From: Nesterenkonia sandarakina
GTDB taxonomy: Bacteria > Actinomycetota > Actinomycetes > Actinomycetales > Micrococcaceae
Direction: 5' to 3'
Assembly: GCF_013410215.1 (NCBI RefSeq)
Contig: NZ_JACCFQ010000001.1
Location: 2,790,001 to 2,854,000 of the forward strand
Length of the DNA: 64,000 nucleotides
A program made the position numbers and the translations under genes. The notes under the pieces are model-generated. The model was not told the origin of the DNA, made no database searches, and worked only from the letters and a program-made list of their open reading frames with translations. Positions 1 through 64,000 of the stretch are shown here, in pieces; the stretch's first letter is position 1; every line of letters begins with the position of its first letter.

Positions 1-40
1 GGACGGAAGGTCGTGGGTTCAAATCCCGCTAGCCCGACCA
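1..40 (+). tRNA. 3' part of a tRNA, probably tRNA-Pro (cut by window edge)
   Basis: The first 40 bases fold as the end of a tRNA: a 5-bp T stem (GTGGG/CCCGC) around the loop TTCAAAT, then acceptor strand TAGCCCG, discriminator A and encoded CCA. The acceptor strand implies a 5' end CGGGCTA, so C1:G72 with A73. That pairing is characteristic of bacterial tRNA-Pro, and G at the expected position 37 also fits. The anticodon is outside the window, so the identity is inferred. Confidence 0.8.
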
Positions 41-61
41 TGTGATGTCTCAGTACATCGG

Positions 62-95
62 AAAGGCCCTGAACCCACGGTTCAGGGCCTTTCTT
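62..95 (+). terminator. Rho-independent terminator after the tRNA
   Basis: A perfect 13-bp inverted repeat (arms 62–74 and 80–92, AAAGGCCCTGAAC and its complement, 5-nt loop) follows the tRNA by about 20 bases. The T-rich end of the second arm runs into CTT. It is an ordinary intrinsic terminator for the tRNA transcript. Confidence 0.8.
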
Positions 96-193
96 CATGT
101 TGTGATCCCCGCGGCGAATGGCCCCGAGTGGAGTCAGCGATCTGCCCCCAAGACCTTTTCCCGCGATACCGGGCCTCCCCCGCGGGATATGAG

Positions 194-409
194 CTAGTCC
201 TTGGTCGGCTCCGCATCGTCCTCGGGGTCAGTCCCTCCGTCACGCTTGCCCTTGGCGTCAGCTTTGGCACCGAAGGCGACCCCGAAGGCCATTCCTATGC
301 CGATGCCTAGCGCCAAATTGTCGAAGAAGATCAGACCGACAGACATGCCGATCATCATTCCTTGGACCATGCCAAAGACAAGTTTGTTCGATTCTTTGCC
401 TTCCCCCAT
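194..409 (-). CDS. small glycine-rich membrane protein, function unknown
   Basis: A 71-residue protein (one residue longer if the adjacent GTG at 412 is the start). The middle holds two hydrophobic stretches, VFGMVQGMMIGMSVGLIFF and LALGIGIGMAFGVAFGA, whose regularly spaced glycines resemble glycine-zipper helices that pack in membranes. The last 20 residues are charged and rich in D, E and K, so a cytosolic tail is likely. No family was recognised. It stands alone between the tRNA and the solute-binding protein. The strongly patterned sequence argues for a real gene, but there is no clear ribosome binding site. Confidence 0.6.
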   Translation of the reverse strand: MGEGKESNKLVFGMVQGMMIGMSVGLIFFDNLALGIGIGMAFGVAFGAKADAKGKRDGGTDPEDDAEPTKD

Positions 410-481
410 CACGCCAGCCTACGATGCCTGCGGTATGCCTGGGCTGGTCGAGAAGTGGTGGCGTGGCTTGACGAGTGACTT

Positions 482-552
482 GTTCTACCGGGGCCTTTGT
501 GAGCTACCGGCCAGACCGTTGGCCAGGTGATTCACGCAGACCCCGGTAGAAC
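482..552. repeat. nested palindromic intergenic element, copy 1
   Basis: Outer arms GTTCTACCGGGG (482–493) and CCCCGGTAGAAC (541–552) form a perfect 12-bp inverted repeat. An inner imperfect pair (GTGAGCTACCGGCC and GGCCAGGTGATTCAC) lies between them. The ACCGG cores on each side are 19 bp apart. The same layout recurs at 4314–4386, so this is a dispersed repeat rather than a chance hairpin. It lies just past the stop of the solute-binding-protein gene and may also act in transcript termination. Confidence 0.65.
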
Positions 553-558
553 GCGAGG

Positions 559-2211
559 TCACTGCGCGCGTTCGTAGGCGTCGTTCGCCAGGTCCACGAG
601 CTGCTGCATGTTCAGGTTCTCCAGCTCCGCGACGTAGGCATCCCAGTCATCGAAGGACCGCTGCCCCAGGATGAACTGTGCCGACGCCGTCTGCACGTGG
701 TCGGTCAGCGTGGTCTGCAGCAGACCCGCCTGCTCCAGCTCCAGATCCGTGAACGGATACGGCGGCGTCACCGGCAGCTCCTCCTTGTCGTGCATCTTCT
801 CCTGCCACTCCACCACGTGCGGGCGGAAGGTGGAGTGGACCAGGTCAGTTGTGGAGCCCACGGCGTGCAGGAACGGCTGGTTCGAGAAGCCGTAGTCACG
901 CACCAGGTGCTCCTCTGCCTCCGGGTTCAGGCTGTTGAGATCGATGTTGGGATCCAACTCCCGCTCGCCGTTCTCGCCGACCGTGTAGGTCTCGCCCTCC
1001 ACACCCCAGGTGGCGAACTCCAGGCCCTCGTCCGAGTAGTACAGCCAGTCGATGAACTGCAGCTTGGCCAGGAAGTCATCATCTTCGGCGACCGAGGAGG
1101 AGATGGCGAGTCCACTGTCGAAACGGGCCCCGCTGTGCACGAAGTCTCCGTCCTCACCGCCAGGAATGGGAATCAGCCGCGCCTCGGCGCCTTCGGTACC
1201 CAGCTCCTCGAAGCCGCGGGTGTAGATCTGGGTGGACTCGTCGTTTCCGGCGGTGGCCAGCGAGCTCCCGGCGGAGAACTTCTGCTCCGCGGTGCGATCA
1301 TCCTGGGTCAACGTCTCAGAGTCCATCAGTCCCTCGTCGAGGAGCCCGGCAAAGAACTCCAGGAGTTCGCGGTACTCCTCCGAGGCCCCGGCGTAGATGA
1401 ACTCCTCGGCCTCATGGTCGAAGTAGATGCCGTCGCCATAGCCCCAGCCGGCGACGGTGTTGAAGTTCGCCGAGGCGAAGTTCAAGGTGCTCTGCAGCTC
1501 CCAGCGGTCCGAGTACGGGACCGCATCCGGGTATTCCTCCTTGACCTCACGCAGCTGATCGGCGAACTCTTCCCAGGTCTCGGGCTCCTCGAAGCCCATC
1601 TCGTCCCAGATATCGCCCCGGACCACCAGGGAGAAGTGCTGGAAGGGATCCTCCAGCAGTCCCGGCAGGATGTAGGCCTTGCCGTCCTCCTGGTAAAGCG
1701 CCTCGTAGTCCTCCCGCAGATCCCAGGCGTCGAGCTTCTCGGTGAAGTGCGGCATGTGTTCCAAGTAGTCACTGACCGGCAGGAGGGCGCCTCCGGAGAT
1801 ATATGGCACCTCCTGACCGGGATAGGTCACCGGAACGAAGTCCGGCATGTCCCCAGCCCCGATGACCAGGGAGCGGCGCTGCTCGAAGTCGCTCAGCGGC
1901 GCGTCCACGATGGACAGCGACACGTTGTGGTTCTCCTCCAGGTGGTCGAAGAACATCCAGTCCTGGTCCAACCCGTGGTCTGGGTTGTTGCGGTAGAGCA
2001 CGGAGAGCTCCAGCGGCTCGGTGGCCACGAAGCTGTCTCCGACCGCAAAGTCCTCCATGGCCGCCGCGTTGCGATCGGCGGCGTCAGCCCCGTCGTCCTC
2101 CCCGGCATCGCCCCCGCCGCAGCTGGTGGCCAGCAGCGACCCTGCTGCCAGCAACCCCACCACGCCTGATCGGGACCATGGGCTTCTCTTCTGCTGTGTC
2201 ATAGTCTGCAC
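559..2211 (-). CDS. ABC-transporter solute-binding lipoprotein (oligosaccharide type)
   Basis: A 550-residue extracytoplasmic protein. The first 31 residues have a basic start, a hydrophobic run and a lipobox-like LLATSC, so Cys31 is the probable lipidated residue; an acidic GGGDAGEDDGADAAD linker follows. The rest resembles the long (~550 aa) family-1 solute-binding proteins of the LplA/LipO kind, with the typical stretch YQEDGKAYILPGL. Those proteins usually bind sugars or oligosaccharides and deliver them to an ABC permease. No permease or ATPase for it is nearby, so it must share one encoded elsewhere. The GTG start at 2211 has GAGGG seven bases upstream; an ATG at 2202 is an alternative. 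A palindromic operator lies in its 5' leader. The substrate cannot be read from the sequence. Confidence 0.88.
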   Translation of the reverse strand: MQTMTQQKRSPWSRSGVVGLLAAGSLLATSCGGGDAGEDDGADAADRNAAAMEDFAVGDSFVATEPLELSVLYRNNPDHGLDQDWMFFDHLEENHNVSLSIVDAPLSDFEQRRSLVIGAGDMPDFVPVTYPGQEVPYISGGALLPVSDYLEHMPHFTEKLDAWDLREDYEALYQEDGKAYILPGLLEDPFQHFSLVVRGDIWDEMGFEEPETWEEFADQLREVKEEYPDAVPYSDRWELQSTLNFASANFNTVAGWGYGDGIYFDHEAEEFIYAGASEEYRELLEFFAGLLDEGLMDSETLTQDDRTAEQKFSAGSSLATAGNDESTQIYTRGFEELGTEGAEARLIPIPGGEDGDFVHSGARFDSGLAISSSVAEDDDFLAKLQFIDWLYYSDEGLEFATWGVEGETYTVGENGERELDPNIDLNSLNPEAEEHLVRDYGFSNQPFLHAVGSTTDLVHSTFRPHVVEWQEKMHDKEELPVTPPYPFTDLELEQAGLLQTTLTDHVQTASAQFILGQRSFDDWDAYVAELENLNMQQLVDLANDAYERAQ

Positions 2212-2241
2212 GCCTTTTCCCTCATACAGCTGATGCGAATT

Positions 2242-2258
2242 TGTATCTTGGTGATACA
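2242..2258. promoter_or_regulatory. palindromic operator TGTATC-N5-GATACA
   Basis: A perfect 6-bp inverted repeat with a 5-nt spacer, 31 bp upstream of the solute-binding-protein start and just downstream of its candidate -10 box. A repressor bound here would block transcription. The pattern suits GntR- or LacI-type regulators, but no regulator gene is adjacent. Confidence 0.55.
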
Positions 2259-2268
2259 GATCACACTC

Positions 2269-2299
2269 AGTATAGGGTCATACCGTGCAACAATTTCAA
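2269..2299 (-). promoter_or_regulatory. candidate promoter of the solute-binding-protein gene
   Basis: On the minus strand TTGAAA (2294–2299) and TATACT (2269–2274) are separated by 19 bp. The -10 hexamer is good and the spacing is slightly long. The operator at 2242–2258 would fall on the start site. Confidence 0.4.
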
Positions 2300-2476
2300 G
2301 CGGCAATTCTGCCTGGCGGTCTCAGCGTCGGCTTGTGACCTGCATGAAAGGCTGAAGCCAAAGGAGTATTGCCCGCACTCACCGGCGCTTCTATCCTTGT
2401 CCCAGCGCGAGACTCCGTGCCGAGCCCATGCTTCGACACCCGGCACCCGCAGCGTCGAATCCCGAAGGGAACAGGC

Positions 2477-3481
2477 ATGGCCTCGAATGAGATGGCTATC
2501 AGGGCCGACACGGTGGTGCGCCGCTTCGGAGACCTTTCCGCCGTGGACGGCGTGAGTCTTGAGGTCAAGGCCGGGGAGATCTACGGCTTCCTCGGACCCA
2601 ACGGCGCCGGGAAGTCCACGCTGACCCGGATCCTGTGCACTCTGCTCACACCGTCGTCTGGTCACGCCACCGTGGCAGGCTACGACGTCGAGTCCCAGCC
2701 CGGTGAGGTCCGGCTGCGCGCCGGGGTCGCCCTCCAGGAGGCCGCTCTGGACGATAAGCAGACCGGCTCCGAGATGCTTGCCCTGCAGGGACGCTTCTAC
2801 GGCCTCTCCGCGAAGGCCACCAAGGCTCGAGTGGACCAGCTGACCGAGCTGGTAGACATCGGGGCCGCGCTGGACCGACGCATCGGCACCTACTCCGGCG
2901 GGATGAAGCGACGTCTGGATCTTGCGCTGGCGCTGGTCCACGACCCTGAGGTCCTCTTCCTGGATGAACCCACCACCGGTTTGGATCCGGTGAGCCGGGC
3001 GAAGGTCTGGCAGGAGGTGGGGCGGCTGAACCAGGAGCTCGGCATGACCGTGTTCCTGACCACCCAATACCTCGAGGAGGCCGATGAGCTGGCGAACCGC
3101 GTCGGCATCATCAATAAGGGCCGACTGGTGGCTGAGGGCACGCCGGCCCAGCTCAAGCGGACCATCGGCACCGACGTCGTCGTCGTCTCCGTCGCCGGGG
3201 ACCCAGCCACCGCGGCGCGGGCGCTGGAGTCTCTGGAGCTGGTGGAACGTATTGAGACCAACGGCCCCTCGCTGACCTTGAGCGTCTCCGACGGCCCCTC
3301 GTCCATCAGCCCGATTGCGGTCGCGCTGGCCCAGGCTCCCGATGTCGAGGTCATCGAGCTCTCACTGCGCCGACCCTCGCTCGATGACGTCTTCCTCTCC
3401 GTGACCGGTGAGCACATCTCCGACCCCAGCGCGTTCATGGCCAGCGCCTCCGCCCCGCAGAGCACCAAGGAGCTGCAGTGA
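2477..3481 (+). CDS. ABC exporter ATP-binding subunit (DrrA-like)
   Basis: A 334-residue ATPase subunit. It has Walker A GPNGAGKS (residues 40–47), signature YSGGMKRR, Walker B VLFLDEPTTGLD and a His-less switch TTQYLEEADEL. A ~90-residue C-terminal extension follows, as in the DrrA/CcmA-type ATPases of two-gene exporters. The chosen ATG has GAAGGGA seven bases upstream; a reading frame open from 2369 would add an unconserved N-terminus. The permease gene follows with a 4-nt GTGA overlap, so the two form one translationally coupled exporter. Relatives export daunorubicin or other lipophilic drugs, but the substrate here is unknown and no biosynthetic genes are nearby. Confidence 0.9.
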   Translation: MASNEMAIRADTVVRRFGDLSAVDGVSLEVKAGEIYGFLGPNGAGKSTLTRILCTLLTPSSGHATVAGYDVESQPGEVRLRAGVALQEAALDDKQTGSEMLALQGRFYGLSAKATKARVDQLTELVDIGAALDRRIGTYSGGMKRRLDLALALVHDPEVLFLDEPTTGLDPVSRAKVWQEVGRLNQELGMTVFLTTQYLEEADELANRVGIINKGRLVAEGTPAQLKRTIGTDVVVVSVAGDPATAARALESLELVERIETNGPSLTLSVSDGPSSISPIAVALAQAPDVEVIELSLRRPSLDDVFLSVTGEHISDPSAFMASASAPQSTKELQ

Positions 3482-4287
3482 CCTCCTCCACGACGACGAC
3501 CGCGCCGGCCCGGATCGAACCCAAGAGCGCCGGGTTCCTGCGCGATCTCACCTCCGTCGCGCACCGGGCCTTGCGCGCGATTCCGAGGGACCCCGCCGCG
3601 GTCATCCCGGCGCTGATCATCCCGCTGTTCTTCTTCGTGGTGAACATCGGAGCCCTGGAATCGGTAGCCGAGGGCATCGGGGTGGCTGACTTCCGGGCCT
3701 TCCAGCTGCCGGTGGCGATCGTCTTCGCGGTCACCGGCGTGTCCCGGGCCAGCGATCTGGTCAACGACATCAGCAGCGGCTACTTCGACCGGCTGCTGCT
3801 GACACCGATGAGCCGCTCGGCACTGCTGCTGGGGCTCATGGTCGCCGACCTGGTCCTGGTGATGGCGCTGTGCGTGCCGGTGCTGATCCTCGGCTTCCTG
3901 GTCGGGGTCGAGTTCGCCACGGGACTCACCGGCGCCCTGGCCTTCGTGCTCATCGGCGGGCTCTGGGGCCTGGCCTTCACCGGTTTCCCCTACGCCATCG
4001 CGCTGCGCACCGGAAGCCCCGCTGCGGTGAACTCCTCGTTCCTGCTGTTCTTCCCCTTCGCCTTCCTGACCACGTCCTTCCTCCCGCTGGAGGCACTGAC
4101 CGGGTGGCTGGCCGCGATCGCGGACTACAACCCGATCACCTATCTGCTCGCCACGCTGCGCTCCCTGCTCTCCGAGGGCTGGATCTGGGCGGATCTCTGG
4201 CCCGGGCTGCTGGCGATCGCGATCGTCGGGACGCTGAGCTTCACGCTGGCCTTCGGGGCGCTTCGCGGTCGCGTCTCCCGGGGCTGA
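3478..4287 (+). CDS. ABC-2 type exporter permease (DrrB-like)
   Basis: A 269-residue membrane protein of the ABC-2 permease family. It has about six hydrophobic segments, for example VIPALIIPLFFFVVNIGAL, the long segment around LVLVMALCVPVLILGFLVG, and GLLAIAIVGTLSFTLAFGA at the end. The start is the GTG of a GTGA overlap with the ATPase stop. With the ATPase at 2477–3481 it should form a dimeric exporter in the cytoplasmic membrane. The stretch FPFAFLTTSFLPLEALTGWLAAIADYNPITYLLA is typical of DrrB/NodJ-like permeases. Substrate unknown. Confidence 0.87.
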   Translation: MTSSTTTTAPARIEPKSAGFLRDLTSVAHRALRAIPRDPAAVIPALIIPLFFFVVNIGALESVAEGIGVADFRAFQLPVAIVFAVTGVSRASDLVNDISSGYFDRLLLTPMSRSALLLGLMVADLVLVMALCVPVLILGFLVGVEFATGLTGALAFVLIGGLWGLAFTGFPYAIALRTGSPAAVNSSFLLFFPFAFLTTSFLPLEALTGWLAAIADYNPITYLLATLRSLLSEGWIWADLWPGLLAIAIVGTLSFTLAFGALRGRVSRG

Positions 4288-4313
4288 GCCCTGCGCCCCC
4301 CCTCCCCCACTCG

Positions 4314-4386
4314 CGTTTTACCGGCGGCTCCGTGGTTCACCGGCGCTGCCGAGAGCCCGGTAGACCACATAACCTCCGGTAAAACG
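4314..4386. repeat. nested palindromic intergenic element, copy 2
   Basis: Outer arms CGTTTTACCGG (4314–4324) and CCGGTAAAACG (4376–4386) are a perfect 11-bp inverted repeat. Inner arms GTGGTTCACCGG (4332–4343) and CCGGTAGACCAC (4357–4368) pair with two mismatches. The outer and inner ACCGG cores are 19 bp apart on both sides, exactly as in copy 1. It fills the gap between the exporter operon and the thioesterase gene, whose likely -10 (TAGGCT) lies just beyond it. Confidence 0.65.
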
Positions 4387-4405
4387 CTCGGTTAGGCTGG
4401 TCTGC

Positions 4406-4936
4406 ATGGCCGAGTCTCCGCTGACCACCAACGCACCTCCGGAACCCGCCGGCGCCCGGGCTGACCCGAGCGGTGTGCGGCTGCGGACCCAGGTGCCGCT
4501 GCGCTGGGGTGATATGGACGCCTACGGGCATATCAACAACGTCGAGGTGCTGCGCCTGCTCGAAGAGGCCCGAATCCGGGCCTTCGGGGCCCCGGCGCAT
4601 ACCGGCAGCCCCGTCGGGGAACCCTTGGCTCCGCTGTTCAACGAGCTGCCCCGCCACGCCCAGGCGCTGGTGATCGAACATCGGGTGCGCTACCTCGCGA
4701 GCCTCGAGTACCGCGATGTCCCGGCGCAGATCGATGTCTGGGTGACCCAGCTCAAGGGCGCCGGTCTGACCCTGGCATACGAGATCCGCGACGGCGTGGA
4801 CGGAACCCGCTGCGTGATCGCCGAGACGCAGCTGGCCTTCTTCGACACCGAGGCCCACCGACTGCTGCGGCTGAGCACCCAGCAGCGCGAACAGGCGGCG
4901 GCGCACCAGGGTCAGTCTCCCTTCCGCGGGGCCTGA
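4406..4936 (+). CDS. hotdog-fold acyl-CoA thioesterase (YbgC/FcbC type)
   Basis: A 176-residue protein. The motif LRWGDMDAYGHINNVEVLRLLEEARI near residue 35 is the signature of 4-hydroxybenzoyl-CoA-thioesterase-like hotdog enzymes; the Asp of DMDAYGH is the usual catalytic residue. The later stretch VIEHRVRYLASLEYRD also fits. Such enzymes hydrolyse acyl-CoA thioesters in the cytosol as homo-oligomers; the acyl group preferred here cannot be told. It is a single gene between copy 2 of the palindromic element and the beta-lactamase-fold lipoprotein. Confidence 0.85.
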   Translation: MAESPLTTNAPPEPAGARADPSGVRLRTQVPLRWGDMDAYGHINNVEVLRLLEEARIRAFGAPAHTGSPVGEPLAPLFNELPRHAQALVIEHRVRYLASLEYRDVPAQIDVWVTQLKGAGLTLAYEIRDGVDGTRCVIAETQLAFFDTEAHRLLRLSTQQREQAAAHQGQSPFRGA

Positions 4937-5076
4937 CCCGAGGCGACCGGGCTCCGGCTCCGAGGCGCAGATCCTGTGCGCAGGGACCACGTTCCACGAC
5001 GGTTTGCCCAATCGTGACCTGAGCCTGACCACGGAAATCCCAGATCAGATGGCAATGCCTGGTTACGATCTACCCC

Positions 5077-6387
5077 ATGCTTCCCCGCGAACACCTTCCC
5101 CCTCGCGGCTCGGCAGGCACGCCCCCTCGACGCAAGCACGCGTTCCGAGTCCTGGGGCTTGCGACTGCCGCGCTGCTGATGACCGCGTGCAGCCCTGCCG
5201 TCTTCCATCCCGCCCCGGTGGGCAGCGGCGAGTCCCACGCTGCGCCCGCCTTCGCGACGAACAACGGCCAGGCCATACCAGCTGAGCGGGAACAGGGTGC
5301 GGCAGAACAGGACACCGGTGGACCCGGCGAGGACGACGCCGTCGCGCCCCTGCCTGCCCTGGCGGCGGAGGTGCGCAGCGTCCGGGAGACCCAGCGTGAG
5401 GCGGTGGCCGAAGGCGCCTCCGCGCTGGAAGCCGCCCACCAGGAACATCTGGCGCAGCTCGCCGCCGAAGAGGAACGACTCGAGCGGGAGCATGCCGAGG
5501 CGGAGGCCGAGCTCGATCGGCAGCGCCTTGAAGACCAGGCCGCCGAGGAAGCGGCCCAGGCCGAGGAGGAAGCAGCCGCAGAGCGCGAGGAGGATTCCGA
5601 AGCCGAAGCGCCCACCGAGGACACCCCCGCCCCGGACGCCCCGGTCGCTGAGGAGCCGGCTCCGCAGGAGCCCGAGCAGACGCGGCCCGAGACCCCCTCG
5701 GACGCTCCCGTCTTCGCCGGGAACCTCGACCATTACCTGGAGCAGCTCGCCGAGCACCATCCCGGGGACATCTCGATCAGCGTCGCGGAGCTCGGCGGTC
5801 AGGCCCGGACAGGTTCCGCGGCGGGTGCCGAATCCCGGGTCAGCGCCAGCACCTATAAGGTCTTCGTCGCCTACGGGATCCTCAGCCGGGTCGAATCTTC
5901 AGAGATGGACTGGGACGACCCGATCGACGGCGGACGCGATCGCGCCACCTGCCTGAACGAGATGATCTCGGTCAGCGACAACCCTTGCGCAGACGTCTTC
6001 CGTGGGGAGATCGGCTGGGAGGGGCTGCGCGATATCGCCGCCGAGACCGGCGGCCCGGCCACGGACTTCATCCCGGCCTACGCGCGCACCTCCGCCAATG
6101 ACCTCACCGCGTTCATGACCGCTCTGGAGTCTGGTGCGCTGAACCTAAGCCCGGAGAGCCGCTCGCGTCTGCTCGGCGCCCTGGAGTCCAACATCTTCCG
6201 CGAGGGCATCGGCGCGGGAAGCGCCGGCTCGGTGCTGAACAAGGTCGGCTTCATCGACGGCTACCTCAATGACACCGCGATCGTGCGGCACCCGCAGGGC
6301 ACCTACGTGCTGAGCATCATGTCCGAGGGCTCAGACTGGAACGCGATCAGCGCCATCACTCGCGACATCGAGGCCGCCCTGTACTGA
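5077..6387 (+). CDS. class A beta-lactamase-fold serine hydrolase lipoprotein
   Basis: A 436-residue secreted protein in three parts. Residues 1–38 are a lipoprotein signal (LLMTAC, Cys38). Residues ~70–215 are a charged, Glu/Ala-rich coiled-coil and linker. The C-terminal domain has the class A beta-lactamase motifs: S258-T-Y-K261 (SxxK), S300-D-N302 (SDN) and K389-V-G391 at the KTG position. Val replaces the usual Thr/Ser of KTG, and no convincing Glu166 loop was seen. A cell-wall-acting or non-beta-lactamase hydrolase is therefore as likely as antibiotic resistance. The stalk would hold the catalytic domain away from the membrane. It converges on der. Confidence 0.82.
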   Translation: MLPREHLPPRGSAGTPPRRKHAFRVLGLATAALLMTACSPAVFHPAPVGSGESHAAPAFATNNGQAIPAEREQGAAEQDTGGPGEDDAVAPLPALAAEVRSVRETQREAVAEGASALEAAHQEHLAQLAAEEERLEREHAEAEAELDRQRLEDQAAEEAAQAEEEAAAEREEDSEAEAPTEDTPAPDAPVAEEPAPQEPEQTRPETPSDAPVFAGNLDHYLEQLAEHHPGDISISVAELGGQARTGSAAGAESRVSASTYKVFVAYGILSRVESSEMDWDDPIDGGRDRATCLNEMISVSDNPCADVFRGEIGWEGLRDIAAETGGPATDFIPAYARTSANDLTAFMTALESGALNLSPESRSRLLGALESNIFREGIGAGSAGSVLNKVGFIDGYLNDTAIVRHPQGTYVLSIMSEGSDWNAISAITRDIEAALY

Positions 6388-6452
6388 ACTGCCAACGAAG
6401 CATGACCAGCGCTGCGACCCGGAACGGGCAGGCCCGGGCCGTGCCGGACCGC

Positions 6453-6482
6453 CGGGCGTGCCGGACCAGTCCGGCCCGCCCG
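6453..6482. terminator. strong GC hairpin between convergent genes
   Basis: Arms 6453–6465 and 6470–6482 pair at 12 of 13 positions around the loop CCAG. The hairpin lies between the stop codons of the serine hydrolase (+) and der (-) and probably ends both transcripts. There is no T-run, as is common in high-GC actinobacteria. Confidence 0.6.
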
Positions 6483-6498
6483 GGTGAGCCGCTGCGGC

Positions 6499-8040
6499 TT
6501 ACTTGCGCTTGCGCTTCTCGCGCACCCGCATGGAGACCTCGATCGGGGAGCCGGTGAAGTCGAAGGTCTCACGCAGCCGACGCGTGATGTAGCGCCGGTA
6601 GCCCGGGTCCAGGAACCCGGTGGTGAAGAGCACGAAGCGCGGGGGCTTGGTGGAGGGCTGGGTGGCGAAGAGGATCCGCGGCTGCTTGCCGCCGCGGACC
6701 GGGTGCGGGTGGGCCGCCACGAGCTCGCCGAGGAACGCGTTGAGCCGACCGGTGGAGATCCGCCGTCCCCAGCTGGTCAGCGCGGTGTCCAGGGCAGGGG
6801 CGAGCTTGTCCTTGTGCCAACCGGTCAGCGCGGAGACGTTGACCCGCGGGGCCCAGGAGATGTGCGCCAGGTCTCGGGTGACTTCGCGCTCCAGGTAGTA
6901 GCGGCGCTCCTCATCCATCAGGTCCCACTTGTTATACGCCACGACCAGGGCCCGCCCGGAGTCCACCGCCATCTGGATGATGCGCACATCCTGTTCCGAG
7001 ACCGGCTCCTCCACTGAAAGCAGGACCACGGCGACCTCGGCCTTGTCCAGCGCCCGCTGGGTGCGCAGCATCGCGTAGTACTCGGAGCCCGAAGCCATGT
7101 GCTGGCGACGTCGGATGCCTGCGGTGTCCACGAAGCGCCAGGTCTCCCCGCCGAGCTCGATGAACTCATCCACGGGGTCCATGGTGGTGCCGGCCACGGA
7201 GTCCACGACCACACGCTCGGATCCGGCCAGCTTGTTCAGCAGCGAGGACTTACCCACATTGGGCCGTCCCACCAGTGCCACCCGGCGGGGTCCGCCAGCC
7301 GGGATCATGCCGCCGTGCTCGGCGAACTCCGGCAGCGCCTTCACCGCGGCGTCGAGCAGGTCACCGGTTCCGGTGCCGTGCAGCGCGGAGACCGGGTAGG
7401 GCTCCCCGAGCCCGAGGTTCCACAGACCGTAGACCTCGCTCATATGCGCCGGGGCATCGACCTTGTTCGCCACCAGCAGCACCGGCTTCTTCTTGCGCCG
7501 CAGCATCCGCACCACTGCCTCGTCCACGGCGGTGGCCCCGACCAGTCCGTCGACGACGAAGATCACCGCGTCGGCCTCGTCCACGGCCATCTCGGCCTGT
7601 TCGGCCACCCGCTTGTGCATGCCGCGGGCGTCCTGCTCCCAGCCACCGGTGTCGACCAGGGTGAAGTCCTTGCCGTTCCATTCCGCCTCGTAGGAGACCC
7701 GGTCCCGGGTCACCCCGGGCACGTCTTCGACCACGGCCTCCTTGGAGCGGGTGATCCGGTTGACCAGCGTGGACTTGCCCACGTTGGGGCGACCGATCAC
7801 GGCCAGCGCCGGTGGAGCCGCGACGTAGGGCTCGTAGTCCTCATCGTCCTCGTCGAACTCCAGGACGGCGGCGTCCTCTTCGGCCAGCTCGTAGTCGGAG
7901 AGCCCGGCGCGCAGCGCCGCGGCACGCGCCTCGGCCTCCTCCTCGGTGATCGAGGCCAGACGTTCGGCCAGGCGATCGTCCTCCACGCTCGGAATGTATT
8001 CCGGGGAGTCGGAGGGATTGTTCTCAGCGTGATTCGCCAC
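6499..8040 (-). CDS. der: ribosome biogenesis GTPase Der (EngA)
   Basis: A 513-residue GTPase with two tandem G domains. The first has [20 protein letters not shown] and NKVD; the second has [22 protein letters not shown] and NKWD. A C-terminal KH-like domain ends in a lysine/arginine tail (VREKRKRK). Der assists 50S subunit assembly. A ~60-residue acidic N-terminal extension precedes the first G domain, as in other actinobacteria. The GTG start at 8040 has AGGAG six bases upstream and overlaps the end of cmk by 17 bases. It is the last gene of the parA–scpAB–rluB–tyrA–cmk–der operon. Confidence 0.95.
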
Positions 8041-8743
8041 GGGATGCTCCTGCAGATGGGATCGAGAGGGGTTCATCGGAGACCTGCTCCACACGCTGGA
8101 TCAGCGCGTCGATGGTCTCCTGAAAGGTCAGGTCCGAGGAGTCCAGCACGGCGACGCCGTCGGCTGCCTCGGTGAAGTTCGATGCGGTGGAGTCGCGGGT
8201 GTCGCGGTCGATCACCTGGCGGCGCAGCGCCTCGGCGGTCTCGGCGCCGCCCAGCTGGAGGCCGCGGCGGCGCAGCCGGGCCTCGGCGGAGGCGGTGAGC
8301 AGCACGCGCACCTGCGCGTCGGGGGCCACCACGGTGGTGATGTCGCGGCCCTCGGCGACGATGAAGCCGGCGTCGTCGATGATCCGACGCTGGGCGGCGA
8401 TCAGCAGCGCCCGGGCAGGCCGGTTGGTCGCGATCTCGGAGACCCGCTCCGAGATCCGGGTCTCCCGGATCGCGGCGGTGACGTCGCTCTGTCCCACGGT
8501 GATGACCTGGTGCTCGGGGTCGGTGGAGATGGTCAGCGGCACCTCCTCCACGGCGACGGCCACGGCCTGCTCGTCGTCGAGGTCCACCCCCTGGGCCAGG
8601 CAGTACCAGGTGGCGGCGCGGTACATCGCCCCGGTGTCCAGATAGGCGGCGCCGAGCTGTCGAGCCACGGCGCGGCAGACGCTGGACTTTCCGGACCCAG
8701 AGGGTCCATCCACCGCGATGATCAGGCGCTGTTCTTGACTCAC
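8024..8743 (-). CDS. cmk: cytidylate kinase
   Basis: A 239-residue P-loop kinase that phosphorylates CMP/dCMP for nucleotide synthesis. It shows P-loop [10 protein letters not shown], the CMP-binding stretch [22 protein letters not shown] and the lid-region RDTRDSTAS. The GTG at 8743 is taken as the start because it forms a GTGA overlap with the tyrA stop; an ATG at 8761 would add six residues. The cmk–der pairing is standard in bacteria. Confidence 0.94.
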
Positions 8744-9906
8744 GAGAGCACTACCTTCCATCCAAGTTCGGTCATGGCTTCGGCGAGCTCGTCTCGCCGT
8801 CCGGGGAGCACCGAGAGCTCCACCATGCCGACCTGGTGGCCGGCGGAGTGTTCCATGCGCAGGTCTTCCACGTTGACCCCGATGCTGGCCACATCGTTGA
8901 GCACAGCCGCGATCTGGCCTGGCTTATCGTCGACGATCACGGTGAGCACCGCGAAGGACTGCGGCGGGGCGCCGTGCTTGCCAGGCACCCGGGTGACCCC
9001 GGAGTTGCCCTCGGCGATCAGCTGCGCGATGTCGGCCTGACCACCGGCGGCACGCGGGTCCTCCAGCGTACCGATCAGCCGTTCCATGTCCTCGCGCAGC
9101 CCGTAGAGGATCTCCACCACCGGGCGCGCGTTGGAGGAGAGGATCTGCACCCAGAGCCCCGGGTCCGAGGCGGCGATCCGGGTGACGTCGCGCAGTCCGT
9201 TGCCGGCCAGCGCCAGCGCGGAGACCGGGGCGTCCTGGAGCCGCGAGGCCACCAGTGAGGCGGCGATCTGCGGCAGGTGCGAGATCAGCGCCACCGACTC
9301 ATCGTGTCGCACCGGATCCATCCGGTGCACGGTCGCCCCGAGTCGACGTCCGATCTCCTCGGCCCATTCCACGGCCGCCGGGGCGGAGAGCTGGTCCCCG
9401 GAGCTGGGGTCCGTCGCAGGACAGATCACCCAGGGCATGGAGGTGAAGAGCTCACCGCGCGCGGCCACCGGCCCGGACTTCTCGCGGCCCGCCATCGGGT
9501 GGGTGCCCACGTAGCGGGTCAGGTCGGCACGGGTGAGCGCGGCGTCCTCGTCCTGGGTCAGGAGCAGCAGGTGGTTCAGGATCTCGGCCTTGGTGGAGGC
9601 GATGTCGAGCACCACGGCCTCGGGGAAACGCACCAGGGCGGCCGCGACCTCCCCGGCGGTGGCCTCCGGGGGCGCGGCGACGATGACGATCTCCGGGGTG
9701 GTCTGCGCGGAGGTGCGCTCGAGCAAGGTGCCGGCACCGATGTCTGCGGCGATGGCCTGGGCGGTGGGTGAGGGGTCGGAGAGCAGCACCTGGTGCCCAT
9801 CGGCGCGCAGACCCAGCCCGATGCTGGCCCCGAGCAGACCGGTGCCGCGGATCAGCACGGTCGGGGTCTGGCGCACGCTGGCCGGGGTGGCGGCGAGCAG
9901 GTTCAT
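8740..9906 (-). CDS. tyrA: prephenate dehydrogenase with ACT domain
   Basis: A 388-residue enzyme of tyrosine biosynthesis that oxidatively decarboxylates prephenate to 4-hydroxyphenylpyruvate. The N-terminal NAD(P)-binding domain has GTGLLGASIGLGL. The catalytic region shows GTHPMAGREKSGP and SHLPQIAASLVA. A C-terminal ACT domain begins at FAVLTVIVDDKPGQIAAVL, suggesting feedback control by an aromatic amino acid. It overlaps rluB by 4 nt (ATGA) at its start and cmk by 4 nt at its end. Confidence 0.94.
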   Translation of the reverse strand: MNLLAATPASVRQTPTVLIRGTGLLGASIGLGLRADGHQVLLSDPSPTAQAIAADIGAGTLLERTSAQTTPEIVIVAAPPEATAGEVAAALVRFPEAVVLDIASTKAEILNHLLLLTQDEDAALTRADLTRYVGTHPMAGREKSGPVAARGELFTSMPWVICPATDPSSGDQLSAPAAVEWAEEIGRRLGATVHRMDPVRHDESVALISHLPQIAASLVASRLQDAPVSALALAGNGLRDVTRIAASDPGLWVQILSSNARPVVEILYGLREDMERLIGTLEDPRAAGGQADIAQLIAEGNSGVTRVPGKHGAPPQSFAVLTVIVDDKPGQIAAVLNDVASIGVNVEDLRMEHSAGHQVGMVELSVLPGRRDELAEAMTELGWKVVLS

Positions 9907-10916
9907 CGCGGACCGCCCTCGCTCGGGCGGGAGCCGCCGACATCACCGTGGCGGGCGCCGTTGCCGGAGCTGCCGGGCACATCGCCGCTGGTCAGCTCGA
10001 GCAGGTGGCCCAGCTCGAGCCGGCCCAGCGGGCGCACGGTGCCCTGCTGCTGGTCTCCGATGGTGATCTCGCCCAGGGCGGTGCGCACCAGGCGCAGCAC
10101 CGGATGGCCGACGTGGTCGAAGATCCGGCGCACGATCCGGTTGCGCCCGGAGTGCAGGGTCACCTGGATCATGGTGCGCCGGCCGTCGCTGCCCAGCTGC
10201 CGGTAGTCATCCACCGCGATCGGCCCGTCCTCGAGGTCGATCCCGGCGCGCAGCTTCTTGCCGACCTCTTTGAACACCGGCCCGGCGACCTCGACCACAT
10301 AGGTCTTGGGCACCTCGTAGGAGGGGTGGGTGAGCCTGTTGGCCAGCTCGCCGTCGTTGGTGAGCAGCAGCAGGCCTTCGGTCTCGGCGTCGAGCCGGCC
10401 GACGTGGAAGAGCCGGGCGGCCTTCATCTCCTCGGTGAGGTAGTCATTGATGCAGGGGCGGCCGTGGGGATCCGACATCGTGGTGACCACGCCCGCGGGC
10501 TTGTTGAACATCACATACTGGTGTTCCACGCTGAGCTGGATCCGCACGCCGTCCACGTGGATGGCGACCTTCTCGGGCTGCACCCGGATGCCGGGTTCGA
10601 TGATGACCTTGCCGTCCACGGCGACCCGGCCTTCGGAGATCAGCGCCTCGCAGACCCGGCGGGAGGCGACCCCGGCCTGGGCGAGGACCTTCTGCAGCCG
10701 CACGCCCTCGGGGTCGTGGACCTCTGCGAAGTTCTCCTCGGCCTCATCGCGGCGCGGCTTGGCGCGGCGAGGACCGGTGGAGATCATCCGCTGCGGGTCC
10801 TCGGAGGAGAACGGTCCCCCGGTCTGACCGGCCTTCGGGGTGCGGGCTGCGGTGGCGGCACGCGGCTCGCGCCGCTGCGCCTCGCGCGCGCGGCGGTCTG
10901 GGCCCGAAGATTTCAT
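9903..10916 (-). CDS. rluB: 23S rRNA pseudouridine synthase, RluB/RsuA family
   Basis: A 337-residue protein. A basic, disordered head is followed by an S4 RNA-binding domain (LQKVLAQAGVASRRVCEALI) and a catalytic domain with VGRLDAETEGLLLLTNDG, whose Asp is the pseudouridylation nucleophile. The family modifies 23S (RluB) or 16S (RsuA) rRNA, and the position after scpB is the usual place for the RluB-like actinobacterial gene. The start is uncertain: ATG at 10916 has GGAG close by, ATG at 10925 and TTG at 10943 are alternatives. A 40-bp gap separates it from scpB. Confidence 0.9.
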   Translation of the reverse strand: MKSSGPDRRAREAQRREPRAATAARTPKAGQTGGPFSSEDPQRMISTGPRRAKPRRDEAEENFAEVHDPEGVRLQKVLAQAGVASRRVCEALISEGRVAVDGKVIIEPGIRVQPEKVAIHVDGVRIQLSVEHQYVMFNKPAGVVTTMSDPHGRPCINDYLTEEMKAARLFHVGRLDAETEGLLLLTNDGELANRLTHPSYEVPKTYVVEVAGPVFKEVGKKLRAGIDLEDGPIAVDDYRQLGSDGRRTMIQVTLHSGRNRIVRRIFDHVGHPVLRLVRTALGEITIGDQQQGTVRPLGRLELGHLLELTSGDVPGSSGNGARHGDVGGSRPSEGGPR

Positions 10917-10956
10917 GGTCTCCATTCTATGGGGAGTGTCCAATCCGGGACGCCAC

Positions 10957-11532
10957 TCAGCTTTCGCCCTCGAGCTCCCCTGCTGCCTCGATCCCCGGCA
11001 GGTGCGGGGAGAGCTGCGGAAGCTCCTGCACGGAGTTGATCCCGAGCCGTTCCAGCAGGTCAGCGGTGGTCACATACAGCGTCGCGCCGGTGAGCGGATC
11101 CGTGCCGGCGGTGTCCACCAGACCGCGGGTGACCAGGGTGCGCACCACCGAATCGACGTTGACGCCGCGGATCGCGGCCACCTGGGAACGTGCCACCGGC
11201 TGCCGGTAGGCGATCACCGCCAGAGTCTCCAGCGCGGCCTGGGAGAGCCGGGTGGTGGCCCCGCCCAGGACGAAGGCGGAGACCTGCTCGGCGTAGTCGG
11301 CCCGCGAGTAGTAGCGGTAGCCTCCGGCGATCTCGCGCAGCTCATAGCCGCGACGCCGGGATCCTTCGCTGATCCCGTCGATGTCCAGTCGCAGCGCGTC
11401 GAGCACCGCGATGACCTGGTGTTCGGGGACCTCGAGCACCTGTGCGAGTTCCACCGCGGAGACCGGCTCCTCGGTGATCATCAGCACCGCCTCGGCGGCG
11501 GCGAGCAGGTCCTCGCTGATCGGCTCAGCCAT
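10957..11532 (-). CDS. scpB: segregation and condensation protein B
   Basis: A 191-residue winged-helix protein that pairs with ScpA and SMC in the chromosome-condensing complex. Recognisable stretches are LLAAAEAVLMITEEPVSA, RGYELREIAGGYRYYSRAD, the strongly conserved LSQAALETLAVIAYRQPVAR and IRGVNVDSVVRTLVTRGLV. The ATG at 11532 overlaps the end of scpA by 8 nt and has GGAGAA upstream. A longer open frame to 11577 adds a basic, unconserved head. Confidence 0.94.
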   Translation of the reverse strand: MAEPISEDLLAAAEAVLMITEEPVSAVELAQVLEVPEHQVIAVLDALRLDIDGISEGSRRRGYELREIAGGYRYYSRADYAEQVSAFVLGGATTRLSQAALETLAVIAYRQPVARSQVAAIRGVNVDSVVRTLVTRGLVDTAGTDPLTGATLYVTTADLLERLGINSVQELPQLSPHLPGIEAAGELEGES

Positions 11533-12439
11533 TCTCCGGGTTCTCCTTCTCTGGCTCTGCCCATTCCGCCGCGGCACGATCCAGCGCCGCGATGCTTCCG
11601 GTGGCGGGCCCGGACCAGATCACGCGCAGCTCCCCCAGCGGCGTCTCCTGCTCGAAGCTGACGTCGCGGTCGCGGTAGAGCTCCAGCAGACCCAGGAACC
11701 GGACGACGACGACGAGCCGGCTCTCGGCCTCACGGATCAGCTCGGTGAAGCGCAGTTCGCCGGCCTCGCGCAGCAGGGCGGTCATGACCGCCATCTCAGC
11801 TCGGATGTCCACCGCGTGGGAGTGAAGATGCTCGAACCGGATGTGGTCCGGTTCCATCTCCGGCCGGGCGAAGGCATGCTCGGCGATGACCTTCAGATCC
11901 TCCGGGGTGGTCTTGAAGACCAGCTCCGGAAGCAGCCGGGTCAGTTCCGGGTGGCTGCCGGGCTGGCGCGGGAACCGGTCCGAGTGGGTCTGGATCTGCT
12001 CGGCGAGATGTCCGGCGATGTGCTTGAACGCCCGGTATTGAAGCAGCCTTGCGAAGAGCAGGTCGCGGGCCTCCAGGGCGGCGATGTCCTCCTCGGCCTC
12101 GACCTCCCCGCCGGGCAGCAGCTGGGCGGCCTTGAGGTCCAATAAGGTGGCCGCCACCAGGATGAAGTTCGAGGACTCATCCAGCGCCTGGTGATGTGAG
12201 AGTCCCCGCACGTAGCTGATGAACTCATCGGTGACCGCGGAGATCGCGACTGCGGTGACGTCCATCTCGCGCTTGGCGATCAGCCCGAGCAGCAGGTCGA
12301 AGGGTCCGTCGAAGTTCTCCAGGGAGACCGTGAACCCGGTGGCGCTGGCCTCGGGCCCGGCGTCTGCCGCGGCGGCCTCCGGGCTCGCGGCTGCTTCGGC
12401 ATCGATGAGCGCCGCGGCGCCTGCTGCCGGGTCCGCCAC
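11525..12439 (-). CDS. scpA: segregation and condensation protein A
   Basis: A 304-residue kleisin subunit of SMC–ScpAB. After an alanine-rich head, the family signature FTVSLENFDGPFDLLLGLIAKREMDVTAVAIS starts near residue 37. The helical middle holds NFILVAATLLDLKAAQLLP, and the winged-helix end contains RLVVVVRFLGLLELYRD. The GTG start overlaps the parA stop by one base. The gene is translationally coupled to scpB. Confidence 0.94.
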   Translation of the reverse strand: MADPAAGAAALIDAEAAASPEAAAADAGPEASATGFTVSLENFDGPFDLLLGLIAKREMDVTAVAISAVTDEFISYVRGLSHHQALDESSNFILVAATLLDLKAAQLLPGGEVEAEEDIAALEARDLLFARLLQYRAFKHIAGHLAEQIQTHSDRFPRQPGSHPELTRLLPELVFKTTPEDLKVIAEHAFARPEMEPDHIRFEHLHSHAVDIRAEMAVMTALLREAGELRFTELIREAESRLVVVVRFLGLLELYRDRDVSFEQETPLGELRVIWSGPATGSIAALDRAAAEWAEPEKENPENG

Positions 12440-13380
12440 TAGGGCGAACCACCTCGGAGGATCAGCTCACGGGCCAGCTGCCGGTAGGCCTTGGCGCCCT
12501 CGTGCTTGCGGGCGTAGGCGGTGATCGGTTCGGCGGCGACGGTGGCGTCGGGGAACTTCACGGAGCGTTTGATCACCGTCTCGAAGACCTTCTCACCGAA
12601 GGCCTCGACGATCCTGGCGATCACCTCGCGGGCATGCAGGGTGCGCAGGTCCACCATGGTGACCACCACGCCGTCGATCTCCAGGTCCGGGTTCAGCCGG
12701 TCCTGGACCTTCTCGATGGTGTCCACCAGCAGCGCGACGGCGCGCAGCGCGAAGTACTCCGCCTCCAGCGGGATCACCACGCCGTGCGCCGCGGTCAGGG
12801 CGTTGACCGTGAGCAGCCCCAGCGAGGGCTGGCAGTCGATGATGATGACGTCGTAGTCGTTGCGGACCTGGCGCAGCGCGCGGTCCAGGACCTGCTCCCG
12901 GGCCACCTCGTTGACCAGCTGGACCTCTGCGGCGGAGAGGTCGATGTTGGCGGGGAGCAGATCGACGTTCTCCACATGGGTGGAGACGATCGCGTCGCGG
13001 GTCGTGACCTCGCGCTCCATGAGCACGTTGTAGACGGTGGTCTCCAGCTCATGGGGGCTGGTGCCGAATCCCGCGGAGAGCGCACCTTGCGGGTCGAAGT
13101 CCACCATCAGCACGCGGCGGCCGTATTCGGCGAGAGCGGCGCCGAGGTTGATCGCGGAGGTGGTCTTGCCCACTCCGCCCTTCTGGTTGACCATGGCGAT
13201 CACGCGAGCGGGGCCGTGGCTGCTCAGCGGAGCCGGATCGGCGAACTCATGCTTGGGTCGGCCCGTGGGGCCCATGATCGCGTCGCCGTAGATGGTGAAG
13301 AGTTCGGTCGGCTGCTCGCTGCTCGACTCGCTGCCTTCCCGGTCAGGCGTTTCGCCCATCCGGGCACCCGGCTCGATCAC
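12439..13380 (-). CDS. ParA/Soj-family chromosome-partitioning ATPase
   Basis: A 313-residue ATPase with the deviant Walker A KGGVGKTTSAINLG, the A' motif MVDFDPQGALSAG and Walker B VIIIDCQPSLGLLTVNAL. The first ~60 residues are an acidic, probably disordered extension. No parB or parS-like site is visible, so this is the second ParA homolog that actinobacteria keep next to scpAB rather than the oriC parA. The GTG at 13380 with GAGG six bases upstream was chosen; TTG at 13392 is the alternative. It heads the operon with scpA. Confidence 0.9.
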   Translation of the reverse strand: MIEPGARMGETPDREGSESSSEQPTELFTIYGDAIMGPTGRPKHEFADPAPLSSHGPARVIAMVNQKGGVGKTTSAINLGAALAEYGRRVLMVDFDPQGALSAGFGTSPHELETTVYNVLMEREVTTRDAIVSTHVENVDLLPANIDLSAAEVQLVNEVAREQVLDRALRQVRNDYDVIIIDCQPSLGLLTVNALTAAHGVVIPLEAEYFALRAVALLVDTIEKVQDRLNPDLEIDGVVVTMVDLRTLHAREVIARIVEAFGEKVFETVIKRSVKFPDATVAAEPITAYARKHEGAKAYRQLARELILRGGSP

Positions 13381-13538
13381 GTGATTCCTCAACTTCCTCC
13401 TGCGGACAGCAACTTATCCAGGTTACCCCGTGTGATCATCGAGGCAAGATGCGCAGGCCAAGTAGCACTCGAAGGTTCGTCCCGGCACGGGGCGGGTGGG
13501 CGACGGCCGCGCCGTTGAACCGTTCAGACACCCCGCTT

Positions 13539-13626
13539 CGGGACTCAGACGCACCCAATCCGGGACTCAGACGCACCCGATCCGGGCCACAGGCGCACCC
13601 GTTTGCGGAGTCACGCGCACCGGTTT
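13539..13626. repeat. 22-bp tandem repeat, four units plus degenerate ends
   Basis: Four consecutive 22-bp units (13539, 13561, 13583, 13605). Unit 1 reads CGGGACTCAGACGCACCCAA plus TC. Unit 2 differs by one base; units 3 and 4 drift further. A fifth, broken unit runs into the stop codon of the TRIC-like gene (13633), and a partial unit precedes 13539. The array fills most of the gap between parA and the channel gene. Confidence 0.85.
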
Positions 13627-13632
13627 GCGGAC

Positions 13633-14280
13633 TCAGGTCTCGCCGTCGCCGGTAGCGGGGCGGCCGGACCGGCGCCCGGCCAGCGGCACCCGCCAGCCCC
13701 GCTTGAGCGAGATCATGCGCAGAGCGAAGACCAGGCTGGAGACCACCAGGCCGGCCCAGATCAGCGGCAGCTCGTAGCTGAGCACAATGACCATCAGCCC
13801 GGCACCGAACATCGCCGGCACCGCATACACACCGCGCGGGTTGAAGATCTGTGGGGTCTCGTTGGCCACCACGTCGCGCATCGCCCCGCCACCCACGGCG
13901 GTGGTGACCCCGAGCAGCACGCAGGCGATCTCATTGAGCCCGGCGTTATACGCGATCACTGTGCCGGTGAGGCAGAACAGCGAGAGTCCCACGGCGTCGA
14001 AGACCAGCAGCGTCCGCCGGAGTCGGGTCTCATGGAGCAGCCCGGTGAGCACCAGGACCACCGCCACCAGCACCGGGGCCAGGTAGATCGGCTGCGAGAA
14101 CGCGGCCGGGGTGCCTTCTCCGATGATGATGTCTCGGGTCACGCCCCCGCCCAGGCCCGCCATGGAGGCCAGCAGCAGCGAGCCGACCACGTCGAATCCC
14201 TTGCGAGCAGCCAGCAGCGCACCGGAGACGGCGAAGGCGAAGGTGCCCAGCAGCTCCACAGCCAACAGCGCGAGGTCCAT
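13633..14280 (-). CDS. TRIC-type cation channel / UPF0126 membrane protein
   Basis: A 215-residue protein with seven predicted membrane helices arranged as two similar halves. Each half carries a glycine-rich kinked segment: LLASMAGLGGGVTRDIIIGEGTP and LLGVTTAVGGGAMRDVVANETP. These (GGGxxRD) are the hallmark of the prokaryotic trimeric intracellular cation (TRIC) channel family, formerly UPF0126, which conducts monovalent cations. The C-terminal tail is short and basic. It is transcribed alone, divergently from nothing, and ends in the 22-bp tandem repeat. Confidence 0.88.
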   Translation of the reverse strand: MDLALLAVELLGTFAFAVSGALLAARKGFDVVGSLLLASMAGLGGGVTRDIIIGEGTPAAFSQPIYLAPVLVAVVLVLTGLLHETRLRRTLLVFDAVGLSLFCLTGTVIAYNAGLNEIACVLLGVTTAVGGGAMRDVVANETPQIFNPRGVYAVPAMFGAGLMVIVLSYELPLIWAGLVVSSLVFALRMISLKRGWRVPLAGRRSGRPATGDGET

Positions 14281-14384
14281 ACTTTCCCCCTGCGCCAGCC
14301 GGTGAGGCGGCTGCGCGTGACAGGTCCGTGGCGCTCGAGCGCGACGGGACTTCTTCGACGCACGGTCGAGCGCCGCCGATAAGC

Positions 14385-16364
14385 CTACCGCCGGGGGCGC
14401 AGCACCGGGATCAGGTCCTCCAGCACCGAGGCGTCCTCGATGGTGGAAGGCACCCGCGCCTGCTCGCCGTCGGCGATCTGGCGCATCGTCTTGCGCAGGA
14501 TCTTGCCCGAACGGGTCTTCGGCAGCGCGGCGACCACCGCCACCGTCTTGAAGTCGGCCACCGGTCCGATGTCTCGACGCACCAGCTCGGTCAGCTCGGA
14601 CTGCAGCGTCTTGGGGTCATCGGTGCGGCCGGACTTGAGCACCACGAACCCGGAGGCGCGCTGCCCTTTGAGCTCGTCCTGCAGCCCGATCACCGCGCAT
14701 TCGGCCACCGCGGGATGGGAGGCCACGACCGCTTCGATGGCGCCGGCCGAGAGCCGGTGTCCAGCCACGTTGATCACGTCATCGGTGCGACCCATGACGA
14801 AGAGGTAGCCGTCGGCATCCAGGTACCCGGAGTCCCCGGTGGTGTAGAAGCCGGGGAAGGCGGCGAGGTAGGAGTCGATGTAGCGCTGGTCATCTCCCCA
14901 CAGGGTGGGCAGGGTGCCCGGGGGCATGGGCAGGCGCAGCGCGATGTTGCCCTCCTGCCCCGCCGGGAGCTCCTCCCCGGCGGCGTCGAGGATCACCACG
15001 TCGTAGCCGGCCATCGGGACGGTGGCGGAGCCTTCCTTCACCGGCAGCGCCTCGATCCCGACCGGATTCGCCGCGATCGGCCAGCCGGTCTCGGTCTGCC
15101 ACCAGTTGTCGATCACCGGGACTCCCAGCGCATCGGTGATCCAGCCCTGGGTGACCGGGTCCAGCCGCTCCCCCGCAGCATAGAGATGACGCAGCGAGGA
15201 GATGTCATAGTCGGCCACCAGGGCCGCCTCCGGGTCGGTCTTGCGGATCGCGCGCAGGGCGGTGGGAGCGGTGAACAGCGCGGTGATCCGGTGCTGCTGG
15301 ATCATCCGCCAGAACGCGCCGGCATCGGGGGTGCCCACCGGCTTGCCCTCGTAGAGCACCGTGGTGGCCCCAACCAGAAGCGGCCCATAGACGATGAACG
15401 AGTGCCCGACCACCCATCCGACGTCGGAGGCGGTGAGCATGGTCTCCCCCGGGCCGACGTCGTAGATGGCCTGCATCGACCAGGTCAGCGCGACGGCGGT
15501 GCCTCCCTGATCCCGGACCACGCCCTTGGGCCGACCGGTGGTCCCGGAGGTGTAGAGGATGTAGAGCGGGTCGGTGGCACGCACCGCGACCGGCGCGGCG
15601 GGTTCGGCCCGGGCGGCCAGCCCGGCCCAGTCGTGCCAGTGCGCGGGAGAATCGACGCTGGCGTCGGTGTTCGAGCCGGTGTTCGGGTCGGTGTTTGAGC
15701 TGGTGCTTGCGCTCGCGTTCCAGCCGGCCGCGAACTCCTCGCGGCTGTGCGCGAAGCCCTCGCGGGCCTGGACCACCACGTGCCGGACCTGGTGGGAGGC
15801 CAGGCGCAGCGCCTCGTCCACGGTGGGCAGGTACTCCACCTTGCGGGTGGGCTCGATCCCTCCGCTGGCGGTCAGCACGACGTCGGGCGAGGCGTCGTCG
15901 ATCCGGGAGGCCAGCTCCTTCGCGGCGAATCCGCCGAAGACCACGGAGTGCACCGCCCCGATCCGCGCGCAGGCGAGCATCGCGATGGGTGCCTGCGGGA
16001 TCATCGGCAGGTAGATGATGACCCGGTCCCCCGCCGCCACCCCCAGCTCACGGAGCATCCCGGCGCACTGGGCCACCTCGTGGGTCAGCTCGGTGTAGCT
16101 GTAGCTGCGCACGGTTCCGGTGACCGCGGAGTCATAGATCAGCGCGGTCTGATCGCCACGCCCGGCCTGCACATGGCGGTCCAGACAGTTGTAGCTCAGG
16201 TTCAGCTCCGCCTCGGGGAACCAGCGGTATATCGGTGCCGCTGAGTCATCGAGCGCTCGCAGGGGCTCCCGGTCCCAATGGACCTGCTCCGCGGCGGCGA
16301 GCCAGAACTCTTCACGCTGAGCCAATGAACGTGCGTGCAGCTCGCGGTAGGACGGACCGGTCAT
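14385..16364 (-). CDS. prpE: propionyl-CoA synthetase (acyl-CoA ligase)
   Basis: A 659-residue AMP-forming acyl-CoA ligase. It has the AMP-binding motif YTSGTTGRPKGVVRDQGG, DVGWVVGHSFIVYGPLL, WWQTETGWPI, TGDSGYLDADGYLFVMGRTDD and the C-terminal catalytic lysine in TRSGKILRKTMR. The DVGWVVGHS form and the divergent methylcitrate genes favour propionate over acetate. It would make propionyl-CoA for PrpC. The ATG at 16364 has AGGAG seven bases upstream (ATG 16382 is an alternative). A loop at 15661–15720 is a five-unit 12-bp tandem repeat coding for NTDP/NTGS-like tetrapeptides, absent from the family as I know it. Confidence 0.9.
   Translation of the reverse strand: MTGPSYRELHARSLAQREEFWLAAAEQVHWDREPLRALDDSAAPIYRWFPEAELNLSYNCLDRHVQAGRGDQTALIYDSAVTGTVRSYSYTELTHEVAQCAGMLRELGVAAGDRVIIYLPMIPQAPIAMLACARIGAVHSVVFGGFAAKELASRIDDASPDVVLTASGGIEPTRKVEYLPTVDEALRLASHQVRHVVVQAREGFAHSREEFAAGWNASASTSSNTDPNTGSNTDASVDSPAHWHDWAGLAARAEPAAPVAVRATDPLYILYTSGTTGRPKGVVRDQGGTAVALTWSMQAIYDVGPGETMLTASDVGWVVGHSFIVYGPLLVGATTVLYEGKPVGTPDAGAFWRMIQQHRITALFTAPTALRAIRKTDPEAALVADYDISSLRHLYAAGERLDPVTQGWITDALGVPVIDNWWQTETGWPIAANPVGIEALPVKEGSATVPMAGYDVVILDAAGEELPAGQEGNIALRLPMPPGTLPTLWGDDQRYIDSYLAAFPGFYTTGDSGYLDADGYLFVMGRTDDVINVAGHRLSAGAIEAVVASHPAVAECAVIGLQDELKGQRASGFVVLKSGRTDDPKTLQSELTELVRRDIGPVADFKTVAVVAALPKTRSGKILRKTMRQIADGEQARVPSTIEDASVLEDLIPVLRPRR
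15661..15720. repeat. 12-bp in-frame tandem repeat inside prpE
   Basis: Five consecutive 12-bp units: GCGTCGGTGTTC, GAGCCGGTGTTC, GGGTCGGTGTTT, GAGCTGGTGCTT and GCGCTCGCGTTC. On the coding strand they give NASA-STSS-NTDP-NTGS-NTDA. The frame is kept, so changes in copy number would only change loop length. Confidence 0.85.
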
Positions 16365-16440
16365 GGGAGTGCTCCTGCTCATCGGCGGGGATGCGTGACA
16401 ACATCCAGGGTATGAGCTGAATCACAGCAGGTAAACCCCT

Positions 16441-16450
16441 CTGTATACAG
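16441..16450. promoter_or_regulatory. operator palindrome CTGTATACAG, site 1
   Basis: A perfect 10-bp palindrome in the 156-bp control region between prpE and the gntR gene, 77 bp before the prpE start. It nearly matches site 2 (16504–16513). The TGTATACA core suits FadR-subfamily GntR repressors, so autoregulation by the adjacent GntR protein is the natural reading. Confidence 0.7.
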
Positions 16451-16503
16451 AATCGTGGATCTTTCGGGTTTCTGCGCCAGATGACTGCACAGAAGCCCCT
16501 GCG

Positions 16504-16513
16504 CTGTATACAC
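16504..16513. promoter_or_regulatory. operator palindrome CTGTATACAC, site 2
   Basis: The second copy of the CTGTATAC motif, 9 of 10 bases identical to site 1 and 63 bp from it (six helical turns). It ends only seven bases before the gntR start codon and so would block that gene directly. Confidence 0.7.
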
Positions 16514-16520
16514 TCGGGGT

Positions 16521-17210
16521 ATGCGTGCCAGCGATCGTGCCTACACCACTCTGCGGCAGGAGATCCTTGACGGGGAGCTGACCCCGGGGACCCTGCTCGG
16601 TGAGGTCGACCAGGCCGAACGGCTCGGCCTCTCTCGCACGCCGCTGCGCGAGGCGCTGTCCCGGCTGATCGCGGACGGGCTCGCTGACCAGGCCAAAGGG
16701 CGCGGCACGGTGGTCAGCTCGATCTCCACGACCGACGTGGATCTGCTCTTCGAGCTGCGCCTCCCGCTGGAGGTCCAATCTGCCCGCCTCGCCGCCGAGC
16801 GCGGGGACCCGGCGCGCTTCACCGCCCTCGCGGAACGCTTCGCCGCCGCAGAGAAGGACCTGCGCGCGCGCCCCCGAGACCGGGATCACACCGAGGAGGA
16901 CAAGCTCTACTATGAGCTCACCGAGGAGCTCGACGAGGCAGTCTCTGAGGCTGTGGACAATCCCTATCTGAGCCACACCCTGCGCAGCATGCGCGCCCAC
17001 CTGGTCCGCGCCCGCCGGCTGGCCCAGCACGAGCCCGAGCGGCTCGCCGCCTCAGCCCGCGAGCACCTGGAGGTCTGCACCGCCATCGCCTCGGGGGATG
17101 CCGAGACCGCTGGGGCCGCGATGCTGATCCACCTGCGCCGCAGCCTCGCCTACATCACCGCCCAGCACGAGACGGCCCCCCTGCCGTCACCCAGCAGCAC
17201 CGAATCCTGA
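16521..17210 (+). CDS. GntR-family (FCD) repressor of the propionate locus
   Basis: A 229-residue regulator. The N-terminal winged helix is clear: [49 protein letters not shown]-terminal all-helical FCD domain follows, with [31 protein letters not shown]. Such proteins bind a small acid or acyl-CoA and release DNA. It starts the gntR–prpD–prpB–prpC cluster (25 bp before prpD), and two matching palindromes flank it upstream. It probably represses itself, prpDBC and prpE until propionate or methylcitrate appears. Confidence 0.9.
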
Positions 17211-17235
17211 CGCCGAATCGAGAGGAACCACCAGC

Positions 17236-18753
17236 ATGATCTCCCACCACGTCCGGGTCTACCGCAGCGACGAGAACCTTTCCCGGGCCGACCAGCTCGC
17301 CTGGAAGATCGCCCAGGTCGCCGTCGACCCGGTGGAGGTCGACCCCGAGGTCACCGAGATGGTGATCAACCGGATCATCGACAACGCCTCCGTGGCGGTG
17401 GCCTCGCTGAACCGCGCCCCGATCATCGCCGCCCGCGCCCAGGCGTTGGACCACTCGGTCTCTGCCAACGGCTCCGGAGCCTCCATCTTCGGCATCGAGA
17501 CCAAGTCCAGCCCCGAGTGGGCGGCATGGGCCAACGGCGTCGCAGTCCGTGAACTGGACTACCACGACACCTTCCTGGCCGCCGAGTACTCCCACCCCGG
17601 AGACAACATCCCCGCCGTCCTCGCCGTGGCCCAGCACACCGGCGCCTCCGGTGCGGAGCTGATCCGCGGGATCGCCACCGGCTACGAGATCCAGGTGGAC
17701 CTGGTGAAGGCGATCTCGCTGCACAAGCACAAGATCGACCATGTCGCCCACCTCGGGCCCTCCGCCGCCGCCGGCATCGGCACCCTGCTGAACCTCGACG
17801 CCGAGACGATCTTCCAGGCCTTGGGCCAGGCGCTGCACACCACCACCGCCACCCGCCAGTCCCGCAAGGGCGAGATCTCCACCTGGAAGGCCCACGCCCC
17901 GGCCTTCGCCGCGAAGATGGCGGTCGAGGCGGTGGACCGGGCGATGCGCGGTCAGACCTCTCCGGTGCCGATCTACGAGGGCGAGGACGGGGTCATCGCC
18001 TGGCTGCTCGACGGGCCGGAGGCCTCCTACCAGGTCCCGCTGCCCGAGCGCGGGGAGTCCAAGCGCGCGATCCTGGACACCTACACCAAGGAGCACTCCG
18101 CGGAGTACCAGGCGCAGGCCTGGATCGACCTCGCCCGCCGGCTGCACCACGCCCACCCCGAGGCCACCGATCCGGCCCAGGTGGAGTCGGTGCTGATCCG
18201 CACCAGCCACCACACGCACTATGTGATCGGATCCGGAGCGAACGACCCGCAGAAATACGATCCCACCGCGTCGCGGGAGACGCTGGATCACTCCATCCCG
18301 TATATCTTCACCGTCGCGCTGCAGGACGGCGCCTGGCACCACGTGGACTCCTACACCCCGGAGCGCGCCCAGCGCGAGGACACCGTGGCCCTGTGGCACA
18401 AGGTCACCACCGAGGAGGACCCGGAGTGGACCCGGCGGTATCACTCCACCGATATCGCGGAGAAGGCCTTTGGCGGATCCGTGGAGATCCGGCTGCGCAA
18501 CGGTGAGGTGATCACCGATGAGATCGCCGTCGCCGATGCCCACCCGCTGGGCGCGCGGCCCTTCGCGCGGGAACAGTACATCGCCAAGTTCCGCACCCTG
18601 GCAGAACCAGTGATCGCCGAGGCCGAGATCGCACGATTCCTGGGCGCCGTGGAGAGCCTCGAGACGCTCGCCGCGGGTGAGCTGGATCAGCTCAACATCC
18701 TCGCGGCCACCGGGGTCATCCACCCCTCCGCCGGACCGAAGGGACTGTTCTAG
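17236..18753 (+). CDS. prpD: 2-methylcitrate dehydratase
   Basis: A 505-residue enzyme of the MmgE/PrpD family that dehydrates 2-methylcitrate to 2-methylaconitate. Typical stretches are [51 protein letters not shown] in variant form, and [35 protein letters not shown] lies ahead of the ATG. The gene precedes prpB by 3 bp. No AcnD or PrpF is present, so the next step (2-methylaconitate to 2-methylisocitrate) would use the housekeeping aconitase. Confidence 0.94.
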
Positions 18754-18756
18754 GCC

Positions 18757-19674
18757 ATGTTGTACTCCACCATCACCCCGGCGCAGAAGCGGATCGACCT
18801 GCGCGCCATGCTCACCCCCGGGGCGGCGCGCCAGTTCCCGGGCACCTTCACCCCGCTCTCGGCGCCCCTGATCGAGCAGAAGGGCTTCGACGGCATCTAC
18901 ATCTCCGGTGCGGTGCTGGCCAATGAACTGGGCCTGCCCGACATCGGACTGACCACGCTCAGCGAGGTCGCCCAGCGGGCCGGTCAGATCGCCCGCGCCA
19001 CGAACCTCCCGGCCCTGGTCGACGCCGACACCGGATTCGGGGAACCGATGAACGTGGCCCGCTCGGTCCAGGAGCTTGAGGACGCCGGGCTGGCGGGCTG
19101 CCACATCGAGGATCAGTTCAATCCCAAGCGCTGCGGACACCTGGACGGGAAGAACCTGGTGGACCTGCAGACCGCGACCCAGCGAGTCGCCGCTGCCGCC
19201 CGCGGACGCCGCGACGAGAACTTCCTGATCATGGCGCGCACCGATCTGCGCGCCGTCGAGGGTCTCGACGCTGCGATCGACCGGGCCAAGGCCCTGGTCG
19301 ACGCCGGGGCCGATGCGATCTTCCCGGAGGCCATGAAGGACCTCGGCGAGTTCGCCGCGGTCTGTGCGGCGGTGGATGTCCCGGTGCTCGCGAACATGAC
19401 CGAGTTCGGGAAGTCTCCGCTGTTCACCCGGTCCGAGCTGGCCGAGACCGGTGTGGCGATGGTGATCTACCCGGTGACCTCGCTGCGCACCGCGATGGGC
19501 GCGATCGAACGCACCCTGGACGTCTTGGCCGCTGAAGGTTCCCAGCAGGCGGCGGTGGATCAGATGATGACCCGGGCACGGCTCTACGAATTGGTGGACT
19601 ACGAGGGGTACAACGCCTTCGACACCGGGATCTTCAACTTCGACGTCCCGGACGCCCACGGCACCAAGCACTGA
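18757..19674 (+). CDS. prpB: 2-methylisocitrate lyase
   Basis: A 305-residue enzyme of the isocitrate lyase/PEP mutase family. The active-site loop is KRCGHLDGK; metal and substrate contacts lie in VDADTGFGEP and HIEDQFNPK. It cleaves 2-methylisocitrate to pyruvate and succinate, the energy-yielding end of the methylcitrate cycle. It is 3 bp behind prpD and 31 bp before the prpC start, so all three are co-transcribed. An ATG at 18757 directly follows the prpD stop; GGACCGAAGGGA serves as its ribosome binding site. Confidence 0.95.
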   Translation: MLYSTITPAQKRIDLRAMLTPGAARQFPGTFTPLSAPLIEQKGFDGIYISGAVLANELGLPDIGLTTLSEVAQRAGQIARATNLPALVDADTGFGEPMNVARSVQELEDAGLAGCHIEDQFNPKRCGHLDGKNLVDLQTATQRVAAAARGRRDENFLIMARTDLRAVEGLDAAIDRAKALVDAGADAIFPEAMKDLGEFAAVCAAVDVPVLANMTEFGKSPLFTRSELAETGVAMVIYPVTSLRTAMGAIERTLDVLAAEGSQQAAVDQMMTRARLYELVDYEGYNAFDTGIFNFDVPDAHGTKH

Positions 19675-19705
19675 ACACCCTGCAATGACCCCAAGGAGGT
19701 CACTG

Positions 19706-20839
19706 ATGACCGAAGAGATCCACAAGGGCCTGGCGGGTGTGGTCGCTGATCACACCGCCGTCTCGAAGGTGAACCCCGAATCCAACTCGCTGCTCTACCG
19801 GGGATACCCGGTCCAGCAGCTCGCCGCGGAGCTGGCCTTCGAGGAGGTGGCGCTGCTGCTCTGGAACGGGGAGCTCCCCGATGCGGCGCAGAAGGAGGAG
19901 TTCCGCGCCTTCGAACGCTCGCACCGGGCGCTGGATCCTCGGGTGAAGTCAGCGATCGACCTGCTGCCCCTGGACTGTCACCCGATGGACGTGGGGCGCA
20001 CCGCGGTCTCGGTCCTGGGTGCGAACCATCCGCTCTCCGAGGACTCATCCCCGGAGGCGGAGCTGACCAAGGCCAAGGAGCTCTTCGCCGCGTTCCCGGC
20101 CGTGGTCGCCTATGACCAGCGCCGACGTCGTCAGCTTCAGCTCGTCGAGCCGCGGGAGGATCTGGACTACTCGCAGAACTTCCTCTGGATGACCTTCGGC
20201 GAGGAGGCCCCCGAGGAGGTGGTCGACGCCTTCCGGGTCTCGATGGTGCTCTACGCCGAGCATTCCTTCAACGCCTCCACCTTCACCGCACGAGTGGTGA
20301 CCTCCACGCTGGCGGATCTGCACTCAGCCGTCACCGCCGCGATCGGCGCGCTGAAGGGCCCGCTGCACGGCGGCGCCAATGAGGCGGTGATGCATACCTT
20401 CGAGGAGATCGGCATCGACCCGGACGAGACCCGGGAGGAGGCCGCGGCCCGGGCCAAGGCCTGGATGGAACAGGCCCTGGCGGAGAAGCGCAAGGTGATG
20501 GGCTTCGGGCACCGGGTCTATAAGTCCGGTGACTCCCGGGTGCCCACCATGAAGCAGGCCCTGGACGCGATGGTCGACTACTACGGCCGCGGCGAGCTGA
20601 TGGGCCTCTACGACGGCCTCGAGGCCGCGATGGGTGAGGCGAAGAACATCCTGCCCAACCTGGACTACCCCGCCGGGCCGACCTACCACCTGATGGGCTT
20701 CGACACCGAGATGTTCACCCCGCTGTTCATCGCCGCCCGGATCACAGGCTGGACGGCGCATATCGCCGAGCAGCGCGCGAACAACGCGCTGATCCGCCCG
20801 CTGAGCGCCTATAACGGCCCGGAGGAGCGCCACCTCTGA
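19706..20839 (+). CDS. prpC: 2-methylcitrate synthase
   Basis: A 377-residue citrate synthase homolog that condenses propionyl-CoA with oxaloacetate. Catalytic regions are LHGGANEAVM and GFGHRVYKSGDSRVP. The short ~375-residue form and the prp context favour methylcitrate over citrate synthase. The ATG at 19706 has a perfect AAGGAGGT five bases upstream; a longer frame from 19685 lacks one. It is the last gene of the cluster, followed by GC-rich hairpins. Confidence 0.93.
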   Translation: MTEEIHKGLAGVVADHTAVSKVNPESNSLLYRGYPVQQLAAELAFEEVALLLWNGELPDAAQKEEFRAFERSHRALDPRVKSAIDLLPLDCHPMDVGRTAVSVLGANHPLSEDSSPEAELTKAKELFAAFPAVVAYDQRRRRQLQLVEPREDLDYSQNFLWMTFGEEAPEEVVDAFRVSMVLYAEHSFNASTFTARVVTSTLADLHSAVTAAIGALKGPLHGGANEAVMHTFEEIGIDPDETREEAAARAKAWMEQALAEKRKVMGFGHRVYKSGDSRVPTMKQALDAMVDYYGRGELMGLYDGLEAAMGEAKNILPNLDYPAGPTYHLMGFDTEMFTPLFIAARITGWTAHIAEQRANNALIRPLSAYNGPEERHL

Positions 20840-20944
20840 GGCTTGGCCTGAGTTCATGGCCGGCTCCGCATCCGTGGGGCGCGAACAGGTGGAATGGCGC
20901 ACGCAGCAGCCGGAATTCCGCCCGTTTGCGACCCAGGGATGGGG

Positions 20945-21008
20945 GCGGTCCCGTGGGAGACCGCTCAGCGGGCGGGGACTCAGCGGAAGCGGGCCCAGGA
21001 GGGCCCGC
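20945..21008. terminator. two GC hairpins between prpC and xerD
   Basis: Hairpin A pairs GCGGTC (20945–20950) with GACCGC (20959–20964). Hairpin B pairs GCGGGCCC (20989–20996) with GGGCCCGC (21001–21008) around AGGA and touches the xerD stop. They lie between convergent genes and probably terminate both transcripts. The motif GCTCAGCGGGCG occurs next to each. Confidence 0.55.
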
Positions 21009-22121
21009 TCAGCGGGCGCGCGGGTGGGCGATGGCGTAGCTCTCCTGCAGCGCCTCCGCGGTGACCTTGGTGTAGATCTGGGTGGTGGTCACCGAGGCGT
21101 GGCCGAGCATCTCTTGGACCAGCCGGATCCCGGCGCCTCCTTCGAGCAGGTGGGTCGCGCAGGAGTGGCGCAGCGTATGGGGAGAGACCTCCTGGGTGAT
21201 CTCCGCGGCGGCGGCGTGGGTCTGCAGCACGGTCCAGGCCGACTGCCGGGAGAGCCGGCCGCCGAGCTTGTTCAAGAACAGCCCGGGCGACGGCGCGCGG
21301 CGCCCGATCTTCGCGGCAAGGCCCGGCCGGCCGGCGGTGAGATAGTCGTTGATCGCCCGCTGCGCGTAGCGCCCCACCGGGACCATCCGCTGCTTGTTTC
21401 CCTTGCCGGTCACCCGCACGATCACCAGCCCGTCCGCCCCGCTGGAGCCTGCTGATGAGTCCGGATCAGCGGCCTCGCCCGACACCACCGCGGCTGCGCC
21501 CGGCGTCGTCGTCGCACTGTCCCCGACCGGGGCGGCACGGATCTCGTGGATGTCGTCGACGTCCAGGCTCACCGCCTCGGTGATCCGTGCCCCGGTGGCG
21601 TAGAGGAACTCCAGCAGCGCCCGGTCGCGGCGGCCCAGCTCGGTGTCGCGGCTGGGGGCATCGAGCAGACGCTGCACCTCGTCCACGCTGAGCGCCTTGG
21701 GCAGGGACTGGCGGGGCTTGGGGGCGGCCACATGTTTGGCCGGGTCATGGGTGGTCCGGCCCTCCCCCGCCCAGTAGCGGTGGGCGCCGCGCACGGAGGC
21801 CAGCACTCGGGCCATCGACCGTTGGGACAGGGCCGAGCCGCCGTCGTCGCCGGTGCTCAGTCGGTGCAGGAAGTCTGCGATCAGGGTCTCGTCGATGGTG
21901 CGCAGCTCGGTGATCCCACGCTCGAGCAGGAACGCGCCGTAGCGCAGCAGGTCGTTGCGGTAGGAGCTCAGCGTGTTCGCCGCGGACCCGCGCTCGATCC
22001 GCAGGTGGGTGAGGTAGTCCTCGATCTCTGGGCCTACTGACGAGGACGGCACCTCCGCGCGTCGCTGGAGGTGCCGTTCCCGTGCCTGCTCAGGAGCGGG
22101 GGTGCCGCCCTGGGTGGCCAT
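21009..22121 (-). CDS. xerD: site-specific tyrosine recombinase XerD
   Basis: A 370-residue recombinase that resolves chromosome dimers at dif with XerC. The N-terminal SAM-like domain starts at [23 protein letters not shown]. The catalytic domain has Arg in [10 protein letters not shown], His-x-x-Arg in [19 protein letters not shown], His in [14 protein letters not shown], and the Tyr nucleophile in that same motif. A ~45-residue Ala/Ser/Asp/Gly-rich insert after DVDDIHEIR interrupts the catalytic domain before [16 protein letters not shown]; it has no obvious DNA repeat. The chromosomal neighbours (pyrG, recN, tlyA) support XerD over a phage integrase. It starts 4 bp after the pyrG stop. 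Confidence 0.93.
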
Positions 22122-22125
22122 GACT

Positions 22126-25696
<3,571 letters not shown>

Positions 25697-25700
<4 letters not shown>

Positions 25701-26665
25701 CGCTGTGATGCCTCCCCTTGGTGGACCGTCTCGGAGCTCTCGACCTGGTTGGCGGGGTCTACGGGTCCGCGCCAACCGGTGGTCGGCAGGTTGAACTTGT
25801 CCACGAGTCGTTCCGAGAAGGGGGTCTGGTGGACTCGGGCGAGCAGAACTGGCTCGGCGGAGCGGGTGACCTCCACCCGGGAGCCCGGGGGCAGCTCCAT
25901 GAAGCGTCGGCCGTCGCACCAGAGCACGCCCTGTTCGTCCTCGCGCTGGAGCACCTCCACGGCCATGATCGAGTCCGGATCCGCGACCAGCGGCCGGGAG
26001 AAGAGGGCGTGGGCGGAGATCGGCACCATCACCAATGCTTGGACCTCTGGCCAGACCACCGGTCCGCCGGCGGAGAATGCATAGGCAGTGGAGCCCGTCG
26101 GCGTGGCCATGACGACGCCGTCGCAGCCGAAGGCGGAGACGGGCCGGCCGTCGATCTCGATGATCAGATCGATCATGCGTTCCCGGGACTGCTTCTCGAT
26201 GCTGGCCTCGTTGAGCGCCCAGCTGCTGCCGACGTGGCGTCCGGCGTGCCAGACCTGCACGTCCAGGGCCATGCGGCGCTCCACGGTGTAGTTCTGATCC
26301 ACCACCCATTGCACCGAGGCGTCGAGCTCAGTGCGCTCCGACTCGGCGAGGAACCCGACGTGGCCCAGGTTGACCCCCATCAGCGGAAGTCCCGCACCCC
26401 GCACCAGGTCCGCGGCGCGCAGGATGGACCCGTCACCGCCGAGCACCATCCCGACCTCGCACCTGGACAGCGGGACGTCACGTTCGGCCACCCCCAGCGG
26501 GATGTCGCGCATCCGCTCTCCGATGACATGGCTCAAGGAGGCGATGTCCCGCTCCAGCATCACGGGGCGCAGGCCGGCGCTGTGCAGCCGGTGTGCCACG
26601 GTGACAGCCGCGTCCACGGCGTCACGCCGACCCGTATGCGCAAGCAGCAGGATCTCTCTGGTCAT
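25697..26665 (-). CDS. nadK: NAD kinase
   Basis: A 322-residue enzyme that phosphorylates NAD to NADP. It contains the GGDGS catalytic motif (MVLGGDGSILRAADL), GVNLGHVGFLAE, the NE-type stretch ALNEASIEK and the ribose/adenine contact TPTGSTAYAFSAGGP. The ATG at 26665 has GAAGGAGG at ideal distance; the open frame to 26746 is not used. It lies 10 bp behind tlyA and overlaps recN, the usual tlyA–nadK–recN order of actinobacteria. Confidence 0.95.
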
Positions 26666-26675
26666 GGAGCCTCCT

Positions 26676-27485
26676 TCAGTCGAACTCGACCGACCCCAGC
26701 CTATCGCTCCTGAGCTTCTCTGCTTCGGCGCCGGTGGAGAGAGCATGTTCGCTGCGGCGCAGGTGAAGGAAGAACTCCACGTTCCCGTCCTGGCCGGGCA
26801 GCCCGGAGCGGTGGACGTCGATCAGCTGCAGGTGCAGCTCCTGGGCTGCCAGGAGGACCCCTTCCACGGCCTCGCGGCGCTGCATCGGGCTGGAGACCAC
26901 GCCGGTGCGGCCGAGTCGTTCCCGGCCCACTTCGAACTGGGGCTTGACCATGAGCAGCAGATCGGCGTCATCCGCGGCCTGCCCGGCCAGCGGTGCCAGC
27001 ACCAGGCGCAGGGAGATGAAGGAGAGGTCTGCGACGATCAGGTCGAAGGTCTCGCCGAGCTCACCTGGCCGGAGATGGCGCAGGTTCAGCCCTTCGTGGT
27101 TGTGCACCCTCGGATCAGCGGCCAGGGAGGGGTGCAGCTGGTCATGGCCGACGTCGACGGCGACCACGCTGTCTGCGCCTCGTTCCAGGAGCACCTGGGT
27201 GAACCCCCCGGTGGAGGCTCCCGCGTCCAGGCAGCGTCGCCCTTGCACCTGGATCTGCGGGGATGAGGTCAGGGCACCATCGAGCTTGTGCGCGGAGCGA
27301 CTGACCCAGTGGTCCTGCCCGGACACCACGATGTGCTGCCCTTGCGCCACGGACGTGGAGGCGCGCACCACGACCTTGCCCTCCACGCTGACCTGACCCT
27401 GAGTGATCAGCTGGGCAGCGCGGGTGCGACTGGGGACCAGTCCGCGGGCGACCATGGCCTTGTCCAGTCGCAGCGAGTCACTCAT
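26676..27485 (-). CDS. tlyA: TlyA rRNA 2'-O-methyltransferase
   Basis: A 269-residue protein with an N-terminal S4 RNA-binding domain (LRLDKAMVARGLVPSRTRAAQLITQGQVSV) and a Rossmann methyltransferase domain. The SAM-binding motif is CLDAGASTGGFTQVLLERGA; further motifs are VDVGHDQLHP and LIVADLSFISLRLVL. TlyA methylates the 2'-hydroxyl of cytidines in 16S and, in the longer form, 23S rRNA; in mycobacteria its loss gives capreomycin resistance. Its start overlaps the upstream small ORF by 4 nt (ATGA). Confidence 0.94.
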   Translation of the reverse strand: MSDSLRLDKAMVARGLVPSRTRAAQLITQGQVSVEGKVVVRASTSVAQGQHIVVSGQDHWVSRSAHKLDGALTSSPQIQVQGRRCLDAGASTGGFTQVLLERGADSVVAVDVGHDQLHPSLAADPRVHNHEGLNLRHLRPGELGETFDLIVADLSFISLRLVLAPLAGQAADDADLLLMVKPQFEVGRERLGRTGVVSSPMQRREAVEGVLLAAQELHLQLIDVHRSGLPGQDGNVEFFLHLRRSEHALSTGAEAEKLRSDRLGSVEFD

Positions 27486-27715
27486 CGTGACTCATCAGCG
27501 GTTCGTTTCAGCCGCTGGTTGAGTTCTTGGACGAGCGTCTCGGCGTGGGCGATCTCGGATTCCAGCTCGGCGACGCTGAGCTGCGCGGAACCTGAGCTCG
27601 GCTGATGCGGCTCGTGCCCAGCCGGTGTGTCTTTGGCTGGTGTGTCTTCAGCCGGCGTGTCTTCGGCTGGTGCGGGCTCAGGGAGCGCGCCCTGCCGGTG
27701 CTGCTCTGCGCTCAT
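27482..27715 (-). CDS. 77-aa small protein with pentapeptide repeats and coiled coil
   Basis: A small gene locked between two 4-nt overlaps: its ATG overlaps the stop of the HAD gene (ATGA) and its TGA overlaps the tlyA start (ATGA). That makes translation very likely. Residues ~16–33 are a repeat (PAEDT/PAEDT/PAKDT/PAGHE) made by a 15-bp DNA tandem repeat. Residues ~46–72 (LSVAELESEIAHAETLVQEL and on) form a heptad-rich coiled coil of the length seen in small dimerising proteins such as the exonuclease VII small subunit, though no family match is claimed. The function is unknown; the position hints at a role tied to TlyA or the HAD phosphatase. Confidence 0.8.
   Translation of the reverse strand: MSAEQHRQGALPEPAPAEDTPAEDTPAKDTPAGHEPHQPSSGSAQLSVAELESEIAHAETLVQELNQRLKRTADESR
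27621..27680. repeat. 15-bp in-frame tandem repeat in the 77-aa small gene
   Basis: Four 15-bp units start at 27621, 27636, 27651 and 27666. The first three share GCYGGYGTGTCTTYR; the fourth is degenerate. They encode repeats of PAEDT/PAKDT on the minus strand. Confidence 0.85.
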
Positions 27716-28539
27716 GTGTCGGTGTGCTCCTGCAGCGCGTGGTGAGTTCCGTCGAAGAGCCGTTTCAGGTCCGTCAGGATCCAGTCCGGTCGCATCGAGC
27801 CCTCCGCTTCCCGCGCGGTGGTCTCGGTGTCGATCCCGGTCAGCACCAGTGCGGTGTCGAACCCGGCCCGGTTGCCACCGAGCACATCGGTGTCCAGGCG
27901 GTCTCCGATGACCAGCGGGTTCTGCATCTGCAGGGCGGCCGCAGCCTGGGTGAACATGACCGGCTCCGGTTTTCCCGCCGCCACGGGGGACGTCCCGGTG
28001 GCGCGTCCCACCGCTTCCACCAGAGCGCCGTTGCCGGGGGCGATGCCGTGTTCTCGGGGGATGCTGAGGTCGAGGTTGGTGGCGAACCACTGGGCGCCGT
28101 TGTTCACGGCGTAGGCCGTCTCGGCAAGGTCAGACCACCCCAGCGCCGGGTCGAAGCCCTGGATCACGGCTGCAGGTTCTTCGGCTGCCGAGTCCACGAC
28201 CCGGAAACCGGCCTGCTCCACCAGTGTGCGCAGATACCCGCTGCCGGTGACCAATACCGCAGCTCCGGGCTGCAGTGCGCCTCCGAGCAGGCTGACCCCG
28301 GCGGGGGCAGATCCGAAGACCTCTTCGGTGCGTGCCGGGATGCCGAGCTCGGTCAGGTGCGCCGCCACCTGCTCGGCGGAGCGTGAGGCGTTGTTGGTGA
28401 CATAGCCGCGCCGAACACCGCGCTGCACCAGCTCCTCAACCGCCTGGGCAGCTCCGGGGATGGCGTGTGGACCGGCGTAGAGGACCCCGTCAAGGTCGAA
28501 GAGCACGCCGTCGTAGGAGTCCAGGAGACTCACGCTCAT
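27712..28539 (-). CDS. HAD-IIA family phosphatase (NagD-like)
   Basis: A 275-residue haloacid dehalogenase-superfamily hydrolase of subclass IIA. Motif I is LFDLDGVLYAGPHAIPGA, motif II YVTNNASRS, the lysine of motif III lies in AAGKPEPVMF and motif IV is IGDRLDTDVLGGNRAG. Members dephosphorylate sugar phosphates, nucleotides or phosphoglycolate; the exact substrate cannot be assigned. The first gene downstream of the TPR-like gene, it overlaps that gene's stop by 4 nt and the 77-aa gene's start by 4 nt. Confidence 0.9.
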   Translation of the reverse strand: MSVSLLDSYDGVLFDLDGVLYAGPHAIPGAAQAVEELVQRGVRRGYVTNNASRSAEQVAAHLTELGIPARTEEVFGSAPAGVSLLGGALQPGAAVLVTGSGYLRTLVEQAGFRVVDSAAEEPAAVIQGFDPALGWSDLAETAYAVNNGAQWFATNLDLSIPREHGIAPGNGALVEAVGRATGTSPVAAGKPEPVMFTQAAAALQMQNPLVIGDRLDTDVLGGNRAGFDTALVLTGIDTETTAREAEGSMRPDWILTDLKRLFDGTHHALQEHTDT

Positions 28540-29396
28540 GGACGGCCCCCGCGACGTCGGTCACCGTCACGGCCCTGCTCACGGCCCTGGCCTCGGCCCT
28601 TGCCGTGTCCCAGGACGTCCTTGACCTTGGGCAGGTCTGCCGGTTCGTCATCGAAGTCGAAGATCTCGGGGTCCTCGAAGGCGCCGGAGCCCAGCGCGCG
28701 TTCAGCGGCGAAGGCCTGCTCGCGCCAACGCTGCGCCTCCTCTTCACGGCCGACGGTCTCCAGGGAGGCGGCGTAGGCGGTGAACAGCCGTGGTGAGAAG
28801 CTGAAGGCGCGGTTGATGTCCAGCTCTGGGACCTCCAGTGCGGAGAGTGCAGAGGCATGATCCCCGAGGTCGGAGTAGGCACCGGAGACGACCATCGCCA
28901 TCTCGGCGCGGACCGGACCGGTGAGTGCCGCGACCTCTTCAGACTGGGACAGCTCGATGGCCTTCTCCGGCCGGCCGAGACCACGCTCACAGTCGGCCAG
29001 GACGGGCAGGTGGGTCTGATCCCCGCTGATCCGCCGGTAGGTGCGCAGCTCCCGCAGCGCCTCCGCGAAGTCTCCGGCCGCATAGGCGGTCAGGCCCACA
29101 GCCTCCCGGACGATTCCAAGTCGACCGCCGCGACGCGACGCGGCCAGAGCATGCTGAAACGCGATCTCCGGGGCGATGTCGACGAGGCGACCCGCCATCA
29201 CCAGGTGCTTCGCCACCCAGGGGCGGTTCGTGTCATCCAGGGTGCGCAGCTGCAGCAGCGCTGCTCGATCCAGTTCCTTGCCGGTGACATCTTCATCGAT
29301 CTCGGGAGACCGCATGCGATCGTCGCTGTTGGAGCGGCGGAGGTCACGCGGATTGCGTGCAGGCCGTGGACGGTCGCCGTAGGACTCTTCGTGCAT
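28536..29396 (-). CDS. TPR-like repeat protein, function unknown
   Basis: A 286-residue cytosolic protein. A basic, disordered head (to about residue 45) is followed by helical-pair repeats such as AVGLTAYAAGDFAEALRELR, LADCERGLGRPEKAIELSQ and VVSGAYSDLGDHASALSALE, which resemble tetratricopeptide repeats. The tail is an Asp/Glu patch followed by GKGRGQGREQGRDGDRRRGG, a possible RNA-binding basic segment. The ATG at 29396 is preferred; AGGAG lies 13 bases upstream. It heads the minus-strand operon through HAD, the 77-aa gene, tlyA, nadK, recN, pyrG and xerD. TPR proteins scaffold other proteins; the partner is unknown. Confidence 0.78.
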   Translation of the reverse strand: MHEESYGDRPRPARNPRDLRRSNSDDRMRSPEIDEDVTGKELDRAALLQLRTLDDTNRPWVAKHLVMAGRLVDIAPEIAFQHALAASRRGGRLGIVREAVGLTAYAAGDFAEALRELRTYRRISGDQTHLPVLADCERGLGRPEKAIELSQSEEVAALTGPVRAEMAMVVSGAYSDLGDHASALSALEVPELDINRAFSFSPRLFTAYAASLETVGREEEAQRWREQAFAAERALGSGAFEDPEIFDFDDEPADLPKVKDVLGHGKGRGQGREQGRDGDRRRGGRP

Positions 29397-29565
29397 GGGT
29401 TTTCTGGTTCTCCTTAGAAGACGTGCGCAGGGTCGTCTCAGGATACCGCTTCGGTGTCGATGAGCGTCCTGGCGGACATGACGGCACCCGCTGCTGTGTG
29501 AACCGCGCCGCAGGAAGCCCGGGCGCCAGAGAGACGGGCTCAAAGCCGTGGTAAATCCGGGAAAA

Positions 29566-29577
29566 GTATCCGGATAC
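29566..29577. other. 12-bp perfect palindrome GTATCCGGATAC
   Basis: A perfect palindrome four bases beyond the rrn terminator hairpin and 170 bp upstream of the TPR-like gene. It may be an operator or promoter element for that operon, or the tail of the terminator. Confidence 0.4.
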
Positions 29578-29580
29578 AGG

Positions 29581-29614
29581 TCAAGCCCGGACCCCCGCAG
29601 GGGACCGGGCTTGA
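29581..29614 (-). terminator. terminator of the rrn operon
   Basis: Arms TCAAGCCCGG (29581–29590) and CCGGGCTTGA (29605–29614) are perfectly complementary, with further pairing of the inner GACCCCC/GGGGACC bases. The hairpin begins 20 bases after the 3' end of 5S rRNA on the transcribed strand. Confidence 0.8.
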
Positions 29615-29633
29615 ACCCTCTTTACTAAATAGT

Positions 29634-29752
29634 GTCCGGCGGCGACCTACTCTCCCACACACTCCAGTGTGCAGTACCATCGGCGCAGTGGGCCTTAGCT
29701 TCCGGGTTCGGGATGGGACCGGGCGTTTCCCCCACGCTATGACCGCCGTAAC
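29634..29752 (-). rRNA. rrf: 5S ribosomal RNA
   Basis: Read on the minus strand it starts GTTACGGCGGTCATAGCGTG and ends GTAGGTCGCCGCCGGAC; the two ends pair. The middle contains the conserved CCCATCCCGAACCCGGAAGC and GCGCCGATGGTACTGC. About 119 nt, the usual length. Ends are accurate to a few bases. Confidence 0.95.
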
Positions 29753-30067
29753 TCTAGAACAACACCATGACTGTTTTCCCACACCACCACACACCCCAAA
29801 CATCTGGGCTCTTGTGGTGGGGTACTCACCGGTGCTGTAAACCTAAACTCACAACAACACTCTTCACTTATCCCCCACACCACCAGCCCCTCGAACACTC
29901 GAGGAACCAGCACACATGGGGGTCTGACCTGACCCACACCACCACCAACAGGCCCCTCAAAAAGAGAGGGCGCGGTGGTGTTGTGGGGTTGTTGGCAGAG
30001 AACCGCCTAGTGGACGCGAACACGCAGTGTTCTAATGAAACTCACCGAGCACACTTGATAAGTGTGG
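29753..30067 (-). other. 23S–5S spacer, no gene
   Basis: About 315 bases of transcribed spacer, long for this position. It is rich in CCACCAC runs (on the plus strand) and contains a small hairpin CCTCGA/TCGAGG near 29897–29912. No tRNA or credible ORF was seen; the short ORFs here lack support. Confidence 0.75.
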
Positions 30068-35159
<5,092 letters not shown>

Positions 35160-35440
35160 AAATTAATAAGAGAAAGCATCCACAACTAACAACAAACAGA
35201 CCAGACCCTGCCAGAAAAACAAGGCCCTCACGATCCGTTCATCACCAGCCACAGACACCTGTTTAATGAATCCTTGGCTAAATTTGCGATCACTACCACG
35301 GGGGTGGTAATGTCACTGTTATAACCAAATAAATAATTTGGTATCAACAAACTTGGCACACTATTGAGTTCTCAAACAACAACCGCTACCGGCACCATCA
35401 GGACTGTTGTTTTCCTGAATCGCTCCGAAGCAACTTTGTA
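35160..35440 (-). promoter_or_regulatory. rrn leader with boxA-like antitermination element
   Basis: AT-rich leader between the promoters and 16S rRNA. On the minus strand 35351–35384 reads TTGTTGTTTGAGAACTCAAT followed by AGTGTGCCAAG, which matches the conserved actinobacterial rrn leader motif near boxA. It recurs in variant form in the 16S–23S spacer. The rest would form the upstream half of the 16S processing stem. Confidence 0.75.
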
Positions 35441-35469
35441 AGCTTACCAACAAGCTTCCGCATCGTCAA
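35441..35469 (-). promoter_or_regulatory. rrn promoter, proximal
   Basis: On the minus strand -35 TTGACG (35464–35469) and -10 TAAGCT (35441–35446) are separated by exactly 17 bp, with a good sigma-70 match. It would start transcription about 275 bases before 16S rRNA. Confidence 0.65.
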
Positions 35470-35573
35470 TTCGGTGTTTCCACCGTATTTGACTGACATG
35501 ATCAGCACCACGCGGCTGCAGCGAAGATTCGCTGTCTGCCAGACCGTGCTGCTCGTCGTCTGCGCGGTTCTCA

Positions 35574-35603
35574 ACTCTACGTCGTGATCCTCGCTGGCGT
35601 CAA
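35574..35603 (-). promoter_or_regulatory. rrn promoter, distal
   Basis: On the minus strand -35 TTGACG (35598–35603) and -10 TAGAGT (35574–35579) are 18 bp apart. A further TTGACC lies at 35609–35614. Tandem promoters are normal for rrn operons. The remaining bases up to the tyrS stop (35926) hold no credible gene. Confidence 0.5.
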
Positions 35604-35909
35604 CTCGAGGTCAACACCAGATGAACACCATAAAAACAGTAGAACGAGAACCCCCTGATCAGTGGTTTCCCTTCGCTGGTGTGGGGCCTGATTGGTCCGA
35701 AAACCCAGGCCGCCGCAGCGAGGAACTCACTGGTGGGGTGAAGCTATGTGGTTATCAAATCCGCTCCGAGTTCCAGCCGGTCCGCCTCTCGGCTTTCCGC
35801 TGTGCCCCGTGAGCACGAGATAGAACTTTACACACACCCCAGACCAGCGCGCAAACCAGATCCGCTGCGACCTCGGTCACACCCCTGGATCCCCGCGAAC
35901 TGGGGGTTT

Positions 35910-35930
35910 GCTGAGCTCGAGGAGCTCAGC
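35910..35930 (-). terminator. hairpin at the end of tyrS
   Basis: GCTGAGCT (35910–35917) and AGCTCAGC (35923–35930) pair around CGAGG, and the tyrS stop codon lies inside the second arm. A second GC-rich fold (CCCCCAGTTCGCGGGG on the transcribed strand) follows. It likely terminates tyrS transcription before the rrn promoters. Confidence 0.5.
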
Positions 35931-37242
35931 CCCGATGGACCAGCGCGAGGTTCTTCTTCCCGCGACGGACCAGCAGGAACTTCTCGTGCAGCCAGACCGA
36001 GTCCGCCACGAGGGCATCGGGGTCGGTGATCTTCTGGTTGTTGACGTAGGCGCCGCCGTCGCTGATCGCCCGGCGAGCCTCGCCGTTGGACTTCACCAGG
36101 CCGGTGTCCACCAACAGGCGCACCGCGGTCGCCTCCTGTGCTGGGATGCTGGCGTGCGGAAGCTCCGAGGCCACCGCATGCAGCGTGGGCTCGTCGATCT
36201 CCTCGAGCTCGCCCTTGCCGAAGATCGCACCGGAAGCTTCAATGACCTTGGTCGTTGCCGCTTCCCCGTGCACCAGTGAGGTCACATCCCAGGCCAGTGC
36301 CCGCTGGGCTTCGCGCTTGAAGGGGGCGTCCTGGACTGAGCGCTCCAACTCCGCGATCTCCTCGCGGGTGCGGAAGGTGAAGACCTTCAGCCGGTCGATC
36401 ACATCGGCATCGGACTGGTTGAGCCAGAACTGGTAGAAGGCGTAGGGGGAGCACAGCTGCGCGTCGAGCCAGATGGCGTTGCCCTCAGACTTGCCGAACT
36501 TCGTCCCATCCGAGTTGGTGATGAGCGGCGTCCCGAGTGCGTGCACCTGGGCCCCCTCTGCACGGCGGACCAGCTCGGTGCCCGATGTCAGGTTCCCCCA
36601 CTGATCGGAACCGCCGAACTGCAGAGTGCAGCTGTACTGGCGGAAGAGCTGCAGGTAGTCGAAGCCCTGCAGGATCTGGTAGCTGAACTCGGTGTAGGAG
36701 ATGCCCTCCTCGGAGTTCAGCCGCTTGGCGACGATGTCCTTCTTCAGCATGGTCCCGACTCGGAAGTACTTTCCGATGTCGCGCAGGAACTCGATCGCCG
36801 TCACGCCCTGCGTCCAGTCCAGGTTGTTGACCATGGTGGCGGCGCTCTCTCCGTCGAAGGAGATGTAGTGCTTGATCTGCTGCTGCAGCGAGTCCACCCA
36901 GCCGGCGACGACCTCGGGGGTATTCAGGGTGCGTTCGCTGGAGGGCCGGGGGTCCCCGATCAGCCCGGTGGATCCGCCCACCAGGGCCAGCGGCTTGTGC
37001 CCTGCCAGCTGGATCCGGCGCATGGTCAGCAGCTGCACCAGGTGACCCAGGTGCAGCGAGGCGGCGGTGGGATCGAAGCCGCAGTAGTAGACGATCGGTT
37101 CTCCCGCGAGCGCCTGCTCCAGGCCGGCTGCGTCGGTGGAGACGTGGACCAGCCCGCGCCAGTTCAGCTCTTCCCAGAGCGACTCGAAGCTTGCGTCGTT
37201 GCGCTGGGCGGCCAGCGCCGGGTTCGTGGATTCGAGGCTCAT
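35926..37242 (-). CDS. tyrS: tyrosyl-tRNA synthetase
   Basis: A 438-residue class I aminoacyl-tRNA synthetase. The HIGH-type motif is HLGHLVQLL, tyrosine and ATP contacts lie in VYYCGFDPTAASLH and GGSDQWGNLTSG, and the KMSKS-type motif is KFGKSEGNAIW. A C-terminal S4 domain (RLLVDTGLVKSNGEARRAISDGGAYVNNQKI) binds tRNA. ATG 37242 is chosen; a GTG three codons upstream is possible. It stands between helD and the rrn operon, all on the same strand. Confidence 0.96.
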   Translation of the reverse strand: MSLESTNPALAAQRNDASFESLWEELNWRGLVHVSTDAAGLEQALAGEPIVYYCGFDPTAASLHLGHLVQLLTMRRIQLAGHKPLALVGGSTGLIGDPRPSSERTLNTPEVVAGWVDSLQQQIKHYISFDGESAATMVNNLDWTQGVTAIEFLRDIGKYFRVGTMLKKDIVAKRLNSEEGISYTEFSYQILQGFDYLQLFRQYSCTLQFGGSDQWGNLTSGTELVRRAEGAQVHALGTPLITNSDGTKFGKSEGNAIWLDAQLCSPYAFYQFWLNQSDADVIDRLKVFTFRTREEIAELERSVQDAPFKREAQRALAWDVTSLVHGEAATTKVIEASGAIFGKGELEEIDEPTLHAVASELPHASIPAQEATAVRLLVDTGLVKSNGEARRAISDGGAYVNNQKITDPDALVADSVWLHEKFLLVRRGKKNLALVHRG

Positions 37243-37297
37243 CTGGGTCACAGCAGGTACGTTACCAATCTTCTGATCTCGGAAGGCTCAGATTCGG

Positions 37298-39598
37298 TCA
37301 GAACCCGGCGGGAAGCTCCCGGACGGCGATCACATGCAGGGCGTGGGTGGGCCGGGTCAGGGCCACATAGAGACTGCCCACTCGGCCGGCGGTCTCCTCG
37401 AGGATCTCGGCGGGTTCGACGAGCACCACGGCGTCGAACTCCAGGCCCTTGGCCTCCTCGGCGGAGAGCGCCAGGATGTCCTCGCTCAGCGAGCCTGCCC
37501 CGTGACCCACTCGGGCGCCGAACTCCGCGACCAGCGATCGGCGAGTGAGGCTGAGCAGCCGCTCGGGAACGATCGCCGCGACCAGCCCCTCCCCCACCCG
37601 GTCATGTTCAGCGCGCACCGCGGCGGTGGCGGCGGTGACCAGCTGGTCCCCCGGCACCTGTTCGATCACCGGCGGGTAGTCCCCGTCCCGCACGGTGCGC
37701 AGCGAGGTGGTGTGCAGCCCGTTGGCCTCTGCGACGCGTTCGGCAAGCTCCACGATGGTCCCGGGGGTGCGGTAGTTCACGGTGAGCTCCTCCACGCGCA
37801 TGCGCTCCCCCACGAACGGCGCCATGGCCTGCTGCCAGCTCGAAGCGGCCGAGGGCGAGGAGCCCTGGGCGATGTCACCGACGATCGTGAAGGACTTCAG
37901 CGGGCAGCGACGCATGAGCACGTGCCACTGCATGGCGGAGAGCTCCTGGGCCTCATCGACCACGACGTGGCCGTAGGTCCAGCTGCGATCCACCTGCGCG
38001 CGTTCCGCCGCGGTCAGCCGCGGACCGGACTCGGCGTTCATGTCCACCACGGCCTGGGCGTCGAGGAACCCTTCGATGCCCATCTCTTCGAGCTGCGGGC
38101 TGGCGTTCTCCACGGCGCGCTGGGCGTTGTCCAGCGACCGCGCCGCGGCCGCCTTCTGCCGGGCCGCCTCGCGTCCGGCGGATTCATCCAGGGTCCCCAG
38201 CAGCTCTGCGGCCTCATCGAGCAGCGGCACATCGGCGCTGGTGAAGGGGCTTCCGGGTGCCCGCTTCAAGAGCTCGCGCTCGGCGGCGCTGAGCTCCGGC
38301 GCCACGTCGGAGAGGTAGTTCGGCTTGGCGAAGAGGTCCTCGAGCAGTCCCTGCGGGCTGCGCGGCATCCAGCACAGGTTCAGCAGGACCCGCACATCGC
38401 GGGCGCTGCGGACGTCTTCGACAAGGTAGGACCGGTCGGCGTCGTTGCCTTCGGAGCGCTTCTCGATGATCCGCTCGAGCTTCTCCGCGATCTCCTTCAC
38501 CAGCACCTTCACGAAGGTGGTGCGAGCCTCGTTATAGGGCTTGCCGGTGGCGCGGGCCCGCTCCAGGGCGCGGTTGACCATCTTCGGGGTGACCCCGACC
38601 CGGGTGCCGTCCACCGTGACGTCCCGGACATCGGGAATGGTCCGCTGCCGGTGGGTCACGGCGGCACCGATGATCCCCACCCAGTCCAGGCGGCCCTTGA
38701 TCTCCTCGACCCGAGAGTCCGGCTCCGGGGTTCCGTGCACCCCGGGGAAGAGATCCGCGAGCGAGGAGAGCACCACGCCGGTCTCACCGAGGGAGGGCAG
38801 GACCCGGTCGATGTAGGACATGAACGTGGTGTTGGGCCCGACGATCAACACTCCGGCAGACTTCAACCGGTCGCGATGGCTGTAGAGCAGGTAGGCGGCG
38901 CGGTGCAGCGCCACTGCGGTCTTGCCGGTGCCCGGGCCGCCCTGGACGACCATGACACCGGGAAGATCGGCGCGGATGATCCGGTCCTGCTCGGACTGGA
39001 TCGTCGCGACGATGTCGCCCATCTGACCGGTGCGGCGCGCGGTGAGCGCGGCCAGCAGGGCGCCGTCGCCGTGGTTGTGGCTGGCCTCTTCCAACATGCT
39101 GGCATCGAGGACGTCGTCTTCCACCCCGTGGACCTCACGGCGCTTGAGCAGCAGATGACGACGACGGCGCACGCCTTGGCGTTCGAAGGCGGTCGCCTGA
39201 TAGAAGACCCCGGCCTCGGGTGCACGCCAGTCCAGCATCAAGCGCTGGTGGCTCGCAGAGGTCAGTCCGATCCGGCCGATGTAGCGGCACTCACCGGAGT
39301 CGTGGTCGAGCCGGCCGAAGACCAGGCGGTCGTCCACCGCGTTGAGCTGAGCCAGCCGGTCCTCGTACATCGCGGCGAAGGCATCGCGCTCCGAGGCGTT
39401 CTGCATGGTGCCGCGGGAGCCGACTCGCCGGACCTTCGCGAGCTGGGCCTCTTTCTCGGCGCGCAGCTCATCGAGCCGGTGATAAAGCATCCCGACGTAC
39501 TCGCGCTCCTCCTCCACACCGGCTTCGAGGCCGGGCACCGGAACGTCGTTATCTTCAGGCATGATCTCGGCTGTGGCCGAGGACTGTGAATCACTCAT
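37298..39598 (-). CDS. helD: HelD-type RNA polymerase recycling helicase (UvrD/Rep superfamily)
   Basis: A 766-residue superfamily 1 helicase-like ATPase. An N-terminal coiled coil (EEEREYVGMLYHRLDELRAE) precedes Walker A VVQGGPGTGKTAVALHRAAYLL. Later motifs are VVDEAQELSAMQWHVLMRRC, FTIVGDIAQGSS, VNYRTPGTIVELAERVAEA, and EAKGLEFDAVVLVEP with YVALTRPTHALHVI. The long coiled-coil start, the wide spacing between motifs I and II and the ~750-residue length fit HelD rather than UvrD or PcrA. HelD proteins remove stalled RNA polymerase from DNA, and in actinobacteria some give rifampicin tolerance. The ATG at 39598 has GGAGAG eleven bases upstream. The gene lies between the glycosylase gene and tyrS–rrn. 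Confidence 0.86.
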   Translation of the reverse strand: MSDSQSSATAEIMPEDNDVPVPGLEAGVEEEREYVGMLYHRLDELRAEKEAQLAKVRRVGSRGTMQNASERDAFAAMYEDRLAQLNAVDDRLVFGRLDHDSGECRYIGRIGLTSASHQRLMLDWRAPEAGVFYQATAFERQGVRRRRHLLLKRREVHGVEDDVLDASMLEEASHNHGDGALLAALTARRTGQMGDIVATIQSEQDRIIRADLPGVMVVQGGPGTGKTAVALHRAAYLLYSHRDRLKSAGVLIVGPNTTFMSYIDRVLPSLGETGVVLSSLADLFPGVHGTPEPDSRVEEIKGRLDWVGIIGAAVTHRQRTIPDVRDVTVDGTRVGVTPKMVNRALERARATGKPYNEARTTFVKVLVKEIAEKLERIIEKRSEGNDADRSYLVEDVRSARDVRVLLNLCWMPRSPQGLLEDLFAKPNYLSDVAPELSAAERELLKRAPGSPFTSADVPLLDEAAELLGTLDESAGREAARQKAAAARSLDNAQRAVENASPQLEEMGIEGFLDAQAVVDMNAESGPRLTAAERAQVDRSWTYGHVVVDEAQELSAMQWHVLMRRCPLKSFTIVGDIAQGSSPSAASSWQQAMAPFVGERMRVEELTVNYRTPGTIVELAERVAEANGLHTTSLRTVRDGDYPPVIEQVPGDQLVTAATAAVRAEHDRVGEGLVAAIVPERLLSLTRRSLVAEFGARVGHGAGSLSEDILALSAEEAKGLEFDAVVLVEPAEILEETAGRVGSLYVALTRPTHALHVIAVRELPAGF

Positions 39599-39686
39599 CA
39601 AGCAGCGCAGCTCTCCGTCGCAAATTTGCTGACCATCAATCATACCTCTATTCGGGTCTGACGAATATGACGTCATTCAGGGCTGA

Positions 39687-40424
39687 CTACGGGCTGACCT
39701 CTGCCGGAACGTTGCGCCCGGGCCTGTAGGCCGAGACGCTGGGATCACCGTCGAGCCAGTACCGCCAGGGGTAGACGCTCCTGCCACCTTCTCCGGAGAC
39801 CCCGACGCGCGGTCCGCTGCGAATCCGCTCTGCGTCCACCGGCGCCGTCGGCGGAGTCAGCGTGAACCGAGCCGGGGCATCCGAGTCCGCCGAGCGCTGG
39901 GCCGGGGGCTGCACCGGGGACAGCCGAGACACCTGGCGCGGCCGAGACACCGGAGGCGGCGGAGACGCCGGAGGCAGCTGGACCTGCTGAGCGTCCATCG
40001 AGAGCGTGATGCCCAGACCCTGACCCAACCGACCAGGACCCGAGAGCAGCTTCGCGCCGGTCTCCCGGCCGCCCCGGCGCTGGATCGCCAGCTCGCGGCC
40101 CGCCAGGACCTCCCCGGCGCGCAGCAGCACCCCGCCCGCCGTGCCCTCCGGGCCGCAGGCCAGGTTCAGGCAGCGGTGGATGCCGTAGTTGAGGTAGACG
40201 TAGGTGTGCCGCGGCGGCCCGAAGAGCGCCGCATTGCGGGCGGTCTTCCCGTTGAAGCTGTGCGCGCCCGGATCTTCTCCCTGGTCGCCATAGGCCTCCA
40301 CCTCCGTGAGCCGGATCAGCACCGCTCCCTCCGCGGTCTCCACGGTGAGCTCACAGCCCAACAGCGCCGGGGCCAGCACGGTGGCGTGGCCGTCGAAGAG
40401 GGCATGCAGGGTCGCAGAATTCAT
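39687..40424 (-). CDS. DNA-3-methyladenine glycosylase, AAG/MPG family
   Basis: A 245-residue base-excision repair enzyme that removes alkylated purines. Family motifs are LTEVEAYGDQGEDPGAHSFNGKTARNAALFGPPRHTYVYLNYG (Glu of VEAY is the catalytic residue; Tyr of VYLNYG intercalates) and CLNLACGPEGTAGGVLLRAGE. A Pro/Ser/Arg-rich insert (about residues 155–205) parts the core from the last strand SVYPWRYWLDGDPSVSAYR. It heads a short minus-strand stretch upstream of helD, 88 bp away. Confidence 0.92.
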   Translation of the reverse strand: MNSATLHALFDGHATVLAPALLGCELTVETAEGAVLIRLTEVEAYGDQGEDPGAHSFNGKTARNAALFGPPRHTYVYLNYGIHRCLNLACGPEGTAGGVLLRAGEVLAGRELAIQRRGGRETGAKLLSGPGRLGQGLGITLSMDAQQVQLPPASPPPPVSRPRQVSRLSPVQPPAQRSADSDAPARFTLTPPTAPVDAERIRSGPRVGVSGEGGRSVYPWRYWLDGDPSVSAYRPGRNVPAEVSP

Positions 40425-40503
40425 CCGTCAATGATCGCAGACAGGCACTGAACCCCTTGGCCGGCCCTGGAATCCCAGTCCGACTCTGGAACCCCTGGCC
40501 GGT

Positions 40504-41574
40504 TCAGTCCTCGGTCTCGGTCACCGAATCCCAGCTCGGGAAGGGGTCGCCGAAGCTGCGCCAGAGCCCGGGTCCGGCGCAGAGTTCGGCATCGGTGAGC
40601 GTGGCCTGGTCCAGGGCGGCGGTGAGCCCTGGCGCATCGAGGTCAATGCCGATGAAGGCGATGTCCTGCCCGAAGGCGAGCAGCTCCTCGGGGGACTCGA
40701 GCTGATGATCGAAGGCCAGCGGGGAGAGTGAGATGACCGCTCCGATGTGCTCCCACTGTGCGGTCACGTGCGGGCGGCTGGCGAGCCGGGCGAACCCTGC
40801 CGATCGGATCACACGGCCGAACTCCTCGGTCTCCACGCGAAGGTCCAGAACCGATTTGAGCCGTCCCGGGTGGAAGGGACGGTGCTGGTCATAGCGGAAG
40901 GCCGAGACCCGAGCGTGCCGACGGCGGGGGTGGAAGTCCGCGTTGAGCAGACAGGTCCAGCCGGCACGAGCCTCCTCCCCGGAGTATCCCGGCACCGGTG
41001 GTCCGGAGGTCCACGGGGCCGGCTCCCCGGCGAATCGGACCTGCGCCTGCGGACTGAGATGGGCCACCAGCGCGGTGAGCATGCTGAGCTGCTCGGGATC
41101 GACGCGGCGCCAGTTCACCAGCATCACGGTGGAGGCGTATTCGATCTGCTTCACGATCACCTCGGCACGGCAGACATATGCCAGCTCCCCCGGGTGCGTC
41201 CAGCGCTGATCAGCGTCGAGGACCACGTAGTCGTCCCGGAACAGGTCATCGAGCAAGTGTGCGGCGTCGACGACGCAGATCACCTCCGCAAGCGTCGCTC
41301 CCACCCCAGGGTCCTGGGTCGATGAGGTCAGCGAGCCGATCACCTCGGTGATCGCGCTCGCCAGCGGATACTCCACGACCAGCTCGGCGCTGCTGGGCAC
41401 GATCTGCAGCAGCCGCAGCGAGGACTCCAGCGCCATGTCATCGGCGGCGATGCGATCCGCCGGCAGCAGGATCGATCCCCGCTGCGCGGCGAGACCTGCG
41501 GCGTAGTCCTTCCGCTCTGGGCCACAGGCGCCCATCACGGCGACCACCTGGACTGTGGCTTCTCCTGCGCTCAT
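40504..41574 (-). CDS. CobW-family zinc-chaperone homolog with a degenerate P-loop
   Basis: A 356-residue protein related to CobW/YciC GTPases (COG0523). The C-terminal CobW_C domain is intact (RRRHARVSAFRYDQHRPFHPGRLKSVLD, then the RLASRPHVTAQWEHIGAVISL strand region). The N-terminal GTPase is eroded: the Walker A position reads GACGPERKDY instead of GFLGAGKTT, and no CxCC metal motif is present. It is divergent from a cysteine-free L36 gene, the usual Zur-regulated neighbour, so it probably belongs to the response to zinc shortage. Whether it still binds GTP is doubtful; it may be a metal-binding scaffold. Confidence 0.82.
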   Translation of the reverse strand: MSAGEATVQVVAVMGACGPERKDYAAGLAAQRGSILLPADRIAADDMALESSLRLLQIVPSSAELVVEYPLASAITEVIGSLTSSTQDPGVGATLAEVICVVDAAHLLDDLFRDDYVVLDADQRWTHPGELAYVCRAEVIVKQIEYASTVMLVNWRRVDPEQLSMLTALVAHLSPQAQVRFAGEPAPWTSGPPVPGYSGEEARAGWTCLLNADFHPRRRHARVSAFRYDQHRPFHPGRLKSVLDLRVETEEFGRVIRSAGFARLASRPHVTAQWEHIGAVISLSPLAFDHQLESPEELLAFGQDIAFIGIDLDAPGLTAALDQATLTDAELCAGPGLWRSFGDPFPSWDSVTETED

Positions 41575-41662
41575 CCCGGGCCCCTTTCGACTGACTTCTC
41601 CATGGCAGCTTCTCTCCCTTATGCTTAACGCTAATGCTACTTATTCTCACTAGGAGGACATA
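41575..41662. promoter_or_regulatory. shared control region of the zinc-sparing pair
   Basis: The 88 bp between the divergent CobW-like and L36 genes is markedly AT-richer from 41618 to 41650 (TTATGCTTAACGCTAATGC, then TACTTATTCTC). This is where a Zur operator would be expected. No clean Zur palindrome could be read, so control by Zur is inferred from the gene pair. AGGAGG at 41653–41658 is the L36 ribosome binding site. Confidence 0.45.
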
Positions 41663-41785
41663 ATGAAGGTTCGGAATTCACTGCGCGCTTTGAAGAACAA
41701 GCCAGGCTCACAGGTGGTGCGTCGGCGAGGACGCACCTATGTGATCAATAAGAAGAATCCGCGGCTGAAGGCTCGCCAGGGCTGA
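41663..41785 (+). CDS. rpmJ: 50S ribosomal protein L36, cysteine-free (zinc-independent) form
   Basis: A 40-residue ribosomal protein: it starts [20 protein letters not shown] and ends [11 protein letters not shown]. The canonical L36 has a C-x2-C…C-x4-H zinc site; here every cysteine is missing, so this is the C-minus paralog that replaces the zinc form when zinc is scarce. A perfect AGGAGG lies four bases before the ATG. The gene is short and easily missed. Its last 41 bases overlap, on the opposite strand, the end of the lytic transglycosylase gene. Confidence 0.95.
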
Positions 41786-42545
41786 CATAGTCCTGGGCGT
41801 GGCCGGCGACGTCGTTGACGTAGACCGCTGACTGGTTATAGGCGACGACGGCGGCCACCCAGCCCTCATCGCTGGTGAGGTCTCCCCCGCTCTCGCAGAG
41901 GTACACGGCGGCGGTGAGCGCGGCGTCGTCGAACTGGTGCGGATCGGAGACGCCGCTGCGGGATCCGTCCTGGGCGTAGAGCGCCCAGGTGGCAGGAATG
42001 AACTGCATCGGCCCGACGGCGCGGTCCCATTCCGGGTCCCCGTCCAGGGTGCCGCCGTCGGTGTCCGGGATCTCCGCCAGTCCAGGAGCACCGTCCAGCG
42101 GGAGCCCGATGATCGCCGGGGAGACCTGGCCGTCGGATTCCACCTGCGCCCCGGCATAGGTGCCGTGCTGAGACTCGACCTGGCCGATCCCGGCCAGCGT
42201 GTTCCAGCCCAGTCCGCACTCCGGCCTGGTCTTAGACACCAGCAGCGCGGCCCCAGTGTAGGCCGCCAGCGCGCGCGGCGGGATCCCGGTGCGCTCCGAG
42301 ACTGCCTCGAGCCAGGCCTCGTCGGCGAGTTCGGCGATCGGTACCCACGGCTGACCCGGTTCGGGCTCCGCGGCAGGGGCCGCGGCTTCCGGGAGCCGCT
42401 GATCAGGGGCACTGGGGTAGTTAGGTGCCGGTTCCTGCCGTGGCTCGGCGCAGCCGCTGAGCACCAGGGCCGCGCACACCGCGAGAACCGCCCCGACCAG
42501 CGCGGTCGGGGCGGTTCTGCGCTGCGGCGCCTGGATCTGCGTCAC
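41745..42545 (-). CDS. lytic transglycosylase-like lipoprotein
   Basis: A 266-residue secreted protein. The signal ([17 protein letters not shown]) ends in lipobox LSGC, with Cys32 lipidated. After a Pro-rich linker comes a lysozyme-like lytic transglycosylase domain: [22 protein letters not shown] contains the catalytic Glu, and [21 protein letters not shown] is the typical second motif. Such enzymes cut peptidoglycan between MurNAc and GlcNAc, leaving 1,6-anhydroMurNAc ends. This is noteworthy because anhydroMurNAc kinase (AnmK) is encoded 19 kb away. The C-terminus overlaps rpmJ in antisense. Confidence 0.86.
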
Positions 42546-42604
42546 GCGGCGATCATTGCAGCACCGGGATGCGGCATCCCTGGGCTGGCGGTTCCGACTC
42601 GGTC

Positions 42605-45354
<2,750 letters not shown>

Positions 45355-45395
45355 AACGAATCTCCTTGGGGAACGGAACTTTGGCTCGGACACAG

Positions 45396-45430
45396 ACTAC
45401 ATAATTATTCGCAGGTCTGCATAAAGCATC
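45396..45430. promoter_or_regulatory. tandem ARG-box-like operator upstream of argG
   Basis: On the minus strand GCTTTATGCAG is followed nine bases after TATGC by AATAATTATG. The region before argC has the same two motifs with the same 9-bp spacing (52094–52127). The AT-rich, imperfectly palindromic pair matches the usual double ARG boxes bound by the ArgR hexamer. ArgR is encoded at 46052–46552. Confidence 0.7.
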
Positions 45431-45520
45431 TTGGTGAGGTTCGGGGTCCCCGTCAGGTTATCGCCTTCGCGACCCCCGGGGATCCGGGTACCGGCACCGG
45501 TCTCCGATAGACTTGCCGCC

Positions 45521-45979
45521 ATGTCACAGGACTTCCAGCACGCTGCAGATCACTCAGAGAACCAGCAGCCCCCCGCAGGCGGCGCGCCGGAGCTGACCGA
45601 GGAACAGATGGAGTTCCTGGCCTCGATGTTCGGCCTCGCTCGAGCGGGCAAGACCGAGGAGCTGCTTGACCTCGTGGACCGGGGTGTGCCGGTGAACCTG
45701 AGCAATGAGAAGGGTGACACGCTGCTGATCCTCTCGGTCTACAACGATCACACCGAGCAGGCCCAGCACCTGCTGGCCCGCGAGGCCGACGTGGACCGGG
45801 TCAACGATCAGGGCCAGACCGCGCTGGGCTGCGCGGTGTTCCGGCAGAACGAGGTGGCCACGAAGGCGCTGCTCGCCGCCGGCGCCGATCCACGCCTGGG
45901 CCGCCAGAGCGCCTATGCCGTGGCCGAGATCTTCGGCCTGGACGCGATGCGCGCGATCCTCGACGCCCACCAGGGCTGA
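45521..45979 (+). CDS. ankyrin-repeat protein
   Basis: A 152-residue cytosolic protein. After a short Gln/Pro-rich head, three to four ankyrin repeats can be seen: GKTEELLDLVDRGVPVNLSNEKGDTLLILSVYNDH, TEQAQHLLAREADVDRVNDQGQTALGCAVFRQN and EVATKALLAAGADPRLGRQSAYAVAEIFG. Ankyrin repeats bind other proteins; small ones like this accompany catalase or other enzymes in some bacteria, but no partner is evident here. It is transcribed toward argR, divergent from argG, and interrupts the arginine cluster. Confidence 0.88.
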   Translation: MSQDFQHAADHSENQQPPAGGAPELTEEQMEFLASMFGLARAGKTEELLDLVDRGVPVNLSNEKGDTLLILSVYNDHTEQAQHLLAREADVDRVNDQGQTALGCAVFRQNEVATKALLAAGADPRLGRQSAYAVAEIFGLDAMRAILDAHQG

Positions 45980-46051
45980 GTCGCTCACTCAGGCTGGCTC
46001 GCGCCCTCGGGCTGACTCGTCTTCCCGAACCGTAGCGCGTTCAGGGCTGGT

Positions 46052-46552
46052 TCAGCCGCGACCTTCGGCGAAATCGGTGAAGCGCTGCGCCACCGCGGCT
46101 CCTCCGTCAGGGGCGGTGGTGACCACCATGATGGTGTCGTCCCCGGCGATGCATCCCAGGACCTCGGAGATCCCGGCATGGTCCACCGCGCTGGCCAGGA
46201 ACTGCGCCGCCCCGGGAGGGGTGCGCAGGAGGACCAGGTTCGCGCTGGGTTCCGCGGAGACCAGAAGGTCCTTGCACAGCGCGATCAGCCGCGCCGTCGT
46301 CGTCGCGTCGGTCTGATCGGCCTGCAGCTCACGGTCATGTCCGTCGGAGGGCACCGCGTAGATCAGCGCTCCCTGGGCTCCGCGCACCCGGGCGGCGCCG
46401 ATCTCCACCAGATCCCGAGAGAGCGTCCCCTGGGTCACGGTGACCCCGGCGTCGGCGAGGCGTTCGGCCAGCTCGGCCTGCGAGCGGACCTGGGAGCGGG
46501 TGATCAGCTCGCGGATCTTCGCGTGCCGGGCGGTCTTGGTGGTGGGCGCCAT
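46052..46552 (-). CDS. argR: arginine repressor
   Basis: A 166-residue regulator. The N-terminal winged helix contains KTARHAKIRELITRSQVRSQAELAERLADAGVTVTQGTLSRDLVEIGA with the family SR-DL motif. The C-terminal domain, with LRTPPGAAQFLASAVDHAG and GCIAGDDTIMVVT, trimerises and binds arginine. As an arginine-bound hexamer it should repress through the paired sites ahead of argC and argG. The ATG at 46552 comes one base after the argF stop. Confidence 0.95.
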   Translation of the reverse strand: MAPTTKTARHAKIRELITRSQVRSQAELAERLADAGVTVTQGTLSRDLVEIGAARVRGAQGALIYAVPSDGHDRELQADQTDATTTARLIALCKDLLVSAEPSANLVLLRTPPGAAQFLASAVDHAGISEVLGCIAGDDTIMVVTTAPDGGAAVAQRFTDFAEGRG

Positions 46553-46553
46553 C

Positions 46554-47528
46554 TCAGCGCTCCCCCGCGCGGACCAGCGCCTCGGTGTGCTCGTCGGCAA
46601 GCCCGGAGCGCACCAGCAGCCAGGCCATCAGGGCCTTCTGTGCGTGCAGCCGGTTCCCCGCCTCGTCGAAGACCACCGACTGCGGACCATCGATGACCTC
46701 GGCGCTGATCTCCACGCCGCGGTAGGCCGGCAGGCAGTGCAGGACGACGGCGCCCGGTGCGGCATGTGCCATGGCGGCGGCGTCGACCCGGTAGTCCCCG
46801 AAGAGCTGGAGCCGCTGCTGCTTCTCCTCCTCCTGGCCCATCGAGACCCAGGTGTCGGTGGCCACCGCATCGGCCCCGATCAGCGCCTGGACCGGATCCG
46901 TGGTGATCAGCACCTTGGCACCGGTCTGCTCGGCGCGGGCCTGGGCGGCGTCGATGATCCGCTGCTCGGGCAGGTGACCGGCGGGACCGGCGATGCGCAT
47001 ATCCATGCCGGCGTTGACGCCTGCGAGCAGGTAGGAGTTCGCCATGTTGTTCGCCGCGTCCCCCAGATAGGCCAGCGAGCGGCCCTGCGTGGCTCCGAGG
47101 TGTTCGCGCAGGGTCAGCAGGTCCGCGAGCAGCTGGCAGGGATGGTAGTCATCGGAGAGCGCGTTGATCACCGGGACCGCGCTGTGCGCAGCCATCTCTT
47201 CCAGCCCGGACTGGGCGTAGGTGCGCCAGATGATCAGGCTGACCATCCGATCGAGCACCCGGGCGGTGTCTGCGATGGTCTCCTTATGCCCGAGCTGGGA
47301 CTCGCCGGGGTTGACCACCAGCGGGGATCCGCCGAGCGCGGAGATCCCGGCGGCGAAGGAGAACCGGGTCCGGGTGGAGGTCTTGTCGAAGAACACGGCG
47401 GCGGTCTGCGGCCCGGTCAGGGCCTTGATCTCATACGGGTGAGCCTTCATATGCGCGGCGAGGGTGAGCACCTGATCCAGCTCGGCGGGGCTGAGGTCTA
47501 GGTCGGTGAGGAAGTGGCGGACGGTCAT
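46554..47528 (-). CDS. argF: ornithine carbamoyltransferase
   Basis: A 324-residue enzyme that makes citrulline from ornithine and carbamoyl phosphate. The carbamoyl-phosphate loop is [12 protein letters not shown] (STRTR); other motifs are the HPCQ equivalent [14 protein letters not shown] and the ornithine loop [11 protein letters not shown]. Its ATG overlaps the argD stop by 4 nt. Next gene is argR, one base away. Confidence 0.96.
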
Positions 47529-48895
47529 GAGGTGCTCCTGCGGTGGATCTCGGGAAGGGCGTCGATGAACTGCTGGATCTGCTCCGCGCTGATGATCAGC
47601 GGCGGAGCAAGGCGCAGCGTCTTCGGACCCGTGGCGTTGATGATGAAACCCGCCTCCAGCGCGGCGGCGACCATGGCCGGGGCAAGCGCATCGGCGTCCT
47701 CGGCGGCGAGGTCGAAGCCGATCAGCAGTCCGTGGGCGCGGACCTCGGTGACGAAGTCCAGGCCGGCGAGGCCGCGGGCCGTGTGCTCGCTGACCTGCTG
47801 GACCTTGCGCAGCAGGTCGGTGGACTCGATCACGTGCAGCGTGGCCAGGGCGGCCGCCGTGGCGGCGGGGTTGCCGCCGAAGGTGGTGCCGTGCTGGCCG
47901 GGGTTCAGCAGCGTGCTGGCATGTTCCCCGAAGGTGAGCATCGCCCCGATCGGGAACCCACCGCCGAGACCCTTGGCCAGGGTCATCGCGTCCGGGAGCA
48001 CCGGGTCAGAATCCGCCGGGGCGGAGTCGGAGAGCGCGGAGTCTGACGGCGCGAAGTCTGAGAGCGCGGGGTCTGCCGGCGCAGAGTCGGAGGGCGCAGA
48101 GGCGAACCAGGAGCCGGTGCGGCCGATCCCGGTCTGCACCTCATCGAAGATCAGCAGCGCCCCGGCGGCCCGGGTGATCTCCCGGGCGGCCTTCAGGTAC
48201 CCGGCCGGGTGACCGTGGACACCGGCCTCGCCCTGGACGGGTTCGATGATCACAGCGGCCACGGTCTCATCCACCGCCGCGCGCAGCGCCTCGGCGTCCC
48301 CGGCGGGCACCCATTCCACCCCGCCGGGCAGCGGTTCGAAGGGTTCCCGGTAGCTGGGCTTGTGCGTCATCGCCAATGCGCCCATGGTGCGTCCGTGGAA
48401 GCCGTGCTCCAGGGCGATGATCCGGGGCCGGTCGGTTCCACCATGGCGACGCGCGAGTTTGAACGCGGCCTCATTGGCCTCGGTGCCGGAGTTGGTGAAG
48501 AACGCCTTGGAGCCTTCCGGTGCCTGGGCGAGCTGCAGCAGCTTCTCGGCGAGTGCGATCTGGGTGGGGCTGGTGAAGAAGTTCGAGATGTGCCCCAGGG
48601 TGCTCAGCTGGGAGGAGACCACGCTGGTGATCAGCGGGTGGGCGTGACCCAGTGCGTTGACCGCGATCCCGCCCAGCAGGTCCAGGTACTCCCGGCCGTC
48701 GGCGTCCCACACTGTGGCGCCGGAGCCGCGGACCAGCACGCGCTGCGGGGTGCCGAAGACCCCGAGCAGCGATTCGGTGTAGCGGGCCAGGAGCTGCTCC
48801 CCGGGCTCCACCGCGAGCGTCGCACTGGTGAGATCAGCGCCGGTGGGCTCCCCGGTACGCGACTCCGGCGGGTTCTGCTGAGTCTGCGGGCTCAT
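47525..48895 (-). CDS. argD: acetylornithine aminotransferase with a repeat insert
   Basis: A 456-residue PLP-dependent class III aminotransferase, longer than the usual ~400. It has [49 protein letters not shown] and the PLP lysine in [17 protein letters not shown]. Between GSWFAS and PDAMTLAKG an insert of ~40 residues is built from pentapeptides such as [10 protein letters not shown] and LSDFA, made by a 15-bp DNA tandem repeat (48021–48095). The insert lies right before the catalytic lysine segment, so it must loop out. It overlaps argB and argF by 4 nt each. Confidence 0.95.
48021..48095. repeat. 15-bp in-frame tandem repeat inside argD
   Basis: Five adjacent 15-bp units start at 48021, 48036, 48051, 48066 and 48081. 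The consensus is GCGGAGTCTGAGGGC with one to four changes per unit. A degenerate unit lies on each side. They encode xSDxA/PADxA pentapeptides. Confidence 0.9.
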
Positions 48896-49836
48896 GCCGC
48901 CTCCTCGTCGGGAACGATCTGGGTGCCCACGCCCTCGGTGGTGACGATCTCCAGGAGCATCGAGTGCGGCGCCCGGCCATCGACCACGTGGGCTCTCGGG
49001 ACCCCTGCCTCCACGGCCTTCAGCGCCGCGGTCATCTTCGGGATCATGCCCGATTCCAGGCTGGGCAGCATCGCGCGCAGGTCGGTGGTGCTCAGTGAGG
49101 AGATCAGCGAGGACTTGTCCGGCCAGTTCGCGTAGAGGCCTTCCACATCGGTGAGCATCACCAGCTTGGCCGCCCCGAGCGCGGAGGCGACGGCGGCCGC
49201 GGCGAGGTCGGCGTTGACGTTGAGCACCTCGCCGGTGGGCGCGGCGTTCTCGGCGGTGGAGTCGAATTCCGGGGCGATGGTGGAGATCACCGGGATCCGT
49301 CCGGCGTCGAGCAGGTCGGTGATCGCATCGGGGTTGACTCCGCTGACCTCGCCGACCAGTCCGAGGTCGACGGTCTCGCCGTCGATCTCCACGGTGCTGC
49401 GGGTGGCGCGCAGCAGGGCTGCGTCCTCACCGGAGAGGCCCACGGCGTAGGGGCCGTGGCTGTTGATCAGTCCGATCAGCTCGCGGCCGACCTGTCCGGT
49501 GAGCACCATCCGGACCACCTCCATGGCCTCGGGGGTGGTGACTCGCTGCCCGGCGCGGAACTCGGATTCGATCCCGAGGGTTTGAAGCATCGCGTTGATC
49601 TGTGGGCCTCCGCCGTGGACCACCACCGGGTTGACTCCGACGTGGCGCAGGAAGACCACGTCCTCGGCGAAGGCGCGGCGCAGCTCGTCGTTGATCATGG
49701 CGTTGCCGCCGTATTTGATCACGATCGTCTCGCCGGCGAACTTCTGGATCCAAGGCAGCGCCTCGACCAGGACGGAGGCCTTGGCACCGGCGGAGCTCAG
49801 GCTCCCGGCGTCGCGGGGTTTCATGCTGGAGGTCAT
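48892..49836 (-). CDS. argB: acetylglutamate kinase
   Basis: A 314-residue amino-acid kinase that phosphorylates N-acetylglutamate. Key segments are [53 protein letters not shown] and the final [16 protein letters not shown], typical of the arginine-feedback-sensitive type. Its ATG follows the argJ stop by 12 bp and its stop overlaps argD. Confidence 0.96.
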
Positions 49837-49848
49837 CGGGGTCCTTGA

Positions 49849-51048
49849 TCAGCTGGAGTAGGCAGAGTTCTCATGCACGTAGTCGTGGGTCAGGTCATTG
49901 GTGAGGATCGTGGCCTCGGCGTCGCCGGCCTTCAGATCGATGACCACCTTCACGTGGCGCCCGCGCAGGTCCACCAGGTCTCGGTCATCTCCGATGCCCC
50001 CGGCGCGGCAGATCCACACCCCGTTGACGCTGACATCGATGGTGGAGGGGTCGAAGTCGACGTCGGTGGTGCCCACCGCGGAGAGGATCCGGCCCCAGTT
50101 GGGGTCCTGTCCGAAGATCGCGGTCTTGAACAGGTTGGACCGGGCCACGGCGCGTCCGGCGGTCTCGGCCTGTTCCTCGGTGGCGGCATTGATCGTGGAG
50201 ATCGCGATCTCGTGGTGGGCGCCCTCGGCGTCGGCGATCAGCTGGGTGGCCAGATCCTGGCACACCTGGTTCAGCGCGGCCTGGAACTCGGAGAGGTCCA
50301 CTCCGGAGGGGTCGGCCTGCGGGTGCGCCCCGGAGGCCATCGCGATCACGGTGTCGTTGGTGGACATGCAGCCGTCGGAGTCGGCGCGGTTGAAGCTGAG
50401 CCGCACGGCTTCGCGCAGCGCGGCGTCGAGGTCGGGCTGGGTGATCACCGCGTCGGTGGTGAGCACCGAGAGCATGGTGGCCATCCCGGGGGCGAGCATC
50501 CCGGCGCCCTTGGCCATGCCGCCGATGGTGAAGTCCGCACCGGCCGTGCTGGAGACCTTCATGACCGAGTCGGTGGTCATGATGGCCTGCGCCGCGCGCT
50601 GCCCGGCGGCCTCAGCAGGTGCCAGCTCGTTCACCGCGGCATGGATCCCCTCCAGCAGCGAGGGCATGTCCAGGCGGACCCCGATCAGCCCGGTGGAGCA
50701 GACCAGCACGTCCCCGGCGGAGACGTCGGCCCCGGTGGACTGCAGCTGCTCGGCCACGACCTCGGCGGTCTGGTGGGTGTCGGCGAAGCCGGGCGCACCG
50801 GTGCAGGCATTGGCCCCGCCGGAGTTCAGCACCACGGCGTCGGCGCGGCCATCGATGATCGCCTGCTGGGACCAGAGCACCGGTGCCGCAGCGACTCGGT
50901 TGGTGGTGAAGACGGCGGCTGCGTGCTTGTCCGGTCCGTGGTTGAGCACCAGCGCGACGTCGCGCGGCGGGTTGCCCTGGGCGTCGGCGGACTTCAGGCC
51001 GGCGGCGACGCCTGCGGCGCTGAATCCTTTCGCGGCGGTGACACTCAT
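49849..51048 (-). CDS. argJ: bifunctional ornithine acetyltransferase / N-acetylglutamate synthase
   Basis: A 399-residue precursor that cuts itself before the Thr of [13 protein letters not shown] to give alpha and beta chains; the new N-terminal Thr is the nucleophile. Other family stretches are [54 protein letters not shown] and [14 protein letters not shown]. It recycles the acetyl group in arginine synthesis. The ATG at 51048 overlaps the argC stop by 4 nt; an open frame reaching 51246 is a shadow over argC. Confidence 0.96.
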
Positions 51049-52076
51049 GGGGAGACTCCCAGCAGGTTGAGCCCGGTGGTCTCTTCGAGACCGAGGGCGA
51101 TGTTCATGGACTGCACGGCGCCGCCGGCGGTGCCCTTGGTCAGGTTGTCTGCGGCCGAGACGACGACGGCGCGCCCGGCGTGCTCGTCCACGGCCAGCTG
51201 GATGGTGACGTGGTTGGAGCCCACCACCTGCTTGGTGGCCGGCCACTGGCCCTCCGGGAGCAGGTGGACGAAGGCCTCGGCGTCGTAGTGTTCGCGGTAG
51301 GCCGCGCGCAGTCCCGCCTCGGTGGTGCCAGGTGCCAGCTTGGCGGTGGAGGTGGCCAGGATGCCGCGCGGCATCGGGGCCAGGGTGGGGGTGAAGGAGA
51401 CCTGGACCGGGGTACCGGCCGCGCCGCTGAGGCCCTGTTCGATCTCCGGGGTGTGCCGGTGCACCCCGCCGACCCCGTAGGGGCTCATCCCGCCGATGAC
51501 CTCGGCGCTGAGCAGGTGGGGTTTCAGCGCCTTGCCTGCACCTGAGGTGCCGGTGGCCGCGACGATCACGATGTCATCGGGGGCCAGCAGTCCCGCCGCC
51601 AGGCCAGGGGCCAGACCGAGCATGATGGTGGTGGGATAGCAGCCGGGCACCGCGATGCGCCGGGCGCCGGTGAGTGTGGCGCGGGCTCCGGGCAGCTCGG
51701 GCAGCCCGTAGGGCCAGGTCCCATGGTGGGCGGAGCCGTAGAACTTCTCCCAGTCGGCGGCGGATTCCAGCCGGTGGTCGGCGGCGGCGTCGATCACGAT
51801 GGTGTCCTCGCCGAGCTGGGCGGCGATCTCCGCCGAAGCTCCGTGCGGCAGGGCCAGAAAGACGACGTCGTGTCCGGCCAGGTTCTCCGCGGTGGTCTCC
51901 ACCAATACCCGGTCTGCCAGGGAGAGCAGGTGCGGCTGCACGCTGCCCAGGCGCTCCCCTGCGCTGGAATGGGCGGTGACGGCGCCGATGTGAACCTCGG
52001 GGTGGCCGGCCAGCAGTCGCAGGACTTCTCCCCCGGCGTAGCCTGAGGCTCCGGAGACAGCGATCGAATAGGTCAT
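51045..52076 (-). CDS. argC: N-acetyl-gamma-glutamyl-phosphate reductase
   Basis: A 343-residue NADPH-dependent reductase. The nucleotide loop is [16 protein letters not shown], the catalytic Cys is in [16 protein letters not shown], and [11 protein letters not shown] holds the catalytic His. First gene of argC-J-B-D-F-R. Paired ARG-box-like motifs lie 18–51 bp upstream of its ATG. Confidence 0.96.
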
Positions 52077-52093
52077 ACCCAGCAGTCTAGGCC

Positions 52094-52127
52094 GATATAT
52101 GCGTCATCACCAATAATTATGCATTAC
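52094..52127. promoter_or_regulatory. tandem ARG-box-like operator upstream of argC
   Basis: On the plus strand ATATATGCGTCATC and AATAATTATGCATTAC; TATGC and AATAATTATG are nine bases apart, as before argG (where the pair reads on the other strand). The second half, TAATGCATAATTATTG on the gene strand, is close to the general ARG-box pattern. It likely overlaps the argC promoter. Confidence 0.7.
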
Positions 52128-52179
52128 TGGGGTCCGGGAACTTCGCCGCCGCGGGCCTGCGTTGGGTACGCTTGCGGCC

Positions 52180-53187
52180 ATGAATGAACAGAGCGTTTTC
52201 CCGGAGGACCTGCCCGACAGAGCCCGTGTGGTGCATGCCGAGCAGGCAGGTGGGACCGAGGTGCTCATCGAGGCTCAGGTGCCGCTGCCCGAGCCGGGGC
52301 CGAACCAGGTGCTCGTGGAGACCGCCGCGACCGGGGTCAACTTCATCGAGACCTACCAGCGCAGCGGCGTCTACCCCGTGGAGCACCCCTTCGTTCCCGG
52401 CACCGAAGCCACTGGGCGCATCCTGGCCGTGGGAGAATCCGTGGAGTCCCTCTCGGTGGGCCAGCGCATCACCACCCTGGAGGCTTCCACCGGCACCTAC
52501 GCCAGCCACTTCCTGGTCGACGCCGGCAAAGCCGTCCGCGTCCCGGATGAGGTCACCGATGAGCAGGCCGCCGCACTGCCGCTGCAGGGCATCACCGCCC
52601 ACTACCTGGTCAACTCCACCTACCGGGTCTCCCCCGGCGAGACCGTGCTGACCCACGCCGGCGCCGGCGGGGTGGGTCAGATCCTGACTCAGCTGCTCAA
52701 GGCCAAGGGGGTGCGGGTGATCACCACCTGCTCCACCGAGGAGAAGGCCCAGATCGCGCAGGCTGCCGGAGCCGACTATGTGCTGGGCTATGAGGACTTC
52801 GCCGAGCGGGTCCGTGAGATCACCAAGGGTGAGGGTGTGGCGGCGGTCTTCGACGGCGTCGGCAAGGACACCTATGTCGGTTCTCTGGACTCCCTGGCGG
52901 TCCGTGGGGTGTTCGTGCTCTACGGCGGCGCCTCCGGGCAGGTGCCCCCGCTGGACCCGCAGGAGCTCAACCGCCGAGGCGGGCTCTATGTCACCCGACC
53001 GGCCACGCACTGGTACCTGCGCAACGCCGAGGAGCGCAGCTGGCGCTACGCCGAGCTCTTCAGCGCCCTGACCAGCGGTGACCTCAAGCTCAGCATCGGA
53101 GCCAGCTACCCGCTCGCCGAGGCGGGACGAGCCCACGATGACCTGGAGAACCGCCGGACCACCGGCAAGCTGCTGCTGCGCCCCTGA
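52180..53187 (+). CDS. NADPH:quinone oxidoreductase (QOR/zeta-crystallin type)
   Basis: A 335-residue zinc-free medium-chain dehydrogenase/reductase. It has TAATGVNFIETYQRSGVYPVEHPFVPGTEATG, LQGITAHYLVNSTYRVSPGETVLTHAGAGGVGQIL (NADPH loop AGAGGVGQ) and the end RAHDDLENRRTTGKLLL. Such enzymes reduce quinones or other electrophiles in the cytosol. The ATG at 52180 is chosen. It diverges from argC and converges on nagB with a gap of 38 bp. Confidence 0.9.
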   Translation: MNEQSVFPEDLPDRARVVHAEQAGGTEVLIEAQVPLPEPGPNQVLVETAATGVNFIETYQRSGVYPVEHPFVPGTEATGRILAVGESVESLSVGQRITTLEASTGTYASHFLVDAGKAVRVPDEVTDEQAAALPLQGITAHYLVNSTYRVSPGETVLTHAGAGGVGQILTQLLKAKGVRVITTCSTEEKAQIAQAAGADYVLGYEDFAERVREITKGEGVAAVFDGVGKDTYVGSLDSLAVRGVFVLYGGASGQVPPLDPQELNRRGGLYVTRPATHWYLRNAEERSWRYAELFSALTSGDLKLSIGASYPLAEAGRAHDDLENRRTTGKLLLRP

Positions 53188-53225
53188 GGGCCGCAAAGCA
53201 CGGCTACCCGGACCGCGGGCTGAGG

Positions 53226-54008
53226 TCAGAGACCCTGCCAGGCAGGTTTCGCCGCGAAGGTCTGGCGGTAATAGTCGGCGAGCTGCAGTCGCGAAGCGGC
53301 CGCTTCATCAACCAACACCGTGGCGTGCGGATGCAGCTGCATCACGGTGGCTGGCCACAAGGCAGATATCGGACCCTCCACAAGTTGATGGACGGCCTCC
53401 GCCTTGTGTCTGCCGCTGGCAAGGAGAACCAAGTGTCGCGCTTCAGATATCGTGCCAAGTCCCTGGGTCACGCAGTGCACCGGCACCTTGTCGACGTCGC
53501 CGCCGAAGAACCGCGCGTTATCTGCGCGAGTCTGCGGAGCAAGTGACTTGATCCGAGTGCGCGAGCTCAAGGATGAGCCCGGTTCGTTGAAGCCTATGTG
53601 GCCATCAGTTCCGATTCCCAGCAGCTGGAGATCCACTCCCCCGGCCCGTGCGAGGGCTCGCTCATAGTCTGCGCAGGCCGCTGGGATGTCCGCCGCGAGC
53701 CCGTCAGGCCCGTGGACCCGCTCAGCGTCCCAGTGCACACGGTCCGCAAGCTCCTCCGCGATCACGTTGTGATACCTCTGTGGGTGGTCAGCGGGGAGCC
53801 CCACGTATTCATCCAGCATGAAGCCTCGCGCCCGCGCGAAGGACAATCCGTGCTGCTCATGGCGATGAATCAGCTCCCCGTAGACCGCCAGCGGACTCGA
53901 GCCGGTGGCAAGCCCGAGGGTTGAGTCGTCGTCACGGCGCAGCAACGCCTCTATCGCATCGGCGGCGAGTCTCGCCTGTTGATCGACTGGGGCAATGATG
54001 ACCTCCAT
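53226..54008 (-). CDS. nagB: glucosamine-6-phosphate deaminase
   Basis: A 260-residue enzyme that turns glucosamine-6-P into fructose-6-P and ammonia. It has LGLATGSSPLAVYGEL, FMLDEYVGLPADHPQRYHNVI (active-site Asp), LGIGTDGHIGFNEPGSS and VHCVTQGLGTISEARHLVLLASG. The start is ambiguous among ATG 54008, GTG 54011 and TTG 54014, all behind AAGGA. It is the last gene of the amino-sugar operon and the point where that pathway enters glycolysis. Confidence 0.94.
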   Translation of the reverse strand: MEVIIAPVDQQARLAADAIEALLRRDDDSTLGLATGSSPLAVYGELIHRHEQHGLSFARARGFMLDEYVGLPADHPQRYHNVIAEELADRVHWDAERVHGPDGLAADIPAACADYERALARAGGVDLQLLGIGTDGHIGFNEPGSSLSSRTRIKSLAPQTRADNARFFGGDVDKVPVHCVTQGLGTISEARHLVLLASGRHKAEAVHQLVEGPISALWPATVMQLHPHATVLVDEAAASRLQLADYYRQTFAAKPAWQGL

Positions 54009-54067
54009 CACCAATCACGTCCTTCTCTCGTTTCGGATCTGCAGCTGGATAGTCGTCTGGCTCAGCG

Positions 54068-56950
54068 TCACGCTGGAGTGCCTGGTTCCGTTCCCCTCGC
54101 GGCGACGTCGGCCGCCACCTCCAGCACATGACGGTAGGTGCGTCCGGTCGCACGGGTCATGGCGATCTCGCACGCCCGGTTGGACGACGCATGATCTGCG
54201 GCGTTGATCTGCTGAACTTCGCGTGCCTCTGCAGCGGTTGCGGAGGCGGTCAGCTCGGGATGCAGCATGCCCCGATCTCCGGCGAAGCCGCAGCAGGCCC
54301 AGTCATCGGGCACGTGAACCTGGTGCGCCACTGCCCGCGCGACACGGAGCAGGTCCGCTTCCCCACCAGCCTTCATCGTGGAGCAGGTGGGGTGCAGGGT
54401 CAGCGACTCGATACGCTGCCCCGGTTCGATCTCCAGACGGGGCAGCACGTGTTCGGCCACGAAGCTCACGGCGTCGATGACTCGTCCGGCTCGCGGGTCC
54501 CCCGCCGCGCTTGCCGCAGCCATGATCGAGGCGACACCTTCTGTGCAGGAGCTTGCGTCCACGACGACGGGGAGCAGATCCTCGACTCGATCATTCACAA
54601 GTCGCCTGGTGCGATCCACCGAGTCGAGAACCTGCTCTGCCATGGCCTCATGGCCCTCGGCGAGACCTTTGGAGGACCATGGGGTGCCGCAACAGAGTGC
54701 ATCGACCTGCTTGGGCATCACCAGATTCAGTCCGACGATTCCGCACAGCTCTGCGACCGAGGACTGCGCGCCTCGAGACCCATCGGGGGCGGAAAACATC
54801 GCACCCTGACAGCTCGGCAGAAAGAGGGCGGCAACCGGCTTCACCGGGTCCCCCTCAAGGTTCACACCACTGCGGCGCCGTCCGCCGGAGGGCAGGTCCG
54901 GTGTCCAGAGAGGCACCGTCTCGGCCCCCAGCATCGATCGCACCGCGGCGTTCGGCCACGCGATCGCAGCGCTTGGCAGTGCAGAGGCGGCGTCCAGCCC
55001 ACGACCGGCGGCCTGCGTGACGGCTGACCATCGATTGGCGGCCAGCTTGCCCAGGCGCTGCTGAGCAGGGCCCCTGCTCTCTTCCCGCAGCCGCTTGACC
55101 AGCGCGCCGGTGTCTATGCCCACGGGGCATGCGGTGGCGCACATGCCATCGGCGGCGCAGGTCTGGAGACTGTCGTACTGCTGCTGCGAATCCAGCTCCG
55201 CGACGAGGGTTCGATCTCCGCGGGACAGTGCCCGCTCGCGTTCTCGACGCACCACGATCCGCTGCCGCGGGGTGAGCGTGAGATCCCTGCTGGGACAGAC
55301 CGGTTCGCAGTAGCCACACTCGACGCAGCTATCCACTTCAGCATCGACGCGATCCACCGGTTTGAGGTGATTCACATGTGCCTTGTCGTCCGCCGTGAGC
55401 ACCACGCCTGGGTTGAGGGTCCCCGATGGATCGCAGGCTGCCTTGATCCGGTGGAGGACCTGGACCAGGTCCGGCGAGTACTGCCGATCGATGAACGGGG
55501 CCATCGCACGTCCCGTGCCGTGCTCCGCTTTGAGGTTGCCGCCTTGACGAAGAACCAGCTCCACGAGGTCCTCGGTGAAGGCCGCCAAGCGCTCCAGCGC
55601 CGCGGGGTCCTCGGTGTCCTCGGTCAGCATGAAGTGGATGTTGCCGTCCTTCGCATGACCGAAGATCACCGGATCCACATATCCGTGGTCCGCCAGCAGA
55701 ACGGAGAGCTCCTCGCAGGTGTGGGCGAGGCGCTGAACCGGCACCACCACGTCCTCTAGCAGAGCCATGGTCCCGCTGGGGCGTGCACCCGCAACCGCCG
55801 CGTAGAGTCCCTTGCGGACTGCCCACAGCTGCGCTCGGCGGCTCATGTCACGGGTCAGCTCCACCGGATGCGTCGTCGGGGTCCGGTCCAGGGTTGATGC
55901 CACCTGCGCGAGGTGTTGATCAAGTTCGAGCGCTGAATCGGCGCGATACTCGATGAGAATCGCGGCGTGTGCGGCTACCGTGAGATCCGCGATGACGGAG
56001 GGGACATCGGGGCTTCGACTTGCCACCTTCAAGGATGTGGCATCCATCAGCTCCAGGGCCTTGGCCCCGGTGCTGACCAGTTCGGGCAGGGCACGAGCAG
56101 CGACGTCGAGCGAGTCGAAGACCAAGAGTCCCGTCGCGCAGTGGGAGTGGACCGGCACGGTGCGGAACACCGCTTCGGCCACGAATCCCAGGGTCCCCTC
56201 GGAACCGACCATCAGCTGCAGGAGTATCTGGACCGGATCGTCATGGAGACAGAGTGCGTCGAGGGAGTATCCCATGGTGTTCTTCATCGAGAATCGTTCA
56301 GCGATCTCGGTCATGGCGGACGGGTCTGCCCGAACCTGGTCCCTGAGCGCCTCTAGTTCGGTGACCAGTCCAGGTTCTTCCGCACGAAGACACTGCAGGG
56401 CGTCGTCTCTGGAGGTGTCCACGACTGTCCCGGAGGTCAGAACGAGCGTCATCGACTCCAGGGTCTTTGCGCTGTTGTATTCGATCCCTGCGGCCATGCC
56501 CGAAGAGTTGTTCGCGATCACCCCTCCAACGGTGCACGCCGCTTCGCTTGCTGGATCTGGTCCCAGGGCGCGACCATGGCGAGCCAGGCGGATGTTGACC
56601 GCGCGAAGCGTGGCACCTGGTTGAACCCGGACACGGCGTCCCTCGTCGAAGACCTCGATCGCGCGAAAGCCGCGTCTGGTATCGACCTGGATGCCGGTCC
56701 CGCAGGACTGTCCGGACAGACTCGTCCCTCCGGACCTGAAGGTGACCGACGTGCCGTGCTCGGCCGCTAGCTGAAGCACGGCACTCACCGAAGCGATGTC
56801 CTCGGCAATGACGATCACCTCCGGAACTAGCAGGAAGTGCGAGGCATCGTGGGCTCGTGCGTGCAGGTCAATCGCACGGTCGAGCACCTTCTCGGCACCC
56901 AGCTCGCGGCGCAGATCGGCGATGAGGCGTGCGGGCGCTTTCAACTCCAT
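54068..56950 (-). CDS. FAD/Fe-S D-lactate dehydrogenase (GlcD–GlcF-type fusion)
   Basis: A 960-residue fusion. The N-terminal half is a FAD-binding PCMH/FAD-oxidase domain (VTFRSGGTSLSGQ, DPASEAACTVGGVIANNSSGMA and EHGTGRAMAPFIDRQ). Next come two 4Fe-4S motifs, CVECGYCEPVCPS and CAADGMCATACPVGID. The C-terminal part has CCG/heterodisulfide-reductase-like cysteines (DALCCGTPWSSKGL, LHPTCSTMKAGGE and ACCGFAGDRGMLHPEL). This layout is that of membrane-linked D-lactate or 2-hydroxyacid dehydrogenases (Dld/YdiJ type). Inside a murQ operon, the natural substrate is the D-lactate released by MurQ, giving pyruvate and reduced quinone. It overlaps nagK by 10 bp. Confidence 0.88.
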   Translation of the reverse strand: MELKAPARLIADLRRELGAEKVLDRAIDLHARAHDASHFLLVPEVIVIAEDIASVSAVLQLAAEHGTSVTFRSGGTSLSGQSCGTGIQVDTRRGFRAIEVFDEGRRVRVQPGATLRAVNIRLARHGRALGPDPASEAACTVGGVIANNSSGMAAGIEYNSAKTLESMTLVLTSGTVVDTSRDDALQCLRAEEPGLVTELEALRDQVRADPSAMTEIAERFSMKNTMGYSLDALCLHDDPVQILLQLMVGSEGTLGFVAEAVFRTVPVHSHCATGLLVFDSLDVAARALPELVSTGAKALELMDATSLKVASRSPDVPSVIADLTVAAHAAILIEYRADSALELDQHLAQVASTLDRTPTTHPVELTRDMSRRAQLWAVRKGLYAAVAGARPSGTMALLEDVVVPVQRLAHTCEELSVLLADHGYVDPVIFGHAKDGNIHFMLTEDTEDPAALERLAAFTEDLVELVLRQGGNLKAEHGTGRAMAPFIDRQYSPDLVQVLHRIKAACDPSGTLNPGVVLTADDKAHVNHLKPVDRVDAEVDSCVECGYCEPVCPSRDLTLTPRQRIVVRRERERALSRGDRTLVAELDSQQQYDSLQTCAADGMCATACPVGIDTGALVKRLREESRGPAQQRLGKLAANRWSAVTQAAGRGLDAASALPSAAIAWPNAAVRSMLGAETVPLWTPDLPSGGRRRSGVNLEGDPVKPVAALFLPSCQGAMFSAPDGSRGAQSSVAELCGIVGLNLVMPKQVDALCCGTPWSSKGLAEGHEAMAEQVLDSVDRTRRLVNDRVEDLLPVVVDASSCTEGVASIMAAASAAGDPRAGRVIDAVSFVAEHVLPRLEIEPGQRIESLTLHPTCSTMKAGGEADLLRVARAVAHQVHVPDDWACCGFAGDRGMLHPELTASATAAEAREVQQINAADHASSNRACEIAMTRATGRTYRHVLEVAADVAARGTEPGTPA

Positions 56951-57939
56951 ATGAACCCCTCCTGTGGGCCCAATGCGTCCCTTGCGCGAAGCCGGGCCAG
57001 AGACAATGAACCTTCCAACGGGTCTCCCAGCGCCTCGCCGATTGAGACATCCCCGCGCTGGCGGGCGACTTCTTCGGCAAACGCATCGCTGAGCAGCGGT
57101 CCGGCACCCACGAGCCCACCCGTGAGTACCAGATTTGCTGGGCGGTCCTCCCCCAGCGCCGCGAGACCACTCTTCGCGGCCTCGCGGCCTGCATCGCGGA
57201 CCAGAACACAGGCGGTCTCGTCGCCGCGCCCGGCGACACCGACCACCGCGGCGGCGAATTCTGCAAGGACCCCCGCCCGATCTTGCCGCGTGTAGAGCTG
57301 AGCAGGCCAGGATTCGGGCGCGCCGAACCGTTCACGACCAGCTACCAGCAGGGCGTGACCACCGTGATCGACCCCGTCGTAGGCTCGCATGGCCGCTTCC
57401 AGGCCACGCCGCCCCAACCACGCCCCACCGCCACGATCGCCCAGAAGGTGTCCCCACCCATCGACTCGACGCCAGGCGTGGTCGCCGCCCGCGGCCTCCG
57501 CCATGCCGGGATGGCTGATCGCGATGGCACCGGTGCCCAGCGCCACCACTGCTCCTCCCGCTTCACCGAGCGCGCCGAGGTGGGCCGTGACTGCATCGAT
57601 GGCGATGGCAGTCGGGGTCCCGAGCTCGGCGCTCAACTGGACGGCCAACTCGTGAGGGTCTCGCACCAGCGACGCCAGCCCTGAGGCCCCGATACCGACT
57701 CCGGCAAGGCGCGAGGTCTCCTCCGGCCAGGACGTCATGGCATGAGAGAGCATCTCGCGTATCACCTGAGGGGCGGAGGACCCACCGGCATGCACCTCGA
57801 CTCGAGGCCCGTCCAACACTCTGCGTGGACCTCCTGCTGTGGGCAGCACCGCGAGGCGGCTCCCCGAGCCTCCGAGGTCCAGGCCTACCAGTGAGCCCGC
57901 CAGACCCCGCACCCTGGGATCTCCCACCGCGCGGATCAT
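56941..57939 (-). CDS. N-acetylglucosamine (or MurNAc) kinase, BadF/BcrA family
   Basis: A 332-residue ASKHA-fold sugar kinase. The phosphate-1 loop is LVGLDLGGSGSRLAVL, the adenosine region VVALGTGAIAIS, and GDRGGGAWLGRRGLEAAMRAYDG is typical of the GlcNAc kinase (NAGK/MurK) branch. Some members also phosphorylate MurNAc, which would suit the murQ context. It makes GlcNAc-6-P (or MurNAc-6-P) in the cytosol. Its start overlaps the murQ stop by 4 nt. Confidence 0.87.
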   Translation of the reverse strand: MIRAVGDPRVRGLAGSLVGLDLGGSGSRLAVLPTAGGPRRVLDGPRVEVHAGGSSAPQVIREMLSHAMTSWPEETSRLAGVGIGASGLASLVRDPHELAVQLSAELGTPTAIAIDAVTAHLGALGEAGGAVVALGTGAIAISHPGMAEAAGGDHAWRRVDGWGHLLGDRGGGAWLGRRGLEAAMRAYDGVDHGGHALLVAGRERFGAPESWPAQLYTRQDRAGVLAEFAAAVVGVAGRGDETACVLVRDAGREAAKSGLAALGEDRPANLVLTGGLVGAGPLLSDAFAEEVARQRGDVSIGEALGDPLEGSLSLARLRARDALGPQEGFIWS

Positions 57940-58868
57940 GGACGACGCGCCGTGGATCTCGGGTCTCGGAGCGCTTCGCGCACGGAACCTGCATGCTCCT
58001 CCAGCAGTTCGATGGCCTCCTGGACGGAAACCTCCCCCAGTGCGGCGAGGATACCCACCTTCAGGTCCCCTCCGGTTCTTTCAAGCAATGCACTGGCCTC
58101 GTATGCATCGAGATCGGCGGCGTCACACAGGATGCGGGTCGTCCGCTCACGGAGTTTTGCGTTGGTCGCAACCACCGAGACCATCAGGTTCTGCCAGGTG
58201 CGACCCAGCTCGATCATCAACGCGGTGGAGAATCCATTGAGCACGAGCTTCTGTGCGGTGCCTGCTTTCATCCGCGTAGAACCGGTGACGACCTCCGGGC
58301 CGGTGTTCAGAAGAAGGTGCTGGTCCGCGTGGGCTGCCACTCGCGCCTCGGGGTTGCTGGAGATCAGCACGGTGTACGCGCCAGCTCCCCTGGCCGACTC
58401 CAACGCCCCCGCCACGTATGGAGTATTGCCGCTCGAGGCGATGCCGATCGCGAGGTCGTCGGAACTCAGCGCGCTCGCATCGGCGCGTCCAGATTCGACG
58501 GAGTCCTCCGCATTCTCGACGGCTTCCACGAGAGCCTGCGGTCCACCCGCGATGTGACCGACGACGCGGCCTGGTTCGAGGTTGTAGGTCGGCATCAGTT
58601 CGCTGGCGTCAAGGACACCGAGTCGACCCGACGTGCCTGCCCCGAAGTAATGCACCGTCCCTCCACGGCGAAGCCGGCGTGCAGCCTCGTGCACCACGGG
58701 GGCGAGCTCGGGAAGCACCGCAGCGACCGCGTCCACTGCCACACGATCCTCAGTGTTGAGCAGCTGCAGGACCTCCAGAGTGTTGAGGTCATCGAGGTTC
58801 ATGCTGCGCGGATTGCGCCGCTCCGTCGGAGGTAGGGCGCTGGATGCGGACTCGACACTGGGGCTCAT
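57936..58868 (-). CDS. murQ: N-acetylmuramic acid 6-phosphate etherase
   Basis: A 310-residue SIS-domain lyase that splits MurNAc-6-P into GlcNAc-6-P and D-lactate. The SIS site is YFGAGTSGRLGVLDASELMPTY; further conserved blocks are GIASSGNTPYVAGAL and GPEVVTGSTRMKAGTAQKLVLN. The ATG at 58868 overlaps the transporter stop by 4 nt; a longer frame to 58979 reads into that gene. The enzyme is the diagnostic step of MurNAc recycling. Confidence 0.96.
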   Translation of the reverse strand: MSPSVESASSALPPTERRNPRSMNLDDLNTLEVLQLLNTEDRVAVDAVAAVLPELAPVVHEAARRLRRGGTVHYFGAGTSGRLGVLDASELMPTYNLEPGRVVGHIAGGPQALVEAVENAEDSVESGRADASALSSDDLAIGIASSGNTPYVAGALESARGAGAYTVLISSNPEARVAAHADQHLLLNTGPEVVTGSTRMKAGTAQKLVLNGFSTALMIELGRTWQNLMVSVVATNAKLRERTTRILCDAADLDAYEASALLERTGGDLKVGILAALGEVSVQEAIELLEEHAGSVREALRDPRSTARRP

Positions 58869-60361
58869 CGTTGCATCTCCGTGAGCTGCACGGGCGCCGC
58901 GGGAGTGGAGTGACGCAGGGAGAGCAGACCGCCGACCGCGAACGTCACCAGGACACCCATCAGCGGGTACCACTGCCACGCCACCCAGACTTCTCCCACC
59001 ACGTACTTCTCCATCACGAAGAAGAATGCGTTGACGGCGACTGCGAACACGAAAGCGATATTCGCATCCGCCGCGCGGGCCCGCTTGTTGATGATGCCGA
59101 ACATGAAGGCTCCCAACAGTCCGCCGTAGGTGATTCCGGCGACCCCCAGGGCGAGGACGACGATGTTGCCTTCATCGGAGCGGAACACCATCGCCGGAGC
59201 GATGAAGGCGAGTCCCCAGCCGATGGTCGCCCAGCGGCCGGCGCGGAGCCCCTGCTCGTCGGTGAGGGGGGTCTTCTTCAGCCGCGCGTAGACGTCTGTG
59301 ACCGTGGATGAGGACAGTGCCGAGAGCGAGGAGGACAGTGTTGACATGGCGGCCGCCAGGATTCCTGCGAGCAGCAATCCGGTCACACCTGGTGGCAGAC
59401 CTTCCACGATGAACATCGGGAAGATCTCGTCGTCGCGGGTCAGACCCAGTGAGTCCGGAGTCGCCTGATCGTAATAGCCCCACAGCGCCAGCCCCACCAG
59501 CAGGAAGACGGCGAACTGGAACAGCACGATGACGCCGGAGACGATGATGGCCTTCTGCGCCTCCGCCTTGGTGCGGCAGGCCAGCAGCCGCTGCACTACA
59601 AGCTGGTCGGAACCGTGGGAGGCCATGGCGAAGACCGCGCCTCCGAGCAGCGATGCGATGAATGACCCGCTGGTGGAGATCGGGTTGCCCTCGAAGATGA
59701 ACATGCTCAGTTTGCCGGCTTCGGCGGCCTCCGTGAACCAGCCTCCGCCGGTGGCAGATGTGATCACGATGATGGAGAGGATGCCGCCACCGACGTAGAG
59801 AAACATCTGGGCCACATCGACCCAGACGACTGCCTTGATGCCGCCGATGAATGTGTAGAGGATGGTGACCACTGCGAGCACCACGATGATCGTGAAGTAG
59901 TTCGCGTTGATGCCGATTCCGTCAAGGATGATTTTCAAGGGAATCGCGGCGGCCAGCACACGTATGCCGTCGGCCAGCAGCCGCGTGATCAGAAACGTCA
60001 CACCTGCCGTGGTCTGTGTGCTCTGCCCGAAACGCTTACCGAGGTACGCGTAGGCGGTGACCATTTCACCGTCGTAATAGCGTGGCAGCATGAAGAAGGC
60101 CACCACCACGCGTCCCAGGATGTAGCCGAGTCCCAGCTGGAGGTACGAGATGTCCCCCAGGTAGCTCATCACGGGGATGCCGATCACGGTGAGAGCACTA
60201 GTCTCGGTCGCGACGACAGACAGGCACACCGCCCACCAGGGCAGGTTGCGGCCGCCGAGGAAATAGTCCTTGAGCCCGGTCTGCCGACCGCTCAGTCTGA
60301 TACCCAGCCAGGCGGTGGCGGCGAGATACGCCACTATGACCAGAAGGTCTATGGTCTGCAC
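58865..60361 (-). CDS. sodium/solute symporter (SSS family), probable amino-sugar importer
   Basis: A 498-residue inner-membrane protein with about 13 hydrophobic segments. The start QTIDLLVIVAYLAATAWLGI and the following GLKDYFLGGRNLPWWAVCLSVVATETSALTVIGIPVMSYLGD are the SSS signature (sodium-coupled, LeuT fold). The GTG at 60361 has GAGG six bases upstream. Sitting between anmK and murQ with 4-nt coupling to murQ, it most likely imports MurNAc, anhydroMurNAc, GlcNAc or a sialic-acid-like amino sugar. The exact substrate is an inference. Confidence 0.88.
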   Translation of the reverse strand: MQTIDLLVIVAYLAATAWLGIRLSGRQTGLKDYFLGGRNLPWWAVCLSVVATETSALTVIGIPVMSYLGDISYLQLGLGYILGRVVVAFFMLPRYYDGEMVTAYAYLGKRFGQSTQTTAGVTFLITRLLADGIRVLAAAIPLKIILDGIGINANYFTIIVVLAVVTILYTFIGGIKAVVWVDVAQMFLYVGGGILSIIVITSATGGGWFTEAAEAGKLSMFIFEGNPISTSGSFIASLLGGAVFAMASHGSDQLVVQRLLACRTKAEAQKAIIVSGVIVLFQFAVFLLVGLALWGYYDQATPDSLGLTRDDEIFPMFIVEGLPPGVTGLLLAGILAAAMSTLSSSLSALSSSTVTDVYARLKKTPLTDEQGLRAGRWATIGWGLAFIAPAMVFRSDEGNIVVLALGVAGITYGGLLGAFMFGIINKRARAADANIAFVFAVAVNAFFFVMEKYVVGEVWVAWQWYPLMGVLVTFAVGGLLSLRHSTPAAPVQLTEMQR

Positions 60362-60408
60362 GTAGTTCCTCTTTCCATCCTCAGGGTGCTTTTTTGAGTG
60401 ATATCGGG

Positions 60409-61593
60409 TCAGCTCGCCACACGGAGCCGTACTGGTCCGGTACGGAGCGGTTCTGGCAGTCGGAGCGGCTTCGCTCCTGGTGTGAACCGACCGGCGAGTG
60501 TGCCGTGAGTTGCTCCGGTGACACTCGGCAGGGTCGCGGGCAGGCCGTGCCAGCTGAGCCAGCCCAGCAGGGCCACGAGGCACCCCTCCTTCGCCTCCGA
60601 GGGCAGGCCGAGCGCCTCGTCAGTTGTCGTGACCGGAACCCCTGCGCCCAGCTCGTCGCGCAGCTCCGACATCAGGGTGGGGTTTCTCGTTCCACCACCG
60701 GAGGCGGCAACCTCACCCACTCCCATAGGCATGCAGGCCTGGGCGACCGTGCGGGCGGTGAGACGGGTCAGCGTGGCGATGATGTCGTAGGGGTCCAGTC
60801 CGGGATGACGCGTCAGGTGACGGTCCAGGTACGGGCCGTGGAACAGCTCCTTGCCGGTGGATTTGGGAGCGGGGCGGGCGTAGTAGGGATCTGCCAACAG
60901 GTCTGCCAAGAGCGCCTCGTCGACATGTCCTTGGGCAGCCATCGCACCCTCCCGATCGAAGGACCTGGGGTCTCCGGTGATTCTGCGCGCCATCACGTCG
61001 ATCAGAGCGTTCGCCGGGCCGGTGTCGAAGGCGATCGTCTCACCGCGCGGTGAGACGATCGTGACGTTGGCGATGCCGCCGAGGTTCAGCATCGCGCGCG
61101 GCTGTTCCCCGCCGACCAGCATCAGATGGTCCAGCATCCCTGCAAGCGGTGCGCCCTGCCCTCCGGCGGCCACGTCTCGCGACCGGATGTCCGAGAGCAC
61201 AGGCACTCCCAGCCTTTCAGCGATCCACGCCGGCTGCCCCAGCTGGAGCGTGGACTCGACTGCGCCGTCGCGCACGTCGTGCCGGATGGTCTGCCCGTGC
61301 GAGACGATCAGGTCACAGTCGAGCCCCGTCTTCTGGCATATGGCGGCAACTGCCTCCGCACTGAGCTGACCCAGTCTTCTGTCCACGCTGCTCACCAACG
61401 CCAGGGGCACGGGCTCGGGCTCCAATAGGCGCAGGATATCCAGAGCCAGATCCGAGTCGAAGGCGACCTCGTGGAAGCTACGCAGCTCCATCTCCAGGTG
61501 AGGCTCATCGACCGATCCCTCGAGACGAAATTCCACCAGCGCGACGTCAAGGGCATCGGCGGATGTCCCAGTCATCAGTCCTGCCACGATCAT
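60409..61593 (-). CDS. anmK: 1,6-anhydro-N-acetylmuramic acid kinase
   Basis: A 394-residue ASKHA-fold kinase that hydrolyses the anhydro bond and phosphorylates anhydroMurNAc to MurNAc-6-P. Signature stretches are VAGLMTGTSADALDVALVEF, IVSHGQTIRHD, LNLGGIANVTIV, FDTGPANALIDVMARR and ASGGGTRNPTLM. Its ATG overlaps the gntR stop by 4 nt. The product feeds MurQ two genes on. AnmK is best known from Gram-negative cell-wall recycling, so its presence here points to use of lytic-transglycosylase products. Confidence 0.94.
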   Translation of the reverse strand: MIVAGLMTGTSADALDVALVEFRLEGSVDEPHLEMELRSFHEVAFDSDLALDILRLLEPEPVPLALVSSVDRRLGQLSAEAVAAICQKTGLDCDLIVSHGQTIRHDVRDGAVESTLQLGQPAWIAERLGVPVLSDIRSRDVAAGGQGAPLAGMLDHLMLVGGEQPRAMLNLGGIANVTIVSPRGETIAFDTGPANALIDVMARRITGDPRSFDREGAMAAQGHVDEALLADLLADPYYARPAPKSTGKELFHGPYLDRHLTRHPGLDPYDIIATLTRLTARTVAQACMPMGVGEVAASGGGTRNPTLMSELRDELGAGVPVTTTDEALGLPSEAKEGCLVALLGWLSWHGLPATLPSVTGATHGTLAGRFTPGAKPLRLPEPLRTGPVRLRVAS

Positions 61594-62312
61594 GAGGTCT
61601 CCTCAGCAGTGATTGTCGGCACCGTCAGTTCGGTCCGGATCTTGTAGCGGTCCCCGCGATAAAGGGAACGGACGAACTCGATGGGCTGTCCCTCGGGACC
61701 CCACGATGTGCGCTCGAACATCAGTGCCGGGGAGTGCAGAGGAACATGCAGATCTCTTGCCTCATCGCTGTCGAGCACGGTGGGTTCGATGGTCTGCACG
61801 CTGCGCCGCACGCTGATGCCGAGTCGCTCGCGAAGCAGGTCGTAGAAGGAATGATCCTCGAGATCCGCTGCGACCAGGTCAGGCATCAGGTCTCGTGGAA
61901 CGTTGAGCTCCTCCACCGCGATGGGCTCGTCATCAGCGAGCCTGAGGCGCGTAACCCGGGTGATCTCAGCCAGAGGATCCATGTTGAGTCGTCGACCGAA
62001 CCGCGCACCGGCAGCCAGCACGTCGAAGGCCAGGATCCGAGCACCTGGACGCATTCCGCGGGCACGCATGTCCTCAGAGAAGGAACTGGCGAGCAGGGGC
62101 TGGTCTAACTTCGGTCCAAGCGCGAACACTCCGGCTCCGTGGCGTCGGCGCACGGCTCCTCGTGCCACAAGCTCATCGATCGCACGCCGAAGAGTCATCC
62201 GAGAGACCCCGAGCTCCTGGGACAGATCTCGCTCGGGAGGAAATGGGTCCCCCGCGGACATCTGGTCAAGGCGATCCAGGAGCTGATCGCGCACATTGTG
62301 GTACTTGGTCAC
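61590..62312 (-). CDS. GntR/HutC-family (UTRA) regulator of amino-sugar use
   Basis: A 240-residue regulator. The winged helix is QLLDRLDQMSAGDPFPPERDLSQELGVSRMTLRRAIDELVARGAV. The C-terminal UTRA effector domain holds RLRLADDEPIAVEELNVPRDLMPDL and PIEFVRSLYRGDRYKIRTEL. This is the NagR/DasR type, which senses GlcN-6-P or GlcNAc-6-P. The GTG start at 62312 sits inside a perfect TGGTC-N4-GACCA inverted repeat, suggesting self-repression. It is the first gene of the minus-strand operon and diverges from nagA. Confidence 0.93.
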   Translation of the reverse strand: MTKYHNVRDQLLDRLDQMSAGDPFPPERDLSQELGVSRMTLRRAIDELVARGAVRRRHGAGVFALGPKLDQPLLASSFSEDMRARGMRPGARILAFDVLAAGARFGRRLNMDPLAEITRVTRLRLADDEPIAVEELNVPRDLMPDLVAADLEDHSFYDLLRERLGISVRRSVQTIEPTVLDSDEARDLHVPLHSPALMFERTSWGPEGQPIEFVRSLYRGDRYKIRTELTVPTITAEETS

Positions 62313-62319
62313 GAGACCA
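62306..62319. promoter_or_regulatory. operator TGGTC-N4-GACCA over the gntR start codon
   Basis: A perfect 5-bp inverted repeat (62306–62310 and 62315–62319) that includes the gntR start. It resembles the TGGTC…GACCA halves of NagR/DasR (dre) sites, though the spacer is 4 rather than 2 bp. Confidence 0.6.
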
Positions 62320-62346
62320 TTGAGACACAGCTCACCCCAAGAATCA

Positions 62347-62359
62347 AGACCACTGGACT
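62347..62359. promoter_or_regulatory. operator AGACCACTGGACT in the nagA–gntR region
   Basis: An odd palindrome, AGACCA-C-TGGACT, pairing at five of six positions. It shares the ACCA/TGGT halves of the site at 62306 and lies 66 bp before nagA. Probably the second site for the GntR regulator. Confidence 0.5.
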
Positions 62360-62425
62360 AACTTTGCGTCGGCTGCGATGATGTGAGGTGTCGCATCTGC
62401 AAGAATCACCGCCCCGGGAGGCCTG

Positions 62426-63622
62426 ATGGATCACGTTCTCTTCGCTGAATCTGCTCTGACTCCCGACGGAGTGCTCGGCCCCTATTGGCTTCGTATTGCG
62501 GCCGGGAGAATTGCGGAGGCTGGGCACGGCAGACCGCCGCAGCTTCCTGACGAATACGTCAAGGACGCGGTGATCGCCCCTGGCTTCGTCGATGTGCACG
62601 CCCACGGTGGCGGTGGCGCTGCCTTTACAGATGGTGCCGTTTCCGGGCGGAGTGCGTTGCTTGCTCATCGTCTTATGGGAACGACCACCATGTTGGCTTC
62701 TCTGGTAAGTGCTCCCGTGTCCGTGATCCTCGAGCAGGCCGCAGAGCTGAGTTCCCTGGTGGACTCCGGCGAGCTCGCAGGGGTCCATCTAGAGGGTCCG
62801 TGGTTGAGTCCGGATCACCGCGGGGCCCATGAGGCCGAGGTGCTCAGTGCTCCGACCTTCGACGCAGTTTCTGCTCTGCTCGAACACCCTGCGAGAAATC
62901 TGATCAGATACGTGACACTCGCACCCGAGCGTAACGGAGCGCTGGAAGCGATCCAACGGATGCGCTCCGCCGGGTCGACCCTGGGCATCGGTCACACTGG
63001 GGCCAGCTGCGCTCAGACCCGGGAAGCGATCGCCGCCGGGGCCAGCGCGGCCACGCACCTGTTCAATGCCATGAAGGGCCTGCACCACCGGGACCCAGGC
63101 GCGGCTCTGGCACTGCTGGAGGACCCCACGGCCTTCCTGGAACTGATCAGCGACGGGGTACATCTCGACGCCGAGATGATCCGCTTCGTCTGGGACTCCG
63201 CAACACGCAACGGCGGACCCCAGCGTCCGGTGCTGGTCTCAGACGCCATGCCCGGGGCTGCCGCTCCGGACGGTCGCTACAGACTTGGAGCGGTAGATGT
63301 CGAGGTTCTGGGAGGCGTGGCCAGACGCGTGACCTCAGACGGCAGCCTCGGTGCGATAGCGGGTTCAACGCTGACCCTCTCCGCTGCCGTGCGGGAGAGC
63401 ATACTTCGCGCCGGCATTGATCCGGCGCAGGCTCTCATGGCCGCGACCGCGAACCCTGCGTCCATGATCGGGCTTGAGGACGTCGGCAGGCTGCTCCCCG
63501 GTGGCCGTGCCGACCTGGTGCTGCTGGACCCGGAATGGCAGGTCCGCCGGGTGATGTACCGCGGCCGCTGGCTGGATCAGCGGTCCTCGGGTGCCTCACA
63601 GACCGATGGTCCGGCAGACTGA
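62426..63622 (+). CDS. nagA: N-acetylglucosamine-6-phosphate deacetylase
   Basis: A 398-residue amidohydrolase-fold enzyme that removes acetate from GlcNAc-6-P. It has the metal motif FVDVHAHGGGGAAFTDG, HLEGPWLSPDHRGAH, IGHTGASCAQTREAIAAGASAATHLFNAM and the catalytic Asp in VLVSDAMPGAAAPDG. It links MurQ (source of GlcNAc-6-P) to NagB. The ATG at 62426 follows GGGAGG by four bases. The gene diverges from the gntR-led operon and shares its control region. Confidence 0.94.
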   Translation: MDHVLFAESALTPDGVLGPYWLRIAAGRIAEAGHGRPPQLPDEYVKDAVIAPGFVDVHAHGGGGAAFTDGAVSGRSALLAHRLMGTTTMLASLVSAPVSVILEQAAELSSLVDSGELAGVHLEGPWLSPDHRGAHEAEVLSAPTFDAVSALLEHPARNLIRYVTLAPERNGALEAIQRMRSAGSTLGIGHTGASCAQTREAIAAGASAATHLFNAMKGLHHRDPGAALALLEDPTAFLELISDGVHLDAEMIRFVWDSATRNGGPQRPVLVSDAMPGAAAPDGRYRLGAVDVEVLGGVARRVTSDGSLGAIAGSTLTLSAAVRESILRAGIDPAQALMAATANPASMIGLEDVGRLLPGGRADLVLLDPEWQVRRVMYRGRWLDQRSSGASQTDGPAD

Positions 63623-63637
63623 GCGTCTGCCGGACCA
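63607..63637. terminator. 13-bp perfect inverted repeat at the nagA stop
   Basis: TGGTCCGGCAGAC (63607–63619) and its complement (63625–63637) flank TGAGC; the nagA stop codon (63620–63622) lies in the loop. It probably ends the nagA transcript. A smaller hairpin (GGGGCTGGGTCAGCCCC) follows at 63664–63680 before the pheT stop. Confidence 0.6.
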
Positions 63638-63709
63638 CCTGGGTCCTCAGCAGTGAACCGTGGGGGCTGGGTCAGCCCCGCGTGGTCACCGCTGAACGTG
63701 ATGCTGCGC

Positions 63710-64000
63710 TTACCGCTGCACAGCCCCGTGGCGCTGCTGGGCCAGGGCGACGGCGCCGGCGCGGGCCTCGGAGGCCTCCTCGGCGGTGAGCGTGCGGTCC
63801 GCGGCTCGGAAGCGCAGCGCGAAGGCCAGCGACTTGTGTCCGGCCTCGATGTGCTCACCGGAGTACACGTCGAAGAGCTCGATGCTCTCCAACAGCTCCC
63901 CGGCACCTTCGATCAGGCTGGCCTGCAGCTCCCCGGTCGGAAGCTGCTCGGCGACGATCAGAGAGACATCCTGGGTGGTCGGCGGGAAGGTCGAGATCGG
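63710..64000 (-). CDS. pheT: phenylalanyl-tRNA synthetase beta subunit, C-terminal end (cut by window)
   Basis: The last 96 codons of a gene running off the right edge. The sequence is an FDX-ACB (anticodon-binding) domain: [20 protein letters not shown], then [30 protein letters not shown] and [20 protein letters not shown]. The domain closes the beta subunit of PheRS. pheT is commonly the neighbour of argC in related actinobacteria. Confidence 0.93.

Follow-up and report, generated by a model that had tools for sequence, protein, structure and literature searches.

Near one end of a 64,000-nucleotide window from Nesterenkonia sandarakina, the whole stretch of DNA analyzed here (contig NZ_JACCFQ010000001.1, positions 2,790,001 to 2,854,000), genes for the breakdown of cell-wall amino sugars lie together with a sodium symporter and a large FAD/Fe-S dehydrogenase. 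This raises the question of whether these genes would serve, as one regulon, the complete use of MurNAc and anhydroMurNAc, including the D-lactate that MurQ releases. An earlier note, made from the sequence, had claimed such a catabolic gene set. Using the list of open reading frames and profile searches against Pfam and NCBIfam, we found 8 genes whose coordinates and families agree with that claim; all seven gene families named in the note are present, while the GntR/UTRA regulator was missing from its list.

Operon layout

The genes form a tight unit on the minus strand, in the order GntR/UTRA regulator, AnmK, SSS symporter, MurQ, BadF-type kinase, FAD/Fe-S dehydrogenase and NagB, with NagA divergent from this operon across a GntR-NagA gap of 113 bp. 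By their coordinates, GntR and AnmK overlap by 4 nt, as do MurQ and the kinase, and the kinase and dehydrogenase genes overlap by 10 nt; the symporter stop and the MurQ start share an ATGA, and the spacing from the dehydrogenase to NagB is about 53 nt. Because of these gene overlaps, co-transcription from GntR to the dehydrogenase is likely, and this part of the operon would be read as one transcript. A consensus scan for sigma-70-type promoters came up empty, and terminator-like sites numbered 3, versus 3.3 in shuffled sequences, a result that says little either way.

Amino-sugar enzymes

AnmK, the anhydro-N-acetylmuramic acid kinase (60409..61593, minus strand), matches PF03702 with 353.9 bits and exceeds the equivalog cut-off of NF007146 (494.2 versus 440 bits). 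Its nearest solved chains in the structure library are the AnmK structures 3qbw and 8bre, with levoglucosan kinase also close. MurQ, the MurNAc-6-phosphate etherase (57936..58868, minus strand, likely start ATG 58868), likewise passes its cut-off (TIGR00274, 308.7 versus 302 bits) and matches the structures 4s12 (E 2.1e-76) and 1nri. The assignment of the sugar kinase (56941..57939, minus strand) is broader: it matches the BadF fold model PF01869 and is MurK/NagK-like, and it scores 47.5 bits against a cut-off of 370 for the NagK equivalog NF046058. The solved chains nearest to it are 1zc6, a probable GlcNAc kinase, and, weakly (E 3.7e-8), the MurNAc/GlcNAc kinase 8zo3, which we take to be a Clostridium enzyme. 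It thus has in common with MurK of C. acetobutylicum that it is a BadF-type kinase of the MurNAc/GlcNAc kind, by way of that weak match. NagB, the glucosamine-6-phosphate deaminase (53226..54014, minus strand), scores over the cut-off of NF001684 (402.4 bits), and the junction sequence allows an alternative start at an ATG near 54008. NagA, the divergent, putative GlcNAc-6-phosphate deacetylase (62426..63622, plus strand), stays below the TIGR00221 cut-off (197.5 versus 225.65 bits, E 3.2e-58), and occupies the same position in four other loci (L018, L019, L025 and L065).

The symporter and its probable substrate

The SSS (SLC5-type) transporter belongs to the family that the earlier note gave it (PF00474, E 2.3e-37), but its open reading frame as listed begins too early, at 60583; translation more likely starts at GTG 60361, preceded by a ggaaagagg stretch, which gives a protein of 498 aa (58865..60361, minus strand). 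By sequence, its closest solved relative is the sialic acid symporter SiaT (5nv9, E 3.6e-49). The side-chain ligands of the Na2 and Na3 sites are retained in 39 of 39 aligned symporter rows, with the Na2 residues S340 and T341 invariant; sodium coupling is predicted. The equivalents of SiaT Ser60 and Thr63 are kept as well. In contrast, SiaT Thr58 is replaced by Glu, two other invariant Arg residues occur in the TM3 region, and the carboxylate-binding Arg135 of SiaT is Ala at the aligned position in all 39 rows. The absence of Arg135 rules out strict SiaT membership.

We consider the protein a likely importer of MurNAc and/or anhydroMurNAc, a substrate assignment that draws on the company its gene keeps. 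In a sample of 396 genomes of the order, all 34 genomes with the symporter also have MurQ (base rate at least 145/396), 31 of the 34 also have AnmK (base rate 90/396), and in 26 of the 34 symporter and MurQ share one locus. In the other 8 (7 genomes of one family, at 73-83% identity, and genome G332, at 56%) the symporter lies away from MurQ, which leaves room for a wider substrate range or for another substrate; the Ala in place of Arg135 also counts against the assignment. The copies away from MurQ speak, too, for an alternative in which the island salvages only external GlcNAc/GlcN or free MurNAc, AnmK plays a minor part, and the cargo of the symporter is GlcNAc, sialic acid or some other acid. 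The proximity to SiaT, the presence of NagA and NagB, and the closeness of levoglucosan kinase to AnmK would all fit that alternative. We nevertheless regard it as unlikely: AnmK exceeds its equivalog cut-off and accompanies the symporter far above its base rate, and Pfam and NCBIfam searches identified no sialic acid enzyme among the eight genes.

The dehydrogenase resembles D-lactate dehydrogenases of the Dld-II type

The remaining enzyme is a 960-aa fused FAD/[4Fe-4S]/CCG D-2-hydroxyacid dehydrogenase, which we assign to the D-lactate type (Dld-II-like; 54068..56950, minus strand). Its Pfam domains are FAD_binding_4 (PF01565), FAD-oxidase_C (PF02913), 4Fe-4S (Fer4) and CCG, so that the FAD domains, two 4Fe-4S motifs and a CCG domain stand in one chain, as expected of Dld-II. 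Across the 90 rows of the family alignment, the 14 cysteines that we checked never vary. The same holds for R379, H432, H439, E476 and H477, which align with R347, H398, H405, E442 and H443 of mouse LDHD, as numbered in the available part of its description; D2HGDH and GlcD share these residues, which do not tell the substrate.

Alternatively, the enzyme might use a different small D-2-hydroxyacid (glycolate or D-2-hydroxyglutarate, for example), its place in the operon then being accidental or tied to some other route. Indeed, its best NCBIfam matches are YdiJ (D-2-hydroxyglutarate) and GlcD, albeit both far under cut-off, among solved structures a glycolate oxidase matches it best, and mouse LDHD, according to the excerpt available, accepts several hydrophobic D-2-hydroxyacids. 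The predicted substrate pocket argues against this: in the alignment, subsite B consists of Y383, A396, L398 and M441 and is hydrophobic, whereas human D2HGDH has T390, K401 and N443 there, and GlcD is reported, in the text accessible to us, to have a Tyr in place of the Ala. E. coli YdiJ has an Arg in the M441 column. The YdiJ match is also distant (NF049975, 193.9 bits versus a cut-off of 1350; 27% identity over 667 columns), and with the specificity residues absent we rejected a YdiJ-type D-2-hydroxyglutarate dehydrogenase. An AlphaFold model built from an 11-row alignment was too poor for checking the pocket (mean pLDDT 56.3, pTM 0.40). Together with the linkage to lactate permease or MurQ genes described below, these residues make the alternative substrate very unlikely in our judgment.

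Recurrence of the gene set and linkage of the dehydrogenase to MurQ

The comparative search that the earlier note had proposed showed that the set recurs: the order AnmK-SSS-MurQ-kinase-Dld, in most cases preceded by GntR, is found in Nesterenkonia, Isoptericola, Paraoerskovia and Brachybacterium squillarum. Here, locus contents were determined by tblastn with the proteins of the window, by which distant homologs can be missed, and a Pfam scan covered the neighboring proteins of selected loci. A long open frame in locus L098 looked like a fusion of kinase and Dld, but this was rejected, the two matches lying in different frames.

Among 80 named Dld loci, an LldP-like permease occurs in 16 and MurQ in 14, and none has both; the 50 loci that have neither include some cut by contig ends. 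E. coli LldP is annotated as a lactate/glycolate symporter, so linkage to LldP alone would be compatible with glycolate as the substrate. In the 396 genomes of the order, 65 Dld copies occur alongside a listed MurQ in the genome, and at least 15 of them lie within 10 kb of it, versus 0.5 expected by chance. That expectation assumes a genome size of 3.7 Mb and independence of the rows, while relatives are not independent. The importers found with MurQ-linked Dld in this sample are of SSS, ABC and MFS type. On the Dld trees, the MurQ label requires at least three changes counted against LldP-linked rows; these are quick trees on which only labelled rows were counted, and three changes may equal one gain and two losses. 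As a point against the proposed reading, the dehydrogenase is dispensable to the SSS-MurQ unit: of the 26 loci of this kind in the order sample, 19 are without it (17 of one genus, together with genomes G023 and G107); for G023, a Nesterenkonia, no close Dld was found elsewhere in the genome. Taken together, the linkage and residue data support the earlier note both in the logic of its pathway and in calling the enzyme a D-lactate dehydrogenase.

A regulator with a candidate operator

The GntR/UTRA regulator (61590..62312, minus strand; PF00392 and PF07702) is the first gene of the operon, and we propose that it binds a palindrome, AGACCACTGGACT (AGWCCANTGGWCT), at 62347..62359 in the divergent GntR-NagA region. 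This candidate operator has its single exact match in the N. sandarakina genome in that gap. The pattern was first picked after viewing five aligned Nesterenkonia gaps. Every one of the 27 fetched loci that carry the GntR gene has it in one copy, 35-36 bp upstream of the GntR start. Fetched loci that lack this gene also lack the palindrome, except for two further copies of this very place. With one mismatch allowed, 11 further places in the own genome match, versus 19 with a reversed-pattern control, and we therefore do not claim a wider regulon.

Proposed pathway

We consider it highly probable that the locus is a GntR-controlled, PTS-free and Na+-driven regulon for the complete use of MurNAc and anhydroMurNAc, in which the dehydrogenase oxidizes the D-lactate freed by MurQ. 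The biochemistry, from substrates and sodium coupling to the electron acceptor, is predicted from sequence. MurNAc and/or anhydroMurNAc would enter through the Na+-coupled SSS symporter; AnmK would open and phosphorylate the anhydro form, and the BadF-type kinase would phosphorylate MurNAc and perhaps GlcNAc too. MurQ would then convert MurNAc-6-phosphate to GlcNAc-6-phosphate and D-lactate, with NagA and NagB taking GlcNAc-6-phosphate on to fructose-6-phosphate. The dehydrogenase would oxidize D-lactate to pyruvate; its Fe-S and CCG domains would relay the electrons, with the quinone pool as the probable acceptor. An internal source of D-lactate is plausible, because a search of the own genome for an LldP-type lactate permease returned none. 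Possible suppliers of anhydro and free muramic sugars are encoded in the same genome: 2 RPF-type transglycosylase domains, 1 YceG/MltG and 2 GH3 proteins.

Such sugars might also come chiefly from the cell's own wall, the main role then being recycling into new peptidoglycan and not growth on external sugar. Peptidoglycan recycling through MurQ has been shown in Streptomyces coelicolor, B. subtilis and S. aureus, as stated in the available part of PMC5061867. However, NagB and the dehydrogenase point to catabolism, and the operon is patchy within Nesterenkonia (of 30 genomes, some of them incomplete, 9 have a Dld with 63% identity or more), so that we rate recycling as the main role as rather unlikely.

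Relation to known systems

Part of the novelty claimed in the earlier note has a precedent, since a sodium symporter with MurQ in place of a PTS or AmpG is known from Tannerella forsythia. Its murT-murK-murQ genes, as far as the accessible text of PMC5790795 goes, combine in one operon a sodium-symporter-type MurNAc transporter, a BcrAD/BadFG-family MurNAc kinase and MurQ in the absence of a PTS, much as proposed for Nesterenkonia. In this species, which belongs to another phylum, the cluster comes with AmpG and the genome has no predicted AnmK ortholog (PMC7670621, in the part available), and the accessible portions of both reports mention neither a D-lactate dehydrogenase nor a GntR regulator in the operon. 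The murQ-murP systems of E. coli and B. subtilis share the MurQ etherase, the MurNAc-6-phosphate intermediate and the D-lactate product, but differ in PTS import and phosphorylation and in the MurR regulator, and the excerpt at hand of PMC5061867 mentions no linked lactate dehydrogenase. Compared by description, Dld-II of Shewanella and Desulfovibrio has in common with our enzyme the FAD domains, the 4Fe-4S dicluster and, as predicted for ours, D-lactate oxidation; it is fused in Shewanella and split into two subunits in Desulfovibrio (DVU3027-28), and there it belongs to organic acid or lactate loci, in contrast to the proposed MurNAc operon of Nesterenkonia (PMC4481167, partial text). In the open-licence literature we found no description of AnmK and a D-lactate dehydrogenase in such a MurNAc operon, and this part of the novelty claim seems to hold: the union of AnmK, the dehydrogenase and a regulator-operator pair in one unit is seemingly new.

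Beyond this genome, we lean towards a wider reading, in which the locus represents an actinobacterial, Na+-driven and PTS-free regulon for MurNAc and anhydroMurNAc, the dedicated respiratory Dld is a recurrent partner of MurQ, linked to it several times across SSS, ABC and MFS import, and the SSS protein is a muramic acid symporter of Gram-positive bacteria, in a setting other than that of Tannerella MurT. PTS-free import of muramic acid is an open point in actinobacteria. S. coelicolor is without a MurP ortholog (PMC5061867, available part), and a 2026 preprint on mycobacteria, in its accessible text, lists AnmK, MurK, MurQ and NagB in M. smegmatis and gives the MurNAc transporter as unknown (PMC13041923). 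With this operon come a candidate transporter, a candidate operator with its regulator, and a possible destination for the D-lactate half of MurNAc. When C. glutamicum was engineered to use MurNAc, lactate built up and the authors suggested that more dld might help, according to the part available of PMC6165865; here, MurNAc use and D-lactate oxidation seem to have been linked by evolution. If the proposed pathway is true, part of the energy gained by feeding on peptidoglycan would come straight from the lactyl group.

Organization and candidate operator of the island

All eight genes that the earlier note had assigned to a cell-wall amino-sugar island are present, as judged from ORF coordinates and family profiles, in the window and thus in its 3.02 Mb, two-contig actinobacterial host genome. 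On the minus strand, a GntR/UTRA regulator is followed by anhydro-N-acetylmuramic acid kinase (AnmK), a predicted sodium symporter (SSS), the MurNAc-6-phosphate etherase MurQ, a BadF-type kinase, a 960-aa FAD/Fe-S dehydrogenase (Dld) and glucosamine-6-phosphate deaminase (NagB), while the GlcNAc-6-phosphate deacetylase gene, nagA, is divergent. With GTG 60361 and ATG 58868 taken as the starts of the symporter and MurQ, the overlap is 4 nt at each of the GntR-AnmK, SSS-MurQ and MurQ-kinase junctions and 10 nt at kinase-Dld, which makes a single transcript from GntR through at least Dld likely; NagB lies some 53 nt downstream of Dld. Further along, a quinone oxidoreductase-like gene (52162-53187, plus strand) separates NagB from minus-strand argJ- and argC-like genes, judged from translations and located within window positions 49849-53187.

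The gap between GntR and NagA contains a block that is invariant in an alignment of five Nesterenkonia genomes and reads as the inverted repeat AGWCCANTGGWCT. A single copy of this palindrome precedes GntR at a constant distance, 35-36 bp before the gene start, in 27/27 sample loci with GntR (4 of them in the defining alignment, 23 independent of it), and also in 8/8 loci with GntR from named species, whose genomes are partly shared with the 27. It was absent from the other loci examined, except for two further copies of the window's own place. The own genome holds one exact match, at window position 62347, and its one-mismatch matches showed no excess over a reversed-pattern control. The simplest reading is a dedicated switch for the island, and we infer that the GntR protein binds the palindrome as a candidate operator. 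Its half site, TGGTCT, presumably resembles that of DasR.

Conservation of the operon

A comparative search of the kind proposed in the earlier note recovered the SSS-AnmK-MurQ-Dld set beyond the window. Other Nesterenkonia genomes share the gene order with NagB behind; NagA is divergent at three other loci (L018, L019 and L025), and no NagA match was found at L021 and L022. The order AnmK-SSS-MurQ-kinase-Dld recurs in Isoptericola (L108, L110, L112, L114), Paraoerskovia marina (L115) and Brachybacterium squillarum (L111), headed by GntR at L108, L111, L112 and L115 and not at L110 and L114.

In an order-wide sample of 396 genomes, the symporter (counted at E <= 1e-130) was found in 34, all of which fall within the at least 145 genomes with MurQ; AnmK, present in 90 genomes of this sample, occurs in 31 of the 34. 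Symporter and MurQ share one locus in 26 of the 34 symporter genomes. Dld directly follows the kinase in 7 of these 26 loci; the 19 Dld-less loci comprise 17 from one genus (seemingly Brevibacterium) and one each from G023 and G107. G023, from the same genus as the window, carries a natural dld-minus operon (L065:820-8323), with divergent NagA kept and NagB directly after the kinase.

The remaining 8 symporters have no MurQ nearby. One, in G332, lies with AnmK and NagB, and 7 stand alone in a single family, f11 (L071, L072, L085 and L092-L095), with MurQ elsewhere in all 7 genomes. The scanned neighbours of the f11 copies include dTDP-rhamnose genes, a CoA transferase, a DUF981 protein or an MFS protein. 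A Fic/DOC family protein (L071:9461-10783) adjoins the copy at L071.

Residues of the symporter and the dehydrogenase

The nearest solved relative of the symporter is the sialic acid symporter SiaT. All of 39/39 symporter rows retain the Ser and Thr that bind Na2 as well as the Asp182 and two Ser that bind Na3, and the predicted Na+ coupling is well supported. Compared with SiaT, the island symporter keeps the carboxylate-holding Ser60 and Thr63, whereas Arg135 is replaced by Ala and Thr58 by Glu; R156 and R163 (527-residue numbering), invariant in the symporter rows, may stand in for the role of Arg135. The 7 stand-alone copies carry the same Na+ and substrate-site residues as the MurQ-linked copies, and these residues therefore do not separate the two groups. 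The putative substrate is assigned from gene context.

For Dld, the closest solved chains are glycolate oxidase (9qgz), LDHD (8jdc) and LctD (7qh2). Excerpts of PMC10589216 and PMC7801405 give Arg347, His398, His405, Glu442 and His443 as catalytic residues of mouse LDHD, Val101, Trp351, Ser365 and Ile407 as its hydrophobic pocket, Thr390, Lys401 and Asn443 as residues at the pocket of human D2HGDH, and Tyr in GlcD at the position of LDHD Ala363. By alignment, the catalytic five map onto Dld R379, H432, H439, E476 and H477, and the pocket residues, in a mapping that leaves out Val101, are Y383, A396, L398 and M441. Across 90 family rows, the catalytic five and L398 are invariant, A396 is changed in 1, the M441 column is Met or Leu, and the Y383 column is Tyr, else Phe (8) or Ile (1). 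Catalytic and pocket residues are common, almost without exception, to the 25 MurQ-linked rows (including Nesterenkonia sedimenti L109 and AnmK-linked L200) and the 16 rows linked to the lactate permease LldP. Judged by this residue pattern, Dld looks like a D-lactate dehydrogenase carrying its own Fe-S electron relay, for which quinone would be the electron acceptor.

Linkage of Dld and MurQ

Among the 80 loci from named species that gave the best Dld matches (flanks of at most 10 kb, several ending at contig ends), MurQ was found in 14, an LldP-like permease in 16, both in 0 and neither in 50; LldD was not found in them at E 1e-15. In the order sample, Dld (E <= 1e-220) occurs in 102/396 genomes, at least 65 of these with MurQ, and among the matches listed the two lie no more than 10 kb apart in at least 15 of the 65, with 0.5 expected.

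The surroundings vary. Plantibacter has AnmK-MurQ-NagB-Dld, placed at L120 behind a sugar MFS protein with an RpiR-type regulator alongside; a Fic/DOC family protein (L120:12891-14084) lies behind this Dld. The scanned neighbours at L097 are MurQ, an ABC importer (SBP_bac_1), kinase and Dld, and L098 has MurQ, kinase and Dld with space enough for the same ABC set, the ABC scan covering L097. In Cryobacterium tepidiphilum (L182) and at L197, SBP_bac_5 protein-MurQ-AnmK faces RpiR-type regulator-Dld. L195 combines an SBP_bac_5 ABC set, MurQ-AnmK, an ABC ATPase, Dld and a NagA-like gene; L199, MurQ-AnmK, a beta-lactamase-fold protein, an ABC ATPase, NagB and Dld; and L201, MurQ-AnmK and an SBP_bac_1 protein opposite kinase-Dld. 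BadF kinase and MurQ face GH3, NamZ, a GNAT protein and Dld at L196:1135-11376, and NamZ adjoins Dld at L198. On quick Dld trees, the MurQ label requires at least 3 changes against LldP-linked rows; three could reflect a single gain plus two losses. It therefore seems that Dld and MurQ became linked, or were linked anew, on more than one occasion, the importers being SSS, MFS and two kinds of ABC.

In Nesterenkonia sedimenti (L109:10001-20085), Dld lies with AnmK, GH3 (NagZ-like), BadF kinase, the exo-muramidase NamZ and an SBP_bac_5 protein, with no MurQ detected up to 10 kb away; this is a different cell-wall sugar cluster within the window's genus.

Possible sources of muramic sugars

The own genome has no LldP family match and no NamZ match; it encodes two RPF-type transglycosylase domains, one YceG/MltG and two GH3 proteins. 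Lytic transglycosylases produce anhydroMurNAc ends, so the cell's own wall is a plausible source of the AnmK substrate; a supply of free MurNAc would require muramidase and glucosaminidase action. Besides the island's AnmK, the own genome gives a further match to this family, weak at 23.7 bits, at G000:C1:934312-934548 (L002).

Relation to known systems

The earlier note knew of no description of the combination. For symporter-kinase-MurQ this does not hold: the nearest precedent is murT-murK-murQ of Tannerella forsythia, in which, unlike in the Nesterenkonia island, AnmK is not predicted (excerpts of PMC5790795 and PMC7670621). Shewanella and Desulfovibrio have FAD/Fe-S D-lactate dehydrogenases of the Dld-II kind (excerpt of PMC4481167), so the separate parts are already known. 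In the open-licence literature, we found no description of AnmK and a D-lactate dehydrogenase joined in such an operon, of a gene linkage between MurQ and a D-lactate dehydrogenase in the portions of text available, of the union of the parts under one palindrome, or of a recurrent actinobacterial dld-murQ linkage. The apparent novelty lies in that union and that recurrent linkage. The island as a whole is borne out: its enzymology is ordinary, and the unit is well built and testable.
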